Shown here: in pieces, positions 1-42,364 of the stretch
Layout of the letters: each line of letters opens with the position of its first letter
How positions within the stretch are numbered: position 1 is the first letter of the stretch
Virus record (IMG/VR): IMGVR_UViG_3300049893_000862
Coordinates: 1-42,364 of that record
Source: a virus
DNA: 42,364 bases
Strand: one strand, 5' to 3'
The notes under the pieces: model-generated
Told to the model about the DNA's origin: nothing
Database searches by the model: none
What the model saw: only the letters and a program-made list of their open reading frames with translations
Made by a program: the position numbers and the translations under genes

Positions 1-30
1 CTATTCAGTCGTGTTAATATGGTAATGTAA
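1..30. repeat. Left copy of 30-bp terminal direct repeat
   Basis: These 30 bases are identical to the last 30 bases of the window. The simplest reading is that the sequence is circular, or circularly permuted, and was assembled with an overlap, so the true unit length is about 42,334 bp. A real packaged terminal repeat of this length would be unusually short. Confidence 0.9.
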
Positions 31-189
31 GATAGCCAGCTATGTTTTTATATTGCCAACACAAAACAGACACCTTAAAACGCTTCTTATTCGCTACCAT
101 TATTTTACAATTTAATATTTTACATAGATTCACAAGGGGCTTATTTTTTACGCTCTTTTTTATTAATTTTTCAGAAAGGAGGGATATTT
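31..189. other. AT-rich non-coding leader before the small terminase
   Basis: No gene is seen here. The stretch is very AT-rich and contains a 12-bp palindrome (ATAGC-CA-GCTAT) at 32-43. Together with 42092-42364 on the other side of the circle it forms the divergent intergenic region between the minus-strand ArdA cassette and the late operon, so a late promoter is expected here. I could not pick out a convincing -35/-10 pair, which would fit activation by the ArpU-like regulator at 40125. Confidence 0.5.
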
Positions 190-624
190 ATGTCTAAACA
201 ATGGCTTTTTACTAACGCCGACGATTTGCAGCTTAAAATCAACGATTATTTTGCTCATTGCATATCTACAAATGAGATTCCTGACGTCGAAGGACTCGCT
301 GTCTTCCTCGACACAACACGGAAAACACTTAATGACTACGCCGCTCGTAATAACCAAGATTATGACAACAAGGACATAGACTTTGATTCCATAAGTGCCA
401 CTATTAAAAAAGCAAAGGACAAAATATTCTTTTACAAAAAACAAGGAGCGTTTAAGGGGTTATATAATGCAGCGGTTTTTATATTTGACGCAAAAAACAA
501 CCACGATTATTCCGACAAGCAAGAAATCGTGTCCCAAAACACTAACATCGAACTAGAAGCCGCCAGTTTCAAGGATTTGCAGGAAATGTGTGAAAATATT
601 CTCAAAGCCAAAAAAGCCGAATAA
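190..624 (+). CDS. terS: Terminase small subunit (P22 gp3-like DNA-packaging protein)
   Basis: The 144-residue product looks like the P22 gp3 family of DNA-packaging small terminases, which recognise the pac site and load DNA onto the large subunit. Visible signs are a helix-turn-helix-like segment near residues 35-50 (GLAVFLDTTRKTLNDY) and the gp3-style stretch around residues 75-105 (a K-rich helix, then AAVFIFDAKNNHDY). The start is set by a strong AAAGGAGGG at 175-183. It is the first gene after the circular junction. Unusually, it is not followed by the large subunit, which lies 3 kb downstream. Assignment is by motif recognition only. Confidence 0.8.
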   Translation: MSKQWLFTNADDLQLKINDYFAHCISTNEIPDVEGLAVFLDTTRKTLNDYAARNNQDYDNKDIDFDSISATIKKAKDKIFFYKKQGAFKGLYNAAVFIFDAKNNHDYSDKQEIVSQNTNIELEAASFKDLQEMCENILKAKKAE

Positions 625-648
625 TTATTCAAAATTCACCCGTTTATG

Positions 649-670
649 CAAAAGTGTGGCAAAAGTGTGG
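649..670. repeat. 11-bp tandem duplication
   Basis: CAAAAGTGTGG occurs twice without a gap (649-659 and 660-670), just after the terS stop codon. Confidence 0.85.
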
Positions 671-800
671 CAGAAGGACAGCTTAATTGTGTTCGTCTTA
701 ACTTCTACAACAACACAACGGCAATGCTTATGGCGATTATTTAGTGTTCGATTAGACAAAATTCTAATTTTGTATGATCCGCGTCCAGAGGTTGCGTCAG

Positions 801-828
801 ACCAGACCAGACAGACCGGATTGTCTGG
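801..828. repeat. CAGAC repeats with perfect 7-bp inverted repeat
   Basis: CAGAC-type units are stacked from about 799, and CCAGACA (807-813) pairs perfectly with TGTCTGG (822-828) around an 8-base loop. An additional ACCAGAC unit just upstream could pair with the same right arm. This could be a protein-binding site (small terminase or ParB-like) or an RNA hairpin ending terS transcription, but no good U-tract follows. Confidence 0.65.
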
Positions 829-847
829 ATTTTACCCTGTGGGGGTG

Positions 848-868
848 GGGGTATGCCCCTTTTCGGGG
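848..868. repeat. G/C-run element with two alternative stems
   Basis: GGGG at 848-851 can pair with CCCC at 856-859, and the same CCCC can instead pair with GGGG at 865-868. The preceding GGGGGTGGGG makes this the most G-rich patch in an otherwise AT-rich window. Mutually exclusive pairing suggests a switch-like or attenuator-like element, but function is unknown. Confidence 0.45.
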
Positions 869-1126
869 ATCGGATTGGTAAGTGATTGTGCCAATAGAAA
901 ATTTTATAATTTTTTTGCATGGTGCGTAACTGGAAAAAATTTATATATTTTTTTCAGCCTTAGATTTGTAAATATTTGTAAGTGTCAAAGAATCAAAAGT
1001 AATTTTCTGCAACGGAATAAGATTTTCATGTATGAGGTATTAAATACATATATAGCAAGTCGAACGTGATTTGTTCTTTTAAAAGCGTCTTGAAGCTAGT
1101 GTTGACAACGATTGTAAGCACATACG

Positions 1127-1179
1127 AAAACGGTACAAAAATGTTCCAAAAAGGGGGCAAAACGGAACAAAAATGTACC
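1127..1179. repeat. Two 21-bp repeats forming a nested palindrome (operator or iterons)
   Basis: Copies at 1127-1147 and 1159-1179 match at 19 of 21 positions and start 32 bp apart, close to three helical turns. The two differences compensate: GGTAC at the left pairs with GTACC at the far right, and the inner GTTCC pairs with GGAAC. The pair therefore reads as both direct and nested inverted repeats. A TTGACA lies at 1102-1107. The second copy ends just before the ribosome site of the gene at 1199, so autoregulation or an iteron-type origin is likely. Confidence 0.6.
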
Positions 1180-1198
1180 TGTGGAAAGGATTGGTAAA

Positions 1199-1744
1199 AT
1201 GAAAATAGAAAAGCGTACAAGCTTTGTTAATACAGATACGGGAGAGATTTTGAATAGTAAGAATCAGTTTATTGATTTACACTTTGATGATGAAGATGGC
1301 TATTTGTTTTGGTATAAGAAAAATCATATAAAAACATTTGTTGAAATACCATTGCCGGATTGCTTTGGATGGGCTGATGAAGGGCGCATAAGTAGATTAA
1401 AACATTATATGCTAAATGATAGTCAGTTGTTGGTGTATAGAGGCAATAAGGCAATTAAACCTTTAACAAAACTAGAATTAAGCCGTATATGGCAATTAAA
1501 TATAAAGCGGTGTGCTGCACTTATAAGTAAGATGAAAAAACACGGCATTGTTAAAGAGGTTAAAGTAGATGGGAATGTTTACTTTGCTTATAACCCTATG
1601 TATGGATTAAAGGCAAAAAGGATCAGCTTGACAATGTTTTTGTGGTTTCAGGAAGAATTAACCGCGGTGTTTCCTGATTGGGTAACAAAAAAGTTTCTTG
1701 AGCAAGCAAATGATTTAAAGCCAGATATACAGATTATTAAATAA
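1199..1744 (+). CDS. Winged-helix protein, RepL-like replication/maintenance candidate
   Basis: A 181-residue protein. I start it at ATG 1199, 8 bases after GGAAAGGA (1183-1190), rather than the in-frame GTG at 1181. The N-terminus carries NTDTGEIL, similar to the 'DTGE' start of Firmicute RepL-type proteins. A middle region near residues 90-130 reads as a winged helix (LELSRIWQLNIKRCAALISK, then a basic turn). It is followed by YFAYNPMYG and a segment ending around LFWFQ-like hydrophobics, the layout of RepL-like wing domains. Repeats directly upstream fit a self-regulated initiator. It might instead be a plain transcription regulator. RepL membership is inference. Confidence 0.5.
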   Translation: MKIEKRTSFVNTDTGEILNSKNQFIDLHFDDEDGYLFWYKKNHIKTFVEIPLPDCFGWADEGRISRLKHYMLNDSQLLVYRGNKAIKPLTKLELSRIWQLNIKRCAALISKMKKHGIVKEVKVDGNVYFAYNPMYGLKAKRISLTMFLWFQEELTAVFPDWVTKKFLEQANDLKPDIQIIK

Positions 1745-1911
1745 AAACTAGTTGGCTTGTTTCCCGTATACGAGATATCAGGAAACGGGGATAAATAAAA
1801 ATTAAAATATTGGTGTAAGGCGGTTCGCTACCGTAGGCAGGATTACCAACCCCCTGCCTTTTCTTATGCCATTTTTAGGGTTGGAAAATAATAAAAGGGT
1901 TGGTGTAAAGT
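1745..1911 (+). promoter_or_regulatory. Structured leader before the ParB-methyltransferase gene
   Basis: The RNA can fold several ways: GTTTCC and GGAAAC pair around 1759-1784, TTGGT (1810-1814) pairs with ACCAA (1845-1849), and CGGT (1821-1824) pairs with ACCG (1830-1833) inside it. TTGGTGTAA is present at 1810-1818 and again at 1900-1908, immediately before the start codon of the next gene. That gene lacks a clear ribosome site, so translational control is plausible. Confidence 0.4.
1835..1865 (+). terminator. Possible intrinsic terminator
   Basis: AGGCAGG (1835-1841) pairs with CCTGCCT (1853-1859) and is followed by a short T-rich run. It would end transcription of the 1199 gene. The loop contains the ACCAA that can pair with an upstream TTGGT, so the stem could be one arm of an attenuator. 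Confidence 0.45.
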
Positions 1912-3045
1912 ATGTTAAAAGTAGATTCAGAATTTAAGGCGTTGATACCACCGTTATCGAAGCAAGAGTTAAAAGAGTTAGAAAAACTATTACTTGAGGA
2001 AGGCATTAAATCTCCAATAGTGATATGGAATGATTTAATCATTGATGGACATAATCGTTATAGTATTGCACAAAAACATGGATTGAAATTTAAAACAGAA
2101 AAGAAATTGTTTAATACAAGAGATGAAGTAAAACAATGGATGATTAAAACTCAATTGGGGCGTAGAAATTTAACTCCTGAAAAATTCAAATATATGATTG
2201 GAAAGCTTTACAAGGAAAATAAAAATACACATGGAGGAGATAGAAAATCAAGTGATCAAAATGATCATTTGAAAAACACGGCTGAAATAATAGCAGATGA
2301 GTATAAAGTGTCTACACCCACTGTTCGTAGGGCAGAAGAATTTGCAGACGCAATTGATTCTATAAGAGAAAATTGCGGGGAAGATATCGCCGAAGATATT
2401 TTAAATGGGGAGATAGATTTAACACAAAAAGAAATAATCAAGATAGGCAATATTAAAGATTCTAGTGAACAAAATAAAGTGATTGAAAGTTTAAAAGAAA
2501 AAGATGGAGAAACTTTTAGGGTTGAATTGGCTAAAACAGACAATGTTATTGAAAAAATTCCACATGTTAGCTTTAATTCTGGCGATAATGAGTGGTATAC
2601 TCCTGCTGATATTATAGATGCCGCAAGGGCCGTTATGGGCAGCATAGACTTAGATCCGGCAAGCAATGATATGGCAAATAAAGTTGTGAGAGCTACTAAG
2701 TATTACACGGCAGAAACAAACGGATTAAATAAAGAATGGACTGGTAATGTGTGGTTAAATCCACCTTATGCGGGAGAATTAATCGGATTATTTTGTGACA
2801 AATTAGTTGAAAGCAATATAACCCAAGCTATTATGCTGGTGAACAATGCAACTGAAACAAATTGGTTTAATACTCTTATACATAAGGCTTCTGCGATTGT
2901 ATTCCCGAAAGGTAGGGTTAAATTTTACATGCCAGACGGTAAAACTGGCGCACCATTACAAGGACAGGCGATAATTTATTTTGGTGATAATCCAACTAAA
3001 TTTTTATTGGTATTTAAACAATTTGGGTGGGGTGCATGTCTATGA
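1912..3045 (+). CDS. ParB-like domain fused to DNA N6-adenine methyltransferase (Dam phage type)
   Basis: 377 residues. The N-terminal part (about 1-100) is a ParB/sulfiredoxin-fold domain with the signature IIDGHNRYS. A helical linker with a possible HTH (EIIADEYKVSTPTVRRAEEF) follows. The C-terminal part from about residue 225 is a phage Dam-type adenine methyltransferase, with W228-Y-T-P, D246-L-D-P-A-S and the catalytic N283-P-P-Y tetrad. Such enzymes methylate adenine in DNA and usually act as orphan methylases. Here the gene overlaps a small nuclease-like gene at its 3' end, suggesting a working pair. It separates terS from terL. A similar fusion with another nuclease-like partner lies at 27892. 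Confidence 0.85.
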   Translation: MLKVDSEFKALIPPLSKQELKELEKLLLEEGIKSPIVIWNDLIIDGHNRYSIAQKHGLKFKTEKKLFNTRDEVKQWMIKTQLGRRNLTPEKFKYMIGKLYKENKNTHGGDRKSSDQNDHLKNTAEIIADEYKVSTPTVRRAEEFADAIDSIRENCGEDIAEDILNGEIDLTQKEIIKIGNIKDSSEQNKVIESLKEKDGETFRVELAKTDNVIEKIPHVSFNSGDNEWYTPADIIDAARAVMGSIDLDPASNDMANKVVRATKYYTAETNGLNKEWTGNVWLNPPYAGELIGLFCDKLVESNITQAIMLVNNATETNWFNTLIHKASAIVFPKGRVKFYMPDGKTGAPLQGQAIIYFGDNPTKFLLVFKQFGWGACL

Positions 3046-3443
3046 GTGATAGAGGTGTAATCCAGTATCCAGCAAGAAAGCAACAGATTAATGATTTTAG
3101 TAAATTATTGGTGGGTAAAATTACTCCAACCGATATAGATGGATTAATTGAGTACAAAAATAAAGCTTACATATTTCTTGAAGTAAAATATAAAAACGTA
3201 AAGTTACCAGATGGACAAAAGTTAGCACTTGAAAGATTGTGTGATGATTTATTTAAAGTACAAAAACTTGCGGTTCTATTAGTCGTTGAACATAATGTAG
3301 ATGACACAAAAGAAAGCGTAAATGTAGGAGAGTGTTTTGTGCGAGAATGTTATTTTAACAAAAAGTGGACAGAACCAAATAAATTAACGGTTGTTAGTGC
3401 TATTACTCAGTTGATAAAAATGTCTGAAGAAATTTTTGCGTGA
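3042..3443 (+). CDS. Putative PD-(D/E)XK-type nuclease paired with the methyltransferase
   Basis: 133 residues. Start ATG 3042 follows GGTGGGG with good spacing; in-frame GTG 3027 and ATG 3036 are alternatives. The pattern TDIDGLIEY (D33) followed by IFLEVKYKN (E47-x-K49) is the D...ExK layout of PD-(D/E)XK nucleases. A helix with QKLALERLCDDL and a strand LAVLLVVEH follow, as expected for this fold. It overlaps the methyltransferase gene by 4 bp if read from 3042, so the two are translationally coupled. The protein lacks an obvious DNA-recognition domain, which the ParB/methylase partner might supply. Catalytic activity is inferred from motif only. Confidence 0.6.
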   Translation: MSDRGVIQYPARKQQINDFSKLLVGKITPTDIDGLIEYKNKAYIFLEVKYKNVKLPDGQKLALERLCDDLFKVQKLAVLLVVEHNVDDTKESVNVGECFVRECYFNKKWTEPNKLTVVSAITQLIKMSEEIFA

Positions 3444-3451
3444 GGTCGCCT

Positions 3452-3646
3452 ATGAAAAGAGTCCTAATAAAGCCGAAACATAATCACAATTGGACATATA
3501 ACATAATTATTGACGATGGTAAGCCATACGGTAAGTACATAGTGATTCGGAAAGGGACTTTGATAGAAGAATGTGAAGAATGTGAGACGGAAAATATATA
3601 TTTTTGTTTAGGCGGTTTGGTATTTAAGGACGGTGGGGCGGCGTGA
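3452..3646 (+). CDS. Small hypothetical protein
   Basis: 64 residues from ATG 3452, which has GAGG 6 bases upstream. A GTG at 3440 overlapping the previous stop is an alternative start. The product has a basic N-terminus (KRVLIKPKHNHNW), a central acidic CEECE segment with cysteines, and a short hydrophobic end. The C-E-E-C pattern could bind metal, but only one CxxC is present. The gene ends in a GTGA overlap with the large terminase start, so it is in the same translational unit. No family recognised. Confidence 0.6.
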   Translation: MKRVLIKPKHNHNWTYNIIIDDGKPYGKYIVIRKGTLIEECEECETENIYFCLGGLVFKDGGAA

Positions 3647-5259
3647 TAGATGAAAAAAGTTATGAGATAGCAATGGCGATTGAAAAGCAGTTACCGCATT
3701 TGAAGGGTAAGCAAAAGGCGCAAGCCGTAAAATTTTTAACGGAAATGAGAAATCAAGTTAAGGAAAGAAATGTCGAGATGATGAAGTCTGACATTTTTTA
3801 TTTTATTGAGAACTTTGTTCATATAGAGGACAGGGACTCGGTGGAATTGGCAACATTATTCAAATTGTGGGATGGACAGAAAAAAGCGTTAAATGACTTT
3901 ATAAATCACCGTTTAAATATTGTTCTAAAGGCTAGACAGTTGGGCTTAACGTGGCTTGCATTGGCCTATGTGGTACATAATTTACTTTTTAATAACGGTT
4001 TTCAAGTCGTGGCGTTGTCACGTACCGAGGACGAATCCAAAGAATTGGTACGGCGAATATTATTCATTTTAAGATATTTGCCTGTATGGTTGGTTAGGGA
4101 AGATACCAAAGAAAATTTAAGCTTTGCCGGTATGAAGTTTGACTCAACAACAATGTCGGTTACAATTATCCATCCGGGGAAAGAAGCCAGTTTATTTAAA
4201 AGTATGCCAGCTTCTCAGGATGCCGGGCGTTCGTTTACTGCAAATTTAGTTTTATTGGATGAGTGGGCTTTCCAGCAATGGGCAAGGGAGATTTGGGCAT
4301 CTGCATACCCGACAATTAATAGGCCCACTGGCGGTAAAGTTATAGGACTTAGTACGGCAAAAAGAATGACGCTATTTGAAGATATTTGGAAAAAATCGGT
4401 AGCAAAACGAAACACTTTTAATAGGATTTTTCTTTCCTGGAGGACAGATCCCCGGAGAACCGAAGAATGGTATGAGCAATCCAAGAAGGATTTGGGAGAT
4501 TTAGTAATAAAACAGGAGTACCCGAACACACCGGAAGAAGCGTTTGAAGCTGCGGAAGGTACGGCGTTTCCTGAATTTAGTTATGATATTCATGTTTGCC
4601 AGCCTTTCGACATTCCTAATCATTGGCAAAAGTGGCGAAGCGTTGATAATGGCTACACAGATCCTTTTGTATGGTACTGGTTTGCAGTTAATGAAGCTGG
4701 TACTGTTTTTATTTATAGGGAATATACCAGGGACGAAAAAGATCCGAAGGTTACATATACGGATCAGGCCAAAAGGGTAATTGAATTGACAAAAGAAAAG
4801 GACGTGTGGCAAACGGTAGCCGGATTGGACGCATGGAATAAGCATCATAGAGACACTTCTAATAAAAGTTTGATTGATTATTACCGGGATGGCGGCGTTT
4901 CTGGATTTGTAAAAGCTGTTACCGACAGGAAAATGAGGAAATCAGCTTTTCACGAATACTTGAAGCCATATTTTGACGAAAACATTCAGAAATGGACAGC
5001 AAAATTACAAATATTTGATACGTGTACCCGGCTTATTGAATATTTACCGCAGTATTTAGTTGACGAAAAAGACTGTGAAAAGGTTGCTGAGTGTGGATTT
5101 GACCATACTTTCGACAGCGCAGGATATGGGATTATTTACCATCATGCAAATAATAGCTTGCCAGTTGAGGTCCCGGATTCTTTTAATTTTGAATTTGAAA
5201 AACCGAAACCGGATGTTATGGCTGGGGGTGATCTTGATTGGAGCTATATAAATTACTGA
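3643..5259 (+). CDS. terL: Terminase large subunit (ATPase/nuclease)
   Basis: 538 residues, GTG start overlapping the previous stop (GTGA). This motor translocates DNA through the portal and cuts it. The N-terminal ATPase has the terminase-style Walker A at 96-104 (KARQLGLTW), Walker B at about 202-208 (VLLDEWA, D206/E207) and the coupling motif GLSTAK at 235-240. The C-terminal RNase H-like nuclease has acidic residues at D335 (DNGYTDP), D396 (AGLDAW) and D487/D491 (FDHTFDSAGYG). Length is normal. Its separation from terS by a methylase/nuclease block is unusual. Confidence 0.93.
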   Translation: MIDEKSYEIAMAIEKQLPHLKGKQKAQAVKFLTEMRNQVKERNVEMMKSDIFYFIENFVHIEDRDSVELATLFKLWDGQKKALNDFINHRLNIVLKARQLGLTWLALAYVVHNLLFNNGFQVVALSRTEDESKELVRRILFILRYLPVWLVREDTKENLSFAGMKFDSTTMSVTIIHPGKEASLFKSMPASQDAGRSFTANLVLLDEWAFQQWAREIWASAYPTINRPTGGKVIGLSTAKRMTLFEDIWKKSVAKRNTFNRIFLSWRTDPRRTEEWYEQSKKDLGDLVIKQEYPNTPEEAFEAAEGTAFPEFSYDIHVCQPFDIPNHWQKWRSVDNGYTDPFVWYWFAVNEAGTVFIYREYTRDEKDPKVTYTDQAKRVIELTKEKDVWQTVAGLDAWNKHHRDTSNKSLIDYYRDGGVSGFVKAVTDRKMRKSAFHEYLKPYFDENIQKWTAKLQIFDTCTRLIEYLPQYLVDEKDCEKVAECGFDHTFDSAGYGIIYHHANNSLPVEVPDSFNFEFEKPKPDVMAGGDLDWSYINY

Positions 5260-5741
5260 CATTTTTATTAATTTTTATTATTTTATTTTCCAATATTAGT
5301 TACGGCGTGGAATATTTGGTACTAGATGCGGATGGAAACTATGCAGTTTTAAAAGATCACTATGTACCTACTGATGAAGAAGAAAAAGCGGTTAATGATA
5401 TTGTTGCTGCCTGGTGTAAACGAAATAATTCATCTGATGATCTGCAAATGTATTACCGGATTAGAAACTACATAGCCCGAAAAGTAACCTATGACAACGA
5501 TAAAAAGTATAGTTATTCGGCTTATGGTGCGCTTATAAGGGGTCGAGCCGTATGTATGGGATATGCTTTGCTTGCTAAAAAGTTTTTTGATTATAAGAAA
5601 ATGGAAAATTATTTGATTTGGGATTTAAAAGAAAATCATTTATACAATCGGATCTTACTGAATGGTAAGTGGGAAGATGTGGACATTACCTGGTATGATT
5701 ACGGGCTTGAAAAATTGGAAAGGTGGTATGCCGGAAGATGA
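5238..5741 (+). CDS. Secreted transglutaminase-like (cysteine protease fold) protein
   Basis: 167 residues with a TTG start overlapping the end of terL and preceded by GGGGGTGA. Residues 1-23 form a signal peptide or N-terminal anchor, with a likely cut after ISYG. The rest resembles the transglutaminase-like core: C106 in RAVCMGYALL, H134 in ENHLYNRILLNGKWEDVD, and D149 in DVDITWYD, the Cys-His-Asp order of that superfamily. Bacterial relatives cleave or crosslink proteins or act at the cell surface. Finding one between terminase and portal is odd. It may modify the envelope or a virion protein. The start codon is the weakest part of the call. Confidence 0.6.
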   Translation: MELYKLLTFLLIFIILFSNISYGVEYLVLDADGNYAVLKDHYVPTDEEEKAVNDIVAAWCKRNNSSDDLQMYYRIRNYIARKVTYDNDKKYSYSAYGALIRGRAVCMGYALLAKKFFDYKKMENYLIWDLKENHLYNRILLNGKWEDVDITWYDYGLEKLERWYAGR

Positions 5742-6004
5742 ATGTTCAGACGTATCTTGCAATCGTGGGAGCCTTATTAGGGCTTTTTTTATTTATATTC
5801 CCCCTATTGGCTTACCGTAAGGGGATTATGGATGGGGTTACATTAAGAAGCGAAAACAAAATAACGCCGTTGGGTGAAAGTTTTAGTTTCCGAAAACCTT
5901 CTGAAAATGTTGCAAATGACCTTGAAACAAAGGCCGTAGTTGAAGGTTTCAATAATATTATGGCTTATGATGGCAGACCTCAGGGGGTGAGTGTAGATGG
6001 CTGA
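5738..6004 (+). CDS. Small single-span membrane protein
   Basis: 88 residues, ATG 5738 in an ATGA overlap with the upstream stop; an in-frame GTG 5723 is possible. One hydrophobic span covers about residues 5-26 (YLAIVGALLGLFLFIFPLLAY), followed by a basic stop-transfer (RKG) and a polar tail of about 60 residues. It also overlaps the portal gene by 8 bp. Coupling to the secreted transglutaminase-like gene suggests they act together at the membrane, possibly in superinfection exclusion or entry, but nothing in the sequence proves this. Confidence 0.65.
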   Translation: MNVQTYLAIVGALLGLFLFIFPLLAYRKGIMDGVTLRSENKITPLGESFSFRKPSENVANDLETKAVVEGFNNIMAYDGRPQGVSVDG

Positions 6005-7760
6005 TTTATTGGAAAAAACAGAAGATTGGAAATTGTACGAGGACGGCAAAAATTATCTTAGGAAAATCAATCATTATGAAACCGTCAATAAAAACTTTCG
6101 ATTTTACTCAGGCGATCAGTGGCATGGAGTCCAGAGCAACGGATTACCAACGCCGGTATTCAACTTTATAAAAAGGGTTATTGATTATAAGATTTCGTCG
6201 GTTATGTCGAATGATTTGGGATATAACTTTGAAGTTGTTGGGCTTGATGTAAATACAATGCCTGAAATGAAAGCTTTTATTGATGCAATTAAGGGATATT
6301 CAAAAACCTTGTGGGAAAATCTTAAAATGCACTCGATGAACCAACGAGGACTATTAGACGCTGCCAATAGCGGAAGTATGATTTCTTACTGGTATTTTGA
6401 GCCAAACATTAAAACTGGACAGCTATTACAGGGCGATATTGTGGGCGAGTTGATTGATAGTGTAAATTATTTGCCCGGAAACCCCAATGACGCAAGGATT
6501 AATACAACTTATGGAGTAGTCCAGCCATATATTATTATTCCTTTTAGAATGTTGGTTTCACAGGCAAGGGAGATTGCAAGGGCTAACGGCGTTTCAGAAG
6601 AAAGCATAAAACAAATTATTGGAGATACTGATAATACGGAACAGGCCGGAGATTTAAGCAAGCATGAAATTGAAAGTACCGGGGATAATAGCGGAAAAGT
6701 AACCGTACTTTTAAAAATGTGGTTTGATAGCGAAACTCAAACTGTATGGTTCCGTAAGTCCGTAAAAAGTATGATAATTCAGGACAAAAGAGATACCATG
6801 CTTAGAATTTATCCGGTTGCGATGATGAATTGGTATGATCTGAAAAACTGTGCTTACGGTTCTGCTGAAGCTTCTGGATTAATACCAAATCAAATATATG
6901 TCAACAAAATAGCCGCAATGATTCAAATGGCTTCAATGTATACAAGTTTTCCGAAACCTATTTATGACAAAACTCGTATGGCTCCACCGTCTAACCAGAT
7001 TGGGACGGCGATAGGTGTCCAGGGGGATATTACCGGGGCATTTAAGTATGCTGAACCACCAAAGATTTCAAGTGATGCTTTTAATATGTTTAATATCACA
7101 ATTGAGACAACTAAGGAACTAATGGGTGCGACAGATGCGGTTCTTGGAAACGTTAAGCCTGAGAATACATCGGCGATTATTGCAGTGCAAGAAGCGGCAG
7201 CCGTACCTTTAGAAAATATTAAGCGTAGATTTTGGCAGTATATTGAAGATGTCGGAAGAATTTGGCTTGAAATGTGGGTTACATACTACGGAGCCAGGAA
7301 AGTTCCAATTAAAATGAATGACCAGGTAAGTCTTGTTGATATAGATTTTTCCATGTTTAAAAACTTTATTTGGAATACAAAGGTTGATGTTGGACCTTCT
7401 ACGCAGTATTCGGAGATTGCTTCAATTAATGCTTTGGATAGGCTGATAATGAACAAAGATATTGACATTATTGACTATCTTGAACGGATTCCAGAATCAG
7501 TGATACCGAAAAAAGATGAACTTATAGCATCGAAAAAGCAGATGATAGAACAGGCCGCACAGCGAGATATAGGACAAGCCCAAGACAACGAACAGGCACA
7601 ATATGAGCAGATGGCACAATTTCTTGAATCGTTACCGAAAGAAGTACAAAGCAAGGTTTCGTCTTTGCCGCCAGAAGAAATGGAGAACCATATTAAGGCA
7701 ATGATGCAGCTTAAACCTAGTGAATTACAAGCTCATATACAAACAATGCTAGGAGGTTAG
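5997..7760 (+). CDS. Portal protein (P22-like short-tailed phage portal)
   Basis: 587 residues, ATG 5997 after GGGGGTGAG. The dodecameric portal forms the DNA channel at one capsid vertex. Supporting features are the N-terminal NYLRKINHYETVNKNFRFYSGDQW type opening, a VFNFIKRVIDYKISSVM helix region, a long central wing domain, and a Gln/Met-rich C-terminal tail (about residues 520-587) like the barrel region of P22-type portals. It sits directly after terL, the standard order, apart from the two small genes in between. Family placement with P22-type portals is from overall look, not an alignment. Confidence 0.82.
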   Translation: MADLLEKTEDWKLYEDGKNYLRKINHYETVNKNFRFYSGDQWHGVQSNGLPTPVFNFIKRVIDYKISSVMSNDLGYNFEVVGLDVNTMPEMKAFIDAIKGYSKTLWENLKMHSMNQRGLLDAANSGSMISYWYFEPNIKTGQLLQGDIVGELIDSVNYLPGNPNDARINTTYGVVQPYIIIPFRMLVSQAREIARANGVSEESIKQIIGDTDNTEQAGDLSKHEIESTGDNSGKVTVLLKMWFDSETQTVWFRKSVKSMIIQDKRDTMLRIYPVAMMNWYDLKNCAYGSAEASGLIPNQIYVNKIAAMIQMASMYTSFPKPIYDKTRMAPPSNQIGTAIGVQGDITGAFKYAEPPKISSDAFNMFNITIETTKELMGATDAVLGNVKPENTSAIIAVQEAAAVPLENIKRRFWQYIEDVGRIWLEMWVTYYGARKVPIKMNDQVSLVDIDFSMFKNFIWNTKVDVGPSTQYSEIASINALDRLIMNKDIDIIDYLERIPESVIPKKDELIASKKQMIEQAAQRDIGQAQDNEQAQYEQMAQFLESLPKEVQSKVSSLPPEEMENHIKAMMQLKPSELQAHIQTMLGG

Positions 7761-7766
7761 AGAAGG

Positions 7767-8426
7767 ATGGAAAGAAATATTTTATTTGGTTTGCCGCATA
7801 CAGGGGACTTTTCGTTCCAAACTGTAAACGGCATTTTTACGATGTTAGGGCCTATTTTGGGGGCGAATCCAAAAATCAATATTAACTTCATGATGGTTGG
7901 CCACAGCTTAGTTTATGACGCAAGGAACATGATAGCAGAAAAAGCAATGAACGAAGGTTTTACGCATGTATTTTTTCTTGATTCAGACATGGTTGTAACT
8001 CCGAATACTTTGATAAAGCTACTTGCTGATGAAAAGGACATTGTTTCCGGCATGGCATTTAAAAGGGTTCCACCGTTTGAACCGTGTTTTTACAAGGAAA
8101 TTGTTTGGAATGAGGCCAAGCAAAACCATGAGTGCGTAATGATTCCTGAATGGGAAAAGGATTCTTTGGTTGAGATTGCAGCCGTTGGAATGGCCTGTGC
8201 TCTTATTAAGACAGAAGTGTTAAAAGCGGTAAAAGAAAAGTACGGTAGTTGTTTCCATCCAGGAAAATCATTGGGTGAAGATATTGCTTTTTGTAGAAGG
8301 GCGGTTGATTTGGGCTATAAAATATTTGTAGATACAAGCCTTTCAATCGGTCACGTTGGTAGCTTCGTGGTAACTGACGCACACTGGAGGGCTACATATG
8401 AAAATAGTAAGCGGACTACTGGTTAG
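7767..8426 (+). CDS. GT-A fold glycosyltransferase-like protein (copy 1)
   Basis: 219 residues, good SD (AGGAGGTTAGAGAAGG overlap region) before ATG 7767. The product shows a nucleotide-sugar transferase plan: FFLDSDMVV supplies the DxD metal motif near residue 73, GHSLVYDARN precedes it, and GEDIAFCRRAVDLGYKIFVD near residue 170 is the ED-containing acceptor segment of family 2-like/Anp1-like enzymes. It is closely similar in plan to the gene at 9663. It overlaps the next glycosyltransferase by 29 bp. Embedded in the head gene cluster, it may decorate virion proteins or host glycans. The acceptor is unknown. Confidence 0.75.
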   Translation: MERNILFGLPHTGDFSFQTVNGIFTMLGPILGANPKININFMMVGHSLVYDARNMIAEKAMNEGFTHVFFLDSDMVVTPNTLIKLLADEKDIVSGMAFKRVPPFEPCFYKEIVWNEAKQNHECVMIPEWEKDSLVEIAAVGMACALIKTEVLKAVKEKYGSCFHPGKSLGEDIAFCRRAVDLGYKIFVDTSLSIGHVGSFVVTDAHWRATYENSKRTTG

Positions 8427-9099
8427 AAATGAAGAAGGAAGATATTTGGAAAGCGTCTTGCAAGAAGTCTGGAAAGTATCAAACCGGGTTATGGTATTAG
8501 ATGATTTTTCCGAGGATAATACAGCAAAAATTTGTGAACGGTACGGCTGTGAAATAGATTCATATAATCATTCCTTGTGGGGAAAAGACGAAGTTGTTAG
8601 GCGTATGCAGCTATTTAAACAATGCAAAGAAGTATGTAGTCACGGGGATTATATAATGATTATTGATGCCGATGAGATCCCAACAAACATTCATTTATTA
8701 CCCGAATTTTTAATGCAACTGACAGACAAGTATCCTGCCGTGTATGGTTCAGTGGGATTTCGGCTGTTTGATATGTGGAATCAGTCGCAGTATAGGGATG
8801 ATAAATACTGGCAAGCTCACTCAAAGATTTGGGAATTTTTAATCAGATACGATTCAAATGCAGAATACGGCTGGCGAAAAACGGCCTTACATTGCGGAAG
8901 GTTTCCAGTTTCTCCGGGGCGACAAGTGTTCCTGATGAATGAAATTAAAATCAAGCATATGGGATGGGCTACCGAAGGGGATAGAGTCGTCAAATATGAT
9001 AGGTACATGAACTATGATTCAGACGGGAAATATGGGGAAATTGAGCAGTACAAAAGCATCTTGGACGATACTCCACATTTGGAGGTTTTTTATGAATAA
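8398..9099 (+). CDS. Family 2 glycosyltransferase
   Basis: 233 residues, ATG 8398 preceded by GGAGG within the upstream gene. The N-terminus MKIVSGLLVRNEEGRYL, VLDDFSEDNTAKIC near residue 35 and the DADE metal site near residue 90 are classic GT2 features. A WxxH-type C-terminal region (KIWEFLIRY, KIKHMGWAT) fits the same family, seen in LPS or protein glycosyl transferases. It is coupled to the preceding transferase by a 29-bp overlap and to the following methyltransferase by an 8-bp overlap, so all are made together. Confidence 0.8.
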   Translation: MKIVSGLLVRNEEGRYLESVLQEVWKVSNRVMVLDDFSEDNTAKICERYGCEIDSYNHSLWGKDEVVRRMQLFKQCKEVCSHGDYIMIIDADEIPTNIHLLPEFLMQLTDKYPAVYGSVGFRLFDMWNQSQYRDDKYWQAHSKIWEFLIRYDSNAEYGWRKTALHCGRFPVSPGRQVFLMNEIKIKHMGWATEGDRVVKYDRYMNYDSDGKYGEIEQYKSILDDTPHLEVFYE

Positions 9100-9658
9100 G
9101 TTTTTTAAAATTACTGATGATAGGCTTCATGTAATGGATGATTTTATAGTCCCGGAAGTTTGGTGGAGTCGTCCCTATGAATATGCTTTTGCAAATTATT
9201 TTCTGGAATCAAAAGATATAATTCTGGACGCTGGTTGCGGTATAGGCCATCCTTTCAAGTTTTATGCCGGAAAGAGAGTTCAAAAAGTCTATGCCGTAGA
9301 TTCAAACGAAAATATTCTGGAAAACATTTACGATTCAAACGTTATACCCATTGTTTCTGATATTAAAGACATTCCCATTGAAGATAACACGGTTGATAAA
9401 GTCTTTTGTATTTCTGTATTGGAGCATATCGAAGAAGGTAAAGTAGAGATATTAAAGGAGTTTAAGCGAGTTTTAAAAGACGGCGGCAAAGTTATATTGA
9501 CCTGTGATTACCCGGCAGTAACTCCCGGTGAAATAATAAGCATAGCTGAAAGTGTTGGATTAAGGTCGTTAGGACAATTGAAATATAATCCATTAGACAA
9601 ATCAAATATAAATTCATCACATGAAATTTATTGCTTTTCTTTAGTTTTGGAGGCGTGA
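9092..9658 (+). CDS. SAM-dependent methyltransferase (class I, Methyltransf_11 type)
   Basis: 188 residues from ATG 9092, which has GGAGG at 9081-9085. The SAM-binding motif IILDAGCGIGHPFKFY lies near residue 45, an acidic end-of-strand YAVDSNENIL near 70, VDKVFCISVLEHIEEG near 105, and the following FKRVLKDGGKVIL, all characteristic of class I methyltransferases. Lying between glycosyltransferases, it probably methylates a sugar or capped glycan instead of DNA, since it has no DPPY/NPPY motif. Substrate unknown. Confidence 0.8.
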   Translation: MNKFFKITDDRLHVMDDFIVPEVWWSRPYEYAFANYFLESKDIILDAGCGIGHPFKFYAGKRVQKVYAVDSNENILENIYDSNVIPIVSDIKDIPIEDNTVDKVFCISVLEHIEEGKVEILKEFKRVLKDGGKVILTCDYPAVTPGEIISIAESVGLRSLGQLKYNPLDKSNINSSHEIYCFSLVLEA

Positions 9659-9662
9659 GCGT

Positions 9663-10430
9663 ATGAAAATTTTAATTGGTACAAGCGTAAGGCAGGAAGA
9701 AGAAACTTTCAGGTATTATTTGCAGTCTCTTGATAACTTAAAAGTTCCGGCAGGAGTCCAGGCACACAAGCATTTTGTCTTACATAATTGTGATGAACTT
9801 ATCCCGGTATTGCGCCATCATACGGACTTTGCTACGAGATTGAGTTATGAAAGTTGCAAAACAAATACTGAATATATTAAAGATGAAGAAACTCACCATT
9901 GGAAAGAAGAAGCCATACATGAGATTTCAGGAATAAAAAATCATATTTTGGAAAAAGCACGACAAGAAAATTACGATTATATGTTTTTTGTGGACAGCGA
10001 TCTTATATTACACCCGGATACACTTTGGCATTTAATCAGTCAGCACAAAGATATTATAGCGGAAGTTTTCTGGACAAAATGGAAGCCAACAGAACCAGAA
10101 GCACCAAACGCATGGGACTACGACACGTATGCTTTTGCCAGTGAAACTGCAGAGAAGCGATGGGAAGAATGGCGAAATCCGGGCGTATATCAAGTAGGGA
10201 TGACCGGGGCATGTACACTTTTAAGCAGTAGGGTAATTCAAAATCAAAATGTAAACTATTCGAGGGTTTATAATGTTACCTTCTGGGGCGAGGACAGACA
10301 TTTTTGTTTGAGGGTAGCTTGCAATAATTTCGGTATATGGCTTGATACTAACTATCCGGCAACGCATTTGTATAGGCCAAGCGAAGTAACTAAATACCGT
10401 GAGAATCACCAGATATTAAAGTACATCTAA
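9663..10430 (+). CDS. GT-A fold glycosyltransferase-like protein (copy 2)
   Basis: 255 residues, starting 4 bases after the methyltransferase stop with GGAGGCGTGAGC upstream. It has MFFVDSDLILHPDTLW (DxD near residue 115) and TFWGEDRHFCLRVA near residue 210, the same two landmarks as the gene at 7767, and the N-terminus MKILIGTSVRQEEETFRYYL. It is the last gene before a terminator, closing the glycosylation cluster. The two enzymes probably act in sequence on one glycan or represent a duplication. Confidence 0.75.
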   Translation: MKILIGTSVRQEEETFRYYLQSLDNLKVPAGVQAHKHFVLHNCDELIPVLRHHTDFATRLSYESCKTNTEYIKDEETHHWKEEAIHEISGIKNHILEKARQENYDYMFFVDSDLILHPDTLWHLISQHKDIIAEVFWTKWKPTEPEAPNAWDYDTYAFASETAEKRWEEWRNPGVYQVGMTGACTLLSSRVIQNQNVNYSRVYNVTFWGEDRHFCLRVACNNFGIWLDTNYPATHLYRPSEVTKYRENHQILKYI

Positions 10431-10440
10431 ACAAATTTAT

Positions 10441-10472
10441 AAAAAAGGACTCCTTTAACCGGGAGTTTTTTT
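10441..10472 (+). terminator. Intrinsic terminator after the glycosylation cluster
   Basis: ACTCC (10449-10453) pairs with GGAGT (10462-10466) and is followed by seven T; the flanking A6 upstream extends the stem against the T-run. It separates the packaging/glycosylation genes from the scaffold/coat genes. Confidence 0.75.
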
Positions 10473-10506
10473 ATTTTATGCCAAACCAGGCAGGAGGAAT
10501 TTAAAA

Positions 10507-11301
10507 ATGTCAGACGAATTGAACGTAACCCAACCAGAGGTTACAGAAAACAGTAACTTAGAAACACAAAATACAGAGATTACAAGCGCTGAGAATACCA
10601 CTCAGGCAGAGGTAAAATCTGAACCTTTTCTTCGGGTGAAATACAATAAGGAAGAAATTGAACTTGATAGGGATAAGGCTATTGAGTATACACAAAAGGG
10701 GCTTAATTACGACAAAATCCACGAAAAATTAAGTAAACTTGAAGCCGATCCCCGTATAGGCTTTGTTGACCGGATGGCTAGTAAATTCGGAATGACGCCT
10801 GAACAATACCTTGATGCAGTAAAAAGGGAAGAAGAACAGGCCGAAATTAATCAGCTTATACAGCAGAACATTCCCGAAGAATTGGCACAAGAAATCTATG
10901 AGAGTCGTAAGTTCAGAGACGATTATCAAAAAATGCAAACAAAATCTCAGGAAGATTCCAGGCGGCAGCAGCAATACGCAGATTTCCTTGAAGCGTTTCC
11001 AGATGTTAAGCCGGATACCATACCGGAACAAGTTTGGCAAATGTTTAATCAGGGAACAAGTTTGGTTGATGCTTATACCCGTTGGGATTACAACAACCTG
11101 AAAACTCAAGTCAAGGCAAATGAAACCAATCAAAAAAATCAAAGCGCAAGTACAGGAACGGTAACAGGACAAGGCTCACCCGAACACGGTGAGTTTTTTA
11201 CTATTGAGCAATTAAAAACGATGTCCGAGGCCGACATGATACGGCATTACGACAAAGCAATCAAATCTTATGAACATTGGGCCAAAAATCAAAGGAGGTA
11301 A
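10507..11301 (+). CDS. Scaffolding protein (capsid assembly)
   Basis: 264 residues, strong CAGGAGG upstream of ATG 10507. Sequence is acidic and low in complexity at the N-terminus (many E, T, N), then a segment with FLRVKYNKEEIELDRDKA near residue 40, a charged coiled-coil centre rich in E, Q and K, and a tail ending in basic KNQRR. The FLRVKYN..E.ELD..KA motif followed by a Gln/Glu-rich helix and location directly before the coat gene are the usual signs of phage scaffold proteins. These drive procapsid assembly and exit before packaging. Confidence 0.78.
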   Translation: MSDELNVTQPEVTENSNLETQNTEITSAENTTQAEVKSEPFLRVKYNKEEIELDRDKAIEYTQKGLNYDKIHEKLSKLEADPRIGFVDRMASKFGMTPEQYLDAVKREEEQAEINQLIQQNIPEELAQEIYESRKFRDDYQKMQTKSQEDSRRQQQYADFLEAFPDVKPDTIPEQVWQMFNQGTSLVDAYTRWDYNNLKTQVKANETNQKNQSASTGTVTGQGSPEHGEFFTIEQLKTMSEADMIRHYDKAIKSYEHWAKNQRR

Positions 11302-11307
11302 AATTAT

Positions 11308-12141
11308 ATGAGTATTCAAAACTTTATTCCTACATTGTGGAGTTCCACCATATTAAAAGAGCGTGACAGAGTGGCTATCGGCGTTAAAAACTGCAACACT
11401 GAATGGGAAGGTGACATAAAAAGTAAAGGAGATCGGGTAAAAATTACTTCAATCGGAGATATAACCGTATCGAATTATACAAAAAACAGCACAACCATTA
11501 CGGTTGAAGAATTGAAAGACGCTTCTACACATCTTGAAATTACTGAATCAAAGTATTTTGCATTTGGTATTGACGATGTTGACAAGGCACAGCAGACACC
11601 GAAAGTTATGCAAGAAGCTATGAGGAAAGCTGCCGTTGCGATTGCTAATGTAGCCGACGACTTTGTTTACGGTAAATATGTTGATGCTGGAACTACAATC
11701 ACACAAGCTTCGTTGACTTCTGCAAATGTTGTTTCGACAATTTCCCAGGCTATGAAAGCGCTTTGGAATAATAATGTTCCCGAAGGTGCTGAAAGAGTTC
11801 TGGAAGTTTCGCCGCAAGTTGCTGAAAAAATGGTACTTGCTAAAATCATTCGTGATTATGGCAACAGTGACACTCTTGAATCTGGATATGTTGGGAAATA
11901 CATGGGATTCAAAGTTTTCGTTACTACCGGCATTGTTCAAAGCGGAACCCTTTCCTATTGCATAGCCAGAACAAGAGATGCTATTACATTTGCAGAACAG
12001 ATCAGGAACATTGAAGCTTACAGACCGCAGAGTTCCTTCACTGATGCCGTTAAGGGGCTTTGCCTTTATGGAGCCAAAACTATAAGGCCAAAAGAATTAG
12101 TGTGCCTTACACTTACAACAGCAGCAGAATCAACTATATAA
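11308..12141 (+). CDS. Major capsid protein (HK97-fold)
   Basis: 277 residues, ATG 11308 with AAAGGAGG upstream. Position after scaffold and before small beta proteins, plus internal features (an N-arm start MSIQNFIPTLWSSTIL, a VKITSIGDITVSNY strand, A-rich spine helix KVMQEAMRKAAVAIANVADDF and a C-terminal TIRPKELVCLTL), fit a compact HK97-fold coat protein. At 277 residues it is shorter than P22 coat (430) and closer to minimal coats that lack an inserted domain. It forms the icosahedral shell. Confidence 0.85.
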   Translation: MSIQNFIPTLWSSTILKERDRVAIGVKNCNTEWEGDIKSKGDRVKITSIGDITVSNYTKNSTTITVEELKDASTHLEITESKYFAFGIDDVDKAQQTPKVMQEAMRKAAVAIANVADDFVYGKYVDAGTTITQASLTSANVVSTISQAMKALWNNNVPEGAERVLEVSPQVAEKMVLAKIIRDYGNSDTLESGYVGKYMGFKVFVTTGIVQSGTLSYCIARTRDAITFAEQIRNIEAYRPQSSFTDAVKGLCLYGAKTIRPKELVCLTLTTAAESTI

Positions 12142-12174
12142 TTCAAATTTTAAAAATGAAACGGAGGAATAGAT

Positions 12175-12543
12175 ATGTCAATTACAGCGAGTTCAATTAC
12201 CGCCTATAATACGGCTTCAACTTTAACCTTCTACGCAGGACAGGCTTCTATGGATATTGATATGGACGAAGCAGACAGCGATAAGGTGTTATTGATTGTC
12301 CAGAATACAAATGATGCAGCCAATGTTGAAACAGCTACAATTACCGTTGCCGCCGGGGATTTCATCGGTTCGGCTGCCGGAGCTATGACCGTTAATGTTC
12401 CTGATAATAGTGCTTTTATGACGGTGGGTCCACTGGAAGGACACAGATTTAAAAACAGCGCATCAAAGATTGCCTTTACCGTCGCTGTAACTCAGTCTGG
12501 TACGGTATCAAGCGTTAAATTTGCAGTTGTAAAAGTACATTAA
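12175..12543 (+). CDS. Probable capsid decoration/head protein, beta-sandwich
   Basis: 122 residues, ATG 12175 after ACGGAGG. The protein is rich in T, V and A, with alternating strand-like runs (KVLLIVQNTN, VETATITVAAGDFIG, KIAFTVAVTQSGTV) and no cysteine, typical of a small all-beta virion protein. Directly following the coat gene, it is most likely a decoration or stabilising protein. The identity is inferred from composition and position. A strong terminator lies right behind it. Confidence 0.55.
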   Translation: MSITASSITAYNTASTLTFYAGQASMDIDMDEADSDKVLLIVQNTNDAANVETATITVAAGDFIGSAAGAMTVNVPDNSAFMTVGPLEGHRFKNSASKIAFTVAVTQSGTVSSVKFAVVKVH

Positions 12544-12561
12544 AAATTAAACAAATTAATC

Positions 12562-12589
12562 GGGGGGCTTCACGGCTCCCCATTTTTTT
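12562..12589 (+). terminator. Intrinsic terminator
   Basis: GGGGGGC (12562-12568) pairs with GCTCCCC (12575-12581), one G-T wobble, loop TTCACG, followed by A and seven T. It closes the scaffold-coat-decoration unit; readthrough must feed the fibre genes. Confidence 0.85.
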
Positions 12590-12606
12590 GTGAAGGAGGG
12601 CTTTTT

Positions 12607-12951
12607 ATGTTTGAACTTACAAGATATTCAAGGGGTTCAGCTTCAACGGTTATAAATGGATTGAGCGCAAGTTCTACATCGTCTGAAATTAGCTGTGAAG
12701 GATTTAATTCTTTGTTGGTTGACTTAGATGTTACAAGTGCCGGAACTGTCAGCGTTACACTAAAAGGCTGTCCAGTAACGGGGGGTACTTTCAAATCAGT
12801 ATATAATCCTTCGGGAGTATTACAGACAATAACGGCAACAACAGTAAGTTTGATAACAACATTTACACCAATTACGCCTTATTGCAAAATTGCGGTAACG
12901 GTGACAGGAACGCCTACCCACACAATAACAGTAACGCCAGTAAATTTATAA
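12607..12951 (+). CDS. Small beta-rich virion protein
   Basis: 114 residues, ATG 12607 after GAAGGAGG. Highly rich in T, S, V with strand-like segments (LLVDLDVTSAGTVSVTL, CKIAVTVTGTPTHTITVTPV) and two cysteines. It resembles the protein at 12175 in composition and size, so it could be a second decoration protein or a paralogous beta-sandwich module. No named family recognised; virion role is inferred from location. Confidence 0.5.
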   Translation: MFELTRYSRGSASTVINGLSASSTSSEISCEGFNSLLVDLDVTSAGTVSVTLKGCPVTGGTFKSVYNPSGVLQTITATTVSLITTFTPITPYCKIAVTVTGTPTHTITVTPVNL

Positions 12952-12963
12952 ACGAGGTGGAAT

Positions 12964-13290
12964 ATGAAATTTTTCGGAGAACCTGGGCTAATAGTAAATG
13001 ATTCAGAAACAAATAGGCCGCTGTTCAAGTTTGATGAAAACGGCGAGTTTGATACAAAAGATTTTATGCTTGAATTTGAAAAAAAGCTTATTGACCGGAT
13101 AAAGGTTTATTTTAGACACGAAGAAATGCCCGAAGCTGAAGCTGTGGTGGACAACGTAACTAGAGTGGTTGAAACGCCAGAGTTTAAGTGTAAAAAATGC
13201 AACGAGGTATTCACAAATCAGGGTGAGTTTTTGGCTCATCACAGAACAGCTCATAAAAAGGAGGTTGATTCAGTTGACAATTCAAACTAA
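12964..13290 (+). CDS. C2H2 zinc-finger virion-region protein
   Basis: 108 residues, ATG 12964 after ACGAGGTGG. The N-terminal 70 residues are acidic and helical. Residues 74-97 contain C76-x2-C79-x12-H92-x4-H97 with F83 and L90 in the hydrophobic core positions of a classical C2H2 finger (FKCKKCNEVF, then a F-L-A-H-H run). Single C2H2 fingers are rare in phage proteins. Its 3' end overlaps the start of the tail-fibre gene by 17 bp, so the two are coupled. It might bind DNA or act as an assembly/joining factor; function unknown. Confidence 0.6.
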   Translation: MKFFGEPGLIVNDSETNRPLFKFDENGEFDTKDFMLEFEKKLIDRIKVYFRHEEMPEAEAVVDNVTRVVETPEFKCKKCNEVFTNQGEFLAHHRTAHKKEVDSVDNSN

Positions 13291-15508
13291 ACGGTACAAT
13301 AAAGACGGCGTTGTAAGAGAAGGGCAAGTCTGGGATACTGACATGACCTTTACAAGCGATGCTTTTGTCGATTTTGAAAGCGGTACAACCTTGAGATATA
13401 AAGGGCAAACAGTTGATGCTATAAGTTCTTCTATTGGCACAAATGCAACGTCAATTTCGACACTAAGTTCGTCAATTGCGGTACATAGTGTTTCTATTTC
13501 TACCATTAGTTCGTCAGTATCTACCATTAGTTCGTCAATTAACGTGGCTACTACAAGTGACGACACAACAGTAACACAGCAAGTAACAAGCTTGGCGAGT
13601 ACAGTGCTGAAAAGCGAATTGGATGCTACGCTGAAAGGCAGGACTACAAACGGCTACGATGCAAACACAAAACTACTCCTATATTTCGAGGGGGCAGATG
13701 CTTCTACAACATTTACAGACCAAACAGGCAAAACGGTAACTCCAAGCGGAAATGCACAGATTGACACAGCTCAAAAGCGTTGGGGTACATCATCAGGATT
13801 GTTTGATGGTACAGGGGATTATTTGACTGTTACTGATGCAAATAGTGATTTGGATATTGGTACGAGTGATTTTACAATTGAGTGTTGGTTTCGGTTTAAT
13901 AGTGTTGCAACCGCTCAGTGTCTTATTGACTTTAGACATGCGGAACCAGAAGTTGCACCAAGTATATGGTTAGACACAGCAAAAATCACTTACTACGTAA
14001 ATGGTGTAATACGAATACAAGGAACCATAACTTTATCACCAAACGTTTGGTATCATATAGCTATTTCAAAATCATCAGGGGTTGCTAAATTATTTATTAA
14101 TGGTAATCAGGACGGGGCAAGTTATACTGATGCTAATAACTATATTTCTGTTGCTGATATTAATATTTGTAGAGATTATACTAGCACTAATTTTGTCAAC
14201 GGCTGGCTTGACGAACTACGCATAAGCAATTCAGCACGTTACACAACAACGTTTACGCCATCAGGACTCAACCTACTACACACAGAACCACAGCGTTTCA
14301 GTAGCGTTGGGAAGAATCTGTTTGATGGGCGTTTGGTATATGGATATTACAATCTTGCTGATGGGACATTTACGGCTAGTTCAGATAATGTTGCGTCAAA
14401 TGCCCAAATTAGGGTTAAACCTAGCACAACCTATCGCATCAAGTCAACAAGTGATGCCTCATACACTTACAGTATCTATGAATATGGGGATGGAGGGTAT
14501 AATTCAAGAATTGCTAATAATGCAACACAATTCACGACTAGTAGTTCAGCGAATTATATCAAATTCCACACAACCGGCACAGGACAAAATAACATATCAT
14601 CAACGATTCAAGTGGAGGAAGGCAGTAATATAACGACTTACGAAGCCTACACCGAAACATCAGCCATTGCCCCTGTAACACTGCGTAGCGTAAGCGATTC
14701 GATATATGATACGTTTGACGGTAACACGGGGTTGCATACACAAAATGTAGCCTATGACAGCGATATAAGCAGTACAGACTATGATAGTTATTATACAGGC
14801 TATACAAATGTTGATGTGGTCAAAACTACGGCTTTTTCCAGTGCAGTAGCAGGAACAACTGGAGTCGATGCAAAAACAAGATATATTGACAAAAATAACA
14901 AAGAGTTGATAGAGGTTTCTCAGGCTAATATTGACCTTACAGGTAGCATTGGAAAGTATTACTACCACACCGATAAGACTATCTGGATTATTGTCGCAAA
15001 AGGTGCGCATGCCAATATTGCGGCGGCTAGGACAGCATTAGGCACGACAAAGATGGTGTATCAATTAGCAACGCCTGTATTGACGCAGTATTTCCCGAAT
15101 GCACTTACGGCAGAACCAAACGGGACTATTGTTGTGGAGCCTTTTATTAGCGAAGTAGTTGCTTATGGAACAGCAAGCGCAGCTATTTTGACAACGACAC
15201 TTCCGATCAGCAGCTTAGTTAAAGTTGATAAAGTAACTATTACAAACGATGGAAGTGCTGTGCTTACTCCTGTCAGTATAAGTTCATGTACGGTAGCCGC
15301 CGGTGGATTGACTTATGAAATTTCCGGAGCGGCAGAAAATGAAATATATAAGCATGGGTACACCTATGTTGGTTTAAGCAATATTCCGAGTATGACATAT
15401 TCACTTGGAGAAAGCACCAAAGCAAGCATTGAAGGCTTAATGTCTCAAGTATCAAATTTAGACGAAAAAATTGAAGCTTTGGCGGCGTATGTCAAAACGC
15501 TAACGTGA
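13274..15508 (+). CDS. Tail fibre/spike with LamG-like domain
   Basis: 744 residues from TTG 13274, chosen because AGGAGG (13259-13264) sits 9 bases upstream; an upstream in-frame start would leave no ribosome site. Layout: a short basic N-terminus probably joining the virion; a heptad stalk around residues 45-95 with repeated STISSS units; a concanavalin/LamG-like domain about 115-335 (LLLYFEGADASTTFTDQTG, TIECWFRFN, WYHIAIS, WLDELRIS); a carbohydrate-binding-like beta region; and a C-terminal trimeric coiled coil (MSQVSNLDEKIEALAAYV). It is the likely receptor-binding or adhesin protein. Confidence 0.75.
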   Translation: MTIQTKRYNKDGVVREGQVWDTDMTFTSDAFVDFESGTTLRYKGQTVDAISSSIGTNATSISTLSSSIAVHSVSISTISSSVSTISSSINVATTSDDTTVTQQVTSLASTVLKSELDATLKGRTTNGYDANTKLLLYFEGADASTTFTDQTGKTVTPSGNAQIDTAQKRWGTSSGLFDGTGDYLTVTDANSDLDIGTSDFTIECWFRFNSVATAQCLIDFRHAEPEVAPSIWLDTAKITYYVNGVIRIQGTITLSPNVWYHIAISKSSGVAKLFINGNQDGASYTDANNYISVADINICRDYTSTNFVNGWLDELRISNSARYTTTFTPSGLNLLHTEPQRFSSVGKNLFDGRLVYGYYNLADGTFTASSDNVASNAQIRVKPSTTYRIKSTSDASYTYSIYEYGDGGYNSRIANNATQFTTSSSANYIKFHTTGTGQNNISSTIQVEEGSNITTYEAYTETSAIAPVTLRSVSDSIYDTFDGNTGLHTQNVAYDSDISSTDYDSYYTGYTNVDVVKTTAFSSAVAGTTGVDAKTRYIDKNNKELIEVSQANIDLTGSIGKYYYHTDKTIWIIVAKGAHANIAAARTALGTTKMVYQLATPVLTQYFPNALTAEPNGTIVVEPFISEVVAYGTASAAILTTTLPISSLVKVDKVTITNDGSAVLTPVSISSCTVAAGGLTYEISGAAENEIYKHGYTYVGLSNIPSMTYSLGESTKASIEGLMSQVSNLDEKIEALAAYVKTLT

Positions 15509-15521
15509 GGGTGGTGATATA

Positions 15522-16061
15522 TTGCCTGATTATAGAGATGGTCAATTTAGTGGAAATCCCCGGTGGAACGATATAATTATAACCGGAATGGCTTTAGGTG
15601 CTGGTGCTTCTGCGCCGGATTTGGTGACTCTAACATCGAGTATTGTAGCTTACGGATTTGACGGGAACGCTACGTCTGAGCAGTTGTTTGGAACCTTTGA
15701 AATTGACCACAGTTATAAGAATAATTCTGATGTAAAACCACATATACACTGGAGTCCGTCAACCGTTAATGCTGGAACAGTAAGTTGGAACCTTGATTAT
15801 TGCATATTAAAAGCCAATTCACAAGTAACATCAAGCGTAACCCTAGAAAGAGTCTCAACGGCAAGCGGAACGGCAACTTACATGCAAATTGACAGTTTTG
15901 GTACAATTAACGGACAAGGAATAACGATTGGGGACCATATATCATTTAGAGTCTACCGAAAGCCAAATCAAGACACATATCCTGATGATGCTATTCTTTT
16001 AAGTGTAGGTTTGCATTATCAATCTGATTCAATCGGTTCAACACGAGAGTTTATAAAATAA
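15522..16061 (+). CDS. Conserved-type virion beta protein
   Basis: 179 residues, TTG start 15522 after GAGGGTGGTGA. Motifs KPHIHWSPS near residue 70 and a C-terminal GLHYQSDSIGSTREFIK resemble a family of unnamed phage virion proteins that I know by the pattern HxHW ... Y.D..GS.E. The whole chain is strand-rich. Located between a fibre and connector genes, it is likely a tail or head-fibre component. Family memory is approximate, so the exact role stays open. Confidence 0.55.
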   Translation: MPDYRDGQFSGNPRWNDIIITGMALGAGASAPDLVTLTSSIVAYGFDGNATSEQLFGTFEIDHSYKNNSDVKPHIHWSPSTVNAGTVSWNLDYCILKANSQVTSSVTLERVSTASGTATYMQIDSFGTINGQGITIGDHISFRVYRKPNQDTYPDDAILLSVGLHYQSDSIGSTREFIK

Positions 16062-16073
16062 GGCGGTGGTAAA

Positions 16074-16997
16074 ATGTCTGTTACGGCGCAACAAATATTT
16101 AATGCCGCTATGGATTTACTGGACGAAAGAAATTCAAGCGGTAGTTTTACAACTTCAGACATTCAAGCTTACGAGTATCGTGCGCCCAATATATTGACGA
16201 TGGCGCAGGCTGAACTGATTGAACAAGGGGAAATTTTTAGCAATTATGAAGTTACAAATTCTCCTGTTTTAAATCAGCTTGGGACGATGTTTGATGTAGT
16301 TGAATTTACTGGTACGGACTTAAACTATACAGCCAATGCTAGCAAAGCATATTATTTTGAAGTGGATTCCGAGGCTACCGTTTATATTGAGGAAAGCGTA
16401 AGCGGATCGTGGAATACACTTACTACTATATCAGTACCTAATACTGTTTCGGACTTTACGGCTTATAGCGGAGTTATCACTGCATCAGTCTCCACATCAG
16501 ACATCAGAATAAGATTTAGCGGCAGTTATTTTTATAGGATTCGTAACATTGCTTTGTTTGAATATTCTTTTCAAGCAAGCAAGATTCCAGTTTATAAGCC
16601 GTGGGTCCCTAAAAGTATGCCATCCGATTTTAAAAGTATTGATAAAATTGTGCAAGAGGATTCCGAGTTTTACATCAAGCAAGGGGATTACAAATGGGAA
16701 GAAAAAAATAAATTGTATGTTTCGTATGATTTCGAAGGAAATATACGGATTGTGTACCATCCCATACCAACGGTGATTACTGCATTGTCAGATACGCTTC
16801 AAGTTGACGATGTAACCGCATTTACCGTTATGCCATACTTGTTGGCTACAAAGTTAATACTTGACGAGAATCCTGAATTAGCATCATATTTTAATCAGCG
16901 ATACACGGAAATGAAAGCACAGGCGACACGGAAGAAACCAGAAGGTGAATTACCAATGAAAGATTTTTATGGAATAACTGATATGACAGGAGCGTGA
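16074..16997 (+). CDS. Head-tail connector/adaptor (P22 gp4-like)
   Basis: 307 residues, ATG 16074 after AAGGCGGTGG. The start MSVTAQQIFNAAMDLLDER with a helical N-terminal part, then an inserted beta domain (about residues 95-170, SGSWNTLTTISV ... FYRIRNIALFEY), then PYLLATKLILDENPELASYFNQRY near residue 260 resemble connector proteins of short-tailed phages, in which helices line the channel and a beta domain faces outward. It ends 5 bases before the gp10-like hub gene start. The adaptor attaches the tail to the portal. Confidence 0.6.
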   Translation: MSVTAQQIFNAAMDLLDERNSSGSFTTSDIQAYEYRAPNILTMAQAELIEQGEIFSNYEVTNSPVLNQLGTMFDVVEFTGTDLNYTANASKAYYFEVDSEATVYIEESVSGSWNTLTTISVPNTVSDFTAYSGVITASVSTSDIRIRFSGSYFYRIRNIALFEYSFQASKIPVYKPWVPKSMPSDFKSIDKIVQEDSEFYIKQGDYKWEEKNKLYVSYDFEGNIRIVYHPIPTVITALSDTLQVDDVTAFTVMPYLLATKLILDENPELASYFNQRYTEMKAQATRKKPEGELPMKDFYGITDMTGA

Positions 16998-17002
16998 TCC
17001 GA

Positions 17003-18796
17003 ATGGCAATAGTTCCAAAGAGAGAACAGTCAACGCCTACACGCATTAATAAATTTTTGGGCTTAAACGAATCGTCGGACGGTGACACAGAATTATTGCC
17101 AGGCGAGTCCCCTTCGATGGTAAATTTCAGGGTAACTGATGGCTACAAATTGGCGAAGCGTGAAGGTTATGAATTACTTTTTGACACCGGAACTTCTTCT
17201 GCAATCCGGGGAATGTGGCATGGCGAAATAAATAACGTTGAGAAACTTTTAATATCTTGTGCCGGAACACTTTATAATTACAGCCTAACATCATCAACGA
17301 GTAGTGTTGTTGCTTCTGTGGCTAATAACACTACTTCGTTTTTTTCTTTTAGTAATAAGGTTTACATTTTAGATGGCACAGAATATAAGAGTTATGATGG
17401 CTCGACATGTATTGCCGTTGTTGGATATGTCCCTTTGATTGCAATTGATACGCCGCCCACGGGTGGAGGTACAGACTATGAGCAAATTAATGTTTTGACG
17501 GGAAAGAAACACCAGCAATTTGATTGTAACGGTACAAGTTCGGTTTATACTTTAGCTGAAGCAAATATTACTTCTGTTGATGCGGTATTGTATGCTTCTA
17601 ATACTGTTTCCACGGCTAGTTATTCAGTAAATCTTACAACGGCAGCCGTTACATTTACTACTTCTTCAATTAGCGGATGGGCCAGTGGAGAGAATAATAT
17701 TGACATTTACTGGACGAAAGGGACAGGCAGCCGACAGATTGTAACTGCAAATTTATACTCCATGTACTTTGGTGGGGATAATGACACGAGAGTTCATTTG
17801 TGGGGGAATACCAGCAATCAAAATACTATTATATATAGTGATTTAGCTGATGGGGTTCCCAGTGCTGAGTATTTCCCTGCATTGAATTATAGCCAGGTAG
17901 GTTCAAATGAGTTTGCCGTAACTGATGTTGTAAGGCAGTATGACAGGCGATTGATTTTTACCGAAAGTGATTCCTGGTACAGTTCTTATTATGCTACTAC
18001 GGACGACAACGGGAATAAATTGGTAAGCTTTCCGACTTATCCACTAAATCAGGTCAAAGGGAATAAGGCTGCCGGGCAAACAAGAATCATCCAAAATAAT
18101 CCGGTAACTGTGTTTGATGGGATTTACGAATGGGTAGCAACGAATGTCCGGGACGAAAGAAATGCAAAACTTATCAGTAAAAAAATTCAACCTTCGTTAA
18201 GTGAATTGAGTTTACCGACTGCGATAACCTACGATTGGGAAGAAAAAAGTGAGTATTGGATTTGTATAGGGTCAACGGTTTTCGTATGGCACTACATCAA
18301 TGATACCTGGAGCAAGTTTGATAATATTCCTGCAAAATGCTTTTTAGTAATTGCCGGTGAAATGTATTTCGGATCTTCTACCGGAAAAGTCTACAAGTTT
18401 GATTCGGCTTTAAGGGCCGATGTAAGCACTTCGATAACTGCAAGTTGGGAATCGGGTTTCCTTGATTTTGGGGCAGAATTCTTGAAAAAATATATAAATA
18501 TGCTGTGGGTGTCAATCAAGCCTGAAGCGCAAAGCTTCGTTGATATTACTTACGAGACGAACAGGGACGAGACAAGCGGAACCTATACGGCAGAGTATCA
18601 CCTAGCAACATTTGATAACATGAATTTTACGAACTTTTCATTTAACACGAATTACAAGCCACAGATATTTAGATTCAAGATAAAGGCTAAAAAGTTTGCT
18701 TATTTTAAGATCGTACTGGAAAATGATAGTGCCGTGGACACGGTAACAATTCTGGATTTAACTTTCAAGAATAGATTTGGTGGAGAAATTAAATAG
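17003..18796 (+). CDS. Tail hub/DNA-stabilisation protein (P22 gp10-like)
   Basis: 597 residues from ATG 17003 (AGGAG ends 10 bases upstream; a GTG at 16994 is too close to the ribosome site). The N-terminal INKFLGLNESSDGDTELLPGESPSMVNFRVT is typical of gp10-like packaged-DNA stabilisation and hub proteins, whose middle part is a beta-propeller-like repeat (WHYINDTWSKFDNIP, MYFGSSTGKVYKFD). It follows the connector, the same order as gp4-gp10. It closes the tail channel and anchors the fibres. Confidence 0.72.
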   Translation: MAIVPKREQSTPTRINKFLGLNESSDGDTELLPGESPSMVNFRVTDGYKLAKREGYELLFDTGTSSAIRGMWHGEINNVEKLLISCAGTLYNYSLTSSTSSVVASVANNTTSFFSFSNKVYILDGTEYKSYDGSTCIAVVGYVPLIAIDTPPTGGGTDYEQINVLTGKKHQQFDCNGTSSVYTLAEANITSVDAVLYASNTVSTASYSVNLTTAAVTFTTSSISGWASGENNIDIYWTKGTGSRQIVTANLYSMYFGGDNDTRVHLWGNTSNQNTIIYSDLADGVPSAEYFPALNYSQVGSNEFAVTDVVRQYDRRLIFTESDSWYSSYYATTDDNGNKLVSFPTYPLNQVKGNKAAGQTRIIQNNPVTVFDGIYEWVATNVRDERNAKLISKKIQPSLSELSLPTAITYDWEEKSEYWICIGSTVFVWHYINDTWSKFDNIPAKCFLVIAGEMYFGSSTGKVYKFDSALRADVSTSITASWESGFLDFGAEFLKKYINMLWVSIKPEAQSFVDITYETNRDETSGTYTAEYHLATFDNMNFTNFSFNTNYKPQIFRFKIKAKKFAYFKIVLENDSAVDTVTILDLTFKNRFGGEIK

Positions 18797-18811
18797 AAAG
18801 GAAGTGAGTGG

Positions 18812-19855
18812 ATGAGTACATTTGCAACGTGTACGGCTTCAGTCAATGTTATTGCGCTTTTATCGGATCTGCCGAATGATACAGACGGTTTGACGTCAGC
18901 ACAATTAAAAGCCAGATTTGACCAGGCTGGCAGCGATATTAAAACTTTTATAAATAGTTCTTTGATTTCTCAGTTGGAAAATTCATCATCAACGGCATCA
19001 AGCGGTGCTTCAAGAGTAGGATTTAAAAGTGCTTATGCTTCTGATCTTCAAAATGCAGTCGATTATATTTACAATGCCGGAAGTGGGACTATCCCGCCGG
19101 ACGCTTCAATAACAAACGCAAAACTTGTAGCCGATATAAAAGTCGGTAGTTTGGCATCTGTTACGTCCAGCATTGCAGATACTTCAAGCGTGGTAGCCGT
19201 AATAAATGAATCAATCGGTGATACTAAGACTTCAATCTCAAGCGTTACGGGGTCTTTGGCAACGTTAACTGCTTCGGTTGCTACACATACGGCATCTACT
19301 GGACACCTTGACGTTGTATTGACCACTCAAGGGGACATTGCATATAGGGACGGAACGGGACCTCAAAGATTGCCAAAGGGTACGGCTTACAATGCACTGA
19401 TAATGAATTCAGGTGAAACAGCTCCGTCGTGGGCAAGTTCTTTACAAAGTTTGATTGCGGCGGCTGGCGATATAATTTATGGAAGTGCAGCGAATACACC
19501 GGCTAAATTGGCGAAGGGTTCTGATGGACAGTTTTTAGGTTTGTCGAGTGGAGTGCCCCAATGGCAGACACCAGTGCAAAGTGCTTACGGAACATATTCA
19601 GGAGATGATACTAACCCACGAAATATTGCGCTAGGAATATGGGCTAGGTTTTTAATTTTACATGAAAGCGGTACTAATCAAGTGTTTATAACGTTTCTAC
19701 CACTTACATACGGAATTTGCCTGGATGGTTCAGGATATGGTTACGGTGCGACTGAAAGCTATCCCTATATATCGGGAACTAATCTGGTTGTTTCAACAGG
19801 ACATAGCAATATTAATCAATCAGGAAAAACATATTCATATTATGCAATAGGTTAG
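18812..19855 (+). CDS. Second tail fibre/needle-like protein
   Basis: 347 residues, ATG 18812 after AAAGGAAGTGAG. N-terminal helical section with SAQLKARFDQAGSDIKTFIN, then a long alanine/serine/threonine-rich stalk (about residues 110-175 with SSVTGSLATLTASVATHT repeats), then a globular C-terminal part with aromatic/glycine-rich loops (GYGYGATESYPYISG). This is the layout of trimeric fibres with a C-terminal head. The gene following it (19867) may be its assembly factor. Confidence 0.65.
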   Translation: MSTFATCTASVNVIALLSDLPNDTDGLTSAQLKARFDQAGSDIKTFINSSLISQLENSSSTASSGASRVGFKSAYASDLQNAVDYIYNAGSGTIPPDASITNAKLVADIKVGSLASVTSSIADTSSVVAVINESIGDTKTSISSVTGSLATLTASVATHTASTGHLDVVLTTQGDIAYRDGTGPQRLPKGTAYNALIMNSGETAPSWASSLQSLIAAAGDIIYGSAANTPAKLAKGSDGQFLGLSSGVPQWQTPVQSAYGTYSGDDTNPRNIALGIWARFLILHESGTNQVFITFLPLTYGICLDGSGYGYGATESYPYISGTNLVVSTGHSNINQSGKTYSYYAIG

Positions 19856-19866
19856 GAGGGTACTGA

Positions 19867-20292
19867 ATGTTATTAATAATAGATAAAAATACAAAAAAAG
19901 TAATAAGCAACAACGGAACTAATTCAAGATTTCCTGATGGCAATATCCCAAATGTTGAACTAAAGGACAGCGAAGAAGCCTTACGCATACATGACAATTC
20001 AGAAATAGCACAAAAAATTATGACAGCTAATAAATTCGATTTGGTATTCGATGGTGAAACTTTGGTTGACATTAACGTTTTAAAAACTAACGAACGGGCC
20101 GTTGCCGAACATGCTCAATCAAATGAAGCAAAAAAAGAAAAGATTAATGCTGAATTAAAAGAACTTGATATTGAGATCCCTAGAATCGTCGAGGATATTA
20201 TTGAACAGGGAAAATTTAACATCCATGCCAGTAAAATGGAAAACGTAAATCGTAAAAAAGAACTAAGACGACAGCTACAATTATTATTATAG
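19867..20292 (+). CDS. Hypothetical protein, possible fibre assembly factor
   Basis: 141 residues, ATG 19867 with GGAGGGTACTGA upstream. The N-terminus MLLIIDKNTKKVISNNGTNSRFPDGNIP looks like a small beta-domain with a two-residue turn; the C-terminal half is a highly charged helix (KKEKINAELKELDIEIPRIVEDI ... KKELRRQLQ). Small proteins immediately after fibres are often chaperones or caps, but I do not recognise the family. Confidence 0.5.
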   Translation: MLLIIDKNTKKVISNNGTNSRFPDGNIPNVELKDSEEALRIHDNSEIAQKIMTANKFDLVFDGETLVDINVLKTNERAVAEHAQSNEAKKEKINAELKELDIEIPRIVEDIIEQGKFNIHASKMENVNRKKELRRQLQLLL

Positions 20293-20307
20293 TTAGGAGG
20301 GGAAGAT

Positions 20308-21894
20308 ATGGCGAGTCCGTATGAAGATCCGAACAGTGCTGAATATAAAGCCTATTGGCAAGCTGAAGCGCTAAGACCTATACCGCCGATTAAAAAAAAG
20401 GCTGCCGTTGTATCGGACACCATAAAAGAAAACACTAATGAAGTTCTTAATGTCAATCCGAATAAAGGCACGAAAAAAGAAATTTCGGCAGAAGTTCCGA
20501 AACTTGTTAATTATGATCCGAATTCTTTGTCAAAACCGGGGGCATATGACGAAGCCAATAACATTAATAATCTCATGGAAATGCGGAAACAACAGGCTAA
20601 AGCAGCATTACAACAAAAATATGATACGGTTATGTCCGGGTTGGGTGCAGAAGAACAGAAGGTTCCTGGCGTGTATTCGGCACAAAGAAGTAATACTACG
20701 GCACAGAGTATGCTAGGCGCAAGAAATTTTGCAGAGTTTATGGCGAATCGCGGACTCACTAATTCAGGAGCCAACGCACAGGCCGAACTTGCTAGAAATA
20801 TGTCATTGCAACGGAACATAGGCGCATTAAGAGCAGGAGAAGCAGAGGCACTTGCTGATATTGCCAGAAGGAAACAAGAGGCACAGGCAAATTATGCTTC
20901 GGGGATAGCTGCGTCTGATGCTGAGATCGGGGCAGATACGGCAAAGGCTTTACTCGATTCAAGGCGGCAGCAGTATCAAAATGAATTGAATCAATATTAT
21001 CAGGACAGAAATTTTGGCTTACAGATGGCGAATCAGCAGAATGATGTTGCTAAATATTTAAATGAACTAAAATATGGTCGGGATATTACTCAAGATGAAA
21101 CTGCTTACAGTAGGAGCAGAAATGCTTTAGCTGATACCAGATATGATGAAGAAAAAGGATATAACCGTGGACAGCAAGCCTTTGATAATCAGTTGAAGGT
21201 GAATGCCGATTACAGACAGGGAAATGCCGATTACAGGCAGGGGCAAGCTTTAGAATCTTCTTTGGAAACGGAAAAATTACAAAGGATCGGTTTAGCTTTA
21301 GACCAGAAAATAAAGCAATATGGATTGGACAAAACTATGCCGCTTGAAACACAAAGGGCAGAACAATTGTTGTCAATAGGTAGGGCAGATTTGGCGGCTA
21401 AAGAATACGAGAATAGTATTGCGCCTGAGAAATTTAAGCTTGAAATGGAAAAAATCAGAAATGATATTGCGGCTACAAATAAACAGATTGATATTTCACA
21501 GCAAAACGCCAATACTTCTTCCGGGAATTTTAAATTGAATCAGGATGAGTTTCAAGCAAAGAAGGATGCTGGGTATTTTGAAAAAAGTCAAGTTGATGAA
21601 GAATTGAAAAGAGCTACTCTTGCAGACAAAAAGCTAAATGACACGATTACAAAGTTAAATAAATTATATGTGTCAGAAGATGACATGGGCGTTATGAACG
21701 TAACTGGCGATAAAAATGCGCTGGCACTGGCGATTGTAAATTCAGATCTTGACGAAAAAGGACAGAATTTTGCTTTTGCATATTATGGATTGCCTTTGCC
21801 AAAACAACCAGAACAACCAGGGGGTTTAAATTGGGGCAAAAAAACAGAAACGTTCATAGGCGGGAAAAGTTTCAAACCATTTGGCAGTAAATAG
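20308..21894 (+). CDS. Internal virion (ejection) protein 1
   Basis: 528 residues, ATG 20308 after TTAGGAGGGGAAG. Sequence is dominated by long Gln/Ala/Asp-rich helices (ARRKQEAQANYASG, QYQNELNQYYQDRNFGLQMANQQ) with a tandem NADYRQG NADYRQG repeat at 21202-21243. Almost no strand content and position before the giant internal protein suggest an ejection protein, analogous to P22 gp7/gp20 or T7 internal core. No catalytic motif seen. It probably enters the cell with DNA or plugs the channel. Confidence 0.55.
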   Translation: MASPYEDPNSAEYKAYWQAEALRPIPPIKKKAAVVSDTIKENTNEVLNVNPNKGTKKEISAEVPKLVNYDPNSLSKPGAYDEANNINNLMEMRKQQAKAALQQKYDTVMSGLGAEEQKVPGVYSAQRSNTTAQSMLGARNFAEFMANRGLTNSGANAQAELARNMSLQRNIGALRAGEAEALADIARRKQEAQANYASGIAASDAEIGADTAKALLDSRRQQYQNELNQYYQDRNFGLQMANQQNDVAKYLNELKYGRDITQDETAYSRSRNALADTRYDEEKGYNRGQQAFDNQLKVNADYRQGNADYRQGQALESSLETEKLQRIGLALDQKIKQYGLDKTMPLETQRAEQLLSIGRADLAAKEYENSIAPEKFKLEMEKIRNDIAATNKQIDISQQNANTSSGNFKLNQDEFQAKKDAGYFEKSQVDEELKRATLADKKLNDTITKLNKLYVSEDDMGVMNVTGDKNALALAIVNSDLDEKGQNFAFAYYGLPLPKQPEQPGGLNWGKKTETFIGGKSFKPFGSK

Positions 21895-21905
21895 GGGGTG
21901 GATAA

Positions 21906-24900
21906 ATGGGATGGAAGGAAGAAAGGTTAAAACAGATCCAAAGCATAGATTATAATAGCATTGGAACAACACCTACCCAAAGCAAAGATGCGGCGAGTTC
22001 TTCTGGCGTTATAAATACTCTGGATTCAATTACTTCTGGACTAAAAGCATTTAACGAAAATCCTATATCTAAAGGTGTTAATGCTTTGGGATTGGGATTA
22101 CAAAAAGGAACTGGAGTAAGTTTCCTAAACAAACTTTTAAATCCGGAAGTCGAAGCGCAATATGATGAACGCCGAAAAGAATATCCTATTATTTCTAAAG
22201 CTGGTGAGATTGGTGGCTATGCGTTGCCGTTTTCTGCTGCCGGTAAAGTTGTAAGTAAGTTACCGGGACTTGCAACTAAGGCCACAACACTAACTGGTAA
22301 AATAGGACAAGGTGCGGCTAAAGGTGCTTTAGAGGGAATTATTGTTGGCGGTGCTATGGGTGGGATTGATGCCGGAATAGATTATGCACAAGGTAAAGGA
22401 ACTGCTGGAGAAATAGGGCAAAAGGCATTAACCGATGCCGCCGTTATGGGTACGGGTGGTGCTTTTTTGGGTGGGTTAGTTCCTGCCGTTGGAGCTGGTA
22501 TTAATAAGTTGGGTACAAAATTTGCTACAAATCAGGCATTAAACCGCATTAATCAAACATACCAGAATTTATCCCAACAAGGAATTTCGGGATTCAATCC
22601 AAACGTCACACCACCACCTACCGTTGGGAACTTACCAAATACTCAGCAATTTATCGTATCGGGTCAGCAAACGGTAAATAAGACACTGAAAGAAAAGGCC
22701 CTTTCGAAATGGGATAATTTTTACCGGAATTGGGTAGATAATGCAAGTGATTTGAATAAATTCAGCAAAGCCGCTGGCCCAAAAGATACTACATATCAAA
22801 CGGCTATGAACGCCAAAAAGGTAAGCGGTACGGTAGAATATATTATTAATAAAAACCTTGTTGACAAAAACGGAAATAATTTGGGCGAAGGATTAAAAAC
22901 AATAGCGCAAGACATACCCAAAGATAAAGAATTAGCATTTTGGGATTATATGCTTCACAAACACAATGTCGCAAGGGTAAGAGAAGGAAAGCCAATTGAC
23001 TTTACAGATGCTAATGGTAATTTAATTTCGTTTACTTCTCAAGATTCACAGAACATGGCCAATCAATATGCACAGGCAAACCCTGAATTTGTTCAATTAT
23101 CAAAACGTGTGAATGATTTTTTGACTAAATTTAGTGATGCCTGGAGAAAAGATACCGGGCTTACAACTGATACTTTGCTTGCCGAATTGAGGAAAAAGTA
23201 TCCCGACTATATCCCGACACAAAGGCAGTTTAGCGAATTAGAAAAAGGAAGTGTAAACGGAGCCAGAAAGGGATTTGTAGACCAACCAAGCACAATAGAT
23301 ACCGCAACCGGATCTGACAGAAATGTAATAAACCCACTCGAAAATATAATGAACCTTGTAAATCGTACCGTAAGAACCGCAAGAAGAAATGAAATCGGGC
23401 AAAAAATAATTGAAGCAATCCAGAAAGATCCCAACAAGTTAAAAGGGTATGCAGAAATTGTACCTGATAACTTTGCTACGCCTCAAGAATGGCGACATTT
23501 TCAAAAGGGGGATATGAGCCTTGACAATATGGTTACGGTTAGAGTTGGGGGCAAAGAAGTAAATCTGATGATTAATAATAAGGAATTTCTTGACACAATC
23601 AATGGAGCTGCGAATTCTAATATGGATAGCAAATCTTTATTGAATTTTTCAAACAAGCTATTTAAAGGGCTTATAACCCAATACAATCCTATATTTGCAG
23701 TTCGTAACGTTGCAAGAGACATTCCGTCATCATACATTTATGGTTCAACAAAAAATCCTTTTAAATTTGGGGCTGATTTATACCGGGCCAGTAAAGAGAT
23801 GCTAAAAAAGAATTCGACATTATATGAACAATATCAAGCGTTGGGCGGTAAAAGTTCTAATTTCTTTTCTCCTGCTGAATCAACACTTTACAAAGAAGCT
23901 ATGCTGAAACCTAACGGTATAAAAGAATTGCCCAAGACTGTTTTAAAGAAGATTGAGGGCTTTAATAATTTTACTGAGACATTGCCAAGGTTTGCAGAAT
24001 ATCAAAGGGTTATTCGGGCAGGAGGAACACCACAGGAGGCATTATATAAAGCCGGTGAAGTCACTGTAAATTTTGCTAGAGGTGGAACAAAGGCAAAGAA
24101 TATTGATGCTAAACTCGTACCGTATTTGAATGCAAGCATACAGGGCCTTGACCGATTTGCAAGAGGTGTTATAAATAATCTGGGCGGGATGGCAATTAAA
24201 GGATTAACGGCAATAACAGCACCTACAATTATTCAAGAAGTATGGAACCAAACAATTGACCCGGAAGGATATAAGGCACTTGATAATCGTACCAAAGATA
24301 ACTATTTTGTATTCGCCACCGGAAGTAAAGATGCGCCTTTTATTAAGGTTCCTAAGTCGAGAGAGTTGGCGGTGTTGTTTAGTTCATTATTCCAAAGGCT
24401 TTACAGGGCAAGCAAGGGAGAAGAAAACTCTTTTAAGGGATTCTCAAATACAGTAGCAACAAATTTTTCACCTACGAACCCGATTGAAAATAATATGTTT
24501 AGTCCTATTTACAACCTTAAATCAAACAAAGACTTTGCAGACAGGCCAATTGTTCCAGAATATATGAAGCAATTATCACCAGGATTACAGTATGACGAAA
24601 AGACAAGCGCACTGGCTAAAGAAATTGGAGAAAAAGCAAACCTATCGCCGAAGCAAATTGACTACATAATCAAGTCTTATACCGGAGTAATTGGACAATT
24701 AGGTATTCCGGCAATGGCTGAAAAAGGAAATGCTGTAAAAGCTATAAAAACGCAATTTGTATCAGACCCGGCATATAGCAACCAAAGTATTACCGATTTT
24801 TACGACAATCTTAACAAGCTACGAACAGCAGCAGCAGACCGGAACGCAAAAGAAAAGTTACCGTCTAAGTTTGTTACTCCTGAAGAAAAAGCACGCAATA

Positions 24901-25058
24901 CATTTGAGAAACGATCAGAAACCATGTCAAAAATTCGTAAGTCAGTTAAAAACGGCACAGAAGAAGAAAAAAAGGATGCACAAATACGTATCAATAAAAT
25001 TGCGGCTAATGTGAATGATGTTTATAAAAATTTGAAGCTGCCTAGTCTCAAAAAATAA
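21906..25058 (+). CDS. Large internal virion/ejection protein with LPD38-like domain
   Basis: 1050 residues, ATG 21906 after AGGGGGTGG. Residues about 70-200 are glycine/alanine-rich with several weakly hydrophobic spans (GGYALPFSAAGKVVSKLPG, IIVGGAMGGIDAG, GTGGAFLGGLVPAVGAG), suggesting membrane insertion during injection. The middle-to-C-terminal part around residues 575-660 has the signature ITQYNPIFAVRNVARDIPSS, like the LPD38 domain found in large polyvalent phage/plasmid proteins. The tail is a charged coiled coil (EEKARNTFEKRSETMSKIRK). It probably travels with DNA into the host. LPD38 membership is from the motif only. Confidence 0.65.
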   Translation: MGWKEERLKQIQSIDYNSIGTTPTQSKDAASSSGVINTLDSITSGLKAFNENPISKGVNALGLGLQKGTGVSFLNKLLNPEVEAQYDERRKEYPIISKAGEIGGYALPFSAAGKVVSKLPGLATKATTLTGKIGQGAAKGALEGIIVGGAMGGIDAGIDYAQGKGTAGEIGQKALTDAAVMGTGGAFLGGLVPAVGAGINKLGTKFATNQALNRINQTYQNLSQQGISGFNPNVTPPPTVGNLPNTQQFIVSGQQTVNKTLKEKALSKWDNFYRNWVDNASDLNKFSKAAGPKDTTYQTAMNAKKVSGTVEYIINKNLVDKNGNNLGEGLKTIAQDIPKDKELAFWDYMLHKHNVARVREGKPIDFTDANGNLISFTSQDSQNMANQYAQANPEFVQLSKRVNDFLTKFSDAWRKDTGLTTDTLLAELRKKYPDYIPTQRQFSELEKGSVNGARKGFVDQPSTIDTATGSDRNVINPLENIMNLVNRTVRTARRNEIGQKIIEAIQKDPNKLKGYAEIVPDNFATPQEWRHFQKGDMSLDNMVTVRVGGKEVNLMINNKEFLDTINGAANSNMDSKSLLNFSNKLFKGLITQYNPIFAVRNVARDIPSSYIYGSTKNPFKFGADLYRASKEMLKKNSTLYEQYQALGGKSSNFFSPAESTLYKEAMLKPNGIKELPKTVLKKIEGFNNFTETLPRFAEYQRVIRAGGTPQEALYKAGEVTVNFARGGTKAKNIDAKLVPYLNASIQGLDRFARGVINNLGGMAIKGLTAITAPTIIQEVWNQTIDPEGYKALDNRTKDNYFVFATGSKDAPFIKVPKSRELAVLFSSLFQRLYRASKGEENSFKGFSNTVATNFSPTNPIENNMFSPIYNLKSNKDFADRPIVPEYMKQLSPGLQYDEKTSALAKEIGEKANLSPKQIDYIIKSYTGVIGQLGIPAMAEKGNAVKAIKTQFVSDPAYSNQSITDFYDNLNKLRTAAADRNAKEKLPSKFVTPEEKARNTFEKRSETMSKIRKSVKNGTEEEKKDAQIRINKIAANVNDVYKNLKLPSLKK

Positions 25059-25076
25059 TCCACGGAGGTAACTGGG

Positions 25077-25316
25077 ATGGACATTGCTACTTTCGCACAA
25101 TACGGAGCATTAGGCGTATGTTTATTCGTGGCTTATAAGGCCATAGCAAAGTTGTATGACGACATGCGATCAGACAGTCAACAGCGTGAAACTAAGCTTA
25201 TGGAACATTTGGACAAGCAAGCCGCAACAATGCAGGACATTTCAAATACCCTACAAAGCATGGATAATAGGATTTGCAAGCTGGAAAGCAAAAATTCAAA
25301 TGTACCTACAATATAG
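25077..25316 (+). CDS. BhlA/UviB-like small holin
   Basis: 79 residues, ATG 25077 after ACGGAGGT. One N-terminal transmembrane span (YGALGVCLFVAYKAI) followed by a basic/amphipathic helix (RETKLMEHLDKQAATMQDI) and a short charged tail with a coiled-coil character is the BhlA/UviB layout: small holins of Firmicute phages and bacteriocin clusters. It is the last late gene before a terminator. Pore function is inferred. Confidence 0.65.
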   Translation: MDIATFAQYGALGVCLFVAYKAIAKLYDDMRSDSQQRETKLMEHLDKQAATMQDISNTLQSMDNRICKLESKNSNVPTI

Positions 25317-25342
25317 AACAGTAACGTCTCATACTCCTCAAT

Positions 25343-25369
25343 GCTCCCTTCTGGGGGCTTATTTTTTTT
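25343..25369 (+). terminator. Intrinsic terminator closing the late operon
   Basis: GCTCCC (25343-25348) pairs with GGGGGC (25353-25358) around TTCT, followed by TTA and eight T. The last T residues are shared with the -35 box of the next promoter. Confidence 0.88.
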
Positions 25370-25396
25370 GACTTTATATTGTAATTTTGGTATGAT
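25368..25396 (+). promoter_or_regulatory. Sigma-70-type promoter for the replication gene
   Basis: TTGACT (25368-25373), 17-bp spacer, TATGAT (25391-25396). It overlaps the terminator T-run and would start transcription near 25404, giving a long structured leader before the gene at 25568. Confidence 0.8.
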
Positions 25397-25402
25397 GAAT
25401 TT

Positions 25403-25567
25403 GTTCGCTGGAACGCTAAAAACATCAGTCTCCGTGGAAAGTTACTGATGTTCTTATAAAAGATTCATGACGACTTTTAAGTTGTATTTATATTTTATCA
25501 CGAATACAATCAAATCGTCAATATAGTATATGCGTTCTTCTGAATAAACATTCAAAGGAGGATTTTT
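25403..25567 (+). promoter_or_regulatory. Structured 5' leader of the replication gene
   Basis: The transcript from the promoter would begin here. GTTC-GCTG-GAAC (25403-25414) makes a tight hairpin, and AACATCAGT (25421-25429) pairs perfectly with ACTGATGTT (25444-25452) around a 14-base loop. The rest is AT-rich and unstructured, ending in AAAGGAGGA ahead of ATG 25568. A structured leader of about 165 bases on an initiator gene fits antisense- or attenuation-type copy control, though no antisense promoter was identified. Confidence 0.45.
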
Positions 25568-26095
25568 ATGAGTGACAGGCTATATGATAAACGGATAGAT
25601 TGCTTTTTTAGGTTAGAAAACGAAATTATAGACAATAACATATTAAGAGGATTGGAGTATTCGGTATATGTAGTTTTGTGCCGATATGCGAATAATAACG
25701 ACGGAGCATTTCCGAGTTACGAAACAATATCAAATAAAGCAGGAATAAGCAAGCGGCAAGCTATCCGAATTGTAAAAATATTAATAGAAAAACAATTATT
25801 AGAGAAAGTTACAAGGAAGAAAAAAGGCAAGAAAAATAACGAAACTAACGTATATTATATACTAAGCGCAAAAGATTTAGGTAGTGACTCACAGTCACCA
25901 GGTAGTGACTCACAGTCACCACCACATAGTGACTCACAGTCACCCATAAAAAGAACTAATTCTTTTATAAATAAAAAAGGAAAAAGTGATTCCAGTTACA
26001 AAAATAAAAGCCCCAATCGAGACCCAAACTATGCAAATTTTGACCAGAGAGAATATACTGATGAAGATCTTGAAAAATATTATATTAATGAATAG
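25568..26095 (+). CDS. Helix-turn-helix replication initiator (HTH_36-like) with internal origin
   Basis: 175 residues, AAAGGAGGATTTTT before ATG 25568. The N-terminal 85 residues contain FFRLENEIIDNN, YVVLCRYANNNDGAFPSYETIS and an HTH, NKAGISKRQAIRIVKILIEK, which is the HTH_36 layout of phage/plasmid initiators. The centre is a linker with three SDSQSP units encoded by palindromic iterons, and the tail is charged. Lambda O carries its origin in the same way. The gene has its own promoter and faces a par-like gene, together forming a plasmid-like rep-par unit. Confidence 0.7.
   Translation: MSDRLYDKRIDCFFRLENEIIDNNILRGLEYSVYVVLCRYANNNDGAFPSYETISNKAGISKRQAIRIVKILIEKQLLEKVTRKKKGKKNNETNVYYILSAKDLGSDSQSPGSDSQSPPHSDSQSPIKRTNSFINKKGKSDSSYKNKSPNRDPNYANFDQREYTDEDLEKYYINE
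25884..25943. repeat. Three palindromic iterons inside the initiator gene (candidate origin)
   Basis: GTGAC-TCACA-GTCAC occurs at 25884-25898, 25905-25919 and 25929-25943, each with perfect 5-bp arms. The units are spaced 21 and 24 bp apart. They encode repeated SDSQSP. Palindromic iterons lying in an initiator gene next to an AT-rich stretch are the classical design of lambda-type origins. Confidence 0.75.
25945..25985. other. AT-rich stretch next to iterons (candidate DNA-unwinding element)
   Basis: Directly after the iterons comes a run of almost pure A/T with a perfect palindrome AAAAGAA-CTAA-TTCTTTT. Position and composition fit a duplex-unwinding element. It is coding as well, for a K/N/F-rich stretch. 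Confidence 0.5.
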
Positions 26096-26108
26096 CCATA
26101 TTGCCGGC

Positions 26109-26165
26109 ATCGGGAAATTGGTTCCGATCTTAATGTCGGTAGCAAAGGACATATATGTCCCTACC
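26109..26165. terminator. Double hairpin between convergent genes
   Basis: Hairpin one (26109-26116 with 26122-26128) has a bulged G. Hairpin two is a perfect 14-bp palindrome GGACATATATGTCC (26147-26160) flanked by GGTAG/CTACC (26138-26142, 26161-26165). It sits at the ends of the convergent rep and par genes, so it may be a bidirectional terminator, but it lacks a strong U-run on either side. Confidence 0.45.
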
Positions 26166-26550
26166 AAAACGGCCAGAATCTTTTCTTCTTTTCCGGTTCT
26201 TTCAATCTAATTAATTCATCAATAAGCTTATTCATTTGTTGCCGCATTTCAGCCTTTTCTTCTTCTAGTTTTGTCACGTAATTTTCTAGGCCAGTAACGT
26301 ATTTTTCTTCATATTGGTTCATACCAACTTGTCGATTCACTTCTGGTAAGTTGCCGTCAATTTCCTTCAATCCGACTCTGGAATCCTTCATTAATGCTTC
26401 AAAAGCAGGTAAACCTTCCGCAAGTAAATATGTTTTTTTGTCACGGATAATCACGTAAGGCGCAATTTCTGGAAATTTCAAATAATTGTGTACGGTTGTT
26501 TTGGTTGTACTAAACTTTTCATACAAGTGTCTTACAGAATAATCATTCAT
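26161..26550 (-). CDS. pSK1 Par/RacA-like DNA segregation protein
   Basis: 129 residues; on the minus strand GAGGAATATAT precedes the ATG. An N-terminal HTH (SVRHLYEKFSTTKTTVHNYL) is followed by a hydrophobic linker, then a long coiled coil (about residues 75-118, KYVTGLENYVTKLEEEKAEM) and a basic aromatic tip KKKRFWPFW. HTH plus coiled coil with a W/F-rich basic C-terminus is the layout of the pSK1 Par family and DUF536-type plasmid proteins, single-component stabilisers. At 129 residues it is a shorter version. It faces the rep gene and has a repeat array upstream (26655-26741) that may be its binding site. Confidence 0.6.
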   Translation of the reverse strand: MNDYSVRHLYEKFSTTKTTVHNYLKFPEIAPYVIIRDKKTYLLAEGLPAFEALMKDSRVGLKEIDGNLPEVNRQVGMNQYEEKYVTGLENYVTKLEEEKAEMRQQMNKLIDELIRLKEPEKKKRFWPFW

Positions 26551-26562
26551 ATATATTCCTCG

Positions 26563-26575
26563 ACTCTCTAAGAGT
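26563..26575. repeat. 13-bp palindrome upstream of the par-like gene
   Basis: ACTCT-CTA-AGAGT lies 12-24 bases before the start codon, in the expected leader. It could be an operator for autoregulation. Confidence 0.45.
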
Positions 26576-26654
26576 TATTTTTTATTCACACATTACATTA
26601 TGTTGCATAATTTTAAGGAAATTTATTGCCATGCCACAATTTGTTAACTTTAAC

Positions 26655-26741
26655 TGTCGAATATTGTCTATCACTGTCAAATGTCGCAAAACTTGTCAAA
26701 ACTTTGTCATTGAAACGATTACAAAATTGATATATATTGTC
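26655..26741. repeat. Helically phased TGTC repeat array (candidate partition site/operators)
   Basis: TGTC occurs on the plus strand at 26655, 26665, 26675, 26682, 26694, 26705 and 26738, spaced 10, 10, 7, 12, 11 and 33 bp, about one helical turn or a multiple. No reading frame explains it. It lies about 100 bp upstream of the par-like gene, in the place of a centromere for a pSK1-type Par system. Confidence 0.45.
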
Positions 26742-26773
26742 GGATATAACATAATTTGTGTGGGGGTGGTTGT

Positions 26774-26941
26774 GTGCAAGTAGCGTTTATTAGTTTTCCA
26801 GACCCAATCAAAACAATTCCCTATTATTATGACGGGGAAATACTTTACATTAATTCTTGCTGTGGAACATTGCCTGAAGTAACTTTAATTGCTGAGTCAA
26901 AACATTTTCAGGAACATTATAAAGTTCAGCCAGGTATTTAA
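26774..26941 (+). CDS. Small possible ORF overlapping the repressor 3' end
   Basis: 55 residues from GTG 26774, preceded by GGGGGTGG. It reads MQVAFISFPDPIKTIPYYYDG and includes NSCCGTLP, with hydrophobic patches. It overlaps the convergent repressor gene by 92 bp, so at most a short peptide. Could be a shadow of that gene; kept because it has a ribosome site. Confidence 0.25.
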   Translation: MQVAFISFPDPIKTIPYYYDGEILYINSCCGTLPEVTLIAESKHFQEHYKVQPGI

Positions 26942-27230
26942 TTGCTTGGGGTTCTTTCATAGACCGCTCAATTATATTGTTTATTACTTCAGATGCCGGA
27001 GGATTCAAAACCTCCTGCCTGTTATTGGTACGGATAAGAATATAATCGATGGAAACACCATAAAAGTTCGCTAACATTTCAAGCGTACCCGTCCGGAAGT
27101 CAATGTGACCATTTTCATACTTAGAAATATTTGCTTGAGAAACACTTAGCGTTTGTGACAACTGTTCCTGTGTTAAATGCTTTTCATTGCGCAATTCTTT
27201 TAACCTATTCACTACTTTTATATTGTCCAT
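26850..27230 (-). CDS. XRE-family repressor (CI-like)
   Basis: 126 residues; ATG 27230 chosen because GAAGGG sits 8-9 bases upstream, over GTG 27239. Residues 1-60 are an XRE HTH: NRLKELRNEKHLTQEQLSQTL, then SVSQANISKYENGHIDFRTG. The C-terminal part is helical (EVINNIIERSMKEPQAIKYL), a compact dimerisation segment with no protease (LexA-type) domain. It is divergent from the Cro-like gene 27395 with operators in between, so it is the lysogeny repressor. Confidence 0.8.
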   Translation of the reverse strand: MDNIKVVNRLKELRNEKHLTQEQLSQTLSVSQANISKYENGHIDFRTGTLEMLANFYGVSIDYILIRTNNRQEVLNPPASEVINNIIERSMKEPQAIKYLAELYNVPENVLTQQLKLLQAMFHSKN

Positions 27231-27247
27231 AATAATCACCCTTCTTA

Positions 27248-27275
27248 ATTATATAATTCCTTGCGTGAATATAAA
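27248..27275 (-). promoter_or_regulatory. Candidate repressor promoter
   Basis: On the minus strand TTTATA (27270-27275), 16-bp spacer, TATAAT (27248-27253). The spacer holds operator O1. The -35 is weak and the predicted start leaves a short leader, so another arrangement (TTGAAA with a weak -10 further upstream) remains possible. Confidence 0.45.
27255..27271. promoter_or_regulatory. Operator O1 (AATTC-N7-GAATA)
   Basis: Same inverted half-sites as three other sites, with one base off the consensus in the left arm. It lies inside the repressor promoter, so it probably gives autoregulation. Confidence 0.6.
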
Positions 27276-27323
27276 GCTTTATGCCTACTAAGAATATTAT
27301 TTCAAAAAAAATTAAAAATATTC

Positions 27324-27352
27324 TTGACTTATTCACCGAATGAATATATAAT
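27324..27352 (+). promoter_or_regulatory. Strong promoter for the Cro-like gene
   Basis: TTGACT (27324-27329), 17-bp spacer, TATAAT (27347-27352). Operator O2 occupies the whole spacer. Confidence 0.9.
27330..27346. promoter_or_regulatory. Operator O2 (TATTC-N7-GAATA)
   Basis: Perfect consensus filling exactly the 17-bp spacer of the Cro promoter, so a bound dimer would block polymerase. Confidence 0.8.
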
Positions 27353-27363
27353 AGACTTACAAT

Positions 27364-27380
27364 TATTCATTAAACGAATA
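27364..27380. promoter_or_regulatory. Operator O3 (TATTC-N7-GAATA)
   Basis: Perfect consensus, 34 bp after O2, between the promoter start and the ribosome site of the Cro-like gene. Confidence 0.8.
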
Positions 27381-27394
27381 AAGGAGCTTTGAAA

Positions 27395-27595
27395 ATGAAA
27401 ACTTCCATTAAGCAATACAGACTCAAAAACGGCATAACGCAACAGGAATTAGTTGACATTCTTGGAATCAAACAGGGGACGTACTCCAAAAAGGAAAACG
27501 GGCTTGTAAGATTCTCACTTGAAGAAGCTAAAACTATTGCTGACCACTACAACACTTCAGTAGATGCCATTTTTTTTGAAGAAAATTATTCATAG
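27395..27595 (+). CDS. XRE-family Cro-like protein
   Basis: 66 residues from ATG 27395, with AAAGGAGC 9 bases upstream; the TTG at 27389 is less likely. One XRE HTH domain: KQYRLKNGITQQELVDILGI, then KQGTYSKKENGLVRFSLEEA. Tiny size, divergence from the repressor and operator-flanked promoter fit a Cro/lytic switch protein. Operator O4 overlaps its stop codon. Confidence 0.8.
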   Translation: MKTSIKQYRLKNGITQQELVDILGIKQGTYSKKENGLVRFSLEEAKTIADHYNTSVDAIFFEENYS

Positions 27596-27603
27596 CACGA
27601 ATA
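27587..27603. promoter_or_regulatory. Operator O4 (TATTC-N7-GAATA)
   Basis: Perfect consensus spanning the stop codon of the Cro-like gene. It implies that a downstream promoter or readthrough of the early genes is also repressed. Confidence 0.75.
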
Positions 27604-27891
27604 TTCACAAGACAGATTGTAATGTATTTCCAAAGTAGAAGCAATATAAAGTTTTAACAAATATTTCATTTCTTTTAGGGTAGTAAATCAGCAAATTGCA
27701 CAATTGAATAAGATCGGAAAATAAAGCAATGCAGTTCTTTGACAAATACTAACGTGCACTAAAACATTACAGGAACCACTTCAACAGTTATATGACAGCC
27801 AGCTTATACGACGAACCTACTAGAGGGGCGTATGCCACAAAAAGAGCGTATAGAAGCTGTAATTGCTTTATTACATCACAGGAGGGATTTT
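27604..27891. other. Early-region leader without clear gene
   Basis: 288 bp of AT-rich sequence between the Cro-like gene and the second ParB-methyltransferase. Possible promoter cores (TTGCAC and TTGACA followed by weak -10 boxes) are seen near 27700-27770, but none is convincing. An in-frame ATG 27832 extends the next gene by 20 residues but the AGGAGGG at about 27879 supports ATG 27892. Confidence 0.4.
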
Positions 27892-29151
27892 ATGAAAATT
27901 AAAGTCAGCGATATAGTATTTCGCGAAGATTTATATCCAAGAATAACACCTGATGCGACATTAATTCAGAAATATGCAGAAAATATAGAAGTATTGCCAC
28001 CGATTGAAATTAATCAACACAACATTTTAATTGACGGATACCATAGGTGGACAGCACACAAAAAAGCCGAAGTTGAAGAAGTTGATGCTTTGATTATACA
28101 AACGAAGTCCGAAGCTGAGTTGTTTGCTATGGCTATTGAAAAAAATAGCAAACACGGTCAGCAGATGAACGAAAAGGACAAAAAGAAATCTGCTATTAGG
28201 CTTTATGGTGCAGGAACCGGAATTGAGAAAGATGAAATCGCAAAAATATTGTCCGTAAGCAAAAGAACGATAAGCGGCTATTTGACGGACATAGACAAGC
28301 AGATACGAGAAGAACGGAAAGAAAAAGTGTTTGATATGTATATGCGGTGCTATTCGATGGAAGAAATTGCAGCAGAAATGAAAGTTACAAAAGAAACAAT
28401 TTCTAAAGATGTTTGTCAGATTTCAGAAGATGTTCTTAAAACTGACAAAGTTATTGCCGAATATCTCGACCAAGATTTTATACCGCCGCTTTATAATATA
28501 TGGAACTTTGCTAGATGTTCGAACAACGTTGAGCATTTTGGACAAACTGAAGTAAGGATCGTTGACAATTTAATTTACCTATACACAAATCCTTTTGATA
28601 TTGTTCTTGATGTGTTTGCAGGCGGTGGAAGTACGATTGATATTTGTAAAAAGCGTTTAAGGCGATATTACGTTTCTGACCGAAAGCCAATTCCAGAGAG
28701 AGAGAAGGAAATAAGAAAACTGGACGTTTGCGAATCATTACCAGAACTAAACAAAAGATGGTCTGATGTTACTCTTACATATTTAGACCCGCCATACTGG
28801 AAACAGGCTGAAAATCAATATAGCACTGACAAAGAAGATTTAGCAAACATGTCATTAGATGAGTTTACCAATAAAATATGTGGAGTAGTAAATCGCATAG
28901 CAGAAAAACAAAGCAAAGGTGTAATCGCACTGATAATACAACCAACGCAATGGAAATCAGAAAATAAACAATTCACAGACCATGTTTTTGACATTATTAA
29001 AGGTGTAAAAAACAAAAACCTAGCTTTGGAGAGTCGTGTATCATGTCCATATTCAACACAACAATGCACGCCACAACAAGTAAATTGGGCGAAAGAAAAT
29101 AAAAAACTTCTTGTATTGTCAAGAGAACTGATAATTTGGAGGTTTGTATGA
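27892..29151 (+). CDS. ParB-like domain fused to DNA methyltransferase (second copy)
   Basis: 419 residues from ATG 27892 (AGGAGGG upstream). The N-terminus (about 1-90) is a ParB/sulfiredoxin domain with LIDGYHRWTA. Two HTH-like segments follow (KDEIAKILSVSKRTISGYLT and EEIAAEMKVTKETISKDVC). The methyltransferase has SAM motif D240-V-F-A-G-G-G-S-T and catalytic D299-P-P-Y-W, in the order motif I before motif IV, so it is an alpha/gamma-type N6/N4 amino methyltransferase. Downstream the nuclease-like gene overlaps its end by 4 bp. It may mark phage DNA or regulate early genes. It is not a close copy of the enzyme at 1912; the methylase halves are different subclasses. Confidence 0.85.
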   Translation: MKIKVSDIVFREDLYPRITPDATLIQKYAENIEVLPPIEINQHNILIDGYHRWTAHKKAEVEEVDALIIQTKSEAELFAMAIEKNSKHGQQMNEKDKKKSAIRLYGAGTGIEKDEIAKILSVSKRTISGYLTDIDKQIREERKEKVFDMYMRCYSMEEIAAEMKVTKETISKDVCQISEDVLKTDKVIAEYLDQDFIPPLYNIWNFARCSNNVEHFGQTEVRIVDNLIYLYTNPFDIVLDVFAGGGSTIDICKKRLRRYYVSDRKPIPEREKEIRKLDVCESLPELNKRWSDVTLTYLDPPYWKQAENQYSTDKEDLANMSLDEFTNKICGVVNRIAEKQSKGVIALIIQPTQWKSENKQFTDHVFDIIKGVKNKNLALESRVSCPYSTQQCTPQQVNWAKENKKLLVLSRELIIWRFV

Positions 29152-29615
29152 GTCAAGTAAAAATTAGATATGACGGCAAAGGTTCTGAGTTTGGTGATAT
29201 GCACAGAAAATTACCGTCTTATTGCGGAATGTTCGATATTGATAGAATGTCTGCTGTCGCCACAATTCACCTAGAACTTAAAAATCAAGACGTAGGATTT
29301 ATTGAATACCGTACAAACTTTGAAGATAATAGCATAAAATTTGTTGCGATGTTTGAGGTTAAATACAAAGACAGTGAACATGTCCAAAAAGCAATGCAAG
29401 TCAAAACTGGCACATCTGTTTTTGCACAAGTGAAAATGGCAGAAACGCTAAATTGTCGTTACTTTATGGTTATTGCAACAGAAGGCAAGAATCCATTTAC
29501 ATTCTACGAACACTTAAAAGATGAAGGATTTAAAGAAATTGGAATCCTTGATTATGATAACAATAACAAAGAGTTTATGGTTAGAAGATTTTGGAATGAA
29601 ATAAATTTATTATAA
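29148..29615 (+). CDS. Putative PD-(D/E)XK-type nuclease paired with the second methyltransferase
   Basis: 155 residues, ATG 29148 with GGAGG at 29139-29143; start overlaps the methylase stop by 4 bp. It resembles the protein at 3042: FDIDRMSAV (D32), then a longer insertion, then AMFEVKYKDSE (E70-x-K72), then a Q/M-rich helix FAQVKMAETLNC and strand YFMVIATEGK. The D...ExK layout and the same partner type argue for a nuclease-like role. The catalytic proof is missing, and D32 to E70 spacing is long. Confidence 0.5.
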   Translation: MSQVKIRYDGKGSEFGDMHRKLPSYCGMFDIDRMSAVATIHLELKNQDVGFIEYRTNFEDNSIKFVAMFEVKYKDSEHVQKAMQVKTGTSVFAQVKMAETLNCRYFMVIATEGKNPFTFYEHLKDEGFKEIGILDYDNNNKEFMVRRFWNEINLL

Positions 29616-29621
29616 CAGAGG

Positions 29622-29650
29622 AAAAGCACTCAGCACGCAGGGGTGCTTTT
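29622..29650 (+). terminator. Intrinsic terminator-like hairpin
   Basis: AAAAGCAC (29622-29629) pairs perfectly with GTGCTTTT (29643-29650), loop of 13 bases, stem ending in T4. Confidence 0.65.
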
Positions 29651-29675
29651 CAATTTAATAAGGAGGCGAATAGAA

Positions 29676-29959
29676 ATGAAAGCATATAAAGGATTTAGCG
29701 TAGACAGCAACAACAATTTAGATTGCAGAGGATTTAAGTTCAAGGTTGGCGAGGAAATTACACAGCCGAAGCGAAGGGAGCCGATAAGGCAAAAGAATTA
29801 ATTGGCGGATACTTAAAAAAACACGCTTGGTTTGATGCTTGTAAAATTTGGTGGAGTAAACTATCTGTGGAAAACAAGAAAATAATTATGGAAATACCTA
29901 ATTTTGATGTAAGTGTTTTCGAAGAAATAACCGGAATTAAAACAAATCAGGAGGGTTGA
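29676..29959 (+). pseudogene. Broken 'MKAYKGF'-type phage protein
   Basis: ATG 29676 (AGGAGG upstream) opens MKAYKGFSVDSNNNLDCRGF and stops after 41 codons (29801). The N-terminus matches the start of a family of phage proteins beginning MKAYKGF...CRGFxxxxG. In another frame a reading frame without its own start (29768-29959) gives a 63-residue tail containing ACKIWWSKLSVENKK and EIPNFDVSVFEEITGI, a C-terminal pattern of phage proteins. The two pieces look like remnants of one gene joined by a deletion with a frameshift. A sequencing error cannot be excluded. Confidence 0.6.
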
Positions 29960-29962
29960 AAA

Positions 29963-30181
29963 ATGCTTAAAAATTGCATAGAAAAGGAATTGGGCTTTGT
30001 CCTAACTGATGAAGCCTTTAAATTTGCCGTAGAAGTAACTGCAAACGAAATTGAAACATTTGTACTTAATATGAAACAGCCAAGCAATGGAATGATTTAC
30101 AAAAGCATAGTAACCGCCGCCAAATGGTACGTGGAAGGAGGATGGCTATGTATGGTAGACCAAAGCGAAACGTTGCATTAA
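29963..30181 (+). CDS. Small hypothetical early protein
   Basis: 72 residues, ATG 29963 behind AGGAGGG. It opens MLKNCIEKELGFVLTDEAFK; a helical middle with conserved-looking AAKWYVEGGW and a short acidic C-terminus. It overlaps the start of the next gene. No family recognised. Confidence 0.6.
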   Translation: MLKNCIEKELGFVLTDEAFKFAVEVTANEIETFVLNMKQPSNGMIYKSIVTAAKWYVEGGWLCMVDQSETLH

Positions 30182-30897
30182 AGAAAAATCTAATAGGTAG
30201 CGTGTTTTTTGTTGGATGCGGAGTGATAGGAATAGTCGGGAACATATTTTTGAATGAATATACAGGAAATAAGCCGCTTGAAACGTACCTTTTACATGAA
30301 GTAGCTGGCAGAAACGCAATTGAAAAGGCATATGCCGCCGAAAAAGAAACATTAGCAAAGGTAATAAACGACAAAACCTATGTTGTAAACAAGCTTGACG
30401 ACCAAAACAGAAGTTTGACTGACCTTATAAGCCGTGGAAACGAGCGAAAAACTAAACCTATACTGGATTATAGCAAGTTATCAGCACCACGTTACATTGT
30501 TGAATTGATGGAAAGAAAAAGCGCACAACACGGGTTTCCGTCAATTGCTACGGTATATTGTATAGCGGCTTATGAATCAAGATTTGACCCGACGGCACAC
30601 ACGGTAACAAGTAGGGAAGATTCAAGGGGGCTGTTACAAGTAAACATCAAGGATGCCGCACATAAAAAAAGAAATGCCAACCCAACGAAGCTGTTTGACC
30701 CGGCTTATAACCTTGATTACCAATTACCAGAACTGAAATATCATTACGTTTTAGGACAAAATAAGGGCTTATCTGGCGCAGATTTAATTTGCTACGTTAG
30801 TCGTTACGGACAGAGGCCCACGTGGAAAGAATGGATAGCGGAAAGTATCAGAAAATCTTATAAAGAATACCAAAACGCCGTTATTAAGGAGGGTTAA
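30148..30897 (+). CDS. Membrane-anchored lytic transglycosylase (SLT domain)
   Basis: 249 residues; ATG 30148 has AAGGAGG 6-7 bases upstream and is preferred over ATG 30124 and 30142. Residues 15-34 are a transmembrane/signal-anchor span, residues 45-100 a coiled region, and the C-terminal 140 residues an SLT-type transglycosylase with catalytic E143 in AAYESRFDPTAHT and the GLLQVN motif. It cleaves peptidoglycan. Oddly, it is in the early region, far from the holin at 25077. A signal-anchor-release endolysin or a lysis-independent wall enzyme are both possible. Confidence 0.75.
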   Translation: MYGRPKRNVALKKNLIGSVFFVGCGVIGIVGNIFLNEYTGNKPLETYLLHEVAGRNAIEKAYAAEKETLAKVINDKTYVVNKLDDQNRSLTDLISRGNERKTKPILDYSKLSAPRYIVELMERKSAQHGFPSIATVYCIAAYESRFDPTAHTVTSREDSRGLLQVNIKDAAHKKRNANPTKLFDPAYNLDYQLPELKYHYVLGQNKGLSGADLICYVSRYGQRPTWKEWIAESIRKSYKEYQNAVIKEG

Positions 30898-30898
30898 A

Positions 30899-31054
30899 AT
30901 GCTTATACACATAGTTATTTGGATTTGCGCCGGGCTTATATGCCTTATGTGGTGGCTATATCGGGAAGTGGATCGGATTGAACGGAAATTACGGAAACTT
31001 GAAAGGCAAGCTGAATATGCGCGGCCGAAATGGGGGGAAAGCGATGCTGGCTGA
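30899..31054 (+). CDS. Small membrane protein
   Basis: 51 residues, AAGGAGGG just upstream of ATG 30899. One hydrophobic span (HIVIWICAGLICLMWWLY) then a very charged helix (REVDRIERKLRKLERQ) and polar tail. It starts right after the transglycosylase. The layout resembles an inner-membrane spanin or holin-accessory protein, but no lipoprotein partner was seen. Confidence 0.6.
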   Translation: MLIHIVIWICAGLICLMWWLYREVDRIERKLRKLERQAEYARPKWGESDAG

Positions 31055-31211
31055 AATCATTGGAAGTGTTATTGCAAATCTTATATCTCACCAAATCGTA
31101 AACCTAAAAAAATCACCAAAGCCTACAAAATCAATAGAAAAAGTAATATCAAATGACAAAAAGCGTGAAGTAATCGACCTGGGCGGTTGTACGTTAACTA
31201 TTACAAAATAA
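31044..31211 (+). CDS. Small hypothetical protein
   Basis: 55 residues from ATG 31044 with GGGGGGA upstream; longer in-frame start 30978 is less likely. It has a hydrophobic N-terminal helix (AEIIGSVIANLISHQIV) followed by a basic linker and a DLGGCTLTITK end. Overlaps the previous stop by 11 bp. Possibly a membrane protein of the same operon. Confidence 0.5.
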   Translation: MLAEIIGSVIANLISHQIVNLKKSPKPTKSIEKVISNDKKREVIDLGGCTLTITK

Positions 31212-31225
31212 AAGGAGGAATCAAA

Positions 31226-31552
31226 ATGTTAGTTGATGAGAGATTGGATGAAATGACTGAGTTACTTGATTCTTATGATACCGCATTGAAAAGTTATCAC
31301 ATGGCGGTAAACCATTTCGAAAATGCAGAACACGAACACATTGACGTTGCTATTATTCAGCTTCAATTTTGTGAAAAAAGACTTGACGCTTTACGGAAAG
31401 AAATTCAAAATGCGAAAAAGGAACTATCCGCAATAGTCCCGATTTCAACAACCTTTATAAGCCGACTTAGGAATAGCCCTAGTATATCAAGGGCAGTAAA
31501 AAAAATCAAGGGGGCGGTAAAATGCGAATCGAAATCGACCTTGAAAGCTTGA
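31226..31552 (+). CDS. Hypothetical coiled-coil protein
   Basis: 108 residues; ATG 31226 preceded by AAAGGAGGAAT. Mostly helical with leucine heptads (LLDSYDTALKSYHMAVNHFE, EKRLDALRKEIQNAKKEL) and a basic C-terminus. No recognised family. It overlaps the next gene by 31 bp. Confidence 0.6.
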   Translation: MLVDERLDEMTELLDSYDTALKSYHMAVNHFENAEHEHIDVAIIQLQFCEKRLDALRKEIQNAKKELSAIVPISTTFISRLRNSPSISRAVKKIKGAVKCESKSTLKA

Positions 31553-31791
31553 CTGATGCGCCAATACAAGAACGCTGGAAAAACAGTTACATAATACAAT
31601 TGAAAACTTTTGAAGAACAGGAAGTTAGCATACTTATGACACGGGAAGGAATTGAAATGCTATTTGAAAGCCTTGACAATGTGCTTTGGGATGAATCAGA
31701 CAGAAGCAAGAACCTTATGAAAGAACGTGACGAACTGCGGTGGAAAGTGAACCAGCTACAAGAAAATCTAATATGGAAGGATGGATACTGA
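31522..31791 (+). CDS. Hypothetical protein
   Basis: 89 residues, ATG 31522 after GGGGGCGG. MRIEIDLESLTDAPIQERWK is followed by a helix and a coiled C-terminus (DELRWKVNQLQENL). Overlaps its neighbours on both sides. No function assigned. Confidence 0.55.
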   Translation: MRIEIDLESLTDAPIQERWKNSYIIQLKTFEEQEVSILMTREGIEMLFESLDNVLWDESDRSKNLMKERDELRWKVNQLQENLIWKDGY

Positions 31792-31916
31792 TGTTAAGAG
31801 TTATATTTTGGGCAACGATTTGGTTATTGACTTTAGGTGCAATGAGAATATCGGTGGAATATGCAGATGGATTAAGTATTAAATTCAACGGATGGGCCGC
31901 AAGGAGGGGTGATTGA
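31791..31916 (+). CDS. Tiny membrane peptide
   Basis: 41 residues, ATG 31791 in an ATGA-type overlap with the preceding stop. A signal-like hydrophobic start (MLRVIFWATIWLLTLGA) then a short polar tail ending ARRGD. Its 3' end contains the GGAGGGG ribosome site of the next gene. Confidence 0.5.
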   Translation: MLRVIFWATIWLLTLGAMRISVEYADGLSIKFNGWAARRGD

Positions 31917-32206
31917 TGGACTTACCTTTTGGCTATTTTGAGGACGACAGGGACGATTTTAAAATGTTTTGTAATGATTGCCGTGAGTGGACAGTACCGA
32001 AATTGAAACATGTTAACGAAAATACTGACGCTGACGGAAACAGGGGAATGATGGTAACTTATGCGGAATGTCCTGAATGTGGCACAGACCTTGAAACAAA
32101 GCCAGATTGGGAATGTAAGTTTTGCGGAAGTGTGAAGTATAAGGATTTAGGTGTTAACGATGAAATATTTAGAACTTGTACCGACTGTAACAGAACATCA
32201 ATTTAA
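31916..32206 (+). CDS. Zinc-ribbon-like small protein
   Basis: 96 residues, ATG 31916 in a TGATG overlap, GGAGGGG upstream. Four CxxC pairs (CNDC, CPEC, CKFC, CTDC) suggest two zinc ribbons. Acidic N-terminus, mostly soluble. Early-region zinc-ribbon proteins often bind DNA/RNA or assist replication; exact role unknown. Confidence 0.6.
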   Translation: MDLPFGYFEDDRDDFKMFCNDCREWTVPKLKHVNENTDADGNRGMMVTYAECPECGTDLETKPDWECKFCGSVKYKDLGVNDEIFRTCTDCNRTSI

Positions 32207-32226
32207 AATATGAGGAGGTAACAAAT

Positions 32227-32862
32227 ATGAAAAGATATACTGAATATACAAACGAAGAACTTATTAAATTAACAAGTGAACAAATCGAAATGATGATTGA
32301 CTATGAATGTGCTTTGGCAGGAGTGCCTTTACTACCAGAAAAACCAATTAAGCCAGAAGTGAAGGCTTTTGAACCAGATATGTCTGTATATGTAATTGGT
32401 AGCCATCATTTTTTGAAACAGGAAGATGCTTTAAAGGTTCTTGAAGCAATAAATTCGGCACAGAGAACGGGATACGAATGGACAAATTCTGTAAAAAGAG
32501 CGGTTGCCTTAAAGTCTTATGAACAACCACAAATTGAAACGACGAGAATATTTTCTGATACATTATTCAGTTCAATACAGAATGAAAAGGCTGTATCTGA
32601 CAGGATTATGAAAGAATATACGAATAAAGAAAAGGAATATAGCGACGTTTATCAAGAGAGAACAAGCATTGCAAAAGAAGTACATGAAGCGATAGATGTT
32701 GCCCATGACGAAAATTATAAAAAACAAAAATATACTGCAGAGTATAATAGGTATTTGGTGCTTGCAAATAACGATTCTACAATCGCAATAAATTTTTTAA
32801 AAAATGCACATCCCCAAATTATGGACATTGCCGGCTTTGTTGAATATTTAGAACAACTTTAA
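32227..32862 (+). CDS. Hypothetical early protein
   Basis: 211 residues, ATG 32227 after GAGGAGGT. An N-terminal helix (MKRYTEYTNEELIKLTSEQI), a central segment YVIGSHHFLKQEDALKVLEAI and a charged coiled-coil C-terminal half. It lies directly upstream of the SSB-like and ERF genes, so it probably belongs to the recombination module, but I do not recognise it. Confidence 0.55.
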   Translation: MKRYTEYTNEELIKLTSEQIEMMIDYECALAGVPLLPEKPIKPEVKAFEPDMSVYVIGSHHFLKQEDALKVLEAINSAQRTGYEWTNSVKRAVALKSYEQPQIETTRIFSDTLFSSIQNEKAVSDRIMKEYTNKEKEYSDVYQERTSIAKEVHEAIDVAHDENYKKQKYTAEYNRYLVLANNDSTIAINFLKNAHPQIMDIAGFVEYLEQL

Positions 32863-32874
32863 GGAGGATGAAAA

Positions 32875-33237
32875 ATGAGTTTACAAATCAGCAATACCAA
32901 TGCAACAGTATTTCAGCCGGAGAATAAAGGCAAGTACACAGTAGCTAACATTTCAACCGGGAAAAAGGACAAGCAAATGAACGATTGGATAAACATGAGT
33001 TGGAAAGCAAAATTTGTTGGCAAGAACCAAAATGTGCAGGACAAACAGCGTATCAAGATCATATCCGGTACAGTGGAAGTTAGGAAATACCAGGACAAGT
33101 ATTATACAGACGTAGTTATTTTTGATTGGGAGCCCGCAGCAGGAAAAGGCGATGCTTACGAGCAGCCAACACCGGAGGAAAAATCAGAAGTTGAAAATTT
33201 GAATCTTGAAGATGCTAAACCACCCTGGGAGGTATAA
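32875..33237 (+). CDS. Single-stranded DNA-binding-like protein (OB fold)
   Basis: 120 residues, ATG 32875 after AAGGAGG. Strand pattern around KYTVANISTGKKD, W-I-N-M-S-W-K-A-K-F-V-G and IKIISGTVEVRKYQDKYYTD, plus an acidic tail ending in AKPPWEV that mimics the SSB C-terminal tip, indicate an OB-fold SSB-type protein. It sits right before ERF, as is usual. Confidence 0.6.
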   Translation: MSLQISNTNATVFQPENKGKYTVANISTGKKDKQMNDWINMSWKAKFVGKNQNVQDKQRIKIISGTVEVRKYQDKYYTDVVIFDWEPAAGKGDAYEQPTPEEKSEVENLNLEDAKPPWEV

Positions 33238-33238
33238 A

Positions 33239-33961
33239 ATGAACATTTACAAAAAATTAATTGAGGTACGAAAAAGTGTACCATATTTACAAAAAACCGC
33301 TACCGGGCCACAATTCAATTATGTGGGCAGCAGTCAAGTATTAGGTACTTTAAAGGCAAAAATGGATGAACTTAATTTATTATTAATCCCGAAAGTTATC
33401 GGACACACGCTGCACGAAAGCACCATTGAATTTATGGACGGAAACAAGCCAAAGCGCACCACAACATACTTTACCGAATTAGAGATGGAATATACGTGGC
33501 TAAACGCAGACAATCCCGAAGAAAAAATTGTTTGCACATGGTACGGACAAGGCGTAGACATAGCCGGTGAAAAAGGTGTCGGCAAAGCAATGACTTACGG
33601 TGAGAAGTATTTCATGCTAAAATTCTTTAATATTCCTACGGACAAGGACGACCCGGATTCATTCCAGGAGAAATTCGAGGACAAAACAATTTCAAAAAAC
33701 AACATAATCGAACTGCAAGAATTAGCTAAAAACGCTGATATAAGCGAACAGGACATGATTAAAGGCATAATGAAAAAATACCAAAAATCAAGCCTGAAAC
33801 AGCTTACCGTAAGCGAATACGAAACAATCAGAGAATCAATAAAGAAGAAAATTGACGTAAGTAACCCGGCGGTTGACGACAATCAAATTGACGAAGAACA
33901 GCGTAAACTTGACGAGATAATCGAAAGAAATAACCGAAAATGCGCAGAAATACTGGATTAA
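33239..33961 (+). CDS. erf: ERF-family single-strand annealing recombinase
   Basis: 240 residues, ATG 33239 after GGGAGG. The N-terminal MNIYKKLIEVRKSVPYLQK opening, the core GVGKAMTYGEKYFMLKFF and NIPTDKDDPDSF are classic ERF features. ERF proteins anneal ssDNA and recombine or circularise phage genomes. C-terminal residues 165-240 form a helical tail. With SSB and ERCC4-type nuclease it forms the recombination module. Confidence 0.88.
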   Translation: MNIYKKLIEVRKSVPYLQKTATGPQFNYVGSSQVLGTLKAKMDELNLLLIPKVIGHTLHESTIEFMDGNKPKRTTTYFTELEMEYTWLNADNPEEKIVCTWYGQGVDIAGEKGVGKAMTYGEKYFMLKFFNIPTDKDDPDSFQEKFEDKTISKNNIIELQELAKNADISEQDMIKGIMKKYQKSSLKQLTVSEYETIRESIKKKIDVSNPAVDDNQIDEEQRKLDEIIERNNRKCAEILD

Positions 33962-33984
33962 TCGTTTGTAAAGGAGGTGTAAAA

Positions 33985-34659
33985 ATGAACAAAGTTGTTG
34001 TTATTACTGGAGCAGCCGGAGGAATTGGACAGGCTATATGTAACGTTTTTGCAGATGATGTAGTATGCGCTTTAGATTCAAAGGCAGGAGCCGGACACCT
34101 TGTAGACATTACTTGTATCAGCGATGTTGAGTTGACGGTAAAAAACATAATCGACCTACACAGAAGGATTGATGTTCTTGTAAATTGCGCCGGAATTACC
34201 AAAGATGGATATTTAACGAAACAAAGTTCTTTGGATTGGCACGAAGTCATAGACGTAAATCTTACTGGTAGCAGGAACATGATTAAAGCCGTTGTACCGC
34301 ATATGATGAAGCAGGAAAGCGGCAAAATAATAAATATATCAAGCGTTAATGCCAATGGATGCGCCGGGCAGACTAATTATTCGGCAAGTAAGGCAGCATT
34401 GGAAGGACTTACAAAAGCTTGTGCTTATGAATTTGCAAAATACAATATATTAGTAAATGCAGTTGCGCCAGGATATGTACGAACTGCCATGACAGAAAAA
34501 ATCAGGCCTGAAAAATTGAAAAATATTATTGACACAATACCGCTATGGAGAATGGCTGAACCGATTGAAATTGCTTATATGGTTGAGTTTCTAGCATCAA
34601 ACAAGGCAAACTATATTACCGGACAAGTTTTCGGAGTGAATGGAGGATTGCGGATATGA
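33985..34659 (+). CDS. Short-chain dehydrogenase/reductase (FabG-like)
   Basis: 224 residues, ATG 33985 with AAAGGAGG upstream. NAD(P)-binding TGAAGGIGQ at residues 8-16, VLVNCAGIT, catalytic S119 (NISSVNANG), Y132 and K136 (NYSASKAAL), and the C-terminal AEPIEIAYMVEFLASNKANYITGQ region are all intact, so it should be active. The closest-looking relatives are 3-oxoacyl-ACP reductases. A full SDR gene inside the replication block of a phage is unusual. It may be a metabolic moron. Confidence 0.85.
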   Translation: MNKVVVITGAAGGIGQAICNVFADDVVCALDSKAGAGHLVDITCISDVELTVKNIIDLHRRIDVLVNCAGITKDGYLTKQSSLDWHEVIDVNLTGSRNMIKAVVPHMMKQESGKIINISSVNANGCAGQTNYSASKAALEGLTKACAYEFAKYNILVNAVAPGYVRTAMTEKIRPEKLKNIIDTIPLWRMAEPIEIAYMVEFLASNKANYITGQVFGVNGGLRI

Positions 34660-34748
34660 CAGATGCAGATTGGGTAGAACTTTATACAGAAATGATATTG
34701 CAGTTCGGTAACTGGCAGGCGTTGGCTCTTACGGCAAAGATTAATTGA
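34656..34748 (+). CDS. Short peptide, possibly a truncated gene
   Basis: 30 residues, ATG 34656 overlapping the reductase stop (ATGA). MTDADWVELYTEMILQFGNW ends in AKIN. Looks like the start of a longer gene cut off. May not be made. Confidence 0.35.
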   Translation: MTDADWVELYTEMILQFGNWQALALTAKIN

Positions 34749-34945
34749 CTTCACGGCTTAAATTTGATAGAATGGCAGTAACTAAAATAGGAACCGGTTG
34801 TTGACGCCACGTTCCTATTTAAAGTTGACTTTCGTCAGTCCATATTAATTTATGCTTATTATATATTATATGGCTGGCGTTTGTCAACGTGTTAAAAATG
34901 GCAGACGCTTTTTATTACCCAAAAATACATAGGATGGTGATTCAT
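34749..34945. other. Non-coding stretch with terminator-like inverted repeat
   Basis: AAATAGGAAC (34785-34794) pairs perfectly with GTTCCTATTT (34811-34820), loop 16 bases; a bidirectional terminator is plausible. Short hairpins (GACT/AGTC near 34826; CGTT/AACG near 34877) follow, then AT-rich sequence. Promoter for the replication genes is likely here, but no clear boxes. Confidence 0.45.
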
Positions 34946-35662
34946 TTGGCAGAACGCAGAATGTTTGCAAAAAGTATTATAGACAGTGACGCATTTTTAG
35001 ATATGCCATCAACGGCAAGGCTTTTGTATTATGATCTTGGAATGAGGGCAGACGATGACGGGTTTGTGAATGCACCGAAAAAAATAATGAGAATGACGGG
35101 TGCAACAGATGGAGATATGAGACAGCTTTTTGAAAATAAATTTGTAATACCTTTTGATAATGGCATTGTAGTAATAAAACATTGGCGTATCAATAATTAC
35201 ATACGGTCTGATAGATATCACGAAACGAACTATAAAAAAGAAAAGGAATCGTTGGGAATAGATGAAAATGGAGCTTATACGCAAAATGGGAAGTTTGGTA
35301 TACCAGGTGGTAGTCAGGTGGTAGGAAGTCGGGAAACCGAGGTTAGGTTAGGTAATAGTAAGGATACTAATATGTCCGATTTTTTCGAAAAAATATGGTC
35401 AATGTATCCCAAAAAAGAAGGGAAAGGGAAGATATCAGATACCAAAAAGAAGGATCTTTTAAAGTTGGGAGATGAGATTACAAGGGCTATTGAAAGGTAC
35501 AAAAAGAAAATTGAAACAAAAAAAATTGAGATGAGATATGTGCAAATGGGAAGTTCCTTTTTTAATTCCGGATATGTTGATTATTTAGATGAAAATTATA
35601 CTGAACCTGAAAAAGAAAGCAAGTATCAAGACCTTAACGATTACGACCCATATGCCTTATAA
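34946..35662 (+). CDS. Phage replication initiator/replisome organiser-like protein
   Basis: 238 residues; TTG 34946 chosen since AGGATGGTGA is 6-7 bases upstream and gives MAERRMFAKSIIDSDAFLDM, the normal start of this family. The N-terminal 100 residues are a winged helix (ARLLYYDLGMRADDDGFV, MRMTGATDGDMRQLFE, VVIKHWRINNYIRSDRY). The C-terminal half contains a variable linker and a helical tail with FFNSGYVDYLDENYTEP. It precedes DnaB, so it probably loads the helicase at the phage origin. Confidence 0.72.
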   Translation: MAERRMFAKSIIDSDAFLDMPSTARLLYYDLGMRADDDGFVNAPKKIMRMTGATDGDMRQLFENKFVIPFDNGIVVIKHWRINNYIRSDRYHETNYKKEKESLGIDENGAYTQNGKFGIPGGSQVVGSRETEVRLGNSKDTNMSDFFEKIWSMYPKKEGKGKISDTKKKDLLKLGDEITRAIERYKKKIETKKIEMRYVQMGSSFFNSGYVDYLDENYTEPEKESKYQDLNDYDPYAL

Positions 35663-35672
35663 GGAGGTAGTT

Positions 35673-36941
35673 ATGAAGCCGTTGCCGCACAATTTAGACG
35701 TAGAAAAATACATAATAGGGTGCTTATTAATCGACAAACAAGAAGAAGTTTATTTGATAAAAGAAACAGATTTTCACAATTTGAACTTACAAACGATTTT
35801 TAAAATTATTAACTGGATGCACGACACCAAGAAACCTATTGACAGTATTAGTGTATCGGATTATGCAAAAAAGAAAATACCTAATGCCCTGGATATGATT
35901 ATCGAATGTACCGAATCCGTAACGACGACGACCCTTTTTAATACGCACTTACAAAAACTTAAATTATATGCTGCCAGGAGAGATCTTGTTCAAAAAGCCC
36001 GCCAGTTGGAAAATATTGCTTATGATTCAGAACACGAACTATCAATTGATTTAAAAAATGATGCGTTGGAACAGTTGGCAAATATAACGGTACAGGAGAT
36101 AAAGAATGATAAATGTCAACTTGGGGATATACTGGCTGAATGTATTTGTGAAATTGAAGAAGATTATAACCGGAAGGATGAAATGAAATTATTTACCGGG
36201 TTTGAGAAGTTTGACCGTATAACTGCGGGATTTCATCGGCAAGAAATGACTATCATAGCAGCAAGACCCGGAATTGGCAAGACAGCTTTTGCTACTCAGT
36301 TGATGTTAAATCTGGCTAAAAAGGGTAATTATTGTTTGTTAATAAGCCGGGAAATGTCAAAAGTTCAGATATGTAAAAGGTTGATGGCAAATGTAAGTCA
36401 GCTAGACGGGAACAAATTAAGAGTATGCAAAAGCCTTAATGACAATGACTGGAAGGAAATAGCTAAAGCACAAGCTTATTTAAGTGGTCTATCGGAATAC
36501 ATAGCGATAAATGATGAACTGTCTACAATACAACAAATTAGAACACATTGCAGACTTTTAAGAAATAAAGAAAAATTAGATATACTTTTTGTTGATTATT
36601 TGGGTCTTTTAAAATCAGCAAAAAAATGTGAATCCAGAAGGGTTGAGATTGAGGAAATTTCCAGGCAATTGAAAGAAATGAGTTTAGAATTTAAGATACC
36701 GATTGTGTCATTGCATCAGTTAAACAGGGATTCGGCAAACGCGGAGCCAGAAATACACCATTTAAGGGAGTCGGGAGCCATTGAACAGGACAGCGACAAC
36801 GTGTTTTTGTTGCATAGTGCCGATGAAGATAAAAGCAATCCAAAATCAACAATAACGGTGATTATAGGAAAACAAAGAAACGGACCGACAGGGAAAATTC
36901 ATTTGCAATATTATAAAAATTCATTCAAATTCTATGATTAG
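35673..36941 (+). CDS. dnaB: Replicative DNA helicase, DnaB-type
   Basis: 422 residues, ATG 35673 after AAGGAGGT. N-terminal DnaB domain (PHNLDVEKYIIGCLLID), then RecA-type motor: Walker A A197-R-P-G-I-G-K-T at 197-204, Walker B LFVDYLG with D308, and conserved SRQLKEMSLEFKIPIVSLHQLNR and ESGAIEQDSDNV motifs. Hexameric 5'-3' helicase that unwinds the phage fork. About 10% shorter than bacterial DnaB. Confidence 0.92.
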   Translation: MKPLPHNLDVEKYIIGCLLIDKQEEVYLIKETDFHNLNLQTIFKIINWMHDTKKPIDSISVSDYAKKKIPNALDMIIECTESVTTTTLFNTHLQKLKLYAARRDLVQKARQLENIAYDSEHELSIDLKNDALEQLANITVQEIKNDKCQLGDILAECICEIEEDYNRKDEMKLFTGFEKFDRITAGFHRQEMTIIAARPGIGKTAFATQLMLNLAKKGNYCLLISREMSKVQICKRLMANVSQLDGNKLRVCKSLNDNDWKEIAKAQAYLSGLSEYIAINDELSTIQQIRTHCRLLRNKEKLDILFVDYLGLLKSAKKCESRRVEIEEISRQLKEMSLEFKIPIVSLHQLNRDSANAEPEIHHLRESGAIEQDSDNVFLLHSADEDKSNPKSTITVIIGKQRNGPTGKIHLQYYKNSFKFYD

Positions 36942-36953
36942 GAGTTGATATAA

Positions 36954-37214
36954 TTGACACTTGAACAGTTTTTCAGGCATAACGCCTCGGATAGATGCAA
37001 GTTAATCCGGGGTTTTTTGTTGGGAAATATAACTTTAAAGGAGGCTGAACCAATGCTATTAATAAGTGAAGTACATAACGAATGTTGTAGCAATTGCACA
37101 AGAGAAGCCATTGTCAAGATTGAAATTGATGGAATGACACGGCTTTTATTATGCCGTAGCTGTGAAAAGGCTTTATATGATGCGCTTGGAGGTGATGAAG
37201 ATGAGAGAGATTAA
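36954..37214 (+). CDS. Small zinc-binding early protein
   Basis: 86 residues from TTG 36954 (AGGAG at 36940-36944). Contains CCSNC ... LLLCRSCEKAL, a two-CxxC zinc knuckle. An alternative start ATG 37053 has a perfect AAAGGAGG 8 bases upstream and would give 53 residues, keeping all cysteines. A terminator-like hairpin (36985-37018) lies between the two starts. Both options stay open. Function unknown. Confidence 0.6.
   Translation: MTLEQFFRHNASDRCKLIRGFLLGNITLKEAEPMLLISEVHNECCSNCTREAIVKIEIDGMTRLLLCRSCEKALYDALGGDEDERD
36985..37018 (+). terminator. Terminator-like hairpin inside/before the zinc protein
   Basis: CCTCGGAT (36985-36992) pairs with ATCCGGGG (37005-37012, one wobble), loop 12, then six T. 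If functional, it would stop DnaB operon transcription and argue for the later start codon. Confidence 0.45.
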
Positions 37215-37662
37215 ATTTAGGGCATGGCACAAAACAGCTAAGAAGATGTGCGGCGTGTCTCAGCTTGACATGTGGAACCCTGACCAAAAACAAACAGAAG
37301 TATATGAGTTGGCAACTGGTAATCATTATGGGCTATTTGGGAAGGTTGACCGCAAAGACATTGAACTTATGCAATATACTGGACTAAAGGACAAAAATGG
37401 CAAGGAGATTTATGAGGGTGATATATGCGAAGATAAGTCAGAAATATTTACTAATTGGGGTAGAACACCTACGGGTAAATATGATATTTCTTATTGTGAA
37501 ATTCTATGGGTTGGCGACGGATGGGGTAAGAAGTGGATAAAGTCAAATTCAAAAGTGTTGGGCTCCACGTTATCAGGTTTATGTGCTATAACAAAATTTT
37601 TAACTGTGGTGGGTAATATTTATGAGAATCCTGATTTTAGGGAGGCTAAAGATGAATCTTAA
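37201..37662 (+). CDS. YopX-family protein
   Basis: 153 residues, ATG 37201 after GGAGGTGATG. Signature MREIKFRAWHKTAKKM, QYTGLKDKNGKEIYEGDI and a final VVGNIYENP are the YopX family pattern (small phage proteins of unknown function with an OB-like barrel). Overlaps the ERCC4-like gene by 11 bp. Confidence 0.85.
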   Translation: MREIKFRAWHKTAKKMCGVSQLDMWNPDQKQTEVYELATGNHYGLFGKVDRKDIELMQYTGLKDKNGKEIYEGDICEDKSEIFTNWGRTPTGKYDISYCEILWVGDGWGKKWIKSNSKVLGSTLSGLCAITKFLTVVGNIYENPDFREAKDES

Positions 37663-38182
37663 ACTATTTGACTTTACGCCGGACGAAAAAAAAGAACTGC
37701 TGAAAAGTATAGTAGTGTTAATTGACACCAGGGAAAAGGCAATAAAGCATATCACAGACTGCTTTGACAAAAAGGGCGTACCGTGGCAGGAGAAAAAATT
37801 AGAATATGGCGATTACAGCTTCAAGATCCCGGAATGTGCAAGATTAGGCATACACCGGGATTTTTATTTTGAAAGTGAAATCATAGTTGAACGAAAGGCA
37901 CACTTGGAAGAATTAAGCACCAATCTAGCGCAGTACCGGGAACGATTTGAAAAGGAATGGATTAGATGCGGCAATGCCAAGAAGATATTACTTATTGAGA
38001 AAGGTAACTTGATAGACATATTCAAGGGAAATTACAAGAGCGAACTTAACAGTGCAGCTTATCAGGCAAGTGTTTTCAGCTTCGAGAATCGTTATGATAT
38101 TCGGATTGTGTTCTGCCCTAGGGAGTTTGCAGGGCATTACATATACTACCAGTTTTATTATTATTTGCGGGAAAGGTTGTGA
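37652..38182 (+). CDS. ERCC4-type nuclease
   Basis: 176 residues, ATG 37652 after GGGAGG. D25 in VVLIDTREKA, G53-D54 in LEYGDYSFKI, and E80-R81-K82 in IIVERKAHLEEL match the GDxnERKx3D motif of the XPF/ERCC4 nuclease family. Next to SSB/ERF it probably acts in recombination or resolves branched DNA. No C-terminal HhH domain visible, so minimal form. Confidence 0.8.
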   Translation: MNLKLFDFTPDEKKELLKSIVVLIDTREKAIKHITDCFDKKGVPWQEKKLEYGDYSFKIPECARLGIHRDFYFESEIIVERKAHLEELSTNLAQYRERFEKEWIRCGNAKKILLIEKGNLIDIFKGNYKSELNSAAYQASVFSFENRYDIRIVFCPREFAGHYIYYQFYYYLRERL

Positions 38183-38186
38183 GGAT

Positions 38187-38474
38187 ATGAATTGGCGGCA
38201 AAAATTAGCTATGGAAAAACAGGACAAAATGATTCAGGCTGAAATTAATAAACACGTTGACAAGATTACGTTTACAGTCACAAAAGATACAATACAAGTC
38301 CTATTACACGCAATGGCACTAGCTTTGAACAATGAATTTGATTTTGGCTCTACCAGGATACAACGAGTTATCGACAGAACGAAGCTCCAGTTTGAGTGCA
38401 TACACGCCGGGACTATTACCGCAGATGATTTAATGGCGTTTTGTAAGGAGAAGGGAATAAAAATTGAATTTTGA
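38187..38474 (+). CDS. Hypothetical protein
   Basis: 95 residues, ATG 38187 four bases after the nuclease stop; AAAGG upstream. Composition: MNWRQKLAMEKQDKMIQAEI helix, then TFTVTKDTIQVLLHAMAL and a C-terminal ADDLMAFCKEKGI. No family recognised. Belongs to the early operon. Confidence 0.55.
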   Translation: MNWRQKLAMEKQDKMIQAEINKHVDKITFTVTKDTIQVLLHAMALALNNEFDFGSTRIQRVIDRTKLQFECIHAGTITADDLMAFCKEKGIKIEF

Positions 38475-38486
38475 AGGAGAATGAAT

Positions 38487-38774
38487 ATGGGGAATATTAC
38501 AAACTATGAAAGAGAAACGATAATTAATTATAACGACGAGGAAAAAGAAGCAAGTGTTTATACGCTGAACAAATCATTAATACGCCGACTTGACGGACTG
38601 TGCCAAAAGAATCCGGATATATTCAAATGCACAAAAACGCAATCGGACGGCTCCAAAGAATACGAATTTCCGAAAAAATATGTGTCAATTCGTGCGCCAA
38701 AAATTTTAAGTGAAGAACAAAAACTCAAATGCAAAGAAAGGTTTATGAAAAAAATCAATTCTCAGCAAAATTAA
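38487..38774 (+). CDS. Conserved-type phage protein of unknown function
   Basis: 95 residues; ATG 38487 spaced 7 bases after AAGGAGA, ATG 38481 too close. The sequence ends up like a known but unnamed Firmicute phage pattern, ETIINYNDEEKEASVYTLNK, then KEYEFPKKYVSIRAPKILSE. Function unknown. Confidence 0.6.
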   Translation: MGNITNYERETIINYNDEEKEASVYTLNKSLIRRLDGLCQKNPDIFKCTKTQSDGSKEYEFPKKYVSIRAPKILSEEQKLKCKERFMKKINSQQN

Positions 38775-38907
38775 CGCCTATTAACAGGACAAACAAATAT
38801 ATGCAATGGTGATTTTTGATAATAACAAAAACATCAATTTTAAAAGTCGTTAGAACTCCTATAATAAAAACTTAAAATCAAACACAAGGAAGGAGCATAA
38901 AAGTTTA
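38775..38907. other. AT-rich gap before the HNH gene
   Basis: 133 bp with TATAAT at 38860-38865 but no good -35; may hold a promoter for the separate HNH gene. No clear hairpin. Confidence 0.3.
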
Positions 38908-39459
38908 ATGGACATTTTAAAAAATGTTGCATATGTGCCTAATATTGTGTTAGTGGGTTATGGAAGAACACAATGCTACCAGGTTAAATGCTTTAGATGT
39001 GGCAAATTGTTTTTTGGTGAAAATATTGGTTTTTGTGAAAGCTGTATGAATCATCCCGTTGAAAAATTATTGAAAAATATACCTGAAGAAAATATAACCG
39101 ATGTTCCTGGTGTTGGTATCTATGTTGATTGGGTTGTAAAATCAACGGCATCACAAAAACGAAGTCGGTATAATTTTAAAAAGGTATTGCAAAGAGATTG
39201 TTATATTTGCCGTTACTGTGCATATGACCCAAGAAAATCAATCGACTTTATACCGTTACACGTTGACCATGTAATACCTTGGGTTTATGGTGGCGGAAAT
39301 ACGTTAAACAATCTTGTGACAAGTTGTCATTTATGTAATGTCATAGCTAATTCAAGGATATTTGCAACATTTGAGGACAAAAGAAAGTATATTTTAAAAC
39401 GTAGACTTGAAAAACATTTATTTGTACCTGAATTTTTAATTAAACTTTATGAATTATAA
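38908..39459 (+). CDS. HNH endonuclease (possibly homing)
   Basis: 183 residues. N-terminal zinc ribbon (C28-x2-C31 ... C43-x2-C46), then an HNH domain: C101-x2-C104, H118-V-D120-H121, N135, C140-x2-C143. Isolated with long flanks, poor ribosome spacing (AAGGAG about 12 bases away) and its own possible promoter, as for free-standing homing endonucleases. A role in packaging is less likely as it is far from terS. Confidence 0.8.
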   Translation: MDILKNVAYVPNIVLVGYGRTQCYQVKCFRCGKLFFGENIGFCESCMNHPVEKLLKNIPEENITDVPGVGIYVDWVVKSTASQKRSRYNFKKVLQRDCYICRYCAYDPRKSIDFIPLHVDHVIPWVYGGGNTLNNLVTSCHLCNVIANSRIFATFEDKRKYILKRRLEKHLFVPEFLIKLYEL

Positions 39460-39503
39460 TAAAAATCCATGCCTTAAATCGCACGCTATAAGCTTAGAAT
39501 AAT

Positions 39504-39733
39504 AAATCAGCCAATACCAAAGGATAGGAGGTGTTGTAATATGGCACAGAAAAAAATGTGGCAGAAATGCGAATGCGTAGAATCAGAAGTGTATCATGCG
39601 GTTTTTGTAAATGCAGATTGCTTGTATGGGATAGAAAACGATAAGGGAGATTATTTTGTCTATAAAAACACTTGCAATATTTGTAGATTTATAATCCTGA
39701 AATCAGCCAATACAAACGAATAGGAGGGGTTAA
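39504..39733. repeat. Duplicated 28-bp leader segments
   Basis: AAATCAGCCAATAC at 39504-39517 and 39700-39713, each followed within about 12 bases by A-TAGGAGG. The second lies over the end of the 39541 gene and start of the next. Likely local duplication or recombination remnant that duplicated the ribosome site. Confidence 0.6.
39541..39723 (+). CDS. Small cysteine-containing protein
   Basis: 60 residues, ATG 39541 behind AGGAGGTGTTG. Reads MAQKKMWQKCECVESEVYHA, with CNIC near the end; two Cys pairs could bind zinc. No family seen. Confidence 0.5.
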   Translation: MAQKKMWQKCECVESEVYHAVFVNADCLYGIENDKGDYFVYKNTCNICRFIILKSANTNE

Positions 39734-39734
39734 A

Positions 39735-39854
39735 ATGCTTGCATTGATTGGTGTGCTACTAGTTATACAAATACTTATGTTTATACTTTTGTGGGGTAAT
39801 TGTTGCCGTACCGATGAAATCCAAGAATTTATGGAACGGAGGTGGAGAAAATGA
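39735..39854 (+). CDS. Small membrane peptide
   Basis: 39 residues, ATG 39735 with TAGGAGGGG. Single hydrophobic stretch (LALIGVLLVIQILMFILLW) and a basic tail. Overlaps the next start in ATGA. Confidence 0.5.
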   Translation: MLALIGVLLVIQILMFILLWGNCCRTDEIQEFMERRWRK

Positions 39855-40132
39855 GTGTCTATACCGATGCTTTGAATGCTTTTGGACTGGAAAATCAGCG
39901 AAACAAAGCGATTGAAGAACTTGCAGAATTGACAAAAGAACTGGCATTGAATGGACAAGGAAAGAAAAACTTTTTTGATATTGCAAGTGAAATTGCTGAC
40001 GTATATGTTGTCCTAAAGCAGATGGAAATAGGCTTGAATATTGAATTTACCGTAAGGGAGCGACTAGATTATAAGCTTGAAAGGTTACGTAAACTAATAC
40101 AGAACACAAATGAAAGGAGAATCTATGACTAA
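39851..40132 (+). CDS. MazG-like nucleotide pyrophosphohydrolase
   Basis: 93 residues, ATG 39851 after GGAGGTGG. KAIEELAELTKEL and ASEIADVYVVLKQM give the MazG EExxE plus ExxD metal layout near residues 20-55. Such enzymes hydrolyse NTPs and can blunt the host alarm or clean the pool. Overlaps the following ArpU-like gene by 8 bp. Confidence 0.75.
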   Translation: MSVYTDALNAFGLENQRNKAIEELAELTKELALNGQGKKNFFDIASEIADVYVVLKQMEIGLNIEFTVRERLDYKLERLRKLIQNTNERRIYD

Positions 40133-40532
40133 TACAAAGGAATTAATCAATTACATAATCCTTGAAATTAGTAGTTACAAGCTTTATAAGGCGTTATTGG
40201 AACAAACACGCTTAGAGGACGTAGGTGTCGACGCACAAAAGTATTATGAAACGCCACGCAGCATCACCAATAGATTTTTTTCTGTAACGGAGAACCTGGC
40301 ATTGTATAAGCGGGATGAAATGAGCCTTATCCGGTCTATTAAGCAAGTTGATAATTGGTTACAGATGCTTGACGACGACGAAAGGCATGTTACGTATAAT
40401 TTTTATGTTAATAATAGAACGTACAACACTATTGCCAACATATGGAACAGTGAACACAAGGTTTATTACTCACTTGGACACTGGAAAAAGAAAAGAAAAG
40501 CGGCTATTAATAAGATATGTCAGTTGTTTTAA
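40125..40532 (+). CDS. ArpU/RinA-like late transcription regulator
   Basis: 135 residues, ATG 40125 after AAAGGAG. C-terminal segment SIKQVDNWLQMLDDDERHVTYNFYV then NTIANIWNSEHKVYYSLGHWKKKRKAA is the sigma-4-like HTH of ArpU/RinA phage late activators. As the last plus-strand regulator before the junction, it likely switches on the terS promoter. Confidence 0.7.
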   Translation: MTNTKELINYIILEISSYKLYKALLEQTRLEDVGVDAQKYYETPRSITNRFFSVTENLALYKRDEMSLIRSIKQVDNWLQMLDDDERHVTYNFYVNNRTYNTIANIWNSEHKVYYSLGHWKKKRKAAINKICQLF

Positions 40533-40550
40533 AAAAAAGGAGATTATAAA

Positions 40551-40742
40551 ATGAATAAAAACATTGAAACTGTTTGTTTTAACACAAAAGAAACTGCAAA
40601 ATACACAGGGTTGGGAATTACTAAGACTCAGGAATACATTCGCGAAGGGATAATACCGTCAATAAAGTTGGGGAGAAGGTACATTGTTCCAAAAGCCGTC
40701 CTTGACAAGTGGCTCGAAGAACAATCTTTGAAAAAAGAATAA
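40551..40742 (+). CDS. Excisionase-like/HTH_17 DNA-binding protein
   Basis: 63 residues, AAAAGGAG upstream. MNKNIETVCFNTKETAKYTG, then TKTQEYIREGIIPSIKLGRR and a tail KAVLDKWLEEQ follow the HTH_17 MerR-like layout used by excisionases. No integrase exists here, so it is more likely a transcription or DNA-bending factor. A strong terminator follows. Confidence 0.75.
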   Translation: MNKNIETVCFNTKETAKYTGLGITKTQEYIREGIIPSIKLGRRYIVPKAVLDKWLEEQSLKKE

Positions 40743-40752
40743 TTGAATGAAA

Positions 40753-40788
40753 AAGCCCTTCGGTATGCGCCGTTGGGCTTATTTTTTT
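40753..40788. terminator. Strong terminator between convergent operons
   Basis: AAGCCC (40753-40758) pairs with GGGCTT (40775-40780), with inner CGG/CCG, followed by seven T. It closes the early operon and serves from the other side as end of the minus cassette. Confidence 0.85.
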
Positions 40789-40798
40789 ATTGGCTATA

Positions 40799-40990
40799 TT
40801 AATTTCTTCTTATTGCTGCGAAAATCATAGTATTAGGTCCCGTGTGTTTTCCTCTTATGTGGTATTCTTCATCCCTGTAATGCGTGGGTTCTGTGAATCC
40901 GTCCTCCATTGCTTTTGTGTTGTCTGTGTATACTTCCACTATTTTTACCTTCAAAAACCTTGGTGTTTCAACATAATCTCCTGTTTTCAT
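40799..40990 (-). CDS. Small hypothetical protein
   Basis: 63 residues, ATG 40990 in an ATGA overlap with the RHH stop; GGAGAG upstream. It reads MKTGDYVETPRFLKVKIVEV with a short beta domain and a basic end. Last gene of the minus cassette; no family recognised. Confidence 0.6.
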   Translation of the reverse strand: MKTGDYVETPRFLKVKIVEVYTDNTKAMEDGFTEPTHYRDEEYHIRGKHTGPNTMIFAAIRRN

Positions 40991-41211
40991 TTCTCAACAC
41001 TCTCCTTTTCCTTTTCATTGATTGATTTGATTAGCTCTTCGCCCATCAGGGATTTTATTTTTTCTTCAATTGCTACTCGTACCCAATTGGATAAGGTACG
41101 GTTGTCTTTCTTTGCTGCTTTTTCAATAAGTTCCTTTAATTCCGGACTTACTGTGATTTGCAATAACGGGTATTTCTCCCGATGCTTAATTCCTTTTCTT
41201 GCTGATGCCAT
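40987..41211 (-). CDS. Ribbon-helix-helix DNA-binding protein (Arc-like)
   Basis: 74 residues; start ATG 41211, AAGGAG upstream; the ATG at 41220 would add three residues. YPLLQITVSPELKELIEKAA and NRTLSNWVRVAIEEKIK are strand-helix-helix of RHH proteins. In a phage anti-defence operon it likely represses the cassette by binding repeats near the promoter (42194-42210). Confidence 0.75.
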   Translation of the reverse strand: MASARKGIKHREKYPLLQITVSPELKELIEKAAKKDNRTLSNWVRVAIEEKIKSLMGEELIKSINEKEKESVEK

Positions 41212-41235
41212 AATCAACACTCCTTAATTTTATTT

Positions 41236-41290
41236 GAACAACCGGACTTACAACCGGTTCGTAGCATTGCCGGCCATTAGACCGGTGTTC
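41236..41290 (-). ncRNA. Intercistronic stem-loop
   Basis: On the minus transcript GAACACCGG pairs with CCGGTTGTTC (9 bp, one bulged T), enclosing two more CCGG units (one a palindrome AACCGGTT). It begins four bases after the ArdA stop and lacks a U-run. Likely an mRNA-processing or stability element; identity unknown. Confidence 0.4.
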
Positions 41291-41293
41291 TGC

Positions 41294-41791
41294 TTATGCT
41301 TTTTCAATCCATCCAAACGAAGTAAATTCCCCTTCTGTTTCCATTGCTATATCACGTCCAAAAGCTTCATGGTCAATGTAATTTGCAAGGTTTCCCATAT
41401 TTTTTAAGTCATAACAACCTGATTCATATATCCAGTAATAGCCTAAATCTGATTTGTCTTTTATGTCTGTATGCAAATTGAAGTTGTCAAGGTTTTCAAT
41501 TGCTTCTTTGGTATCCGAATAATATCCCCACTCTAGGAGTGCTTTTAATTTTTCTTCTTCGTGACTATCAAGTGAGTCTAATTTTTCTGCCAGTTCGTTA
41601 AGTTCATACGGGTTATCGTATTCATCAATTTTCAAAAACTCGCACTCATAGTCATGGATTGCATATTCTTCGTCGTCTCCTAAAATTGCCTGTATTTGTT
41701 CTTCCAGATTGTCAGCCGGTAAACTGATCCATTCTCCTACTAATTCACCTTCATTGTATTTCGCCAAATTTGCCACATAAATATTCATCAT
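41294..41791 (-). CDS. ardA: Antirestriction protein ArdA
   Basis: 165 residues; GGAGGTGTCGAT upstream of ATG 41791. MMNIYVANLAKYNEGELVGEW, then LPADNLEEQIQAIL, EEYAIHDYECEF and a C-terminal acidic region (NLANYIDHEAFGRDIAMETE) are hallmark ArdA patterns. ArdA is an acidic DNA-mimic that blocks type I restriction enzymes, protecting entering DNA. It sits with an RHH regulator. Confidence 0.92.
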   Translation of the reverse strand: MMNIYVANLAKYNEGELVGEWISLPADNLEEQIQAILGDDEEYAIHDYECEFLKIDEYDNPYELNELAEKLDSLDSHEEEKLKALLEWGYYSDTKEAIENLDNFNLHTDIKDKSDLGYYWIYESGCYDLKNMGNLANYIDHEAFGRDIAMETEGEFTSFGWIEKA

Positions 41792-41821
41792 ATCGACACC
41801 TCCATAATTTTTGGTTGTGCC

Positions 41822-41901
41822 GCTATCCCCAAAATGTTACAATAGAGATAGCAGCTTTGGTTGCTTGTGTAGGGTGCTTACTTTGACCGGTGGCCCCTAC
41901 A
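41822..41901 (-). promoter_or_regulatory. Hairpin leader before ardA
   Basis: The 105-base gap holds TGTAGGG/CCCTACA (41868-41874, 41895-41901) and GCTATC/GATAGC (41822-41827, 41847-41852). Intercistronic RNA structure; a promoter for ardA was not clear. Confidence 0.35.
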
Positions 41902-42082
41902 TAATTGCATCTAACCATTCTTCCAAGTCTGTGTCTTCTAATTTTGATAGCATCTTTTCTCTTTGTTTAATAAGGGAGTTATATATCTGTCTGTCAATAT
42001 TGTCCCATGATGTAACAAAACTCTGATACATTTCAATTTCATCCTGAATGTCGTTTAGTTTTTTCCATTGACTGTATACCAT
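41897..42082 (-). CDS. Small coiled-coil protein
   Basis: 61 residues from ATG 42082 (GGAGAG just upstream); GTG 42091 is an alternative. VYSQWKKLNDIQDEIEMYQS then coil with KQREKMLSKLEDTDLEEWL. First gene of the ArdA cassette. May be a further anti-defence factor; no family known. Confidence 0.5.
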   Translation of the reverse strand: MVYSQWKKLNDIQDEIEMYQSFVTSWDNIDRQIYNSLIKQREKMLSKLEDTDLEEWLDAIM

Positions 42083-42091
42083 ACTCTCCAC

Positions 42092-42334
42092 GCTCCTATA
42101 CTCTTTTAGTTGGCTACTCTATACGCTCCGCAACACTCACAAGGGAGGAAAATTTTTACGCCGTCGCCGTTTCGTTTAGCTTAATTTTATTATACGACAA
42201 TCGACGACAAATTAATATTGGCAATTTTCACAAATTTTAATCAAACTTTTTTAACAAATTGCACAAATTAATCAAACTTACTTTAATTAATCAAAAAATT
42301 AATCAAAAGTTATACCTTTTTTATACTTTTTAAT
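42092..42334. other. AT-rich intergenic region with four TTAATCAAA repeats
   Basis: No gene. TTAATCAAA at 42237-42245, 42268-42276, 42287-42295 and 42299-42307 forms an iteron-like array. ACGACAA occurs at 42194-42200 and 42204-42210, 10 bp apart, next to a minus-strand TATAAT (42189-42194). That could be the RHH operator and the cassette promoter. Candidate origin or centromere near the genome junction. Confidence 0.5.
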
Positions 42335-42364
42335 CTATTCAGTCGTGTTAATATGGTAATGTAA
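42335..42364. repeat. Right copy of 30-bp terminal direct repeat
   Basis: Identical to positions 1-30, showing the sequence joins into a circle. Confidence 0.9.

What the first reader, a model, noticed from the sequence alone, without database searches (positions are those of the whole stretch)
27892..29615. Second, separate ParB-methyltransferase/nuclease-like pair
At a distant locus another ParB-methylase fusion (a different methylase subclass) is again overlapped by a gene with the same FDID...FEVKYKD layout as the first partner. Two independent copies of the same gene pair in one genome imply a functional two-gene system, not chance. This may be an undescribed phage defence or host-takeover module.
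Basis: partly seen in the sequence, partly recalled or inferred. Interest (0 to 1): 0.8.

Follow-up and report, generated by a model that had tools for sequence, protein, structure and literature searches.

The report
Phage DNA-methylase gene coupled to nuclease-like gene
This phage carries, twice, a gene for a DNA-marking enzyme that runs directly into a gene for a small protein that looks like a DNA-cutting enzyme, and the same kind of pairing, with exchangeable cutters, recurs across many unrelated phages, which suggests a little-described way for phages to tell their own DNA from other DNA or to process it.

Summary
The pair is real. 27892-29151 encodes a ParB-HTH-DNA methyltransferase (419 aa). 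A 155-aa ORF starts inside its stop codon (ATGA, 29148-29615). The window's other pair (ParB-Dam 1912-3045; partner 3042-3443, then terminase) has the same ATGA junction. They are not copies: the methylases are of unrelated classes, and the two small proteins share no detectable homology beyond a D...ExK motif.

The association is general. In IMG/VR and prophage loci, methylases of four classes, usually fused to ParB, are nearly always followed by an overlapping small PD-(D/E)XK-like gene. The strict motif occurs in 28 of 39 non-redundant partners against 43 of 176 other adjacent genes (p = 6e-8). Nuclease lineages are exchangeable: an 86%-identical methylase (L001) carries an unrelated partner, homology stopping exactly at the partner's start. 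Partner 1 folds like the Holliday-junction resolvase Hjc (Z 9.0). Partner 2's fold is unproven (pLDDT 43).

Some nuclease lineages occur alone, in contigs with no matching methylase, which argues against a classical restriction enzyme. Best reading: a modification-coupled nuclease module that processes or discriminates phage DNA, related to the ParB-Tls locus. No partner family exists in Pfam, PHROGs, NCBIfam or PADLOC; I found no paper describing the pairing. New variant of a known kind.

The parts
27892..29151 (+). ParB-HTH-DNA methyltransferase fusion, 419 aa: ParB-like domain about residues 1-105, HTH segments about 111-135 and 144-181, methylase about 193-419 with FAGGGS (242-247) before DPPYW (299-303)
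27880..27886 (+). AGGAGGG ribosome-binding site for the fusion gene
28786..28797 (+). catalytic DPPY motif of the methylase, conserved in relatives
29138..29142 (+). GGAGG ribosome-binding site for the partner
29148..29615 (+). partner 2 (type E), 155 aa: EFG..HR (E14), D30/D32, E70xK72, Q94; putative PD-(D/E)XK nuclease; ATGA overlap with the methylase stop
   Evidence: fold not proven
1912..3045 (+). pair 1 fusion: ParB-like plus Dam-type (PF05869) adenine methylase, 377 aa
3042..3443 (+). partner 1 (type P1), 133 aa: PTDIDG..LExK..GQ, Hjc-like PD-(D/E)XK fold; ATGA overlap
3643..5259 (+). terminase large subunit, one small gene after pair 1 (ParB-Tls arrangement); context

Best explanation
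The pair is a modification-coupled nuclease module of a temperate phage. The ParB-HTH part, probably NTP-dependent, places the methylase on DNA. The methylase marks phage DNA. The small translationally coupled PD-(D/E)XK nuclease, Hjc-like and too small for a large recognition domain of its own, cuts or nicks DNA according to structure and modification state, recruited or gated by the fusion protein. I think it most likely acts on the phage's own replicating, recombining or pre-packaging DNA: pair 1 lies beside the terminase, and pair 2 lies between the repressor/Cro genes and Erf, DnaD, DnaB and an ERCC4-type nuclease. Shown here: the gene pair, its recurrence, the exchange of nuclease lineages, conserved active-site-like residues and the Hjc-like model of partner 1. 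Inferred: nuclease activity, physical interaction, gating by methylation, and the substrate.
For: Pairing recurs far beyond chance and in four methylase classes: Dam, DPPYP beta, MT-A70-like DPPW, and order-swapped DPPYW. Both window pairs have ATGA coupling. Active-site-like residues are kept: type A E12, D42, E57, K59, Q69, each in at least 90% of 24 A/D sequences; P1 D31, D33, E47, K49, Q59; type E D30, D32, E70, K72, Q94 in both known members. Partner 1 model pLDDT 82; the twelve best PDB rows are Hjc-type resolvases, top Z 9.0, rmsd 2.8 over 100 residues, with VRR_NUC and RecU further down. Types A and P1 align over the D..ExK..Q core at 72%. A and B types also occur alone in replication/recombination regions beside RecT-like, VRR-NUC or DnaB genes, and solo A, B or P1 contigs lack a detected N6_N4 methylase in 17 of 18 and Dam in 18 of 18. 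The L016 phage likewise holds two different pairs. An out-of-sample Bacillota prophage, L190, shows the same pair. Literature: a ParB-SAM-dependent methyltransferase fusion binds ATP (PMC12704722), and a B. cereus ParB-methylase nicks DNA non-specifically (cited in PMC5512222).
Against: The fold of the window's own second partner is not established: two-sequence alignment, pLDDT 43, no fold match. No biochemical data exist for any member. ParB is not universal in the pairs (L005, L016 Dam, L080), so ParB guidance cannot be the whole story. Nuclease gating by methylation is purely inferred. Four loci show a divergent type without the strict motif, and type B has lost the ExK lysine, so activity may be lost in some.
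Confidence: 0.42

Rival explanations
1. A compact restriction-modification system carried by the phage: the methylase protects phage DNA and the small protein is a true restriction endonuclease for the same site, destroying unmodified host or competitor DNA.
For: Methylase plus PD-(D/E)XK gene, overlapping, with conserved methylase and hypervariable nuclease, is the classical R-M pattern. Some partners look like plain PD-(D/E)XK nucleases (L117, L160, L167, L176). Pair 2 lies in the early region.
Against: Type A and B nucleases occur without any detected N6_N4/Dam methylase, where an unpaired REase should be harmful. The same nuclease lineage serves different methylase classes, and an 86%-identical methylase has an unrelated nuclease. 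The nucleases have little room for a recognition domain.
Confidence: 0.3
2. Two independent tools in one transcript: an orphan anti-restriction methylase and an ordinary phage Holliday-junction resolvase or replication nuclease, with no shared mechanism.
For: Hjc-like fold of partner 1; solo occurrence of the nucleases beside recombination genes.
Against: Translational coupling to methylases of four classes. In 39 non-redundant partner slots I saw no RusA- or RuvC-type resolvase, as free exchange of resolvases would give (by eye). ParB-only genes are followed by other genes.
Confidence: 0.2
3. The small protein is a catalytically dead PD-(D/E)XK-fold subunit that helps the methylase bind DNA.
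For: Type B lacks the ExK lysine and four divergent partners lack the strict motif.
Against: Types A, P1, C, D and E keep D...(E/D)xK.
Confidence: 0.08

Closest known systems
ParB-Tls locus of phages (Iyer et al. 2013, as described in PMC6536676)
   Same: ParB-like domain, fused or next to a DNA methylase, upstream of the terminase large subunit: pair 1 fits.
   Different: Pair 2 lies in the early region, about 22.6 kb from the terminase. The description available to me mentions no linked PD-(D/E)XK gene; the 2013 paper itself was not held, so it may.
ParB-CTPase-fold fusions (Kaljevic et al. 2025, PMC12704722) and the B. cereus ParB-methylase (cited in PMC5512222)
   Same: Phage ParB fused to N6_N4 or MT-A70 methylases; NTP binding; nicking reported for one.
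   Different: That survey looked for neighbouring parA only; the passages I searched report no coupled nuclease gene.
Archaeal Holliday junction resolvase Hjc / VRR-NUC
   Same: Partner 1 fold: Z 9.0 to 1hh1, Z 6.3 to VRR_NUC 4qbn. Type A has the E-D-ExK-Q order.
   Different: No significant sequence match to any solved structure. Coupled to methylases. Fold of partner 2 unproven.
Type II restriction-modification systems
   Same: Conserved methylase plus variable adjacent nuclease-like gene.
   Different: Nucleases also occur without methylase; lineages are swapped between methylase classes; the ParB-HTH module.
Phage P1 methylation-regulated pac cleavage (from memory)
   Same: A precedent for a phage coupling its own adenine methylation to cutting its DNA.
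   Different: Different proteins; only an analogy.

Membership tests
Type II restriction-modification system | DNA methylase with intact motifs | tested here: met
   N6_N4_Mtase 1.5e-11; FAGGGS present, DPPYW conserved
Type II restriction-modification system | adjacent endonuclease with PD-(D/E)XK fold | tested here: inconclusive
   Motif D30/D32-E70-K72 conserved, SS order a-b-b-b-a-b, but pLDDT 43 and no fold match
Type II restriction-modification system | nuclease lineage always kept with a protecting methylase | tested here: not met
   Types A and B: 14 of 57 loci without an adjacent methylase; 17 of 18 contigs with solo A, B or P1 genes had no N6_N4 hit and 18 of 18 no Dam hit. Other methylase families not tested; contigs may be fragments; type E itself was seen only with methylase
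Type II restriction-modification system | methylase and nuclease recognise the same site | not testable with these tools
   needs methylome and cleavage assays
ParB-Tls locus | ParB-like domain plus DNA modification enzyme | tested here: met
   both pairs
ParB-Tls locus | placed directly upstream of the terminase large subunit | tested here: not met
   met for pair 1 (TerL 3643-5259), not for pair 2, the subject of this finding (27.9 kb; followed by Erf/DnaD/DnaB)
Hjc-like Holliday junction resolvase | Hjc fold with E, D, ExK | tested here: inconclusive
   partner 1: fold match Z 9.0, but without the N-terminal E clearly identified; partner 2: model too poor
Hjc-like Holliday junction resolvase | cleaves four-way junctions | not testable with these tools
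   needs enzyme assay
Known anti-phage defence system | PADLOC model for the pair | tested here: not met
   essentially only generic Type II/III/orphan methylase models for the fusions; no hit for partners
ParABS partition system | parA gene next to parB | tested here: not met
   the adjacent genes are the nuclease-like ORF and Cro/repressor-like genes; no ParA among the scanned neighbours

The most novel reading that the evidence does not exclude
Phages widely carry a modular 'mark-and-cut' unit in which a DNA methylase of any of at least four classes, usually guided by an NTP-binding ParB-HTH module, is translationally coupled to one of many exchangeable small PD-(D/E)XK nucleases; modification state and NTP state together decide where phage, host or rival DNA is cut.
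Probability: 0.35. Interest if true: 0.8.

Novelty: new variant of a known kind. Interest (0 to 1): 0.57.

Why it matters
Phage methylases are usually described as orphan and explained as protection from host restriction. If most ParB-methylases have an overlooked coupled nuclease, many of them are not orphan, and a recent open question (what phage ParB-methylase fusions do) becomes directly testable. An isolated example is available: Methanoculleus virus Blf4 carries a ParB-methylase (QXM18669) overlapped by a 189-aa hypothetical protein (QXM18670).

Tried and rejected
tblastn of partner 2 against 50,697 phage records and pattern scans of viral contigs found only L021; 398 Bacillota genomes gave none, so its lineage is rare and its alignment too shallow. 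AlphaFold on two sequences failed (pLDDT 43) and its Foldseek search was meaningless. No sequence relative of partner 1, partner 2 or type B in the PDB. Pfam, PHROGs, NCBIfam and PADLOC have no family for any partner type (partner 1 only VRR_NUC at E 0.063). Partner 2 versus type A: profile score 21.3-22.3; 3 of 400 neighbour proteins scored as high as the window protein, two of them PD-(D/E)XK-like proteins, which is suggestive only. Rejected: that the two window pairs are duplicates. The 2013 ParB-Tls paper was not held, so I cannot say whether it mentions a nuclease. Ten literature searches found no description of the pairing.

Full report
WHAT IS THERE. The window is a 42,364-base IMG/VR virus record of a temperate tailed phage: terminase, portal, tail and lysis genes on the left, a divergent repressor/Cro region near 26-27.6 kb, then replication and recombination genes (Erf, DnaD, DnaB, ERCC4-type nuclease). 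The finding lies just after the Cro-like gene. The fusion ORF 27892-29151 (419 aa) has a ParB-like N-terminus, two HTH segments and a methylase domain in which the SAM-binding FxGGGS precedes DPPYW. The next ORF starts with the ATG of an ATGA overlap at 29148 behind a GGAGG and encodes 155 residues. Pair 1 (ParB-Dam 1912-3045; partner 3042-3443) has the same ATGA junction and sits one small gene before the large terminase.

ARE THE TWO PAIRS ALIKE? Only in plan. The methylases belong to different classes and do not align. The two small proteins give BLASTP E = 0.053 with misaligned motifs and a profile-profile probability of 0.7% over 12 columns around ExKYK. So 'two copies of one pair' is wrong; 'two unrelated pairs built on one plan' is right.

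IS IT MORE THAN CHANCE? I collected relatives of the pair-2 methylase, of pair 1 and of two partner lineages. Next to the pair-2 methylase family there is nearly always a small overlapping gene, but of different lineages: A (STEFGLWLR...D...IEEKR...Q), D (related to A, 98%), B (YSxWHR...IDLD...LIETAxDxGQxxK), C (related to B, 94-95%), E (window and L021 only) and others. Relatives of the ParB domain behave in a striking way: ParB genes that also carry a methylase (Dam NPPY, beta DPPY, MT-A70-like DPPW, order-swapped DPPYW) are followed by a small PD-(D/E)XK-like gene, while ParB genes without methylase are followed by other genes. With a strict motif (D, 6-50 residues, two hydrophobics, [DE]xK) the count is 28 of 39 non-redundant partners against 43 of 176 other adjacent genes (Fisher p = 6e-8). 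The 11 partners that fail are seven of type B (ExK lysine lost; a conserved lysine lies further on) and four of one divergent type (L109, L116, L142, L149). The loci were drawn by ParB or methylase similarity, not by the partner. From the partner side, 30 of 43 type-A loci lie directly behind a methylase, six of the pair-2 family and 24 of a different DPPYP beta class, not all with a ParB motif. Type B lies behind or near one in 12 of 14. An out-of-sample Bacillota prophage (L190) shows the same arrangement (n = 1), as does the isolated archaeal virus Blf4, whose partner has DxE rather than ExK at that place and is less typical.

EXCHANGE. L001 carries a methylase 86% identical to the window's, but its partner is type A, not E; DNA similarity covers 27892-29147 only, stopping at the partner's start codon, with no meaningful similarity in the flanks held. 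On the methylase tree, types A and E are each split. L016's phage also holds two pairs, a Dam (no ParB) with a P1-type partner and a ParB-methylase with a type-A partner.

IS THE PARTNER A NUCLEASE? For partner 1, very probably. Its model has pLDDT 82 and the core order a-b-b-b-a-b. A structural second look ranks twelve Hjc-type Holliday-junction-resolvase entries first (Z 9.0, rmsd 2.8 over 100 residues), with BpuSI, VRR_NUC and RecU further down. Foldseek itself gave no E below 0.001, so this rests on the second look and the active-site pattern. Type A conserves E12, D42, E57, K59 and Q69, the order of Hjc's active site (Hjc residues from memory), and aligns with P1 at 72% over this core. 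For partner 2 it is likely but unproven: D30, D32, E70, K72 and Q94 are conserved in its one homologue at 49% identity, its N-terminal R.D..SEFG..HR resembles type A (5%; 3 of 400 background proteins score as high, two being PD-(D/E)XK-like), and the low-confidence model has the right order of elements, but no fold match.

MECHANISM. Translational coupling, recurrence with methylases of four classes and restriction of the slot to one fold argue for joint action. A classical restriction enzyme is less likely because type A and B genes also stand alone (14 of 57 loci without an adjacent methylase), and solo A, B or P1 contigs show no Dam in 18 of 18 and no N6_N4 methylase in 17 of 18, with the caveats that contigs may be fragments and other methylase families were not tested. 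The nucleases are small, with little room for a recognition domain. I therefore favour a modification-coupled nuclease whose placement comes from the ParB-HTH-methylase where ParB is present, acting on replicating, recombining or pre-packaging phage DNA (0.42), over compact R-M (0.30), two independent tools (0.20) and a dead subunit (0.08).

KNOWN OR NEW. Phage ParB-methylase fusions are known: a 2025 survey describes them and reports ATP binding for a ParB-methyltransferase fusion, with attention to parA neighbours only (PMC12704722). The ParB-Tls locus is known (PMC6536676), and non-specific nicking by a B. cereus ParB-methylase is cited in PMC5512222. The coupled, exchangeable PD-(D/E)XK partner has no family in Pfam, PHROGs, NCBIfam or PADLOC and I found no paper on it, but the library lacks most subscription papers and the 2013 ParB-Tls paper. 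Hence: new variant of a known kind.

Noticed in passing
window 41294-41791 (-): Protein similar to PHROG 2059 'anti-restriction protein' (E 3e-25): this phage carries two methylase-nuclease pairs and an anti-restriction gene.
   Followed up: no
window 33940-34659 (+): FabG-like short-chain reductase family protein (PHROG 3142, E 6e-53) inside the replication/recombination region; unusual cargo.
   Followed up: no
window 5238-5741 (+): Weak transglutaminase-like domain protein between terminase and portal genes.
   Followed up: no
L057-L059, L062, L064-L066, L068-L070, L082, L085: Type A nuclease-like gene without methylase in early regions, many beside RecT-like and VRR-NUC genes.
   Followed up: partly
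L109 (gene after the ParB-methylase), L116, L142, L149: A divergent partner type with the pattern D...GIAxRV...FTIRxKRxxGxxTExEK; may be a degenerate or altered PD-(D/E)XK.
   Followed up: no
L089-L102: Type B partners keep D39, D41 and E60 but lack the ExK lysine; a lysine lies about ten residues on (LIETAxDxGQxxK), perhaps a migrated catalytic lysine.
   Followed up: partly
L120, L155, L160, L167, L173, L176: MT-A70-like methylases (DPPW or the same C-terminal tail) fused to ParB in phages, each followed by a PD-(D/E)XK-like gene.
   Followed up: partly
L016:1660-2298: Long alanine/tryptophan/aspartate-rich repeat ORF between the two methylase-nuclease pairs of that phage.
   Followed up: no
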